From: Opitutus sp. GAS368
Lineage (GTDB): Bacteria > Verrucomicrobiota > Verrucomicrobiia > Opitutales > Opitutaceae
Direction: 5' to 3'
Assembly (NCBI GenBank): GCA_945871005.1
Contig: CAMBUJ010000012.1
Location: 1 to 36,402 of the forward strand
Length of the DNA stretch: 36,402 bases
Shown one piece after another: positions 1-36,402 of this stretch; the stretch's first letter is position 1, and each line of letters begins with the position of its first letter. Under the pieces are notes generated by a model that worked only from the letters and a program-made list of their open reading frames with translations, ran no database searches and was not told the DNA's origin. Position numbers and translations under genes: made by a program.

Positions 1-609
1 GGCAAGGTCCAGGAAGTTCCCCAGACCGAAAAGACCCCGTTCTGGCCCCGTTCCCCCTACGGTTGCGCCAAGATGTACGCGTACTGGCTGACGGTGAACT
101 ACCGCGAGTCGTACAACCTGCATGCCTCGAACGGCATTCTCTTCAACCACGAGTCACCTCGCCGCGGCGAAACCTTCGTGACACGCAAAATCACCCGCGC
201 GGTCGGCCGCATTAAACTCGGCCTGCAAGACTCCATCTACCTCGGCAACCTCGACGCCCAGCGCGATTGGGGTTACGCCAAAGAATACGTCGAGATGATG
301 TGGATGATGCTGCAACAGGATCAACCGGACGACTACGTCGTCGGCACCAACGAGACCCACAGCGTCAAAGAATTCTGCCAAGTCGCCTTCGCCCGTGCCG
401 GTCTGGATTGGGAGAAGTACGTCAAATACGACGCCCGTTACGAGCGTCCCGCCGAGGTGGAGTTGCTCATTGGCGATCCGGCCAAGGCCAAGAAGCAACT
501 CGGCTGGGAGCCGAAGGTGCGCTTCAAAGAACTCGTGGAGCTGATGGTCGATCACGATATCGAACTCGCCAAACGGGAATCCCAGATCGCCAAGCTGCCC
601 CCGCTCTGA
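1..609 (+). CDS. gmd: GDP-mannose 4,6-dehydratase, C-terminal part
   Basis: The reading frame is open from base 1, so the start lies outside the window. About 202 C-terminal residues are present. GMD converts GDP-D-mannose to GDP-4-keto-6-deoxy-D-mannose, the first step to GDP-L-fucose, in the cytoplasm. The fragment opens with the family-typical stretch [14 protein letters not shown], then the SDR catalytic pair Y20-xxx-K24 (YGCAK), then [20 protein letters not shown], a signature of this family. The missing part would carry the N-terminal Rossmann GxxGxxG. The next gene, fcl, starts 20 bases after the stop on the same strand and catalyses the following step, which supports both calls and an operon for cell-surface fucose. 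The assignment is firm; only the start is unseen. Confidence 0.97.
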
Positions 610-629
610 ACCGGACAAGGCCTACTGCC

Positions 630-1565
630 ATGAAATACTACATCGCTGGTCATCAAGGCATGGTGGGTTCGGCGCTGGTTCGGCGCCTCCAAGGCGAACC
701 AGGCGCGGAGTTGGTGGTTCGCACCCGGCGCGAACTCGACCTGACTTCGCAGGCTGCGGTCGAGTCGTTTTTCGCCAGCGAAAAACCCGACGTGGCCATC
801 ATTGCGGCGGCCAAAGTCGGAGGGATTCACGCCAACAACACCTACCCGGCCGACTTCATTTTTGAAAACCTGATGGTGGCCGCCAACGCCGTCCACGCCG
901 CCCATCGCCACGGGGTCAAACGCCTGCTGTTCCTCGGCAGCTCGTGCATCTACCCCAAGCTCGCCCCACAGCCGATGCGTGAGGATTGCCTGCTCACCAG
1001 CGCACTGGAGCCGACCAACGAGGCCTATGCCATCGCCAAGATCGCCGGACTCAAACTCTGCCAATACTACCGCAAGCAGCACGGGGTCCTATTCCACTCG
1101 GCGATGCCCACCAACCTGTACGGCCCAGGCGACAACTACCACCCGCAGAACTCGCATGTGTTGCCCGCCTTGATCCGCCGCTTCGACGAGGCCCGCGCCG
1201 CCGGCAAGTCCGAGGTGATCGCCTGGGGCACCGGCACACCCATGCGCGAATTCCTCCACGTCGACGATCTCGCCGACGCCTGCGCATTCCTACTCAAACA
1301 GGACAACCCGCCCGACTGGATCAACGTGGGCACCGGCACCGACGTCACCATCAAGGAGCTCACCGAGTCGGTCGCGGCGGCCACCGGTTTCACCGGCAAA
1401 ATCACCTGGGACGCCAGCAAGCCCGATGGCACGCCGCGCAAGCTAATGGATGTATCCATGCTGGCTGGACTGGGCTGGAAAGCTCGCATCGCCCTGCGCG
1501 AGGGCCTGGCCCAAACCTACGCTGCATTCCTCGCCGAGCGCGCCGCTGGCACGCTCCGGCAGTAA
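630..1565 (+). CDS. fcl: GDP-L-fucose synthase
   Basis: This 311-residue enzyme epimerises and NADPH-reduces GDP-4-keto-6-deoxymannose to GDP-L-fucose. The open frame extends upstream into gmd, but ATG 630 is the right start because it puts the dinucleotide-binding motif GHQGMVG at residues 7-13, as usual for the family, and gives the usual length. Other marks are [12 protein letters not shown], the catalytic serine region GSSCIYPK, the pair Y133-xxx-K137 (YAIAK), and [11 protein letters not shown]. No Shine-Dalgarno is visible in the 20-base spacer after gmd, so translational coupling is possible. A strong palindrome follows directly after the stop. Confidence 0.97.
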
Positions 1566-1574
1566 AAGAAACGG

Positions 1575-1605
1575 TGTAGGCCCGGACCCGGTGGTCGGGC
1601 CTACA
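1575..1605. terminator. Perfect-ended palindrome between convergent fcl and pgl
   Basis: Bases 1575-1584 (TGTAGGCCCG) pair with 1596-1605, and ACC 1586-1588 pairs with GGT 1593-1595 around a CGGT tetraloop, with one bulged G. The 13-bp stem lies between two convergent genes, so it could end transcription from both sides, although no long T-tract follows on either strand. The TAG stop of pgl lies inside the right arm. Its GTAGG...CCTAC ends resemble REP-like dispersed palindromes, an alternative explanation. Confidence 0.5.
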
Positions 1606-2332
1606 ATTTGGCAGCCGCCGCCTCATCCACCAGCCAGACCACCCGGTCCGCACAGGTTTTGAGGATTTGCGACGGCACGTTTTTAGGATCGTAGGAACCA
1701 CGCATCACGCGCTGCAAGGCCTCGGCTTTGCCCGCGCCGAGAGTCATCAGCACAATCAGTCCGCACTGGCGCAAACCAGTCGGGGTAATCGTCAGGCGCC
1801 AACCTTTGCCGGGCACTTCCTGTCCACCAAAGGGCAGCCCACCGTCATCGCTCAACAGCGGTGTGCCGGGGAAAAGTGAAGCGGTGTGGCAATCGTCGCC
1901 CATGCCCAGAAAACACACGTCATAGGCGCGGCCAGGACCGGCCAAAATCAACAGGGTCCGGCGGTAAGCCTCAGCCGCTTCGGCAACCGGCCAGGCAACC
2001 ATCCACGGGTGCCGGCGATCGGTTGGCACGGCCAGCGGCTCGAGCAACTGACGCTCGGCGTTGCCAAAATTACTGTCGGGGCTGCTCAACAGGACATGCC
2101 GCTCGTCGCTCACGGTCCACTCAATGCCGGCAGCCTCGGCCGGGGTTAACTTATGGCTGGCGACCACCCATTGATACCATTCCTTGGGCGTGCCCCCACC
2201 GGTCAGCGCCCAAAGAAAGCGGGAATGCGCAGCCTGTGACCGGGCCTGCTGCCCTAGTTCGAGAGCCTTCTCAAAGAGCTCCTGCTTGGTGCCGACGAGA
2301 ACCTGGCCGTATTCAGACTTAATTTCGCGCAT
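1601..2332 (-). CDS. pgl: 6-phosphogluconolactonase
   Basis: A 243-residue cytosolic hydrolase of the DevB/SOL family. It opens 6-phosphoglucono-1,5-lactone to 6-phosphogluconate, the second step of the oxidative pentose-phosphate pathway. Visible motifs are the phosphate-binding TGGGTP (44-49), SDERHV (75-80) and GMGDDCHTASLFPG (143-156), which matches the family GxGxDGHxASLFPG except that the usual glycine is C148. It is the last gene of zwf-opcA-pgl, starting 45 bases after opcA. The leader reads AACACC then ATG, with no Shine-Dalgarno. The stop codon lies within the 1575-1605 palindrome. Confidence 0.95.
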   Translation of the reverse strand: MREIKSEYGQVLVGTKQELFEKALELGQQARSQAAHSRFLWALTGGGTPKEWYQWVVASHKLTPAEAAGIEWTVSDERHVLLSSPDSNFGNAERQLLEPLAVPTDRRHPWMVAWPVAEAAEAYRRTLLILAGPGRAYDVCFLGMGDDCHTASLFPGTPLLSDDGGLPFGGQEVPGKGWRLTITPTGLRQCGLIVLMTLGAGKAEALQRVMRGSYDPKNVPSQILKTCADRVVWLVDEAAAAKL

Positions 2333-2377
2333 GGTGTTATTCTTAAAATAGGGCTGCCGGGGTTGGCCAATCTTGGC

Positions 2378-3355
2378 TTAAAAGAACATCGACTCACCGA
2401 GGGCGGCCTCGGGGCTGAGCAGACTGACGGTGGTCGGCAAGGTGGTCGTGCCGGTGCCCAAATCGGCGGTGAAGGAGCCGCTGCCATGGGCCAAATCGCC
2501 GCGCCAATGAAACCGGTGGGCATTGCGGTAGTTGAAATCCAACTCGAAGGAAACCCCCTCGGCACGTTCCTGGGTCTCGACCCGGATGTCTTTGGCCCCG
2601 CAATTGACCAAGCGGGTCTGCAACCACTTGGCCAAAACACGCGCTTCGGCGGCAACCGCGGGTTGGTGAATCAAGCTGACCCCATTCAGCCCATCGACGA
2701 TCGACGCTGGCGGATAGGCGCTGAGGAACTGGGCGATCGATTGGCGCACGGGCAGCAGACGAGCGTATGCGAGATCGCGAACCAGTTCGGGCTTGGGCCA
2801 GGCGAACGTCAGGGCGTCGGCTGGCGTGATCGCGCTATCAAGAATGACCCGCTTGGAACGGTTGAGCAGGTACTTGAATTGGCTGATGCGTGCGCTGGAA
2901 ATAAAACGGTGCGGCCAGTAGTAAAGCGGTAGGTCGGAGGAAAGGCAGATCGACACCTGATTCTCGACGAAGGGCCGGGCCGAGAAGGGGTAATTGAGCA
3001 TCACAAACTCGCAGCAACGCGTGTCGCCCTTCGATTTCCCCAGATGGCATTCGCCGTAAATTTTGGCGCGCATCTCAGTCGTAGTGGCCTCGTCGGGCAT
3101 CGGGCAAAGCACGACCACGCGGCACGGGTAGCGGCGGGAAAAACGCACCGCGATTTGAAACTGCTCCAGCGCGTCTTCGACGGTGGTGTGCAGACCGAGC
3201 TGGACGACAAAGTTAACCTGGGTGGCCTTGGCATTGTCGTGGGCGGGCGCGGCCCCACCCCCTGCGGCAACGTCATCCCACATGCGGGTCATGCTCTTCT
3301 TGATCGAGCCCACCGGAACCTCGATACCGGGCAAGGCGTTGAAAATTTCAGACAT
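2378..3355 (-). CDS. opcA: Glucose-6-phosphate dehydrogenase assembly protein OpcA
   Basis: A 325-residue protein matching OpcA, which in cyanobacteria and actinobacteria binds glucose-6-phosphate dehydrogenase and promotes its active oligomeric, redox-responsive state. Family-like stretches are the N-terminal region with VNFVV and the internal RYPCRVVVLCP, and the central SDLPLYYWPHRF. It sits between zwf (130 bases upstream) and pgl (45 bases downstream), the classic order. It contains several cysteines (for example CCEF and the one in VNCGAKD), but I cannot say which matter. Recognition is by motif and context; the C-terminal third is less conserved. Confidence 0.9.
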   Translation of the reverse strand: MSEIFNALPGIEVPVGSIKKSMTRMWDDVAAGGGAAPAHDNAKATQVNFVVQLGLHTTVEDALEQFQIAVRFSRRYPCRVVVLCPMPDEATTTEMRAKIYGECHLGKSKGDTRCCEFVMLNYPFSARPFVENQVSICLSSDLPLYYWPHRFISSARISQFKYLLNRSKRVILDSAITPADALTFAWPKPELVRDLAYARLLPVRQSIAQFLSAYPPASIVDGLNGVSLIHQPAVAAEARVLAKWLQTRLVNCGAKDIRVETQERAEGVSFELDFNYRNAHRFHWRGDLAHGSGSFTADLGTGTTTLPTTVSLLSPEAALGESMFF

Positions 3356-3485
3356 CGTGATGGGAGGCCGTGGCGCCCCCCCGCTCGTCCGGCCGGCCCG
3401 ATTAGGGGAAGCGACACAGACCAGCGGGAGGCGTGCTTAGGCGGTTGAAGTGGTCGTTGGGATTTCCCGGCGCAGGCAGGGAGAC

Positions 3486-5024
3486 TTAGGGCTGGCGCCA
3501 GAGGTGGTTGTTCTTGGCCAACAGGGCGTCAGCGTCGGCCGGCCCCCAGGACCCGGCGGGATAGCTGTCCATGCCGGTGCGACCAGCGGCAGCCCAAGCC
3601 TCCAGAACCGGAGTGTAGAGCTTCCAGGACGTCTCCGCCTCGTCACCCCGGATGAACAGGGTTCCGTCACCGGTCATGGCGTCGAGCACCAGGCGCTCGT
3701 AGGCCTCGGGCGTATTCGAGCCGAAGGTCGTAGAGTAGTGAAAGTTCATCTTCACCGGCTGGGTGCGGGTTTCCAGGCCGGGGACCTTGCCGTTGAGCAC
3801 CAAGCTCAGTCCCTCGTCGGGCTGGATTTGGAAGGCCAGTGTGTTGGGAGCCAGGTTGAAGCGCTCGCTCTCGGCGAACAGGGTGCCGGGGGGACGCTTG
3901 AACTGCACGGCGATCTCGGTCACGCGGCGCGACATGCGTTTGCCTGAGCGCAAATAGAAGGGCACTCCCTGCCAGCGCCAGTTGTTGATGGAAAGACGGA
4001 TGCCTGCATAGGTCTCGGTGCCCGATTCCGGGTGAATGCCGCCCTCCTCGAGGTAACCTTTGGCCGGTTTACCGCCCATCATGCCGGCAGCGTATTGCGC
4101 GCGCACCACGTCGCCGCCCGGAGTGAGATCCAAGGGCTGGATGGCGCGGAGAAGTTTCACCTTCTCGTCGCGGATCGCCTCGGCGTCGAGCGAGACAGGC
4201 GGCTCCATCGCAGTGAGCGCGACGAGTTGCATGGTGTGATTTTGGATCATGTCACGCAGTGCGCCGCTCTGCTCGTAGTAGCCGCCGCGCGTACCCACGC
4301 CAACCTCTTCGGAAACGGTGATCTGCACCGAATCGATGTAGTTGCGATTCCAGAGGGGCTCGAAAATGGAGTTGGCGAAGCGCTGCACCAGCAAGTCCTG
4401 CACGGTCTCCTTGCCCAAGTAGTGATCGATGCGATAAACCTGATGCTCCTCGAAGACTTGGCGGATCGTCTGATTGAGCTCCAGGGCGGTGGTCAGATCC
4501 TTACCGAATGGTTTTTCGATGATGACCTTCGAATGATGCGGTTGACCGAGATATTTCGCGGCCAGTCCGCTCGCGCCCAAGTTGAGCAGGATCGGCGCAA
4601 ACACCGACGGCGGGGTCGAAATGTAGAACAACGTCTGCACCTCGCGACCGAGCGTTTTTTCGATGCCGGCGATGTGCTCGGCCAAGCGGATAAATGCGTC
4701 TGGTTCGTCGTAGCCTCCGGCAACATAGGTGGTGCGTGCAGCCACCCGGCCCCAGACCTCCTCGTTCAACTCGCGCCGGGAAAATTCGTTGATCGCGTCG
4801 GTCGCGTCCTGGCGGAACTGCTCGTCGGGAATCGCCTTGCGCCCATAGCCAATCAGAAAGAAATCCGCCGGCAGCAGATTATCGAAACTGAGGTTGTAGA
4901 TGGCGGGAATGAGTTTGCGCGCGGTGAGGTCGCCCGAGGCGCCAAAAATGACGACCACAGTGGGCGGGCTACCGCGATGTTTACTGAGACCTTGAAGGAA
5001 GGGGTGACGTTGGACTTCGGCCAT
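3486..5024 (-). CDS. zwf: Glucose-6-phosphate 1-dehydrogenase
   Basis: It oxidises glucose-6-phosphate to 6-phosphogluconolactone with NADP(+) and commits carbon to the oxidative pentose-phosphate pathway. With ATG 5024 it is 512 residues, close to the family norm. A TTG at 5063 would add 13 residues but has no better leader. Visible are the coenzyme motif GASGDL (28-33), EKPFGKDL (170-177) and the active-site signature RIDHYLGK (198-205) with catalytic H201. It is the first gene of the operon zwf-opcA-pgl. The partner OpcA next door suggests its activity is controlled by that assembly factor. Confidence 0.97.
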   Translation of the reverse strand: MAEVQRHPFLQGLSKHRGSPPTVVVIFGASGDLTARKLIPAIYNLSFDNLLPADFFLIGYGRKAIPDEQFRQDATDAINEFSRRELNEEVWGRVAARTTYVAGGYDEPDAFIRLAEHIAGIEKTLGREVQTLFYISTPPSVFAPILLNLGASGLAAKYLGQPHHSKVIIEKPFGKDLTTALELNQTIRQVFEEHQVYRIDHYLGKETVQDLLVQRFANSIFEPLWNRNYIDSVQITVSEEVGVGTRGGYYEQSGALRDMIQNHTMQLVALTAMEPPVSLDAEAIRDEKVKLLRAIQPLDLTPGGDVVRAQYAAGMMGGKPAKGYLEEGGIHPESGTETYAGIRLSINNWRWQGVPFYLRSGKRMSRRVTEIAVQFKRPPGTLFAESERFNLAPNTLAFQIQPDEGLSLVLNGKVPGLETRTQPVKMNFHYSTTFGSNTPEAYERLVLDAMTGDGTLFIRGDEAETSWKLYTPVLEAWAAAGRTGMDSYPAGSWGPADADALLAKNNHLWRQP

Positions 5025-5068
5025 GGAACCGCGAATTTCGTCCAGCCGGAGACGAGCAAGCAAGGCTA

Positions 5069-5088
5069 ATGCGGTGAATAATCCGCAT
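5069..5088 (-). other. Small hairpin between yraN and zwf
   Basis: ATGCGG (5069-5074) pairs with CCGCAT (5083-5088) around an 8-base AT-rich loop. It lies after the yraN stop and before the zwf start, both on the minus strand. There is no T-tract, so a terminator role is doubtful; a leader structure for zwf is equally possible. Confidence 0.25.
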
Positions 5089-5106
5089 GCTTCCGTCCAG
5101 TCTCGC

Positions 5107-5535
5107 TCATGGCCGGAAGTGCTTGGGAAAAAGCTCGATGTTTTCGAAGTGGCGCACCTCGGCCTCCCCTGACGCCGTCACTGCGACCTCGACGACATCG
5201 AAGCGGAACGAGTGTTGGCGCGGCTTGAGCGAACGCAGGTAGGCGGTGGCGGCCCGGCGCACCACTTTCTTTTTACGTGAACCCACCGCAAAGAAGCCCG
5301 CGACCAACGCGGTCGCAGCGCGGGTTTTAACCTCCACAAAAACCAGCACCGCTCCATCTTGGCAGACCAGATCGAGCTCGTCGCGCCGGTCATGGGGATC
5401 GCGCCAGTTACGTGCGACCACGAGATAGCCCCGTTTTTGCAAGAAATCGGCGGCCAGTCGCTCCCCTCGCTCGCCCGTACTGAGGGACCGGAACCAAGAC
5501 GGGTTACCCAGCCAGGATTGGAGTCGTTGTAACAT
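5107..5535 (-). CDS. yraN: YraN/UPF0102 family nuclease-fold protein
   Basis: This 142-residue protein has the UPF0102 layout: GERGERLAADFLQKRGY (21-37), RNWR, then DELDLV...LVFVEVKTR, where D55, E68 and K70 form the D-ExK core of the restriction-endonuclease fold. The family is nearly universal in bacteria, and its biological role is not settled; a structure-selective or repair nuclease is often proposed. The start ATG 5535 is preceded by AAACC with no Shine-Dalgarno. It diverges from the ATPase gene at 5633, leaving a 97-base shared promoter space. Downstream is zwf on the same strand, with no functional link that I know of. Confidence 0.92.
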   Translation of the reverse strand: MLQRLQSWLGNPSWFRSLSTGERGERLAADFLQKRGYLVVARNWRDPHDRRDELDLVCQDGAVLVFVEVKTRAATALVAGFFAVGSRKKKVVRRAATAYLRSLKPRQHSFRFDVVEVAVTASGEAEVRHFENIELFPKHFRP

Positions 5536-5632
5536 GGTTTACGGGTTCAGTAACCGGGGGTGAATTGTCATTGCGACCCCTCCACTGGGCTGGCAGTTCC
5601 TAACTGAAACGCTTCGGCGCATACCCTGAACC

Positions 5633-7819
5633 ATGGCTTCGACTTCCTCCATTGCCTCCACCCTGCGTCGTGCGCTGCTCGTAAAAGTTATTTCCAAGCC
5701 GACCCCGACACGCGAGGACGTCACCGCGGTGATCGAATTAACCTCATCAAAAGTCGTCGAGGCGCTCCAGTCCCAGTCAATGACCCTCTATTTGGTGGAA
5801 GGGAACCAAATCGCCTTCCGCCATGTTTACTACTCGCCCTCCCTCTGGGGGGCCGATTCGGCCAAAGCGGAAAGCTTCAAGGCGAGTGCCGCCAAACTCC
5901 TTGATCTTAAAATCCCCCTCGGCCAAGGCATCGTCGGCAAAGTGATCGCAGGCGGCAAACCGGTGATTTTCCGCAACACCGAGACGCAGGCGCCCTTCAT
6001 GGCCTCGATGGCCCAAACCAGCGGCTTTGAGGTGTGCTCGATGCTCACCGTACCGCTTCAGGTTGGCCCCCTCACCATCGGAGCCATACAGGTGCTCAAC
6101 AAGGAACCGATCGCCGGTACCCAGGGCGTTTTCTCCGAGGGCGATGTAACGCTGCTGCAGGAGGTCGCCGAATATTCGGCCGCCCTGATCCAGCGCATGC
6201 AGGATCCGAAGTTCCAACCCAGCCCGGAAGACACCGCCAAGTTCATCGCCCGCCTGACCGACCATCCGCTCATCACCAAAGCCGAGGAGCTGACCATCGA
6301 CGAGAATTTGGTGACAGCCATCGGCGATGCGATCATCCGCCGCGAACAAATTTTCCCGTGCAGCCGCACCTCGGCCAATTCGATTAGCGTCCTCATGACC
6401 AACCCGTTGGACTTCGCCCGCCGCGAAGCCTTCCAGCAAGCCACCGAACTGGTCATCGACGAGATCTCCATTGCCTCATCCCCCTTCATTGAGGCTCTGG
6501 TCAAAAAACACTTCAAAAACGATCCCGCCGCCACCACCACCGACGTCGATATCTCCAGTGTCGCCGAGGTGATCAGCTCAGCCTACAGCGGCGAAGGCAC
6601 CGGCGAGATCAAGGCCGAAGACCTCGAAAACGAGGACTCCGCCCCGGTCATCCAGCTGACCAATCGCATCATCGAAGACGCCTACATTTGCGGCGCTTCC
6701 GACATCCACATCGAGCCGATGGAAAAGGATCTCGTGATCCGCTACCGCATCGACGGGCTTTGCCAGGAAAAGCTGCGCCTGCCCAAGCAGGTGGCCAACG
6801 GCTTGGTCACCCGCCTGAAAATCATGTGCAACCTCGACATTGCCGAGCGTCGCCTGCCCCAGGACGGCCGCATTGTTTTCAAAAAATACACCAAGAAGAA
6901 CATCGATATCGACCTGCGCGTGGCCACCGGCCCGATGAATCATGGCGAGAAGGTCGTCATGCGCATTCTCGACAAAACCAAGAGCACCCTGCCCTTGCCC
7001 GCCCTCGGCTTCTCCGACGAAAACCTGGCCCGCTACCGCGAGTGCATCCGCATGCCCTATGGGATGATTCTGCACTGCGGCCCCACCGGATCGGGCAAAT
7101 CGATGACTCTGTATTCCGCCCTCGGCGAGGTGAACACGCCCGACGTGAACATCCAAACCGCGGAGGACCCCATCGAATACACCCTGCCTGGGCTCAACCA
7201 GATGCAGATGAACCGCCAAATCGGGCTGACCTTTGCCCGCGCCCTGCGCTGCTACCTGCGCATGGACCCCGACATCATCCTGGTCGGCGAAATCCGCGAC
7301 GAGGAAACCGCGCAAATCGCAGTCGAAGCCGCCCTCACCGGTCACTTGCTCGTCTCCACCCTGCACACCAACGACGCGCCCTCGACGGTCTCGCGCATCG
7401 GGGAAATGGGCGTTGAACCGTTTAACATCTCCGCATCCCTGGTTTGCGTGTGCGCCCAACGCCTCCTGCGCCGCGTCTGCAAAAACTGCAAGCAACCCTA
7501 CGAGCCCGAGGGCAGGGAAAAGAAACTGTTGGAGGAGGCCATCGGCTGGAGCGGCCAAGTCTTCAAAGCCAACGCCCAAGGTTGCCCTACGTGCAACGGT
7601 GCCGGCTACAAAGGCCGCGTCGGTATCCACGAACTCATGGTCAACAACGAGGAGCTGACCAACGCGATCAACAAGGAGGTCGAGGTCGCCGAGCTCAAGC
7701 GCATCGCCATGCGCACCGGCATGAAGACTTTGCACCAAGACTCGATGCTCAAGGTCAAGATGGGCCTGACCACCATCGAGGAAGCCCTGAGCAACGTCCC
7801 GCCCGACCTGATCAAATAA
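5633..7819 (+). CDS. GAF-fused GspE/PilB-type secretion or pilus ATPase
   Basis: A 728-residue cytoplasmic ATPase that would power a type II secretion system or type IV pilus at the inner membrane. Residues about 30-195 look like a GAF domain ([16 protein letters not shown], then [16 protein letters not shown]). About 205-300 is a degenerate N-terminal T2SSE-like domain. From about 330 comes the ATPase: SDIHIEP, Walker A GPTGSGKS (483-490), Walker [11 protein letters not shown] from 547, and the His box [14 protein letters not shown] zinc-type tetracysteine loop follows (C616, C619, C651, C654), then GRVGIHELM. This is the assembly/secretion subtype rather than PilT, which lacks the cysteine loop. 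No pilin, GspF/PilC or secretin gene is nearby. ACC directly precedes the start ATG. Confidence 0.93.
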
Positions 7820-7890
7820 AAGTCGGCGGGGCGCGCCCCCGCCTCCGCGCTGGACACCCCGCCGCCGCCGCGCAAGGGTCTGCGCCCTGT

Positions 7891-9171
7891 ATGACCCTGA
7901 TCGAAGACCTCCAATGGCGCGGACTCCTCGCCGACTGCACTGACCTCGACGCGCTCACCAAGCGCCTAAACGAAGGTCCAATCACGCTCTATTGCGGTTT
8001 TGATCCCACCGGCGACTCGCTCCACGTCGGCCATCTCATGGGGCAACTCACCCTCAAACGTTTCCAATTGGCCGGCCACCACGTGATCGCCCTGGCCGGT
8101 GGCGCCACCGGCATGGTCGGCGACCCCTCGGGCCGCTCCTCCGAGCGCAACCTGCTCACCCGCGAGCAGCTCGCCCACAACATCGCCTGCATCAAAGAAC
8201 AACTCGCCCGCCTGCTCGATTTCACCGCGACCGCCAATCCGGCCCGCCTCGTCGACAACGCCGACTGGACTGCGCCGATCAGCCTGCTCGATTTCCTGCG
8301 CGACGTCGGAAAATATTTCTCGATCAACGTCATGATGGCCAAGGATTCGGTCAAATCCCGCATGGAGGGAGAAAACGGCATCAGTTACACCGAGTTCAGT
8401 TACCAACTGCTGCAGGCTCACGACTTTTACCACCTGCGCAAAACCGCCCAGTGCGAACTGCAAATCGGCGGCTCCGACCAGTGGGGGAACATCACCGCCG
8501 GCACCGACCTGATCCGCAAAAAACTCGCCGCCACCGCCTGGGGCTGGACCTTCCCGCTCATCACCAAGAGCGACGGCACCAAGTTCGGCAAAACCGCCAG
8601 TGGCGCAGTCTGGCTGGATGCGACCAAAACGAGCGCCTACAAGCTCTACCAGTTCTTCGTTAACACCGAGGACGCCAAGGTCTCCGAATACCTGCGTAAG
8701 TTCACCTTCCTTGCCCGCCCCGAGATCGAGGAGCTGGAGGCCAAACACGCCGCCAACCCCGGCCCCCGCGAGGCCCACAAGGCGCTCGCCCGCGAAGTCG
8801 TCCGCCTCGTCCACAGCCAGGACGCACTCGACGCCGCGCTCAAGGCAAGCGAGATCCTGTTCGGTGCCGAAATCGGCGACACCTCGGAAGAAGTTTTCCG
8901 CGACGTGGTCGGCGAAATCCCGACCCAGACGGTCACCGCTTCCCAGTTAACCGCGCCCGGCTGGATCCTCACCGAGGCCCTCGTGCACACCGGTCTTTCC
9001 CTGTCCAAGGGACAAGCGCGCAAGGACATCGAAGGCGGCGGAGTATATATTAACAACGTGAAGTGCGCCGACATCGCCCGCGCCCTCACGACCGCCGACC
9101 TGCTGTTCGGCAAACACGTGCTGCTGCGCAAAGGCAAACGCACCTACGCGGTGCTCAACCTCGCGGACTAA
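7891..9171 (+). CDS. tyrS: Tyrosine--tRNA ligase
   Basis: A 426-residue class I aminoacyl-tRNA synthetase that charges tRNA-Tyr. The start ATG 7891 is chosen because the open frame upstream overlaps the ATPase gene, and because MTLIEDLQWRGLL is a normal TyrRS N-terminus. Motifs are YCGFDPTGDSLHVGHL with the HIGH-type box H45VGH48, GGSDQWGNI for tyrosine and tRNA selection, KFGKT (231-235) as the KMSKS-type loop, and a C-terminal S4-like RNA-binding domain around LSKGQARKDIEGGGVYIN. It follows the ATPase by 71 bases. Its stop is 3 bases from the stop of the convergent large Hsp70 gene. Confidence 0.97.
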   Translation: MTLIEDLQWRGLLADCTDLDALTKRLNEGPITLYCGFDPTGDSLHVGHLMGQLTLKRFQLAGHHVIALAGGATGMVGDPSGRSSERNLLTREQLAHNIACIKEQLARLLDFTATANPARLVDNADWTAPISLLDFLRDVGKYFSINVMMAKDSVKSRMEGENGISYTEFSYQLLQAHDFYHLRKTAQCELQIGGSDQWGNITAGTDLIRKKLAATAWGWTFPLITKSDGTKFGKTASGAVWLDATKTSAYKLYQFFVNTEDAKVSEYLRKFTFLARPEIEELEAKHAANPGPREAHKALAREVVRLVHSQDALDAALKASEILFGAEIGDTSEEVFRDVVGEIPTQTVTASQLTAPGWILTEALVHTGLSLSKGQARKDIEGGGVYINNVKCADIARALTTADLLFGKHVLLRKGKRTYAVLNLAD

Positions 9172-9174
9172 AGT

Positions 9175-12099
9175 TCAGCCCCGGTGGCGGGCGAAGAGCA
9201 GGCCGGCGGGGAGCCGGTCGCCCGCCAGGGCTTGCAGTTCGGCAGTTTCATCCGAGGCGACAACCGCGCGGACGCAGTCGAGTTGGGCGGCCGTCGCGCC
9301 CCACCGACCGAGCAAAGCCAAGGCTGCGGCTTGGTCTGCGGGTAAAGCGTCAAGGGTGCGTTCGCCGGTACAACGCACGGCTTGGGTCAGCGCGGCGCAA
9401 CCAGCCGGGCCGTGCGGCCCGAGTTTGAGTCCACCCAGGGCGGCGAGCAGTTCAGCCAAAATCGCCGGGGGCAGCACGTCGGCCGGATCGCCCGAAAGCG
9501 AACGGCGCGCGCAAAGCCGACCGAGGGCCCAAAGCCAGGCTTCAAGCTGGCCGGGGGCGGTCGCCACCACGCGCGGTAAACGGGTCAGAAGGCGGCGGGT
9601 AAACTCCAGCCGTGTCGCTTGGGGCAGACGCTCCAAAGTCGCGGCGGCACGTATCAGTTCGGCGGGCACCTCGGCCGCACGCAGCTGGTTTTCCCAACGG
9701 CGCCACAACACCAGTTGGCGGGAGGCGTCGAGTCCGCCGGCGACGCGGCGCCACAGAATCCACTCCTGCGTTTGCACACGCGAATCGCGCGGGTAGGCCA
9801 GCCCGAGTTCGCGCACCCACCAGAGTTCGTTCAGGCGAGCCTCATCGAGAGGCCAACCGCAACCGGGACGCAGGCAATATCCCGCCAGGCTCAGCCAAAC
9901 GGCCTCGTGATCGGGCGAGCGCTGGCGCCGGGTGAGCGTGGCGGCCAGCGCGGGCCAGAGACCGCGCAGAGTGGCGGGCGACCAGTCGGCGCGCGGCTGG
10001 CCCAGCAGGCGTTCAAGCTCCGGCAGCAAAGCACGTGGCGCGACCGGCGCGACGACGACGGTCGATGCGGACGCGGCTGCCGCTGCAGGAGTTTTGGCGG
10101 ACACAACGGGCGCGGCAAAGAGCGCTTCGATCGCCGCGAGCGCGGCCGGAAGCGCGGAAGAGACGGGGAGCGAACTGGAGAAGGCGGCCGAAGGCGGGGA
10201 GTTAAGTGCGGGATTGGCGGGACGGCTCGCTTCGGCTTGGGCGCGCAAAGGAAACCGAAGGTCCCAGGCTTCGGGATAACCCGGGAGCGGATTAAGCGGA
10301 AGGCAGCGCACCCGGAGCAGGCCAACGGCATTAAGCGAGGCTTCGAGAGCCACGGGGAGAACACCGTTGGCGGGCAGCGGCGCGCCGGGGGGGATTTGCA
10401 AAATCGCCGTGAGTTCGGGCAAAGCGGTGTGCACGGCACTGGCGGGCCGGACCTCGCCGGGGCGTTCGGCGTCGGGGCGGGCGGAGGAATACAACCGAAA
10501 GGAAATCGGCTGATTAACGCGCGCCAACAACCCCGGCGGGGCCACCCGAACCGGGTGGTCGAGCGGCGTACCGTGTGGGAGTACGCAGAGCAGCGAGGCG
10601 CTGGACTGCCGCGTCATGGCGGTTTCGATCCAGAAGGCGTGGGCGGCATGGCTGGCGATGAGCGGGGCCCCACGCCGGAGTTGCGCGCCAAACCACGCTG
10701 CGCCGAGAGCCACGGCTTGGTCGGGGCGCGGGTTGTCGAGCTCGACGACCGGGTGGCCTTGCCAGGCGCCCAGCAGGCCGGTGAGGCGTTCGCGCAAGAA
10801 AGCGGGGGCCAGCGTGCCTCCGTTATAAAGTACGGCATCGACGCGATGCCCGCGTAGAAAGGCGGCGAGATGCCGGGTGATCGCGGAGTCGGGGGCGTAA
10901 GGCAGCCCGAGTTCGCGCAGGCCACTGGCGGGGCGGAGCGGGTTGGCGTCGGCGGCGCAGGCCGGGAAAAACCCATCGAGCACCCGCGCGCGCACTGCGG
11001 CCGGCTCCAGCGTGAGCGAGCGTGTGGAGCCCCACAAGCCGCCGCCGGGGAAGGTTACGGCAAAGGTATGCGGAGTGTTGTCGTCGGAAGCGCGGGCGAG
11101 GATCGCTTCTTTGGCCTCGCGGGCCGCCGCAACCAGTCCGGGCCAAGCACGGGCATCCTGCGGGCCGCCGAGCAGGGTTTCGATGTGATGCGCCAGGGCG
11201 GCGTCGATGTTGTCGCCACCGAGCAGAAGATGCTCCCCGACCGCGATGCGCTCCAGCACGGGCAGTGCGCTGGCGGCAGTGGGATCGGCCAGTCGGGCGG
11301 TGAACAAACTAAAATCCGAGGTGCCGCCACCGAGGTCGCAAACGAGTAAGTGAAACGCCTGCGATGCAGCAGCAGGTTGGCCGGTGACTTCGGCGTGCAG
11401 GTGTTGTTCAAGCCAACGCTGAAGTCCGGCGGGGCCACCGTGGCGGGCGAGCCAATCGTAGAAAACCGCCTGAGGTTCTTCGAGCAGGCGCACGCTTGCA
11501 GGCAGGCCGGCTTCGCGGGCGGCAGCGAGGGTCAGTTCCTGGGCGTCGGGCGCAAAGGAAGCGGGCACCGTCAGAATAACGTGCGGCGGCGGCTCGGCGG
11601 TGGTGTTAACCGCAGCGGTAAGATAGGGCTGGGCGCTGGCCCAAATTTGCCGCAACAGCAGGGCCGAGGCGCCCACCGGAGAGAGCCGTTCGGCTTCGGG
11701 GATTTCGCTGCTTCCCCAGGGCAAAATCAGCCTGGTGCGATCAACGAGACGGTGCCCAAGCCAGGACTTGGCGGCGTGGATCACGCGACCGGGAGTCCGC
11801 GAGGCGGCGCGGCGGGCGAGGTAACCGGGCACGGGGGCCGCACCGAGGTTCACGCGCTCGTCGGGACGGGGGTGATACAGAAAGGACGGCAGCAGCTCGG
11901 CGGCTAAGGTGGTGCCCCCCTCCTCGGGCTGGACGATCGGCACGATCTGCGGGGAGCAAGCAGCCCCGTCCGGCCCGACGGAAACGAGGGCGAGAGCGCA
12001 GTTACTCGTACCCAGATCGATGCCGATGCTCAGCGGGCAAGGCGACGGAGGCGCGGCGGAAGTGGAGGCGGAATCAGGCACGGGTGAGCGCGGGCTCAA
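9175..12099 (-). CDS. Large Hsp70-family protein with DUF3731-like C-terminal domain
   Basis: A 974-residue cytosolic Hsp70-like ATPase. The nucleotide-binding domain spans about 24-500: phosphate 1 loop GIDLGTSN (26-33), AAKSWLG with a lysine in the region of DnaK K70 (inferred), ILTVPASF, LLEEPQAVFYDW, phosphate 2 VCDLGGGTSDFS (from 253), and YNGG (425-428) in place of DnaK's GGS-type adenosine motif. A beta-rich, substrate-domain-like stretch runs to about 625. An Ala/Pro/Ser linker (about 625-690) leads to a helical domain from 694 with WLSLAGYCLRPGCGWPLDE and ILWRRVAGGL, which I recognise as DUF3731. There is no canonical helical lid or EEVD-type tail. The start is TTG 12099, its first bases overlapping the TGA of the upstream Hsp70; GTG 12081 is an alternative. 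Substrate unknown. Confidence 0.9.
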   Translation of the reverse strand: MSPRSPVPDSASTSAAPPSPCPLSIGIDLGTSNCALALVSVGPDGAACSPQIVPIVQPEEGGTTLAAELLPSFLYHPRPDERVNLGAAPVPGYLARRAASRTPGRVIHAAKSWLGHRLVDRTRLILPWGSSEIPEAERLSPVGASALLLRQIWASAQPYLTAAVNTTAEPPPHVILTVPASFAPDAQELTLAAAREAGLPASVRLLEEPQAVFYDWLARHGGPAGLQRWLEQHLHAEVTGQPAAASQAFHLLVCDLGGGTSDFSLFTARLADPTAASALPVLERIAVGEHLLLGGDNIDAALAHHIETLLGGPQDARAWPGLVAAAREAKEAILARASDDNTPHTFAVTFPGGGLWGSTRSLTLEPAAVRARVLDGFFPACAADANPLRPASGLRELGLPYAPDSAITRHLAAFLRGHRVDAVLYNGGTLAPAFLRERLTGLLGAWQGHPVVELDNPRPDQAVALGAAWFGAQLRRGAPLIASHAAHAFWIETAMTRQSSASLLCVLPHGTPLDHPVRVAPPGLLARVNQPISFRLYSSARPDAERPGEVRPASAVHTALPELTAILQIPPGAPLPANGVLPVALEASLNAVGLLRVRCLPLNPLPGYPEAWDLRFPLRAQAEASRPANPALNSPPSAAFSSSLPVSSALPAALAAIEALFAAPVVSAKTPAAAAASASTVVVAPVAPRALLPELERLLGQPRADWSPATLRGLWPALAATLTRRQRSPDHEAVWLSLAGYCLRPGCGWPLDEARLNELWWVRELGLAYPRDSRVQTQEWILWRRVAGGLDASRQLVLWRRWENQLRAAEVPAELIRAAATLERLPQATRLEFTRRLLTRLPRVVATAPGQLEAWLWALGRLCARRSLSGDPADVLPPAILAELLAALGGLKLGPHGPAGCAALTQAVRCTGERTLDALPADQAAALALLGRWGATAAQLDCVRAVVASDETAELQALAGDRLPAGLLFARHRG

Positions 12100-13931
12100 G
12101 CGGTGCGGACCTTAAATTCGAGCCGCCAGGTGCGGTCGGTCTCGGCGTGGCGAAGGTGAAGTTCCAGTACGCCGAGCTCATTGACCCGGGAAACCAGCCG
12201 CACCGGGATGACGTCGCCCTCGGCAAGACCTTCGCCGGGGGGCAGGACGGTCTCGACGCGGGCGGTTTCTTCCAAGTCGCGCAGCGCGTCGGGGACGAGT
12301 GAGCCGGTCTGGTCGCCGGCGCGTGCAGTGGTGCTAAAGAGGCGGAACTCGACAGGTTCGCCCACCACGAGGCCGAACTCACGCTCGGCGAGGGTGGCGC
12401 TGGTGCCTTCCTCCATGCCCTGGGGCGCAACACAGAGGGCTTTGATCACCGGCTTGAGCCCGGGCACGGCGAGCACGGTGGATTCGAGACCGACGTAGTA
12501 GGATCGGGCGGTGCCCGCACGAATGCGCACGCCGGCGCCTGAGTTGAGCAGACGACCGTAAGCGGCGGCCCCGCGGGCGACCGCCAGATCGTAGTCGGCC
12601 CCGGCGAGCTCGACGGGCGCAGCGCCGAACCAACCCGAAAGCAAATCGAGCACGCGGCGGCGCATGGGGGCGGCTTTGAAGACCCCGCCATTGAACAACA
12701 CATGGGTCGGCCGCAGCAGCCCGTGGGCGCTGGCGGCAAGGGCGTTGGCCACGCGTGCCTGTAAGTCAGCCGAGGCGGCGATGTTCTGGTGACTACGCTG
12801 AAGGAAGCGGGCCAGATGACGGCTCAGCGCGGGATCGGCGGCGTAATTCAGGCCCAATTCACGCAGGCCACCCGCGCTGCGCCCGGCAGGGAATTCCGTG
12901 GGTGCTGTCAGGGGCAAAAAGCCGTCGAGCGCGATCGCTTCGAGCAGGGAGCGTTCAAGGCGCGTGGACACCGTGCTGGCAAAAAGCCGGGCGCTGCGCG
13001 TCGGCACGGCCACGGGCACGCCGGGCAGCGCGGGGTCGTTAAAGATCGCTTCCTTGGCGTCACGCGCGGCCTGCACGAGGGCGAGAAACTGCCACTCATC
13101 CACCGAGTGGCCGGCGTCCTCGAGTTGACTGCGCAGGGCGTGGGCCAGCGCCAAGTCGAGGTTGTCGCCACCGAGCAAAATGTGTTCACCCACGCTAATG
13201 CGATCGAGGGCCAGGGCGCCCGCGTTTTCACCGACCGCGATCAGGCTGAAATCGGCGGTGCCTCCGCCGACGTCGCAAACGAGCACGATATTGCCGGGGC
13301 GCACGTGGCTGCGCCAGTCGGTCCCGGCCGTTTCCAGCCAGGCGTAGAAGGCGGCGAGGGGCTCTTCGAGCAGGAGCGGTTCGGCAAAACCGGCACGACT
13401 GGCGGCGTCGCGGGTGAGGTTGCGGGCGGCCTCGTCGAAGGAGGCGGGCACGGTGATCACGACGCGGGTATCAGCCCAATTAAGCGCGTCGGCGTGGCTC
13501 ACCGCCGCGCGCAGGTGGGTGAGGAAACAAGTCGTGGCCGCGAGAGGGGAAACCTTTTCGGCCGCGGGGACGGCCGTGGATTGCCAAGGCAGGATGGCCG
13601 CGGTGCGGTCAACACGCGCGTTGCATAACCAGGATTTCGCGGAGGTAACGAGCCGGTCGGGCGCGAGGGCGCCGCGGCTGCGGGCGAAACGACCGACCAC
13701 CGGAGCGTCTTTACCTGCGGTCCAAGGCAAGGTAAAGGAGCCGGGCGCTTGTTCGTCGGGATGCGGGAGATACAGGGCGGAGGGCAGCAGCGGAAGCTCC
13801 TCGATTGCCCCGGGCCCCGCGGATTGAACCAGCGGCACAATGCGCGCGGGGGCCGGGCCGGTGACCAAGGCGGCGGCGGAATTACTGGTACCCAGGTCGA
13901 TGCCAAGAGCGAGGGAGCAAGCGGTGTCCAT
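12096..13931 (-). CDS. Short Hsp70-family protein
   Basis: A 611-residue Hsp70-like ATPase, paralogous to the next gene. It has GIDLGTSN (10-17), SAKSWLC, VITVPASF, LLLEEPLAAFYAW, VCDVGGGTADFS (218-229) and FNGG (413-416). After a nucleotide-binding domain of about 460 residues there is only a short beta-rich C-terminal part ending EFKVRTA, so the helical lid of DnaK is missing. No DnaJ or GrpE gene lies in the window. It is 54 bases downstream of the DUF2760 gene and overlaps the large Hsp70 gene at TTGA, which implies co-translation and probably a complex. The order DUF2760, short Hsp70, long Hsp70 occurs in other bacteria as I recall the family, but the function is unassigned. Confidence 0.92.
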   Translation of the reverse strand: MDTACSLALGIDLGTSNSAAALVTGPAPARIVPLVQSAGPGAIEELPLLPSALYLPHPDEQAPGSFTLPWTAGKDAPVVGRFARSRGALAPDRLVTSAKSWLCNARVDRTAAILPWQSTAVPAAEKVSPLAATTCFLTHLRAAVSHADALNWADTRVVITVPASFDEAARNLTRDAASRAGFAEPLLLEEPLAAFYAWLETAGTDWRSHVRPGNIVLVCDVGGGTADFSLIAVGENAGALALDRISVGEHILLGGDNLDLALAHALRSQLEDAGHSVDEWQFLALVQAARDAKEAIFNDPALPGVPVAVPTRSARLFASTVSTRLERSLLEAIALDGFLPLTAPTEFPAGRSAGGLRELGLNYAADPALSRHLARFLQRSHQNIAASADLQARVANALAASAHGLLRPTHVLFNGGVFKAAPMRRRVLDLLSGWFGAAPVELAGADYDLAVARGAAAYGRLLNSGAGVRIRAGTARSYYVGLESTVLAVPGLKPVIKALCVAPQGMEEGTSATLAEREFGLVVGEPVEFRLFSTTARAGDQTGSLVPDALRDLEETARVETVLPPGEGLAEGDVIPVRLVSRVNELGVLELHLRHAETDRTWRLEFKVRTA

Positions 13932-13985
13932 GTGAAGGGCGATGAGCGATGAAGCAGATATTTAAACGCGGCGGGCGGGAGTGGA

Positions 13986-14684
13986 TTAGCGGAGCTCGAT
14001 TTCCGCGGGAGCGACAATGCCGCTGTGCGCCTGGGTGGGATCGCTGGCGTGTGGCAGTTTCACCGCAGCGGTGTTGCGCCACCCCCGATGGAGCAGTTTA
14101 CCGGTGAACGGAGGCTCACCTGCAACCCGGCCCAAGAGGCGATAGGCCTCAGGGTCAAACCCGGGCGCCAGCGTAACCGCTGCACCTTCCTCGGCGGAGT
14201 GCAGGGGCTGGAGGGTGAAGGCGCTTTGCAACGCGGCGCGGCAGCCGGTGTGAACCACGCGGGCAACCGCAGCGACCTGCGCATCCGGCACGGTGCGGAT
14301 GTCCTCCATCGCGAAGTCGAGGAGGCGGCCTTGCTCTTGCAGTTTGGCGAGCAGGCGCAGGGCGCCCCCATCGGCGATTAGGATCGGATCGAAGCAGGGC
14401 GGGGCCGGCTGAGCGGGAATCGGCGCGGGGGGCACGGGGGGCGCGGGGCGCGTTGCCTCCGGCGCGGGCGAAGGAGCGGGTAATGGAGGCGTGGGCACGG
14501 CCGAAGGACGGCGCAGAAAAACTGAGGTGACCGCCAAAACCGAGATCGCGAAGGCCGAGAAACTGGCGCCGCGCAGGGGATCGTCGGCCTGCTGCCAGAG
14601 CCAAAGGCCTAGCCCGGCACTGAGCGCCGAAGCGGTGAGTGATAACACGGTGCTAACTGGGGAACCAGAGGAACGCATGGACAT
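13986..14684 (-). CDS. DUF2760 membrane-anchored protein
   Basis: A 232-residue protein with two N-terminal hydrophobic segments (about 10-30 and 39-57), a proline-rich linker (about 60-97), and a C-terminal domain I recognise as DUF2760: LLAKLQEQGRLLDF, EDIRTVPDAQVAAVARVVH, TGCRAALQ, PPFTGKLLHRGWR, and a tail ending APAEIELR. A two-helix hairpin would leave both ends, including the domain, in the cytoplasm, so it could tether the two Hsp70s to the inner membrane; that is an inference. It is the first gene of the three-gene cassette. Start ATG 14684 or ATG 14678 two codons later; neither has a Shine-Dalgarno. Function unknown. Confidence 0.88.
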   Translation of the reverse strand: MSMRSSGSPVSTVLSLTASALSAGLGLWLWQQADDPLRGASFSAFAISVLAVTSVFLRRPSAVPTPPLPAPSPAPEATRPAPPVPPAPIPAQPAPPCFDPILIADGGALRLLAKLQEQGRLLDFAMEDIRTVPDAQVAAVARVVHTGCRAALQSAFTLQPLHSAEEGAAVTLAPGFDPEAYRLLGRVAGEPPFTGKLLHRGWRNTAAVKLPHASDPTQAHSGIVAPAEIELR

Positions 14685-14781
14685 ACAGGGCCCAAGACAA
14701 CGAGCGCGGCAGTAAAGTTCACTCTAAAAATAAACCCGGAGCCGATGCCGCTCTTTTCCGCCGTGAAAGGGGCGGCAGCCC

Positions 14782-14806
14782 GTAGACCAAGCACGTGTCG
14801 GCCTAC
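14782..14806. repeat. Imperfect GTAG...CTAC palindrome
   Basis: GTAGACCAAGCAC faces GTGTCGGCCTAC; the ends and the CAC/GTG centre pair, with mismatches and a bulge between. The right arm contains the TAG stop of the M23 peptidase gene, just as the 1575-1605 palindrome contains the pgl stop. It may be a REP-like element or a weak transcription end. No T-tract follows. Confidence 0.35.
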
Positions 14807-15825
14807 CGCAACCCCAGCACCAGCTGCAGCATCGTCTCCAAATCACGCCCCGGCTGGTATTGGCCGCGCTTAAGTACCGCGATCGACTTGCAGCGACAGC
14901 GCCGCAACGCCTCGGCATCAACCTCCGAAAACCGCACCTCGTCAGCCCGGTAGCCAATCACATCCACGGAGGAAAGGGGCTTCCAAGCATACGGCAGGCC
15001 AGTGGCGCTTACCTTGATTTCCCAGCCCGCCACGCCCCCCAACGGGATCTCGGCAGTGAGTAACTGAGGATAACGCTGCACCAAATCAGGAACCACTTTA
15101 GTGGCGACGCGAACACGGGCCACCAGAGGAAGCTGAGCGAAATAATCGACCAAACCTGTTACCCGGCGGGCACGGAACTGGGTGAAAAAATCCAGGGCAT
15201 CAATGCCCATCAAGTTCATCCCGTTGTAAAGCCCCTGCTCGTTGCGACTGCCGAACTTTTTCCAGGCGTACCACGACTGAAACTGCCGGGTGAGCATCAG
15301 CCCGATCTCAAAATGCAAATGCGCGCGGTCCCGGGGAATCGTACCCCCGCCTGAGGTGCGCCCCATGGTGGCGATCACCTGCCCGGCCTTGACCGCATCG
15401 CCCGCTTTTATGCCCGGGACGACGGCGCTTAAGTGGGCGTAGAGGCTGTAAACCGGGGGCTGCACCTCCGCATGCTCGATCACGATGTACCGGCCGTAAT
15501 TACTCTCCCCGGCGCGGTTATTAATGTGGCGCACCACACCCGGCATGGCGGCTAAGATGTCGTCAATGGATTCACCACGAGCATCGCGTTTAATCGGCTT
15601 TAAATCCAGGCCCTCGTGGAACTGGTGCCCGCCACTGCGGGCGCAGCCAAACAAACCCGAGGCCGGATCACCCGAGGCGGTGGCTTGTACGTAGGTTTCG
15701 ATCGGCTTGCCCTCCGCGTAGGCCGTGTTCGGCGTCGGCCAAACCAACTCCAACCGCGGTTCGCCAGCCCACAGCCAAGCAGGAGCGAGGATCGGCAACC
15801 ACCAACTCAGACGAGACCGCTTCAC
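14803..15825 (-). CDS. M23 family metallopeptidase, exported
   Basis: A 340-residue protein with an N-terminal signal peptide (MKRSRLSWW..., likely cut near WAG, residues 19-21). It has a LytM-type zinc peptidase domain: H70-xxx-D74 within GGHQFHEGLDLKP, YSLYAHLS, AGQVIATMGRTSGGG, and H169-L-H171-F-E. The ligand set H70, D74, H171 is complete, so an active peptidoglycan endopeptidase in the periplasm is likely. The C-terminal 130 residues after the domain are not recognised. It starts with GTG only 3 bases after the stop of the lipoprotein gene, implying co-translation. The TAG stop is inside the palindrome at 14782-14806. Confidence 0.9.
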   Translation of the reverse strand: MKRSRLSWWLPILAPAWLWAGEPRLELVWPTPNTAYAEGKPIETYVQATASGDPASGLFGCARSGGHQFHEGLDLKPIKRDARGESIDDILAAMPGVVRHINNRAGESNYGRYIVIEHAEVQPPVYSLYAHLSAVVPGIKAGDAVKAGQVIATMGRTSGGGTIPRDRAHLHFEIGLMLTRQFQSWYAWKKFGSRNEQGLYNGMNLMGIDALDFFTQFRARRVTGLVDYFAQLPLVARVRVATKVVPDLVQRYPQLLTAEIPLGGVAGWEIKVSATGLPYAWKPLSSVDVIGYRADEVRFSEVDAEALRRCRCKSIAVLKRGQYQPGRDLETMLQLVLGLR

Positions 15826-15828
15826 GTG

Positions 15829-16335
15829 TTATTTAGCCTTGGCGATTTTCTTCTGCAGCTCGACCGAGGTGCCGTCCAAGTTCTTAACCAACTCGGGCAA
15901 CATTTCATCGGGTAAAGCGGCGAATACCGCGATCGACCCAGTGTTAAATGCTCCATCAATCACCCGCGCCCCAACCGGTTTGTCGTTGATGAAAAGAACC
16001 AAGCGCTTCCCCTGATTGTTGCCGGTGACTCGATACACATCCCGCGCCGCATCGGCGGTCAGACTGAACACCAAAAATTTACCGAGATCCGACTGGGCCA
16101 AGGACACTCCCGTGTAATCAAACTCAGTGACGATGGGCTTCGCGTTCACCGCAATCTGCACGCCACTGATCGGTAGGGTAACGGTGGCGAAAGCTTCCCG
16201 TTCATTGGCCTCGATCAAAAACCGCGCCACCGTGGTGTCGTAGTCTTTTTTCTTGCTGGACGTATTGCAGCCGACCACCGCCCACAAGGAGCCGAGTGTG
16301 ATGATCACGGAGAGAAACCGAACGGAAATTTTCAT
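15829..16335 (-). CDS. Putative lipoprotein with SecD-head-like region
   Basis: A 168-residue protein with a lipoprotein signal: positively charged start, hydrophobic run, and a lipobox-like VVGC with the cysteine at 23, followed by a Ser/Lys-rich linker. The segment LGKFLVFSLTADAARDVYRVT, LVLFINDKPVGARVIDGAF and the tail DEMLPELVKNL resembles the SecD P1-head/translocase pattern, in which a beta strand is followed by I..G...I.G.F....A..L. That likeness is by eye only. It is directly upstream of the M23 gene, with a 3-base gap, so the two products probably act together in the envelope. Confidence 0.75.
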   Translation of the reverse strand: MKISVRFLSVIITLGSLWAVVGCNTSSKKKDYDTTVARFLIEANEREAFATVTLPISGVQIAVNAKPIVTEFDYTGVSLAQSDLGKFLVFSLTADAARDVYRVTGNNQGKRLVLFINDKPVGARVIDGAFNTGSIAVFAALPDEMLPELVKNLDGTSVELQKKIAKAK

Positions 16336-16394
16336 AAGATAAAGAGGCTTTGGTCTTAAGTGCTGTGGGTTGCAAGGAGCGACCTGCTATACGG

Positions 16395-17582
16395 TTACTT
16401 TGTGGCCGGATCGGCGAAGGCGTCCATTATCTCCGCGCCCACCGTGTCCGCGATGATCCGGCCTCGCGGGGTCAGCCGGAGATGACCGTCGACCACTTCA
16501 GCCACCGCCGCGTCCTGCAGCCGACTGATCTGAACCTCAACTTCGGGCCACGGCGCGGAGGGAAAACGCCCGCGCAACTCGGCCAGATTCACCCCGGCGT
16601 TCATGCGTAGGCCAAAGATGAGCGCATCCTCGGCGAGCAACGCCGGGGTCAACACGACGCGATCCTCGGTGACCCGTTCGCCCAAGCCGAGGCGGAACTG
16701 CCATTTGTCCAGATCAGCCACATTGCCCCCGCGAACCCCTGCATGCTGGGAGGCCGCCGAAGGCCCGAGCCCGACCCATTCGTGCATGCGCCACGTATTC
16801 AGATTGTGTAGGCAGGCATGGCCGGGACGGGCGAAATTGGACACCTCGTATTGCCCGTAGCCGGCCGCCGCCAAGCTCGCCCAGGTGGTTTCATAGAGCC
16901 GGGCTTCATGCTCCACATCCAACTTCACCTGCCCCTTGGACAGTTTCACCCACAGCTTGGTGTCCTCCTCGAAAGTCAGGCAGTAGGTTGAAAGATGATC
17001 CGGAGCTAGGGCCAACGCCTCGCCCAAATCGGCGAGCCACGCCGCCTCGTCCTGTCCGGGCAGGGCAAACATCATATCAATATTCACGCTGGCGAAATCC
17101 GCCGCGCGGATGCGTTCGTAAGCGCGGAACACCTGCTCACGGGTATGTTGCCGACCAAGTCCATCGAGCAACGTCGGCTGAAAAGATTGCGCCCCCATCG
17201 AGATGCGCGTCACCCCGATCTCCTTGAGCGCGGCCAAACGGGCTTCGGTAACCGATGCGGGCGCCATTTCCACGGTCCACTCCCGTAATCCGCCGCCCAA
17301 GCGCGTGTGCACGATGCTACCGAGTGCGCGGATATCTTTGGGCGAAAGTAGTCCAGGCGTTCCCCCGCCCCAAAACACCGTTTCCACGCTGCGCGCGTCC
17401 CAGCGAACTAGGTCGGCTTCGCGGGCAATACTTTGCAGGTAGCGGCTGATGCCGTCTGCGGTGGGTGCGGTCTGGTAAAACGCGCAAAAATCACAGGTGG
17501 AGGCACAAAACGGCACATGCACATAAAGACCCAACGGATCGGTGCGATCGACTCGGGCCGCTTGGTGATTGATTTCGCTCAT
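16395..17582 (-). CDS. hemW: HemW-like radical SAM heme chaperone
   Basis: A 395-residue radical SAM protein. ATG 17582 is preferred to an upstream TTG at 17618 because it starts just before the conserved LGLYVHVPFC. The cluster motif is C26-xxx-C30-xx-C33 (CASTCDFC), followed by AFY instead of the extra cysteine of HemN, so it belongs to HemW rather than oxygen-independent coproporphyrinogen oxidase HemN. GGGTPGLL, ISMGAQSF, NIDMMFALPGQ and YEVSNFARPG are all family marks. HemW binds heme and delivers it to respiratory enzymes. It is divergent from the TIG lipoprotein gene, 57 bases away. Confidence 0.93.
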   Translation of the reverse strand: MSEINHQAARVDRTDPLGLYVHVPFCASTCDFCAFYQTAPTADGISRYLQSIAREADLVRWDARSVETVFWGGGTPGLLSPKDIRALGSIVHTRLGGGLREWTVEMAPASVTEARLAALKEIGVTRISMGAQSFQPTLLDGLGRQHTREQVFRAYERIRAADFASVNIDMMFALPGQDEAAWLADLGEALALAPDHLSTYCLTFEEDTKLWVKLSKGQVKLDVEHEARLYETTWASLAAAGYGQYEVSNFARPGHACLHNLNTWRMHEWVGLGPSAASQHAGVRGGNVADLDKWQFRLGLGERVTEDRVVLTPALLAEDALIFGLRMNAGVNLAELRGRFPSAPWPEVEVQISRLQDAAVAEVVDGHLRLTPRGRIIADTVGAEIMDAFADPATK

Positions 17583-17639
17583 TGCCAAGATCAGGCGTTT
17601 CTGTTGCCTAACCAACAACTTTTAAATCACAAAATCCCA

Positions 17640-18554
17640 ATGTATCCTAACCGCTTTAACCGCGCCAAAAGCATCGCTCTCTCGCTGGGCGCCGCCCTCG
17701 GCCTTTTCCTCCTGACCGGCTGTAACGTTGGCATTACCAACCTCACCCCGAGCGTTCTGGCCGAAAACCCCTCGCAGATCTACACCATCTCCACCCGGAT
17801 TACCCCCAAGTCGATCAACATCATCTCCAGCAGCCTGGCGGTGCGCATCATCATCGACGGCCAGAGTTTCCCCATGCGCCCGAGCGACCTCGGCAACAAA
17901 ATCTACGATTTCGATTATCAACTGCCGGCCGGCCGCACCGAAATCGCCTACTACTTCCTGGTTAACTACAAGTTTGAGCAACAGGGCGTCATTCGTGACC
18001 GCGAGGAATTCACCGACGTGATTCGCTCCAAGATTGTGAGCCGCTACGTGCTCTCACTTGAAACCAACCGTGGACCGGTCGGTGCCCGCATCAGCGTACT
18101 CGGCCGCGGATTCACCGCCACGGATACCGTCTCCTTCGATGGTACCTCAGCCCGCACCGTTTTCGACTCCCCCAACTCCATCAGCTTCTTCGTTCCGGCG
18201 GTCGATGCCGGCCGCAATTACAAAGTCGAACTGATCGGCGCCAACGGCACCTCTCCGATCGGCACCTTCCGCGTCGACCCAACCTCCCTCTTGGTCAGCC
18301 CCACCGAGCTCACCCTCAGCCGCGGTCAGACCCAGACCCTGACCTTCACCCTGCCGACCCCCGCTCCTACCGGTGGCATCCTGCTCGACATCACCACCGA
18401 TGCGCCTGAGAGCGTGATCATGCCCGAGGTCGTCGTCCCTGCTGGCAGCACCAGCGCCACGATCAATGTCACCGGAGGTAAACCCGGCGCCGGCACCCTG
18501 TTCCTAAAGGGTTTTGGTACGGGCGAGGTCACCGTCCCAGTTACCGTCAAATAA
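17640..18554 (+). CDS. TIG/IPT-domain lipoprotein
   Basis: A 304-residue exported protein. ATG 17640 is chosen over the longer open frame because it gives a proper lipoprotein signal with lipobox LLTGC (cysteine near residue 28). The middle (about 145-215) reads as an IPT/TIG immunoglobulin-like fold: GPVGARISVLGRGFTATDTV, FDGTSARTV, ISFFVPAVDAGRNYKVELIGANGT. The C-terminal 85 residues look like a second beta-sandwich (LTLSRGQTQTLTF, VVVPAGSTSATINVTGG). No catalytic motif is present. A role in envelope structure or binding is plausible but unproven. It is a single-gene unit with its own strong terminator. Confidence 0.85.
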   Translation: MYPNRFNRAKSIALSLGAALGLFLLTGCNVGITNLTPSVLAENPSQIYTISTRITPKSINIISSSLAVRIIIDGQSFPMRPSDLGNKIYDFDYQLPAGRTEIAYYFLVNYKFEQQGVIRDREEFTDVIRSKIVSRYVLSLETNRGPVGARISVLGRGFTATDTVSFDGTSARTVFDSPNSISFFVPAVDAGRNYKVELIGANGTSPIGTFRVDPTSLLVSPTELTLSRGQTQTLTFTLPTPAPTGGILLDITTDAPESVIMPEVVVPAGSTSATINVTGGKPGAGTLFLKGFGTGEVTVPVTVK

Positions 18555-18580
18555 CCCGAGCGTCCATCCGCTTCACTCAC

Positions 18581-18611
18581 GGCCGGTCCACTAAGGACCG
18601 GCCTTTTTTTT
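18581..18611 (+). terminator. Intrinsic terminator after TIG lipoprotein gene
   Basis: GGCCGGTCC (18581-18589) pairs perfectly with GGACCGGCC (18595-18603) around ACTAA, followed by eight T. It lies 27 bases after the stop codon at 18554. Textbook form. Confidence 0.95.
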
Positions 18612-18664
18612 GCTCACTAAAGCGAGGTCCGGATAATACCGAAGCCCCTCGCGGACAGGACTCA

Positions 18665-18691
18665 CCGGCCCGCGTGCGGACGCGAGGCCGG
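18665..18691 (-). terminator. Possible terminator downstream of purM
   Basis: CCGGCC plus CGCG (18665-18674) pairs with CGCG (18681-18684) plus GGCCGG (18686-18691), with one bulged A and a 6-base loop. It is 19 bases past the purM stop on the minus strand. No T-tract follows, so it may be Rho-assisted or not a terminator. Confidence 0.35.
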
Positions 18692-18709
18692 GGCCAAGTC
18701 TCCGAGTGC

Positions 18710-19816
18710 TTACCGCACCTGCAGCGTGCTACCGTCAAACTCGATGCCGAGGGAGGGAATGGTTACCGCCTTACGGTCACCTTGTTTTTTAACCGTGCCG
18801 GCGTGCCACGCCTTGTAGCCCGACGATTTGGCCGCAGCCAAAGTCGACTCAAGGTTTTCAGGGGAAACGTAAGCCGCAAACCCAATGCCTTGATTGAAGG
18901 TCGCATAGGCCTCGCGCAGATCAATCGGGCCGGCTTCACGCAAAAACTTAAACAGGGCCGGCTCCTCGCCTGGATTCGTGATCTCATACACGAAGGGTTC
19001 GTCAAGGCGCATCAGCTTACGCCAACCGTGCCCGGTCACATGGGAAACGTAGTTCAATTTGATCCCCGCCTGCTGGCACTCGTTGACGAATTTCACGTAA
19101 ATCACCGAAGGCGCCAACAGCGCCTCGCCATAGGTACGGGAATCCCCATGGCCGATCGGCGTTTGGTAGCCCTGCGGCAGCTTCGAGGCGATCAAACGGC
19201 ACAAGGACAGGCCGTTGGTCTGAACACCCGAGGAGGCCAGAAAGACGATCGCATCGCCGTCCTGCACGTCGCCGACGATGCGCTGGGATTTCGGGGAAAC
19301 CTTACCGATGGCCGAACCGGCGAGGACAATCGCCTCTTCCTTCACGATGCCGCGCAACGTCGGAGTTTCCCCTCCGCCCCAGACCGCGCCGGCCTGGCGG
19401 CAGCCTTCGGCCCAACCCTCAACGAGCGCCTCCATGCGCTTCGCATCGGTGAACCAAGACGACTCGCCGACAGCCGCGTGCATGGCCACCGAGATGGGCA
19501 ACGCCCCGCACGTCACTAGGTCGTTGACGATGGTCGCGACCGTATCGATCGATATCTCGCGATAAAAGTTTTTGCCTGTCTGGGCGTAAACGGCATCAGC
19601 CACCAAGTTTTTGGTGCCCAGACCTTCCTCAACATGGGCGAGGAAATGATCGTCGGCCTCCATCAGGTAGCAGCTTTCGCCGCGGGTGTTGGCGGGCTCG
19701 GCGTAGCCGTGCAACTCAAGCAACGGGGCGGTGGTCTTGGCCGCCTTCTGGCAGGCCCGCTTAAAGGCGTCGAGTTGGTCGTAGTTAACGCCGGAGGATT
19801 CGTAGGAGAGCGACAT
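18710..19816 (-). CDS. purM: Phosphoribosylformylglycinamidine cyclo-ligase (AIR synthase)
   Basis: A 368-residue PurM/AIRS-fold ATPase that closes FGAM to aminoimidazole ribotide, the fifth step of purine synthesis. Supporting stretches are VADAVYAQTGKNFYREISIDTVATIVNDLVTCGALP, WGGGETPTL, ASSGVQTNGLSL, and VTGHGWRKLMRL for substrate and ATP binding. The variant differs from E. coli PurM, for example GVQTNG instead of GLHSNG, and is the longer form. It lies 122 bases downstream of purF on the same strand, which supports a purine role over other AIRS-family members such as SelD, ThiL or HypE. Confidence 0.88.
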   Translation of the reverse strand: MSLSYESSGVNYDQLDAFKRACQKAAKTTAPLLELHGYAEPANTRGESCYLMEADDHFLAHVEEGLGTKNLVADAVYAQTGKNFYREISIDTVATIVNDLVTCGALPISVAMHAAVGESSWFTDAKRMEALVEGWAEGCRQAGAVWGGGETPTLRGIVKEEAIVLAGSAIGKVSPKSQRIVGDVQDGDAIVFLASSGVQTNGLSLCRLIASKLPQGYQTPIGHGDSRTYGEALLAPSVIYVKFVNECQQAGIKLNYVSHVTGHGWRKLMRLDEPFVYEITNPGEEPALFKFLREAGPIDLREAYATFNQGIGFAAYVSPENLESTLAAAKSSGYKAWHAGTVKKQGDRKAVTIPSLGIEFDGSTLQVR

Positions 19817-19938
19817 GCAGGTGGAACGGGATTAAACCGCTATTAAACGCTGGATTAGAATGAAGGAATGAGGATTGGACCTAGCCGCCGGGCCGAACTG
19901 CGGCACGGCGGAGAGTCAGCACCTCCGCGCGGTTAGCA

Positions 19939-21846
19939 TTAGTAACTGCGGCCCTCGCCTTTTTCGAAGTAGTTCAGATAAGCCTGATTGACCACGCGGA
20001 AGCCGCCCGGGGTCGGGTAGTTGCCGGTGAAATACCAGTCGCCGGTGTGGTTGGGCACGGCGGCGTGAAGATTTTCGATCGTTTGGTAGATGATCTCGAA
20101 GTCCCCTTGCCACTCGATGTTCTTGGGGCGAACCAGCTCAGTGATCTTGGCGGAAATCTCCTCCGCCGTGAACGGCTCATAGATCTTGCAGACATGGTTG
20201 ACGCACTCACCCTTGGCCACGGCTTCACGACAAAGCGCGTAAACCTCCTGCAGAATGTGGGATTGGCCGCGTTCCTTCAGCAGGGTGACGGTCGCCTCAA
20301 AAGCCACAAACTTGCCCAGCTCCGACATGTCGATGCCGTAGCAATCAGGGAAGCGGATTTGCGGGGCGGTGGAAACGATCACGATCTTCTTCGGGTTGAG
20401 CCGGGAGAGGATACGCAGGATCGAGCGGCGCAGTGTAGTGCCACGCACGATGGAGTCGTCCACGCAGACGAGGTGATCGCCCGGTTTGATCGAACCGTAG
20501 GTGATGTCGTAAACGTGGCTCGCGAGCTGGTTACGCATACCTTCCTGGCCGATGAAGGTGCGGATCTTGATATCCTTGGAGACCACCTTCTCGCCGCGCG
20601 GCCAGTTGCGCAGAATCAGGTCGTCGAGCAGCGCGTCGGTAAGCAGACCGGCAGCAGAGGCCGCTAAAACGGCCTTCTTGACCTCGTCGCGGCGCTTTTC
20701 GCGCAGCGCGTGCATGAGCCCGTAGTAGGCGACTTCGGCCGTGTTGGGAACGAAGCTGAAAACCGTATTCTCCCAGTCGTAGCCGACTGCTTTGAGGACT
20801 TGGTCGGCGAGGCGACCGCCGAGCAGCTTACGCTCCTGGTAAATTTCGATGTCGTTACCGCGGGAGAAGTAGATGCGTTCGAACGAGCACGAGGTGCGCG
20901 GCAGCGGCGCGGTGAACGGCGCGCTGCTGACCTTGCCGTTACGCTTCATGACCACGACATGACCGGGAATAACCTCCTTGGGCTGATCGATGGCCAAATC
21001 AAACACGGTCATGAGCGGCGCGCGCTCGGAGGCGAAGGCGATGACCTCGTCGTTCTGGAAATACCAGCAGGGGCGGATGCCGGAGGGATCGCGGGCGACA
21101 AACGCGTCGCCGTTTCCGATCAGGCCGCAAAGGGTGTAGCCGCCGTCCCACTTTTTCGAAGCCCGGGTGATGACGCGGGCGAGGTCGAGCTCGTCGCTGA
21201 TGCGCTGGGAGGTCGCTTCGGGGGTGAGCCCGTCGCCGCGCAGCTTGCGGAAGAGCTCCTCGTGTTCCTCGTCGAGGAAGAAGCCGATTTTTTCGAGCAT
21301 CGCCTGGGTGTCGGTGGCGAAGATCGGGTGCTGGCCCATGGCGATGAGCGAGCGGTTAAGCTCCTCCGTATTCGTCATGTTGAAGTTGCCGCACAGCGCG
21401 AGGTTGCGCGTGGGCCAGGGCGAACGCCGGAAATAAGGGTGGCAGGAGGAGATGTTATAACCACCGCTGGTGCCGTAGCGCAGGTGCCCCATCAGCAACT
21501 CGCCGCCGAAATCGAAGTGCTTTTTAACCGTCTCCGCGAACTCGGGATGGATTTCTCCGCTGGCGACCTTCTCGTTGTACTGGCCGAGCAGGTTTTTGAA
21601 GATTTTATCGAGCGGGTTGGTCTTCACGCACCGTTCGCGGAACATGTACGGCTCGCCCGGGGCGATGTCGCTCTTCACGCAGGCCACGCCGGCGCCGTCC
21701 TGGCCGCGGTTGTGCTGCTTTTCCATGAGGAGAAACAGCTTGGTAAAGCCCCAGAGCGGCGTGCCGTATTTCTCCTGGTAATAGGACAGCGGCTTGAGCA
21801 GCCGAACCATCGCAATACCGCATTCGTGGGTGATCTTGTCGCTCAT
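19939..21846 (-). CDS. purF: Amidophosphoribosyltransferase
   Basis: A 635-residue enzyme that commits PRPP and glutamine to purine synthesis. The N-terminal Ntn-hydrolase domain begins MSDKITHECGIAMV; C9 is in place to become the nucleophile after removal of a short propeptide. HNRGQDGAGV, HLRYGTSGG and CGNFNMTN are glutaminase marks. The C-terminal phosphoribosyltransferase domain has the PRPP loop VDDSIVRGTT (462-471). It is about 130 residues longer than the E. coli enzyme. The extra length includes a C-terminal tail (HTGDWYFTGNYPTPGG) that I associate with the long PurF variant. purM follows. Confidence 0.95.
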   Translation of the reverse strand: MSDKITHECGIAMVRLLKPLSYYQEKYGTPLWGFTKLFLLMEKQHNRGQDGAGVACVKSDIAPGEPYMFRERCVKTNPLDKIFKNLLGQYNEKVASGEIHPEFAETVKKHFDFGGELLMGHLRYGTSGGYNISSCHPYFRRSPWPTRNLALCGNFNMTNTEELNRSLIAMGQHPIFATDTQAMLEKIGFFLDEEHEELFRKLRGDGLTPEATSQRISDELDLARVITRASKKWDGGYTLCGLIGNGDAFVARDPSGIRPCWYFQNDEVIAFASERAPLMTVFDLAIDQPKEVIPGHVVVMKRNGKVSSAPFTAPLPRTSCSFERIYFSRGNDIEIYQERKLLGGRLADQVLKAVGYDWENTVFSFVPNTAEVAYYGLMHALREKRRDEVKKAVLAASAAGLLTDALLDDLILRNWPRGEKVVSKDIKIRTFIGQEGMRNQLASHVYDITYGSIKPGDHLVCVDDSIVRGTTLRRSILRILSRLNPKKIVIVSTAPQIRFPDCYGIDMSELGKFVAFEATVTLLKERGQSHILQEVYALCREAVAKGECVNHVCKIYEPFTAEEISAKITELVRPKNIEWQGDFEIIYQTIENLHAAVPNHTGDWYFTGNYPTPGGFRVVNQAYLNYFEKGEGRSY

Positions 21847-22032
21847 GAGTGTGAACAGAAATCCTGACAGCGGCCGACGCTCGGCAAGGGGGCCGAGCGC
21901 GCTTCGATGACAACCGCCCGCAATTTTCCCGCGAAGTTACCTTGCGGGTGTCGCAGGGTGGCGGGAGTGACGATTGCGTGGAGTTTCACAGGCCGTTAAA
22001 AGGAAACGATGACGCCGTGAATCCCCAACCGG

Positions 22033-23025
22033 TCAAGGGGTTTTTACCCTACCGCTGTCCGGCCCCTGATTGCGGGGGTGGAATTGCGCATGCTGCTCGA
22101 TCAAGCGCCGCTCCTCAACGGCCGTATAAATCTGTGTAGTAGAGATATTTGTATGCCCAAGCATCTCCTGGATCGCACGCAGATCGGCCCCGCCGCTCAG
22201 CAAGTGGGTGGCAAAAGAATGACGCAGTAAATGGGGCTTCACGGTCTTGGTGATCCCCGCCTGCTGCGCGTATTTTTTAACCAGCACCCAGAGCATCTGC
22301 CGCGAGATCGCCGTCCCCCGCTCACTGAGGAAGAGCTGGCTGCCGGTTTTAGGCTTCACGAAGTGAGGCCGGGCCGCGGCGAGGTAGGCGCCGAGAGCCT
22401 CGGCGGCCTTACCGCCAACCGGAACCACCCGCTCCTTCGCGCCCTTACCAAACACACGCAAAAAGCCCGCCTCCAAATCCACTTGCTGGAGCAGCAGTCC
22501 GGCCAGCTCGGACACCCGCAGCCCGCTGGAATAAAACAACTCAAGAATCGCCCGGTCCCGCAGCGCGTGCGCATCGCCGCCAACCGGAGCGGACAGCAAC
22601 GCCTCAATCTCCTGGGCATTGAGCGTGCCGGGGACCTTGCGCTGCAGTTTGGGCCCCTGCAGCAGCTCGGTGAAATCATCGGGGCGCACGCGCTCGCGCA
22701 CGAGGTGGCGGGCAAACATCCGCAGCGCCGAGAGTTTTCGCGCCAGGCTCGCCACCGTGTAGTCGTCACCACTGGGCGACTGGCCCGCGCTGAGCGCATA
22801 CACCCAGGCCCGCACCTGATCAGCGGAGGCGGCCGTCCACGTTTTTACCCCCGCCCGGGCAAGATGGCCGGCGCACTGGCGCAGGTCGCTCTCATAAGCT
22901 TCCAGCGTGCGGTCCGAGCGGCCCCGCTCAAGGGTCAGCGAGTTGCCAAAATCACGGATCGGCTCGTCGAGACCGGCGGGTAAACCGGGCTGGGGCGCGT
23001 CAGGCGGTGAAGAGGAGTCGGGCAC
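22033..23025 (-). CDS. xerD: Xer-type tyrosine recombinase
   Basis: A 330-residue site-specific recombinase of the XerC/XerD type, which resolves chromosome dimers at dif. It has an N-terminal SAM-like core-binding domain (about 20-115) and a C-terminal catalytic domain with the complete set: R170 (GLRVSEL), K194 (GKGAKER), H265 and R268 (HLLRH), H291 (GHTNIS) and Y300 (TQIYT). XerC and XerD cannot be told apart safely by eye; the overall wording is closer to XerD. The start is GTG 23025, the only plausible one before the conserved domain. It lies only 6 bases after the infA terminator T-tract. No integrase-associated phage genes or att-like repeats were seen, so a housekeeping role is likely. 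Confidence 0.9.
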   Translation of the reverse strand: MPDSSSPPDAPQPGLPAGLDEPIRDFGNSLTLERGRSDRTLEAYESDLRQCAGHLARAGVKTWTAASADQVRAWVYALSAGQSPSGDDYTVASLARKLSALRMFARHLVRERVRPDDFTELLQGPKLQRKVPGTLNAQEIEALLSAPVGGDAHALRDRAILELFYSSGLRVSELAGLLLQQVDLEAGFLRVFGKGAKERVVPVGGKAAEALGAYLAAARPHFVKPKTGSQLFLSERGTAISRQMLWVLVKKYAQQAGITKTVKPHLLRHSFATHLLSGGADLRAIQEMLGHTNISTTQIYTAVEERRLIEQHAQFHPRNQGPDSGRVKTP

Positions 23026-23030
23026 GGGTC

Positions 23031-23061
23031 AAAAAAAAGACGCCGTCGAAGGGACGGCGTC
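23031..23061 (-). terminator. Intrinsic terminator after infA
   Basis: On the minus strand GACGCCGTC (23061-23053) pairs with GACGGCGTC (23047-23039) around a 5-base loop and is followed by eight T (23038-23031). It is 31 bases past the infA stop and abuts the GTG start of the Xer gene. Confidence 0.93.
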
Positions 23062-23092
23062 GAGAGGGACTATTCGGCTGGCCTGAGTGCGC

Positions 23093-23362
23093 TCAATACC
23101 GGCGCTTACGGGGGACGAACGGCTGGGCGTTGACGTCCTTCATTCGGTAGGTGATGCGGGCCTTTTCCAAGTCATAGGGGCTCATCTCCATCTTCACGCC
23201 GTCGCCGGCGGCGATTTTGATGAAGTTTTTGCGGAGCTTGCCGGAAATATGGGCGAGCACGATGTGCCCATTGGAGAGCTGGACCTTGAACATGGTCCCG
23301 GGAAGCACGGTCACGACCTTGCCTTCAACTTCAATGGATTTGCCGTCAGAGGATTCAGACAT
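23093..23362 (-). CDS. infA: Translation initiation factor IF-1
   Basis: An 89-residue OB-fold protein that binds the 30S A site during initiation. ATG 23362 is preferred to TTG 23377. Typical stretches are [36 protein letters not shown] and [13 protein letters not shown]. The usual IF-1 has about 72 residues and ends at this point. Here 17 further residues (from RMKDVNAQ, ending PRKRRY) form a basic tail. The leader has no Shine-Dalgarno. An AT-rich TATATA at 23416-23421 in the divergent spacer to tadA may be part of its promoter. It ends with a strong terminator. Confidence 0.96.
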
Positions 23363-23510
23363 GATTAAAAGCGGCAACGAGGCCTGGTACGAGTGGGAGC
23401 ATGCGGTCGATTCGGTATATAAAAGCTACTTGTAAGCCACCCTTCCCTCGCCTTAGTCAAGTTTTTCCTCGGGACGCCGGTCGTGGCGCACCCGCCACCG
23501 CGCCCTCACC

Positions 23511-24065
23511 ATGTCCCCCTCCTCCCGCCCGCAAGAGTGTCCGTTCGAAAAACGCTTCCCTTCGCAACTCGCCCGCGACGACACGTTTTTCATGAGCTTG
23601 GCCTACAACCAGGCGATCGACGCCTGGCGCCGCGACGAGGTGCCCATCGGCTGTGTCATTGAGCACCACGGCGAAGTGATCGCCCTCGCCCACAACACCG
23701 TGGAAAGCGCCCAAGACCCGACCGCGCATGCCGAAGTGCTGGCTATCACCCAGGCCGCCGCCAAGCTGGGCAACTGGCGCCTCGAAGACTGCACCCTCTA
23801 TGTGACCAAGGAGCCCTGCCCGATGTGCGCCGGCGCCACCCTCATGTCCCGCCTCAAACGAGTGTGCTACGCGGTCCCCGACCCCAAGATGGGCTGCCTC
23901 GGCGGGGCAACCGACCTCAACGCCCTGCCGCGGGTTAACCACCACCTCGAAATCACCGCCGGGGGCGTGCTCGAGGAGGAGTGCCGCACGCTGATCCAAG
24001 CGTTCTTTAAACTAAAGCGCGCGGACGCACCTTCGGCCGAAAGTTCCCTCCCGCCGCCGCTATAA
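23511..24065 (+). CDS. tadA: tRNA-specific adenosine(34) deaminase
   Basis: A 184-residue cytidine-deaminase-fold enzyme that makes inosine at the wobble position of tRNA-Arg. The zinc site is H73-A-E75 (TAHAEV) with E75 as proton shuttle, and C103/C106 in KEPCPMCAGA. PIGCVI and the C-terminal helix EEECRTLIQAFF fit TadA. It is slightly longer than the usual 150-170 because of a 25-residue N-terminal lead and a proline-rich tail. The spacing CTCACC-ATG shows no Shine-Dalgarno. It is divergent from infA. Guanine deaminase is less likely because of the overall length and motif wording. Confidence 0.93.
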   Translation: MSPSSRPQECPFEKRFPSQLARDDTFFMSLAYNQAIDAWRRDEVPIGCVIEHHGEVIALAHNTVESAQDPTAHAEVLAITQAAAKLGNWRLEDCTLYVTKEPCPMCAGATLMSRLKRVCYAVPDPKMGCLGGATDLNALPRVNHHLEITAGGVLEEECRTLIQAFFKLKRADAPSAESSLPPPL

Positions 24066-24161
24066 GTGATTCCAATGGGGGCCATTCAGCCTCCATCACA
24101 CTGCGCGCCGCAGGTAGATGCACCTTTCAGGGACCGGCTCGTGCCGGTTGAGTGATCGGCT

Positions 24162-25592
24162 ATGTCACTGCCGATCATAATTCAAGGAGGGATGGGCGTC
24201 GGAGTCTCCAACTGGACCCTGGCCCGCGCCGTATCGCAACAAGGCCAACTGGGCGTCGTCTCCGGCACCCTGCTGGCCGTGGTACTCTCCCGGCGCTTAC
24301 AACAAGGCGACCCCGCCGGTGACATGCGCCGCGCCCTCGCCCACTTTCCCGTCCCCGCCATGGCCAACCGAGTGCTCGCCGACTGGTTCATCCCCGAGGG
24401 AAAACCGGCGGACAAGCCCTTCAAGTCGGTTGAGATGCCCACGCTCAACGCCTCGGCAGGGTTCATCGAACTTACGGTGATCGCCAACTTCGTGGAGGTG
24501 TTCCTCGCCAAGGAAAACCATCCGGGTGTCGTCGGCATTAACCTGCTCGAAAAAATCCAGCTCCCCACCCTGCCCTCGCTTTACGGAGCGATGCTCGCCG
24601 GGGTCGATTACGTCCTGATGGGCGCGGGTATCCCCCGCGCAATCCCGGGCGTGCTCGATCAGTTTTCCCGCGGAGAAGCGACCTCATTGAAGATCGATGT
24701 CACCGCCCCCACCAGCCCCGATCAAGCCGCGGTGGAGGCGTCCACCGCCTTCGACCCGGCCGCTTTTCTCGGCGCCTCCGCGCCCACCCTGAAGCGCCCA
24801 AAGTTTCTGGCCATCGTCAGTTCCGCCACCTTGGCGATGACCCTCGCCCGCAAATCATCCGGCCAGGTCGACGGGTTTGTCGTCGAGACCGAAGCGGCCG
24901 GAGGCCACAACGCCCCGCCCCGCGGCCCGTTGCAACTCACCCCGGCCGGCGAACCGCTCTACGGCGAACGCGACTTGCCCGACGTCGCCAAGATCCGCGC
25001 CCTTGGCCTGCCCTTCTGGTTGGCCGGCGCCCACGCCACCCCGGAAAAGCTGGCCGAGGCTCAGCAACTCGGGGCGGTTGGCGTGCAAATCGGCACCGCC
25101 TTCGCCTTTTGCGACGAATCCGGCATGGAGTCCCAGCTCAAACAGGAGGTCGGCGAGTTGGTGCGCTCGGGCCTCACCAGGATTTTCACCGATCCGTTCG
25201 CCTCACCCACCGGCTTCCCCTTCAAAGTCCTCCAGCACCCCAAGACGCTGGCCGAACCTAGCTGCTACGAGGATCGCCCGCGTATCTGCGACCTCGGCTA
25301 TTTGCGCGAAGTCTACACGCAACCTGACGGGGCGCTTGGATACCGCTGCGGCGGTGAACCCACCGGCAACTTCCTGCGCAAGGGAGGAACTGAGGAGGCC
25401 ACCGTCGGCCGAAAGTGCCTCTGCAACTGCCTCCTCGCCACCGTCGGACTCGGCCAGACCTACAAAAACCACGCCGAGCCGCCGATGATCACCGCAGGCC
25501 ACGATGTGGTTCACCTCGCCCGATTCTTCTCAGCGGAGAGTACCCGCTACCAGGCCGCCGACGTGATTCGTATGACGCTCGGCGCGCAGTAA
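24162..25592 (+). CDS. Nitronate-monooxygenase-like FMN oxidoreductase
   Basis: A 476-residue TIM-barrel flavoprotein of the 2-nitropropane dioxygenase/NMO group, which also includes FabK and PfaD-type enoyl reductases. The N-terminus IIIQGGMGVGVSN, the flavin/substrate motif ETEAAGGHN (E244, H249), AGAHATPEKL and VGVQIGTAFAFCDES are typical. It is about 100 residues longer than classic NMO. The extra C-terminal part contains C419-L-C421-N-C423 in GRKCLCNCLL, seen in PfaD-like proteins as I recall them, whose purpose I do not know. No polyketide or fatty-acid genes are nearby, so the substrate stays open. It follows tadA by 96 bases and ends in a strong terminator. Confidence 0.8.
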   Translation: MSLPIIIQGGMGVGVSNWTLARAVSQQGQLGVVSGTLLAVVLSRRLQQGDPAGDMRRALAHFPVPAMANRVLADWFIPEGKPADKPFKSVEMPTLNASAGFIELTVIANFVEVFLAKENHPGVVGINLLEKIQLPTLPSLYGAMLAGVDYVLMGAGIPRAIPGVLDQFSRGEATSLKIDVTAPTSPDQAAVEASTAFDPAAFLGASAPTLKRPKFLAIVSSATLAMTLARKSSGQVDGFVVETEAAGGHNAPPRGPLQLTPAGEPLYGERDLPDVAKIRALGLPFWLAGAHATPEKLAEAQQLGAVGVQIGTAFAFCDESGMESQLKQEVGELVRSGLTRIFTDPFASPTGFPFKVLQHPKTLAEPSCYEDRPRICDLGYLREVYTQPDGALGYRCGGEPTGNFLRKGGTEEATVGRKCLCNCLLATVGLGQTYKNHAEPPMITAGHDVVHLARFFSAESTRYQAADVIRMTLGAQ

Positions 25593-25626
25593 ATCCGGCC
25601 TCGTTTCTACGCTCGTCCCCGACCAA

Positions 25627-25656
25627 CCGCCCGGCGCCAACGCCGGGCGGTTTTTT
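25627..25656 (+). terminator. Intrinsic terminator after flavoprotein gene
   Basis: CCGCCCGGCG (25627-25636) pairs perfectly with CGCCGGGCGG (25641-25650) around CCAA, followed by six T. It lies 34 bases after the stop. Confidence 0.95.
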
Positions 25657-25750
25657 AACGCATTTTCCTCCTCCGACGACACGTTGCCGACTCGACGCAG
25701 TCCGCCGCCTCGCCCACGCTGCACGCCGCTAACGCCCTTTTTCCCTAACC

Positions 25751-27001
25751 ATGAGCAACACGCCCTCCACTCCTGCCCGCCCGAAAAAAGTCGCCCTCCT
25801 CACCGCCGGTGGCCTCGCGCCCTGCCTCAGCTCCGCCGTCGGCGGCCTGATTGAGCGCTACACCGAGATCGCCCCCGACATCGAGCTGATCGCCTACCAC
25901 AGCGGCTACAAAGGCCTGCTGCTCGGCGACTCCTACAAAATCGGTCCAGCCGAGCGCGCCGCCGCATCCATTCTACATGCGCACGGTGGCAGCCCAATCG
26001 GCAACAGCCGGGTCAAACTCACCAACGTCAAAGACTGCGTGAAGCGCGGTCTGGTTAAAGAAGGTCAGGACCCGCAAAAAGTCGCCGCCGACCAGCTCAT
26101 CAAGGACGGTGTGGATATCCTCCACACCATCGGTGGTGACGACACCAATACCGCCGCCGCCGACCTCGCCGCATTCCTGGCCAAGAACAACTACGGCCTC
26201 TCCGTGATCGGCCTGCCCAAGACGATCGACAACGACGTGTTCCCCATCCGCCAATCCCTCGGCGCCTGGACCGCTGCCGAGCAAGGCGCGCGCTACTTCC
26301 GCAACGTCGTCTCCGAGCACAATGCCAACCCGCGCATGCTCATCATTCACGAGGTCATGGGTCGCAACTGCGGCTGGCTGACCGCCGCCACCGCCGCCGA
26401 ATATCGCAAGATCCTCGACCGCGAGGAGTTTGTCCCCAGCCTCGGTCTGTCCCGCGAAAACCTCGATGTCCACGCCGTGTTCATCCCCGAGATGGCCGTC
26501 GACCTCGCCGCCGAAGCCACCCGCCTCAAGGCCATCATGGACCGGGTCGACAACGTAAACATCTTCATCAGCGAAGGTGCCGGCGTGGAGTCGATCATTG
26601 CCGAGATGCAGGCCAAGGGCCAAGAGGTTCCGCGTGACGCCTTCGGCCACGTCAAACTCGACGCCATCAACCCGGGCAAATGGTTCGGCGAGCAGTTCGC
26701 CAAGATGCTCGGTGCCGAAAAAGTGCTGGTGCAAAAAAGCGGCTATTTCGCCCGCGCCGCCGCCGCCAACGCCGCGGATCTGCGCCTGATCAAGAGCTGC
26801 ACCGACCTCGCGGTGGAATGCGCCCTGCGGCGCGAGAGCGGCGTGATCGGCCACGACGAAGATCAGGGCGGCGTCCTCCGCGCCATCGAGTTCCCCCGCA
26901 TCAAAGGCGGCAAACCCTTCGACACCACCACGTCCTGGTTCGGCACCTTGCTCAACCAGATCGGCCAGCCCAAGGGCGCCACCGTCCACGTGAAGCACTA
27001 A
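25751..27001 (+). CDS. pfp: Pyrophosphate-dependent 6-phosphofructokinase
   Basis: A 416-residue PFK-A superfamily enzyme. The phosphate-donor motif GGDDT (128-132) has an aspartate where ATP enzymes carry glycine, and PKTIDND (156-162) has the lysine typical of PPi enzymes, with D160 as catalytic base. These two residues are the accepted markers for PPi use, which makes the fructose-6-phosphate to fructose-1,6-bisphosphate step reversible. MGRNCGWLTA and the C-terminal GKWFGEQFAKMLGAEKV region fit the about 400-residue PPi-PFK class. ATG 25751 is preceded by CCCTAACC, without Shine-Dalgarno. It is a single-gene unit, convergent with the phosphohexomutase gene, with a shared bidirectional terminator. 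Confidence 0.93.
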   Translation: MSNTPSTPARPKKVALLTAGGLAPCLSSAVGGLIERYTEIAPDIELIAYHSGYKGLLLGDSYKIGPAERAAASILHAHGGSPIGNSRVKLTNVKDCVKRGLVKEGQDPQKVAADQLIKDGVDILHTIGGDDTNTAAADLAAFLAKNNYGLSVIGLPKTIDNDVFPIRQSLGAWTAAEQGARYFRNVVSEHNANPRMLIIHEVMGRNCGWLTAATAAEYRKILDREEFVPSLGLSRENLDVHAVFIPEMAVDLAAEATRLKAIMDRVDNVNIFISEGAGVESIIAEMQAKGQEVPRDAFGHVKLDAINPGKWFGEQFAKMLGAEKVLVQKSGYFARAAAANAADLRLIKSCTDLAVECALRRESGVIGHDEDQGGVLRAIEFPRIKGGKPFDTTTSWFGTLLNQIGQPKGATVHVKH

Positions 27002-27043
27002 TCGCACGCGCACCCCGATCGACCCGCCACCCCGGCGGGGCAC

Positions 27044-27077
27044 AAAAAAAGCCCGACCTTAAAGTCGGGCCTTTTTT
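27044..27077. terminator. Bidirectional terminator between pfp and phosphohexomutase gene
   Basis: Seven A (27044-27050), GCCCGAC (27051-27057), a 6-base loop, GTCGGGC (27064-27070), C, then six T (27072-27077). The flanking A and T tracts make it work in principle for both convergent genes. Confidence 0.92.
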
Positions 27078-27099
27078 GCGGGTAAAACCCGGACTGCGC

Positions 27100-29061
27100 T
27101 CAGCCCTCGGCGCGTTGCTGCGCGTCGGCCTCGATCAGCGCTTTGACGCGATCGAGTTCGGCTTTCACCTGGGTCTTCACCGTGGCCAACTCCGCCGCGG
27201 TTTTAACTGGGGAGCTGGCGAAGACATAAAACTTCATCTTCGGCTCCGTACCGCTCCCACGCGCGGCAAAGCTGTAGCCGTTGGCCAACGTGACCAAATA
27301 CAAATCCTGCTTGGGGATGGCCTCATTGTCGGCGTCGCGGAACACCTCGACGCCGAAGTCCTGGAAGCGGGTAACCGCCACATCACCAAAGGCCTTAGGC
27401 GGAGCCGAGCGGTAGGTTTGCAAGATGCGCTTGATCTTGGCCGCGCCGGTCGCGCCCTCGTAGTAAAGGTTGACCACGCCTTCGAGGTAGAAGCCGTATT
27501 TGAGGTAAATGCTATCGAGGTACTCAGGCACCGTCAGCCCCTGCGACTTAACGGCCGCGCACAGCTCGGCAAACATGAGGCAGGCGGCGTTGCCGTCCTT
27601 GTCGCGCACGTAGTCGTTCGGCAGGTAGCCGTAGCTCTCTTCGCAGCCAAAAGCGTAGAAAGTGCTGTGCTGCTGGAGCAGCTTGGCCCGGGTCTCAAAC
27701 GGCGTCGCGTCGTAATCGAGAGCGATACCCTGCTTGGCGAGCAGCGCCTGCTTGAGCTGGTCCTCATAGCCCTTGATTTTAGCGGCGATCCACTTGAAGC
27801 CGGTCAGCGTGTTAATGACTTTCACGCCGTGGCCGCGGCCGATCGCGTCCTGCAGCGAGGTGGTCACGAAGGTCTTGATGATGGCCACGTGATCGGAACC
27901 GGCGGCCGGGATGACGCCTTGCTCCTTGTATTTGGTCAGGCGGTACTCGGCTAGCAACGCGCCGATCTGGTTACCGGTGAGCAGTTGCATTTTCCCGTCC
28001 CGATCACGCACGGCCACGCCCATGCGGTCGCAGTCCGGATCTGTGGCCAAAACCACATCGAGGTGCTGCTTCTCGGCGAGTTTAACCGCCAGCGAGAGAG
28101 CTTCTGCATTCTCGGGGTTGGGCGACTTGACCGAGGGGAAACGCGCATCAAAGGCCACCTGCTCGTGCACCTCGTGTACCTCGGCGCCGGCATGCACCAA
28201 CAGAGGCACCGACATAACGCCACCCGTGCCGTGAATGTTGGTAAAGGCGACCTTGAGCTTGGTTTTCTTGAAAACCGACATGTCGATGGCCGCCTTGCTG
28301 GCGACAGCAAGATAAGCGTCGTCGGTGGCCCGCGTGAGCGTGACCACGCGAGAGATATCCTTGTTCAAAAAGGCCGCGAGTTCGGTGAGGGGAACCGAGT
28401 TAACCTCGTTGACGATACCCTTGTCATGCGGAGCCACCACTTGGGCGCCGTCCTCAAAATAGGCCTTAAAGCCATTATCGTGGGGCGGATTGTGGCTGGC
28501 CGTGATCACCACGCCGGCATGGGCGCGAAGGTGGCGTACCGTGAAACTCAACTGCGGAGTCGAGCGCGGGCCCTCGAAGATGTAGGCGTTACCGCCGAGC
28601 TTCGTCCAGGCCGAGGCGGCCAGTTCGCAGAAGTGGCGCGAGAAATGGCGCACATCGTGGGCGATCACCAACGCAGGAATATCAGCCCGACCGGACTCGG
28701 CCAGATAGGCCTGGGTGTAGCGGAAAAGCCCGATGGTCGCCCGCGTGAGCGTGAAGTCATTGAGGATGTTGCTGCCAATCGCGGCATAACTGGGTGTGCC
28801 CTGTTCGCCGAGCGTGCCGGTCTCGACCGACGTCGGCAGTTGGCCGATGGTGCGCCCACGGATACCGCCCGTGCCGAATTCGAGGTCGCGGTAGAACCGG
28901 TTATTAAGTTCGTCCCACGCGGCCTTGGCCACGAGTTCGTCGATGCTGGCCACGGCCCACGCCGGCAGTGACGCGCCCAACCAAGTGGTCAGGTTGGCCA
29001 CGGTTTCAGGCAGAAGTTGACCGGACTGGCCGGCGGCTTGAATCGAGGTGAGTGTACTCAT
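27100..29061 (-). CDS. Phospho-sugar mutase (phosphoglucomutase/phosphomannomutase type)
   Basis: A 653-residue alpha-D-phosphohexomutase of the long PGM2-like group, which interconverts hexose-1- and -6-phosphates. Four signatures are in order: FGTGGIRG near the N-terminus, the phosphoserine loop TASHNPP with S189, the metal loop DPDCDR, the sugar-binding GCEESYGYL, and the phosphate loop RGSGTEPK close to the C-terminus. It follows the UDP-sugar pyrophosphorylase gene by 29 bases on the same strand, so hexose-1-phosphate made here can be turned into a UDP-sugar by its neighbour. Whether it prefers glucose, mannose or another sugar cannot be read from sequence. Confidence 0.93.
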   Translation of the reverse strand: MSTLTSIQAAGQSGQLLPETVANLTTWLGASLPAWAVASIDELVAKAAWDELNNRFYRDLEFGTGGIRGRTIGQLPTSVETGTLGEQGTPSYAAIGSNILNDFTLTRATIGLFRYTQAYLAESGRADIPALVIAHDVRHFSRHFCELAASAWTKLGGNAYIFEGPRSTPQLSFTVRHLRAHAGVVITASHNPPHDNGFKAYFEDGAQVVAPHDKGIVNEVNSVPLTELAAFLNKDISRVVTLTRATDDAYLAVASKAAIDMSVFKKTKLKVAFTNIHGTGGVMSVPLLVHAGAEVHEVHEQVAFDARFPSVKSPNPENAEALSLAVKLAEKQHLDVVLATDPDCDRMGVAVRDRDGKMQLLTGNQIGALLAEYRLTKYKEQGVIPAAGSDHVAIIKTFVTTSLQDAIGRGHGVKVINTLTGFKWIAAKIKGYEDQLKQALLAKQGIALDYDATPFETRAKLLQQHSTFYAFGCEESYGYLPNDYVRDKDGNAACLMFAELCAAVKSQGLTVPEYLDSIYLKYGFYLEGVVNLYYEGATGAAKIKRILQTYRSAPPKAFGDVAVTRFQDFGVEVFRDADNEAIPKQDLYLVTLANGYSFAARGSGTEPKMKFYVFASSPVKTAAELATVKTQVKAELDRVKALIEADAQQRAEG

Positions 29062-29090
29062 GGCGTTGGAAGCGGTTAGGGGGCGGGTGT

Positions 29091-30512
29091 TTATTCGAGG
29101 TAGAGACCGGCGGCGACCGCAGGCTTGGTCACGAGTTTATTCCAAGCGTTCGCAAAAGAATCCTCGTCGTAACCGAAGAGCGGCGACACCTCGATGGGGA
29201 ACGGCGGCAGGCCAGTGGCATCGGTCGGAACCACTGCGCCGTTGGCCTTGAGCCAGCGGGCGAACTGGCGGAGCTGGTCATCGACGCAGGTTTTCGGCGA
29301 ATCGAGTCCCTCTGCGTTTTTAACCGGGGAGAAATCATCGGCGCGCGGTGTCTCGATGACGACCGGCTTGGCGGCAAAGGGCAGCGCGTCGAACACGAAC
29401 ATTTCGAACTTCACGCCGTTGGCTTTGTCGGGCTTCACAGGGTTGCCCGCGGCGTCGATGGTGGGGATTTTTTTATCGGCCCGGTGAAACGGGAGCGAAT
29501 CCGAACCGCGCGCCATGCGGCGGATGAACTTCGTATCAAGAATGTGGATGGCAATGCTGCCGGCGATATACCGCAGCGCCCCGGTCGTAGGCTCGATCTC
29601 CTCCTGGAAGGACTTCGGCAAATCGGAGTATTCGATCACGATATTCTTACCATGCTGGGAGCAGAAATGGCCGACCTTTTCGCCTGCGTAGGCCTTGGCC
29701 ACCATCTTGCTCGACATCTCGGAACCGCGCAGGACGTGCCAGCCGATGAAGGCCGGATCGATGCCGCGCACGAGGGGATTATCCACCTGGAAGTAACTAA
29801 GGATGTCGATGCCCTGCTTCTCCATGAGGTCGAGCGCACCGCTGCGGTCAAGGGCGCGGAGCGAGCCACCGTGACCGTCGGCGGACATGGCGATGGTGCC
29901 CTTGGTTTCGAGGAGGATTTTGCCCTCGGGGGTGACGGCCGGCATGCGCCCCTGGCGGAAGAAATGAACCTGGGTTTCGGCGAGGCCGAAGTAGGCATTA
30001 GCCTTAAAGAAGGCCTCGGTCGGGCCATGGTTCACGTGGCTGGTCATGATGAACCAGTGGATCGGTTTCCCGTAACGCGTGCCGGCAGCGCGCACCTTCT
30101 CGGCGAACACGTGGAAGAGGGTTTTTTGCTTGATGGGGGTCACGGGGTAAGTGCCCTTGGGGCCATCGTAGCCGAGGCGGGTTCCCTGCCCACCGGCGAC
30201 GGTGAAGGCGGCAACGCGGCCGGCCCGCAAGGCGGCTTCACCGGTGGCTTTGGCCGCAGCCCAAGCCTCGGCATCACCACCATTTTCAGGGCGCAGCTCG
30301 TAGGGCGCCGGCGACAATCCGCTGAGGTCGAGCCCCGATCCCGCATCCTTGGAAAGCAAGGTGCGCGTGAGATGATCTACCTCCGCTAGATCAATCTCGG
30401 CCGCCTCGGCCAACAGTGCCTGCTGCTCTTGGGCAGACAGATCGTTATAAAACGCAAAAACATGCCCTTGACCGGCACGTTCAAATTCCTGAATCAGCGA
30501 GGGTGTAGCCAT
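29091..30512 (-). CDS. UDPGP-family UDP-sugar pyrophosphorylase (UAP1-like)
   Basis: A 473-residue nucleotidyltransferase joining UTP to a sugar-1-phosphate. ATG 30512 is taken over the longer open frame to 30557 because MATPSLIQEF begins the conserved N-terminal helix region. It has VAGGQGTRLG (105-114) with GPKGTYPV, SYFQVDNPLV for the metal aspartate, and KFEMFVFDALPFA followed by DDFSPVKNAEG. The last two segments resemble eukaryotic UDP-N-acetylglucosamine pyrophosphorylase (AGX1/UAP1) more than bacterial GalU or GlmU. The usual automatic name would be UTP-glucose-1-phosphate uridylyltransferase; glucose versus GlcNAc is undecided. It heads a two-gene unit with the mutase. Confidence 0.88.
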   Translation of the reverse strand: MATPSLIQEFERAGQGHVFAFYNDLSAQEQQALLAEAAEIDLAEVDHLTRTLLSKDAGSGLDLSGLSPAPYELRPENGGDAEAWAAAKATGEAALRAGRVAAFTVAGGQGTRLGYDGPKGTYPVTPIKQKTLFHVFAEKVRAAGTRYGKPIHWFIMTSHVNHGPTEAFFKANAYFGLAETQVHFFRQGRMPAVTPEGKILLETKGTIAMSADGHGGSLRALDRSGALDLMEKQGIDILSYFQVDNPLVRGIDPAFIGWHVLRGSEMSSKMVAKAYAGEKVGHFCSQHGKNIVIEYSDLPKSFQEEIEPTTGALRYIAGSIAIHILDTKFIRRMARGSDSLPFHRADKKIPTIDAAGNPVKPDKANGVKFEMFVFDALPFAAKPVVIETPRADDFSPVKNAEGLDSPKTCVDDQLRQFARWLKANGAVVPTDATGLPPFPIEVSPLFGYDEDSFANAWNKLVTKPAVAAGLYLE

Positions 30513-31097
30513 GATGGGAAAAGCGGAAATAGAGCAACGTGCAGGCTTGCGGCGCAATGCCTATTTGAACAGCCGAGAGAGGTTGTTTTCACCGGGGTGG
30601 AAAACGATAAGGGGTCTGCCGCGGTGGGCCTTCCCTCCGCGCCCCGTTCTCGGTGTCTCTCACAGACTCACCGCCCCAAACCTCGGTTGCTTTGGACGCA
30701 GCGCCCCCACGCACCCCAGCACCTTTCGCCGCTTCGGCGTGGGCCAGCCCCCATCCCGTTTCATCGATAGTGATTAGCGTCAGTATCAAACAATAAAAAC
30801 GTTATAAGCAGATGCACACCAGCCCCACTCCCGGCTCAAAACTCAACCATACAACTATATAAAAACCCACAACCGACTGATATTAACACCAAACGAAGAA
30901 GCAATTCGGGCGCCCATAGAATCACTTGCAGGCAGTAGGTCAGGCCCTAGCGGCCCTCTGTAGGCGAGCGCCTGCGAATGGCTCCCAGGCACGCGGTGGC
31001 GTCATTGACATCAGAAGGCCAGCACCCGAGTGTCGGCCAGGAAAAACCACTCTGAGCGGGCCCGTCACCGACCGACGATCTTTTACACTTCGAAACC
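30513..31097. other. 585-base spacer with AT-rich core and palindrome
   Basis: This is the longest non-coding stretch, between the divergent UDP-sugar pyrophosphorylase and PAS genes. Bases about 30778-30905 are strikingly AT-rich for this genome, with TATATA at 30856-30861, and probably hold promoters for one or both genes. Bases 30927-30980 are GC-rich and carry the near-perfect palindrome GTAGGCG-AG-CGCCTGC (30960-30975). No convincing ORF, tRNA or riboswitch was seen. Bases 30590-30770 look like ordinary GC-rich DNA without a credible gene. Confidence 0.6.
30960..30975. repeat. Short palindrome GTAGGCG/CGCCTGC
   Basis: Seven-base arms with one mismatch and a 2-base centre. It shares the GTAGGC edge with the palindrome at 1575-1605 and may belong to the same dispersed family. 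Function unknown. Confidence 0.3.
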
Positions 31098-31610
31098 ATG
31101 GATATCACCATCAAGAACTTAAAAAACGAAAAAGGGCTCTTGCGTGCACTAATTGATATTCTGCCCGATTGGATTTACGTCAAAGACCTTCAAGCCCGCA
31201 AAATTCTAGCCAATGCCGCCGACCTCAGAAACATGGGGGCAAAGTCGGAAGCCGAAGCGGCGGGAAAGGATGATTATCATTTTTTCCCCGACAAAATGGC
31301 CGCCGCTTTCTATATGGATGACATGGCGGTTCTCGGCGGAGGAGAATCGATTATTAATCGAAAAGAACGGTTTTCAGGGCCGTCGGGTGAAGTTCGTTGG
31401 AGCCTCACCACCAAACTCCCCTTACGAGATGCAGCCGGTGAAATTGTCGGGCTAATCGGCATCGGCCGGGACATTACCAAACAAGTACAGATGCAAAAAT
31501 CGGCCCTGATCTTGATTGATGATATCGGACAGGCCATGAAGGCCGGAAAATTTGAGACGGCCAAAGATCTCCTCCCCATTTTAAGGCAGCGAATCGAGAA
31601 TGAAGACTGA
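31098..31610 (+). CDS. Stand-alone PAS-domain protein
   Basis: A 170-residue soluble protein. Residues about 12-130 form one PAS domain with PAC-like end: LIDILPDWIYVKDLQARKILANAA, FFPDKMAAAF, SGPSGEVRWSLTTKLPLRDAAGEIVGLIGIGRDITK. A helical tail of 40 residues follows (LILIDDIGQAMKAG...LLPILRQRIENED). There is no kinase, GGDEF, EAL, HTH or receiver domain, so the output must come through a partner. Base composition is visibly more AT-rich than its neighbours, matching the spacer before it, which hints at later acquisition. ACC precedes the ATG. It may bind a small ligand or cofactor; no heme or flavin ligand could be identified. Confidence 0.85.
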   Translation: MDITIKNLKNEKGLLRALIDILPDWIYVKDLQARKILANAADLRNMGAKSEAEAAGKDDYHFFPDKMAAAFYMDDMAVLGGGESIINRKERFSGPSGEVRWSLTTKLPLRDAAGEIVGLIGIGRDITKQVQMQKSALILIDDIGQAMKAGKFETAKDLLPILRQRIENED

Positions 31611-31672
31611 AGCCGATTGCTGTCGGCATCCGGCCACGGTGCCGAAACGCAGCGACGCTTAACAGCAGCGAC

Positions 31673-31700
31673 AAAAAAGGCGGCTCCGCATGGAGCCGCC
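31673..31700 (-). terminator. Intrinsic terminator after tpiA
   Basis: On the minus strand GGCGGCTCC (31700-31692) pairs with GGAGCCGCC (31687-31679) around ATGC, followed by six T (31678-31673). It is 22 bases past the tpiA stop and ends the gap-pgk-tpiA unit. Confidence 0.94.
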
Positions 31701-31722
31701 TCGCGAAGTAAACCGGACGAGG

Positions 31723-32493
31723 TTACTTGGCAGCAGCGGCAGCCTTGATCAACTCAACGAAGCTGCGCGACTCCAAGGCGGCGCCACCGATGAGGCCGCC
31801 GTCGATGTCTTTTTGTGCCAGCAGTTCGGGAGCATTCGACGGCTTCATGGAGCCGCCATAGAGAATGCGAACCTTCTGCGCCACGGCATCCCCGAAGAGC
31901 TTCACCAGAAGCGAGCGGATAAAGGCGTGAACCTCTTGGGCCTGCTCGGTGGTGGCCACTTTACCGGTGCCGATGGCCCAGACGGGCTCGTAGGCGATCA
32001 CGACACTGGTCGCAAGTTCCTTGGAAACGCCTTCCAGCCCGGCTTCCAACTGGGTCTGCACGACCTTGAGGGTCTGCGCGGCCTCGCGTTCGCCGAGGGT
32101 TTCACCGACGCAGAGGATGGGCTTGAGCTGGTTTTTGAGGGCAGCAAGCACCTTGAGGTTAACAAACGCATCGGTGTCGCCGAAATAGGTGCGGCGTTCG
32201 CTGTGACCGATAATCACGTAGTTAACGAAGAGCGCCCGGAGCATCTCCGCGGAGATTTCGCCGGTGTAGGCGCCGCTCTTTTCGGGATGCAGGTTTTGCG
32301 CGCCCAGTTTGACGGTGGAACCGTCCAGGACCTTGGCGGCGGTTTCGAGCGAGGTGAAGGGCGGGCACACAACGACATCGACGTCGGCCTGTTTGCCTAC
32401 CTCGGTGACGATCTCCTGCAACAGAGCGGAGGCATCGGCGGAGGTTTTGTTCATCTTCCAGTTACCGGCGATGAGTTTTTTGCGAATGATCAT
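31723..32493 (-). CDS. tpiA: Triosephosphate isomerase
   Basis: A 256-residue TIM-barrel enzyme interconverting dihydroxyacetone phosphate and glyceraldehyde-3-phosphate. Catalytic residues are all present: N11 and K13 (AGNWKMN), H97 (IIGHSERR), E169 (AYEPVWAIGTGK), and the phosphate-binding YGGS and GGLIGGAAL near the end. It is the last gene of gap-pgk-tpiA. Its 121-base spacer from pgk is largely taken up by a 30-bp hairpin whose left arm begins 9 bases upstream of the start ATG 32493, so it could affect translation of this gene. Confidence 0.98.
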   Translation of the reverse strand: MIIRKKLIAGNWKMNKTSADASALLQEIVTEVGKQADVDVVVCPPFTSLETAAKVLDGSTVKLGAQNLHPEKSGAYTGEISAEMLRALFVNYVIIGHSERRTYFGDTDAFVNLKVLAALKNQLKPILCVGETLGEREAAQTLKVVQTQLEAGLEGVSKELATSVVIAYEPVWAIGTGKVATTEQAQEVHAFIRSLLVKLFGDAVAQKVRILYGGSMKPSNAPELLAQKDIDGGLIGGAALESRSFVELIKAAAAAK

Positions 32494-32501
32494 AGTTTTT
32501 A

Positions 32502-32608
32502 AAAGTAGTGAGTAGTGGGTAGTGGGTAGCGAGTAGTAAAACCAGTGAATGCAGGTAACAAATCGCGTGCAAGATGCCCGCTACTCGCTACCCACTACTC
32601 GCTACTTT
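32502..32608. repeat. Long inverted repeat built of heptamers, pgk-tpiA spacer
   Basis: Bases 32502-32531 pair without a break with 32579-32608, 30 bp including three G-T pairs, around a 47-base loop. The left arm is made of degenerate tandem heptamers (GTAGTGA, GTAGTGG, GTAGTGG, GTAGCGA) and the right arm of their complements (CTACTCG, CTACCCA). The element fills the spacer from 7 bases past the pgk stop to 9 bases before the tpiA start. It may act as an mRNA stability or processing structure, or be a miniature mobile repeat. Confidence 0.9.
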
Positions 32609-32614
32609 AGATGG

Positions 32615-33859
32615 TCAGCTTTCGAGGAAAACCACGCCGGGGAGGGACTTGCCTTCGAGGAACTCGAGGGAGGCGCCGCCACCGGTGGAGCAATGGGTGA
32701 CCTTGTCGGCGACCTTGAATTTCTTCGCGGCCGTGGCGGTGTCGCCGCCGCCAACAATCGTCGTGGCGCCCTTGGCGGTGGCCTCGGCGATGGCATCGGC
32801 CATGGCCTTGGTGGCACCGGCGAACTTATCAAACTCAAACACGCCGGCCGGTCCGTTCCAGATGATGGTCTTGGAGGACAGGATTGCCTGACGGTAGAGC
32901 TCGATGGACTTCGGGCCCGCGTCGAGACCACCCCAGCCGTCGGGAATACCGGTGGCTAGATCGGCGGCACAGGTGTTGGCATCAGGCGAGAAGGCGTCCG
33001 AGCAGATGAAGTCGATCGGGAAGATCAGCTCCACGTTGCGAACGGCGGCCTTGGCCACCAGTTCCTCAACAATCTTGGCGCCTTCCGGATCATACAGGCT
33101 GGTGCCGATCGGGGTGCCGCGAAGCACCTTGTGGAAGGTGTAGGCCATGCCACCGCCGATGATGATTTTGTCGGCCTTATCCAGCAGGTTTTTAATCAGC
33201 GGGATCTTGTCGGCGATCTTGGCACCGCCGAGGATGGCGAGCAGGGGACGGTCAGGATTATCCAAGACCTTGGCGAAAGCCTTGAGCTCGGCCTCCATGA
33301 GGAAACCCGCGGCCTTGATCGGCAAGGTCACGCCAACCATGGAGCTGTGGGCGCGGTGGGCGGTACCGAAGGCGTCGTTGACGTACACGTCGGCGAGCTT
33401 GGAGAGGTCGGCGCGGAAGGCCTTCACCTTTTCAGGGTCGGCTTTGACGGAGGTGCCGTCCTCGAGCTTAACCTTGCCCTCTTCCTCGATATGGAAGCGC
33501 AGGTTTTCAAGGAGGAGGACTTGGCCGGGCTTGAGCGCGGCAGCGGCAGCCTCGGCGACCGGGCCGACGCAATCGGAGGCGAACGCCACGGGCTGGCCGA
33601 GGACTTTTTCCAACTCGGCGGCGATGGGCTTGAGGGAGAATTTTTCGATCACCTGGCCATCCGGACGGCCGAGGTGGCTGGCGAGGACGACCGAAGCGCC
33701 TTTTTCCAAGGCATATTTGATCGTGGGCAAGGCGGCAACGATGCGCGCGTTGTTGGTGATGGCACCGGTTTTCTTGTCCTGAGGGACGTTGAAATCGACG
33801 CGCATGAACACGCGTTTGCCGGCGAGATCGAGGTCGCGGATAGTCTTGAATTTAGCCAT
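32615..33859 (-). CDS. pgk: Phosphoglycerate kinase
   Basis: A 414-residue two-domain kinase making ATP from 1,3-bisphosphoglycerate. ATG 33859 is preferred to the longer frame (33895), which would run into the repeat. Marks are [11 protein letters not shown], the substrate-binding [51 protein letters not shown] and the C-terminal GGGDT...[13 protein letters not shown]. It is the middle gene of the operon, flanked on both sides by repeat hairpins. The leader is pyrimidine-rich and ends CACC-ATG, without Shine-Dalgarno. Confidence 0.98.
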
Positions 33860-33878
33860 GGTGAAAAGGGGGAAAAAA

Positions 33879-33952
33879 TTAACCACGGATGACACGGATG
33901 TACACGGATAGATGAAGGCTCATCCGTGTAGATCCGTGCTATCCGTGGTTAA
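33879..33952. repeat. CACGGAT-type inverted repeat, gap-pgk spacer
   Basis: Arms 33879-33909 and 33922-33952 pair over 31 positions with 28 Watson-Crick pairs, one G-T pair and two mismatches, around a 12-base loop. Each arm contains three copies of CACGGAT or its complement, with TTAACCACGGAT at the outer end. The element lies 19 bases upstream of the pgk start and 22 bases past the gap stop. Similar CACGGAT repeats are common in Verrucomicrobia and Planctomycetes spacers as I recall them. Confidence 0.92.
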
Positions 33953-33974
33953 GATAGTTCGGGTAGTTGAACGA

Positions 33975-35036
<1,062 letters not shown>

Positions 35037-35050
35037 CTATGAGTTAGGTT

Positions 35051-35091
35051 GCTGATACAAGTTAACCGTGCCGTGCGGGCACGGGATCAGC
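35051..35091 (-). promoter_or_regulatory. Nested inverted repeat in the gap leader
   Basis: GCTGAT (35051-35056) pairs with ATCAGC (35086-35091), and inside them CCGTGCC (35066-35072) pairs with GGCACGG (35078-35084). On the minus strand it follows a T7 run and precedes the gap start by 29 bases. It could be a leader structure or an operator; no known riboswitch is recognised. Confidence 0.35.
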
Positions 35092-35153
35092 AAAAAAAGC
35101 GGCACCCCGACGATTAGCAAGGGTTTTGGATGCGCAATCCCTGCTAATTCGCC
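35092..35153 (-). terminator. Possible terminator of the GH13 gene
   Basis: ATTAGCA and GGG (35113-35123) pair with CCC and TGCTAAT (35139-35148) around a 15-base loop with one bulge. The T7 run on the minus strand (35098-35092) is 14 bases further on, too far for a textbook terminator, so the assignment is tentative. Confidence 0.3.
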
Positions 35154-35178
35154 TGCGTTTATTGCAAGGCCCGGCGAA

Positions 35179-36402
35179 CTACGCCTCCAGTATCCACAAA
35201 GCGCATCCCAAAGGTGGCAGGTAAAGCTCGTCATCGACCGGTTGGCGCAGCGCGGTCTGACCGGCGTCGGCAAAGAACCGCTCGTGATCGGCGAGTTGCC
35301 GCCAGCGCGGCGAGGCTACCCCAGCCCCCAGGGAGATCGTCACGTCGTTGAGGGTGTTGTTGATCGCAAACAACAACTGCACCCGACCCTGCGAGTGGTC
35401 CGCATTATAAATGATGGCAGCGGCGGCGGTGTTGCGGGCCCAATAAAACTGGAAAAAGCCTTCGCTCGCCCGGGTAAAATGCCGGACCAATCGGCCCTCA
35501 TCTGAACGCCGGAAGGCGATCCAGTCAGCGTAGTAGGTGTGGGTGGACGGGAACTTGTAGATGCGCCGGTAATCCAGGGCGTTCACCTCGCCCATCTGGT
35601 AGGTGTTATGAATGCCCAGCTTGGAGCGAATGAAGTCCTGGCCGGCCGAGAGCATCGGAATGCCCACGGACATAAAGAGGATCGACGCCATCAGATGGGT
35701 GCGCCGGCGGTCATTGGCCGTCGGCGTGTCTCCGTTGCGGTTGGCGTTGTCGGTGATGTTGTCGATCCAGGTCTTGTCGTCGTGCGACTCCGTGTAGTTG
35801 ACCGTTTGTGCCGGCCACTTCGCGTAGTACCACGGCGAGCCCTTTAAGTAATACTCGAAGCCCTCGCGCGTGCCGCTGCCGCGCACGTACTCGCGCACGA
35901 AATTGCGGTAGCCATCATTCCATGACGCCCAGCCGGTGTCGCGCAACTCTCCAGCGATATGCCCGCGGAAGCTCCACGGTTCGGCGATCAGGATAACGTC
36001 GGGCTTCACGCGCTTGAGTGCGGTTTCAACCTTCATCAGCACCGGGGCGCTCACCAAATCGGCGAGGTCAAACCGGAAGCCATCCACCCCGTAGGTCTCG
36101 ATCAAGTGACGGCAGCCATCGATAATCAGCCGCGTGACCATGGCCGCAGAACAGCGCAGATCATTGCCGCAGCCACTCCAGTTGGACAGTTGGCCCTTAT
36201 TGTCCTGCTCAAAATAGTAGAGCCGATCGACAAACATCAGATGCGCGGGCTCACCCACATGGTTATAAACCACATCCAGAATCACCGCCATGCCGCGTTT
36301 GTGGAAGGCGTGAACCAACTCCTGGAACTCCTTCACCCCGCTCGCCTTCGCCGGATTGGTCGAATAGCCGCTGTGCGGAGCGAAGAAATTGGCGGTCATG
36401 TA
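35179..36402 (-). CDS. GH13 pullulanase/isoamylase-like debranching enzyme, C-terminal part
   Basis: The frame is open at the window edge, so the N-terminus is missing; 407 residues are present. The alpha-amylase-type barrel motifs are all visible, numbered from the ATG at 36399: region I ILDVVYNH (40-47), region II GFRFDLADL with nucleophile D111, region III LIAEPW with acid E140, and region IV NYTESHDD. NFFAPHSGYST and the late LSAGQDFIRSK fit the pullulanase/glycogen-debranching subgroup, which hydrolyses alpha-1,6 branches of glycogen, starch or pullulan. The C-terminal 100 residues look like the usual beta-sandwich domain. Export cannot be judged without the start. It lies upstream of the gap operon on the same strand. 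Confidence 0.9.
   Translation of the reverse strand, partial: YMTANFFAPHSGYSTNPAKASGVKEFQELVHAFHKRGMAVILDVVYNHVGEPAHLMFVDRLYYFEQDNKGQLSNWSGCGNDLRCSAAMVTRLIIDGCRHLIETYGVDGFRFDLADLVSAPVLMKVETALKRVKPDVILIAEPWSFRGHIAGELRDTGWASWNDGYRNFVREYVRGSGTREGFEYYLKGSPWYYAKWPAQTVNYTESHDDKTWIDNITDNANRNGDTPTANDRRRTHLMASILFMSVGIPMLSAGQDFIRSKLGIHNTYQMGEVNALDYRRIYKFPSTHTYYADWIAFRRSDEGRLVRHFTRASEGFFQFYWARNTAAAAIIYNADHSQGRVQLLFAINNTLNDVTISLGAGVASPRWRQLADHERFFADAGQTALRQPVDDELYLPPLGCALWILEA

Follow-up and report, generated by a model that had tools for sequence, protein, structure and literature searches.

Two lidless Hsp70s and a DUF2760 protein form an obligate set in sampled bacterial genomes

Introduction

Many bacteria hold several odd Hsp70s with unknown partners. 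The closest described systems for comparison are DnaK-DnaJ-GrpE, the eukaryotic Hsp70-Hsp110 pair, yeast Ssz1/RAC and one Hsp70 of Myxococcus xanthus. GrpE, an Hsp70 nucleotide-exchange factor, has a long N-terminal coiled-coil helix and a fold in which short helices lead into a beta domain, eukaryotic Hsp110 is a long Hsp70 that serves as exchange factor for Hsp70, and yeast RAC includes a J-protein. In E. coli DnaK numbering, we take K70, E171, D194 and T199 to be catalytic, P143 to be the switch proline, and R167 and N170 to be the residues of DnaK that contact the J-protein.

The M. xanthus protein MXAN_5323 is 925 aa long and belongs to the cd10170 class (PMC8265645). Its deletion lowers sporulation and peroxide survival, a phenotype that is not specific, since all five deletable M. 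xanthus hsp70 genes tested share both defects (PMC8265645). MXAN_5323 fails to replace dnaK in E. coli (PMC8265645). It was studied on its own, and the main text of the paper uses none of the words DUF, operon, GrpE and DnaJ (PMC8265645). A second M. xanthus protein, StkA, is discussed as a possible signalling Hsp70 in PMC4319316. PMC9717686 concerns a metagenomic Hsp70 with no link to the family described here.

Results

A minus-strand cassette of three genes

Three genes on the minus strand of the window (the whole 36,402-nt stretch of DNA analysed) encode a DUF2760 protein of 232 aa (13986..14684; PF10816 at residues 107-230, E 1.2e-39), a short Hsp70 of 611 aa (12096..13931; PF00012, E 8.8e-16) and a long Hsp70 of 974 aa (9175..12099; PF00012, E 5e-7; PF12531/DUF3731 at 728-967, E 7.3e-50). 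Open reading frames and profile matches thus agree with the positions given in the initial annotation. Its overlapping Hsp70 frames depend on the start codon of the long gene: with TTG, as called, the two genes share 4 nt (12096-12099), whereas an in-frame GTG six codons downstream removes the overlap. The same genome also holds an ordinary DnaK and GrpE.

The window contained no CIRCE-like heat-shock operator at up to three mismatches. Between 8900 and 15900, no minus-strand promoter was matched and terminator-like sites were no commoner than in shuffled sequences. The neighbours of the cassette in the window encode an M23 peptidase, a 168-aa protein, HemW and TyrS, relatives of which lie at 1, 1, 2 and 2 of 137 loci, respectively, the window included. 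To search for a fourth partner, 1,388 mechanically called neighbouring ORFs were clustered, and families present at six or more loci and in at least two groups were kept. None of the nine resulting families emerged as a constant partner; the widest covers 25 loci and has an N-terminus that resembles a response regulator by eye, and a DnaJ may be among the clusters. No fourth gene proved a constant companion of the cassette, and neither a client nor a regulator of it was found.

Assignment to a known defence system was rejected, PADLOC giving weak PDC-M61B matches of the Hsp70s (E 2.7e-6 and 0.0012). As to viral carriage, the window's DUF2760 protein had no relative in 71 candidate viral_contigs stretches in a search that reaches close relatives only. 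Two plasmids of Bradyrhizobium, both classed as conjugative, carry the complete set, so the cassette travels.

The three genes are kept together even when scattered

We surveyed 443 genomes from two phyla, 194 from the window's phylum and 249 Pseudomonadota. DUF2760 was present in 53 genomes (34 and 19, respectively), DUF3731 also in 53 (35 and 18), and both in 52, the two mismatches being one decayed fragment and one contig end. This co-occurrence is far beyond chance (Fisher p 1.2e-65), although the value should not be taken literally because the sampled genomes are related. Whether both Hsp70s always accompany DUF2760, a question raised with the initial annotation, could be answered almost without exception. 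The short Hsp70 was found in all 53 DUF2760 genomes (34/34 in the window's phylum and 19/19 in Pseudomonadota, where the count covers the DUF2760 genomes). The long Hsp70 was found in 34/34 and 18/19, the single miss falling at a contig end. DUF2760 homologues standing mostly alone, which would have told against the proposed cassette, were thus not seen (52 of 53 accompanied by DUF3731). The short Hsp70 was well separated in the window's phylum, with E ≤5e-94 in 32 carriers, 4e-86 and 2.6e-83 in the other two, and 2.1e-15 for the best match outside the cassette.

The recurrence of the cassette in other bacteria, previously put forward from family knowledge, is supported. In the window's phylum the three genes are adjacent in 20 of the 34 carriers, one of these adjacencies spanning a contig break. 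They are scattered in at least 13, which still keep all three parts; in the single-contig genome G083 the full set is retained with 0.26 to 2 Mb between the genes. Ten families of this phylum mix carriers and non-carriers, the three genes being gained or lost jointly. Going by record titles, carriers come from at least five phyla. DUF2760, the short Hsp70 and the long Hsp70 are therefore an obligate set in the sampled genomes, whether adjacent or scattered.

Both Hsp70s depart from DnaK but retain the tested ATPase residues

Both proteins match the Hsp70 nucleotide-binding domain (PF00012) above cut-off and carry the GIDLGTSN, GGGT and NGG motifs, which confirms the intact ATPase motifs noted earlier. 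Across 58 short and 51 long aligned Hsp70s, K70, P143, E171, D194 and T199 are kept without exception. The switch residue R151 is R in 54 and K in 4 of the short proteins; it is R in 50 of the 51 long ones and Q in the window's long Hsp70. The J-protein contacts are changed: N170 is replaced by E in all 109 sequences, and R167 is kept in 1/58 short and 22/51 long proteins, the latter including that of the window.

The hydrophobic interdomain linker, which reads VLLLDVSPL in the DnaK of the same genome, is absent from both families. In the window's short Hsp70, which consists of a nucleotide-binding domain and a beta substrate-binding-like region, it is remade as GVRIRAGTARSYYVG; the short family as a whole is RIRGGTARAYYVG-like, and the long family has a related sequence. 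The end of the short Hsp70 coincides with the end of the beta region in the long one, and it thus has no DnaK-type lid. The long Hsp70 likewise has a nucleotide-binding domain and a beta substrate-binding-like region, but in place of a DnaK-type lid it continues into a different, all-helical C-terminal part with DUF3731. The description of both proteins as lidless is hence upheld. Taken together, both Hsp70s keep the tested ATPase residues and lack the DnaK linker, the lid, and one or both J-protein contacts.

Residues 21-626 of the long Hsp70 model (mean pLDDT 82.2) align to residues 1-486 of the DnaK entry 9a5j_A, itself an integrative model, with Z 36.4 and rmsd 5.3 over 461 residues, and the model aligns to 7krv_A with Z 33.4 and rmsd 4.4 over 466 residues. 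Judged by predicted structure, a beta substrate-binding domain is assigned to the long Hsp70 only. Neither protein is an HscA (TIGR01991, cut-off 708.55; 78.8 bits for the short and 46.5 bits for the long Hsp70). For the chaperone PRK11678, presumably YegD, the short protein reached 35.9 bits (NF008673, cut-off 331) and the long one was not listed at E ≤0.01.

Membrane segments of DUF2760 are confined to one clade

The window's DUF2760 protein has two hydrophobic segments (~13-29 and ~41-57; 17-residue Kyte-Doolittle means 1.62 and 2.04), a Pro/Ala-rich linker and a C-terminal domain (105-232), in line with the two membrane segments and the domain initially annotated. The AlphaFold2 model has a mean pLDDT of 74, the first hydrophobic segment lying in a region below 50; from residue 111 onwards, ten-residue means are 82-96, except for 62 at 211-220. 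Among the DUF2760 proteins in the window's phylum, 11 of 34 have two clear segments, and the short Hsp70s of these genomes form one clade. Elsewhere, the N-terminus of most examined members carries just a short helix plus a Pro/Ala-rich linker. Because of this restriction, anchoring is not the general role of DUF2760, and the tethering first suggested is unsupported as a rule. An amphipathic membrane helix in the segment-less proteins (AFKAFFxxLK, by eye) was rejected, its hydrophobic moment being no better than in shuffled sequences (mean z 0.23).

The predicted DUF2760 domain weakly resembles GrpE

GrpE came out as the nearest structural match of the predicted DUF2760 domain, if a weak one. 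GrpE took ranks 1 and 2 in Foldseek at non-significant E values (0.38 and 0.56; probability 0.23 and TM 0.25/0.33 for the top match). In VIA-align it took ranks 1-5 (Z 4.7-5.7, 97-102 residues, rmsd 5.1-6.4 Å), followed by a sixth row at Z 2.3; according to the output, Z below 8 may reflect a common arrangement only. A GrpE query matches only 7 of 177,635 distinct PDB sequences.

Sequence comparisons gave no homology. At E up to 10, the GrpE profile PF01025 had no match among 72 DUF2760 proteins, in a search whose HMMER filters drop most weak matches, and hhalign in several modes returned probabilities of 0.06-0.3 %. The DUF2760 profile matched zero PDB chains at E up to 10. With phmmer, 3a6m ranked third after two unrelated matches (E 0.84, FDP and RGW/RGF part), and GrpE was absent from the matches of two other DUF2760 members. 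In HMM cross-scoring, the DUF2760 model rated GrpE above 1,293 control C-termini on average; GrpE (-0.94) and shuffled GrpE (-1.67, sd 3.66) scored about equally, and the reverse test was null. An alignment made by eye (FDP ... GW/GY ... PA.V.V) is unsupported by any of hhalign, the profile, phmmer with the two other members and HMM cross-scoring. By eye, no long coiled coil was seen in aligned DUF2760 relatives, the window's protein having its hydrophobic segments and linker there. With non-significant Foldseek values and no sequence homology, the resemblance is a structural lead only.

A probable member in Myxococcus xanthus

The long Hsp70s at three Myxococcus loci (L100, L123, L124) have 925 aa and that at L121 has 924 aa, and MXAN_5323 is probably the long Hsp70 of the cassette, going by length and domain class. 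The other two M. xanthus candidates do not resemble the cassette: SglK belongs to PRK00290 (PMC8265645), and the downstream neighbours of StkA are an SCP2-like protein and a small PhaE-like one (PMC4319316). We found no name or function for the cassette in the published literature, in agreement with the initial annotation; what exists in print is the unspecific deletion phenotype of this probable long Hsp70.

Discussion

We lean slightly towards a dedicated, three-part obligate Hsp70 machine, separate from DnaK and GrpE, in which DUF2760 would drive nucleotide exchange for the Hsp70 pair. The short and long Hsp70s would be ATP-driven, client-binding partners derived from an old duplication, and the DUF2760 protein would dock on one or both of them through its GrpE-like domain. 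Classical activation by a J-protein appears unlikely for the pair. In the window's clade, the two N-terminal segments would tether the exchange factor to the membrane, and the Hsp70 cycle would therefore run at the inner membrane face. The job of the machine may be protein protection or refolding in oxidative stress or dormancy, which is the weakest step of the proposal. Ordinary GrpE is present in 33 of the 34 carriers in the window's phylum.

A different division of labour seems to us improbable but deserving of weight: DUF2760, as a scaffold or an anchor in the membrane, would keep the Hsp70 pair together and have no exchange activity, and the long Hsp70 would serve the short one as exchange factor in the manner of Hsp110. 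This reading fits the similar design of the two paralogues, with a helical tail added to the long one, and the membrane segments of the window's clade. However, most members in the window's phylum have no clear segments despite a conserved DUF2760 domain, the catalytic residues of the long Hsp70 are intact in 51/51 sequences, and GrpE ranks first for the DUF2760 model. Since that model points, weakly, to GrpE, an exchange role is likelier for DUF2760 than that of a mere anchor. Rather less probable still is that both Hsp70s, instead of being folding chaperones, are regulatory ATPase switches that control one particular pathway, a role proposed for StkA. The missing lid, altered linker and changed J-contact residues would suit such switches, as would the reports on MXAN_5323 in E. 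coli (PMC8265645) and on StkA signalling (PMC4319316), yet both proteins keep their catalytic residues, the beta substrate-binding-like domain of the long one aligns to DnaK, and no constant neighbouring pathway was seen among the loci. Mere neighbourhood, with co-inheritance of three genes that have no joint function, could explain the 20 adjacent sets (one across a contig break), but it is essentially refuted by the genomes, at least 13 including G083, in which the full set is scattered, and the ten mixed families, where the genes are present or absent jointly, also speak against it; we give it hardly any probability.

If the exchange-factor reading of DUF2760 is right, an unnamed domain gains a function, and Hsp70 machines that possibly work free of J-proteins become directly assayable. 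Genome evidence alone already assigns two odd Hsp70s a fixed set of partners, and the fold lead gives DUF2760 a testable activity. More tentatively, and with some doubt on our part, the cassette may represent a second full Hsp70 engine in at least five phyla, with paired lidless Hsp70s, no J-protein and a GrpE-fold exchange factor, DUF2760, which in one clade would have turned into a membrane protein that confines cycling to the membrane surface.

Compared with DnaK-DnaJ-GrpE, the cassette shares the Hsp70 ATPase, a beta substrate-binding-like domain and a small partner with a weakly GrpE-like predicted domain; it differs in having two Hsp70s, no lid, another linker and changed J-contact residues, and its DUF2760 protein has neither detectable sequence homology to GrpE nor the long coiled coil. 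Like eukaryotic Hsp70-Hsp110, it comprises two Hsp70 paralogues, one short and one long, which possibly act as a pair, but the extension of the long one is DUF3731 and any exchange role of that protein is only putative. Yeast Ssz1/RAC also contains a non-canonical Hsp70, and the Foldseek matches of the long Hsp70 include the RAC entries 6sr6 and 5mb9, ranked behind DnaK and BiP; in the cassette, by contrast, DUF2760 takes the place of the third partner and the catalytic residues are present in both Hsp70s. MXAN_5323, at 925 aa, is like the long Hsp70s of Myxococcus, a likeness judged by length and cd10170 class.

An obligate three-gene module

On the minus strand of the window lie genes for a DUF2760 protein (232 aa; 14684-13986), a short Hsp70 (611 aa; 13931-12096) and a long Hsp70 with a DUF3731 domain at its C-terminus (974 aa; 12099-9175), as the initial annotation had described. 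Among 194 genomes of the window's own phylum, DUF2760 was found in 34 and DUF3731 in 35, namely the same 34 plus genome G127. The latter has no DUF2760, and its DUF3731 match (locus L085, G127:C104:30283-31124) spans only model positions 148-248 with internal stop(s), apparently the long-Hsp70 remnant of a decaying cassette. Short-Hsp70 matches far above all others occurred in the same 34 carriers and in none of the other genomes (weakest cassette match 2.6e-83, against 2.1e-15 for the strongest match outside the cassette). Among 249 Pseudomonadota genomes, DUF2760 was present in 19, the short Hsp70 in all 19 of these, and DUF3731 in 18; in the missing case (G244), the contig carrying DUF2760 and the short gene (91-1914) ends exactly where the long gene would come next. 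A scan of genome contigs for DUF2760 relatives provided further named genomes, of which 22 were searched for DUF3731 (17 without a complete long gene at the locus and 5 with one). It was detected in 21, and in the only miss (the genome of locus L171) the cassette runs off the contig with an Hsp70 start at its end. Both Hsp70s thus accompany DUF2760, the question for which a neighbourhood survey had been proposed, and the case for a genuine obligate module is strong.

The 34 own-phylum carriers have all three genes adjacent on one contig in 19 cases and across a contig break in G050. DUF2760 and the short gene lie together with the long gene elsewhere in five (G148, G055, G114, G015, G157), the short and long genes lie together with DUF2760 elsewhere in G119, and all three are apart in seven (G191, G167, G079, G083, G086, G023, G189), so that the full set is kept without adjacency in at least 13 of 34. 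On the single 5.7-Mb contig of G083, for example, the short gene is found at 2.10 Mb, the long gene at 3.90 Mb and DUF2760 at 4.16 Mb. In G125, DUF2760 and the short gene look separate from the long gene, but both pieces sit at contig ends and may be adjacent. Outside the phylum, the long gene of Comamonas testosteroni JL40 (G210) is ~18 kb from the short one. Ten families contain both carriers and non-carriers (f1, f2, f4, f18, f20, f22, f23, f25, f30 and f39); their genomes, some of them incomplete, have all three genes or none, except for the G127 remnant.

Within the window, the 36,402-base contig C12 of a 3.48-Mb draft genome, 54 nt separate the DUF2760 and short Hsp70 genes, and the two Hsp70 genes overlap by 4 nt, provided that the long gene starts with TTG. 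With starts chosen by script, the median spacings in named cassettes are -4 nt (DUF2760-short, n = 68) and 6 nt (short-long, n = 61). Genes for an M23 peptidase, a 168-aa protein and HemW lie directly upstream on the same strand (14803-17618, minus) and may share the cassette transcript; they do not recur regularly, with relatives in 1, 1 and 2 of 137 cassette loci, window counted. The downstream tyrosyl-tRNA synthetase gene is convergent, and it too is no regular neighbour, with relatives in 2 of the 137 loci. A T2SSE/PilB-like ATPase with a GAF domain ahead of MshEN is encoded at 5633-7819 (plus strand).

Distribution and possible lateral movement

The scan yielded at least 549 DUF2760 relatives among at least 586 candidate stretches. 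By their titles, the best 80 belong to Myxococcota, Pseudomonadota, Verrucomicrobiota/Lentisphaerae, Planctomycetota, one Acidobacteria MAG and one unassigned MAG. The order DUF2760-short-long was found in 63 of these 80 loci, bearing out the earlier statement that it recurs in other bacteria (four of the 80 rows, labelled SDL, are over-long ORFs). Ten loci have DUF2760-short, one has DUF2760-short plus part of a further Hsp70, and the remaining six lack a full-length short gene. Contig ends cut three of these six; the other three, all from Planctomycetota (L149, L155, L169), have no short gene beside DUF2760, though DUF3731 is present in their genomes.

Matches were found in 11 of 72,556 plasmid records. 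Two Bradyrhizobium plasmids typed as conjugative carry the complete trio (L203, NZ_CP088103.1; L204, NZ_CP121651.1). On one of them the trio is close to groES-groL; on the other it has trb genes on one side and a topoisomerase on the opposite side. In Candidatus Thiodictyon syntrophicum (L205, NZ_CP020372.1), DUF2760 and the short Hsp70 lie near a TIR protein and genes with anti-phage annotation (DUF499, DUF3780, DUF1156, phospholipase D-like).

In a tree of short Hsp70s (34 own-phylum and 24 named proteins), the window falls into an 11-member clade (100/100) that also takes in members from other orders and families. By contrast, G010 belongs to the window's own family but is placed among Myxococcota and other Verrucomicrobiota. 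This placement suggests that the cassette has moved laterally.

Two divergent Hsp70s

The roles of K70, P143, R151, R167, N170, E171, D194 and T199 are known from DnaK (E. coli numbering). In an alignment of 58 short and 51 long Hsp70s, K70, P143, E171, D194 and T199 are conserved throughout, and hence both families should bind and split ATP; the window's pair has the intact ATPase motifs noted initially. The N170 position is E in all 109, the R151 position is Q in the window's long Hsp70, and the R167 position is T in most short proteins and T (23/51) or R (22/51) in long ones. Where the genome's own DnaK has the linker VLLLDVSPL, the cassette Hsp70s carry an RIxGGxARAYY-type sequence instead.

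Across its nucleotide-binding and beta domains, the long Hsp70 model (mean pLDDT 82.2) matched DnaK in 9a5j_A (Z 36.4; rmsd 5.3 over 461 residues) and 7krv_A (Z 33.4; rmsd 4.4 over 466 residues); past residue 650 it is all helix. The window's short Hsp70 shares 35-49% identity with the carriers' long Hsp70s over the main segments (49% with the ATPase part of its own partner), which fits the expectation for an old duplication. Genome G000 (C75; L032, L036) has another Hsp70-like protein, a 437-aa open frame, beyond DnaK and the cassette pair.

Probable links to published phenotypes

Searches of open-licence PMC full texts returned no paper for DUF2760, DUF3731 or their Pfam accessions, nor for phrases describing unusual bacterial Hsp70s. 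The cassette is un-named as a module in this literature, in agreement with the initial annotation, which had given it no assigned function. PMC8265645 describes deletion of M. xanthus MXAN_5323 (925 aa, class cd10170). Long Hsp70s at three Myxococcus loci (L100, L123, L124) are likewise 925 aa, and Myxococcus eversor (L123) has just two Hsp70 open frames that differ from this length by no more than 100 aa, the cassette long gene (936) and one of 891; by length and domain class, MXAN_5323 is therefore probably the long Hsp70. In that study, the deletion lowered sporulation and peroxide survival, left swarming and predation as in wild type, and did not obviously alter growth under heat, cold or hyperosmotic conditions. 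The gene failed to rescue E. coli dnaK, and heat induction was suggested by RNA data but not by qPCR. The phenotype is not specific, since the other four deletable hsp70 genes share both defects.

In PMC7085900, a protein of the Hsp70 family (65,225 Da) is reported as lost in a B. pseudomallei dehydrogenase mutant. The forward primer encodes GEHILL, which four relatives also have in their short Hsp70s (masses of 65,489 and 65,745 in two of them); the reverse primer given there did not match them. We regard identity with the short cassette Hsp70 as a lead.

DUF2760 as a candidate exchange factor

DUF2760 had been proposed to anchor the Hsp70 pair to the membrane. Two segments (17-residue means ≥1.6) were found in 11 of 34 own-phylum proteins, from exactly the genomes of the 11-member clade. 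One strong segment occurs at L048, L050 (also with a weak second) and L052, weak ones occur at L038 and L049, and none was detected at a threshold of 1.3 in the remaining 18. In a joint count, 24 of 105 DUF2760 proteins had a 19-residue mean ≥1.6. Anchoring would thus be a lineage trait of the window's clade and is not supported as a general rule.

The DUF2760 model, built from 72 sequences (mean pLDDT 74; mostly 82-96 from residue 111), has helices at 105-117, 119-126 and 139-155, after which come short strands. Foldseek against 350,542 PDB chains ranked GrpE first and second, both non-significant (4ani_B, E 0.38; 9blt_B, E 0.56). VIA-align on 297 chains from Foldseek's list placed GrpE in all top five positions (9bls, 9blt, 9a81, 4ani, 1dkg; Z 5.7 to 4.7, 97-102 residues, rmsd 5.1-6.4), the next chain, unrelated, reaching Z 2.3. 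Although the score is weak, GrpE is so rare in the PDB (as query it found 7 of 177,635 distinct sequences) that a chance first rank for exactly an Hsp70 partner is unlikely. Sequence methods gave no support for homology; phmmer of the window's DUF2760 against GrpE 3a6m aligned FDP and RGW with FDP and RGF at only E 0.84. On balance, the predicted fold favours a GrpE-like domain, and we treat a nucleotide-exchange role as a lead. An ordinary GrpE is also encoded in 33 of 34 carriers (exception G148), so DUF2760 does not seem to substitute for it on DnaK. Most likely, the Hsp70 pair would be served by its own GrpE-like exchange factor, DUF2760, which in one clade would be tied to the membrane.
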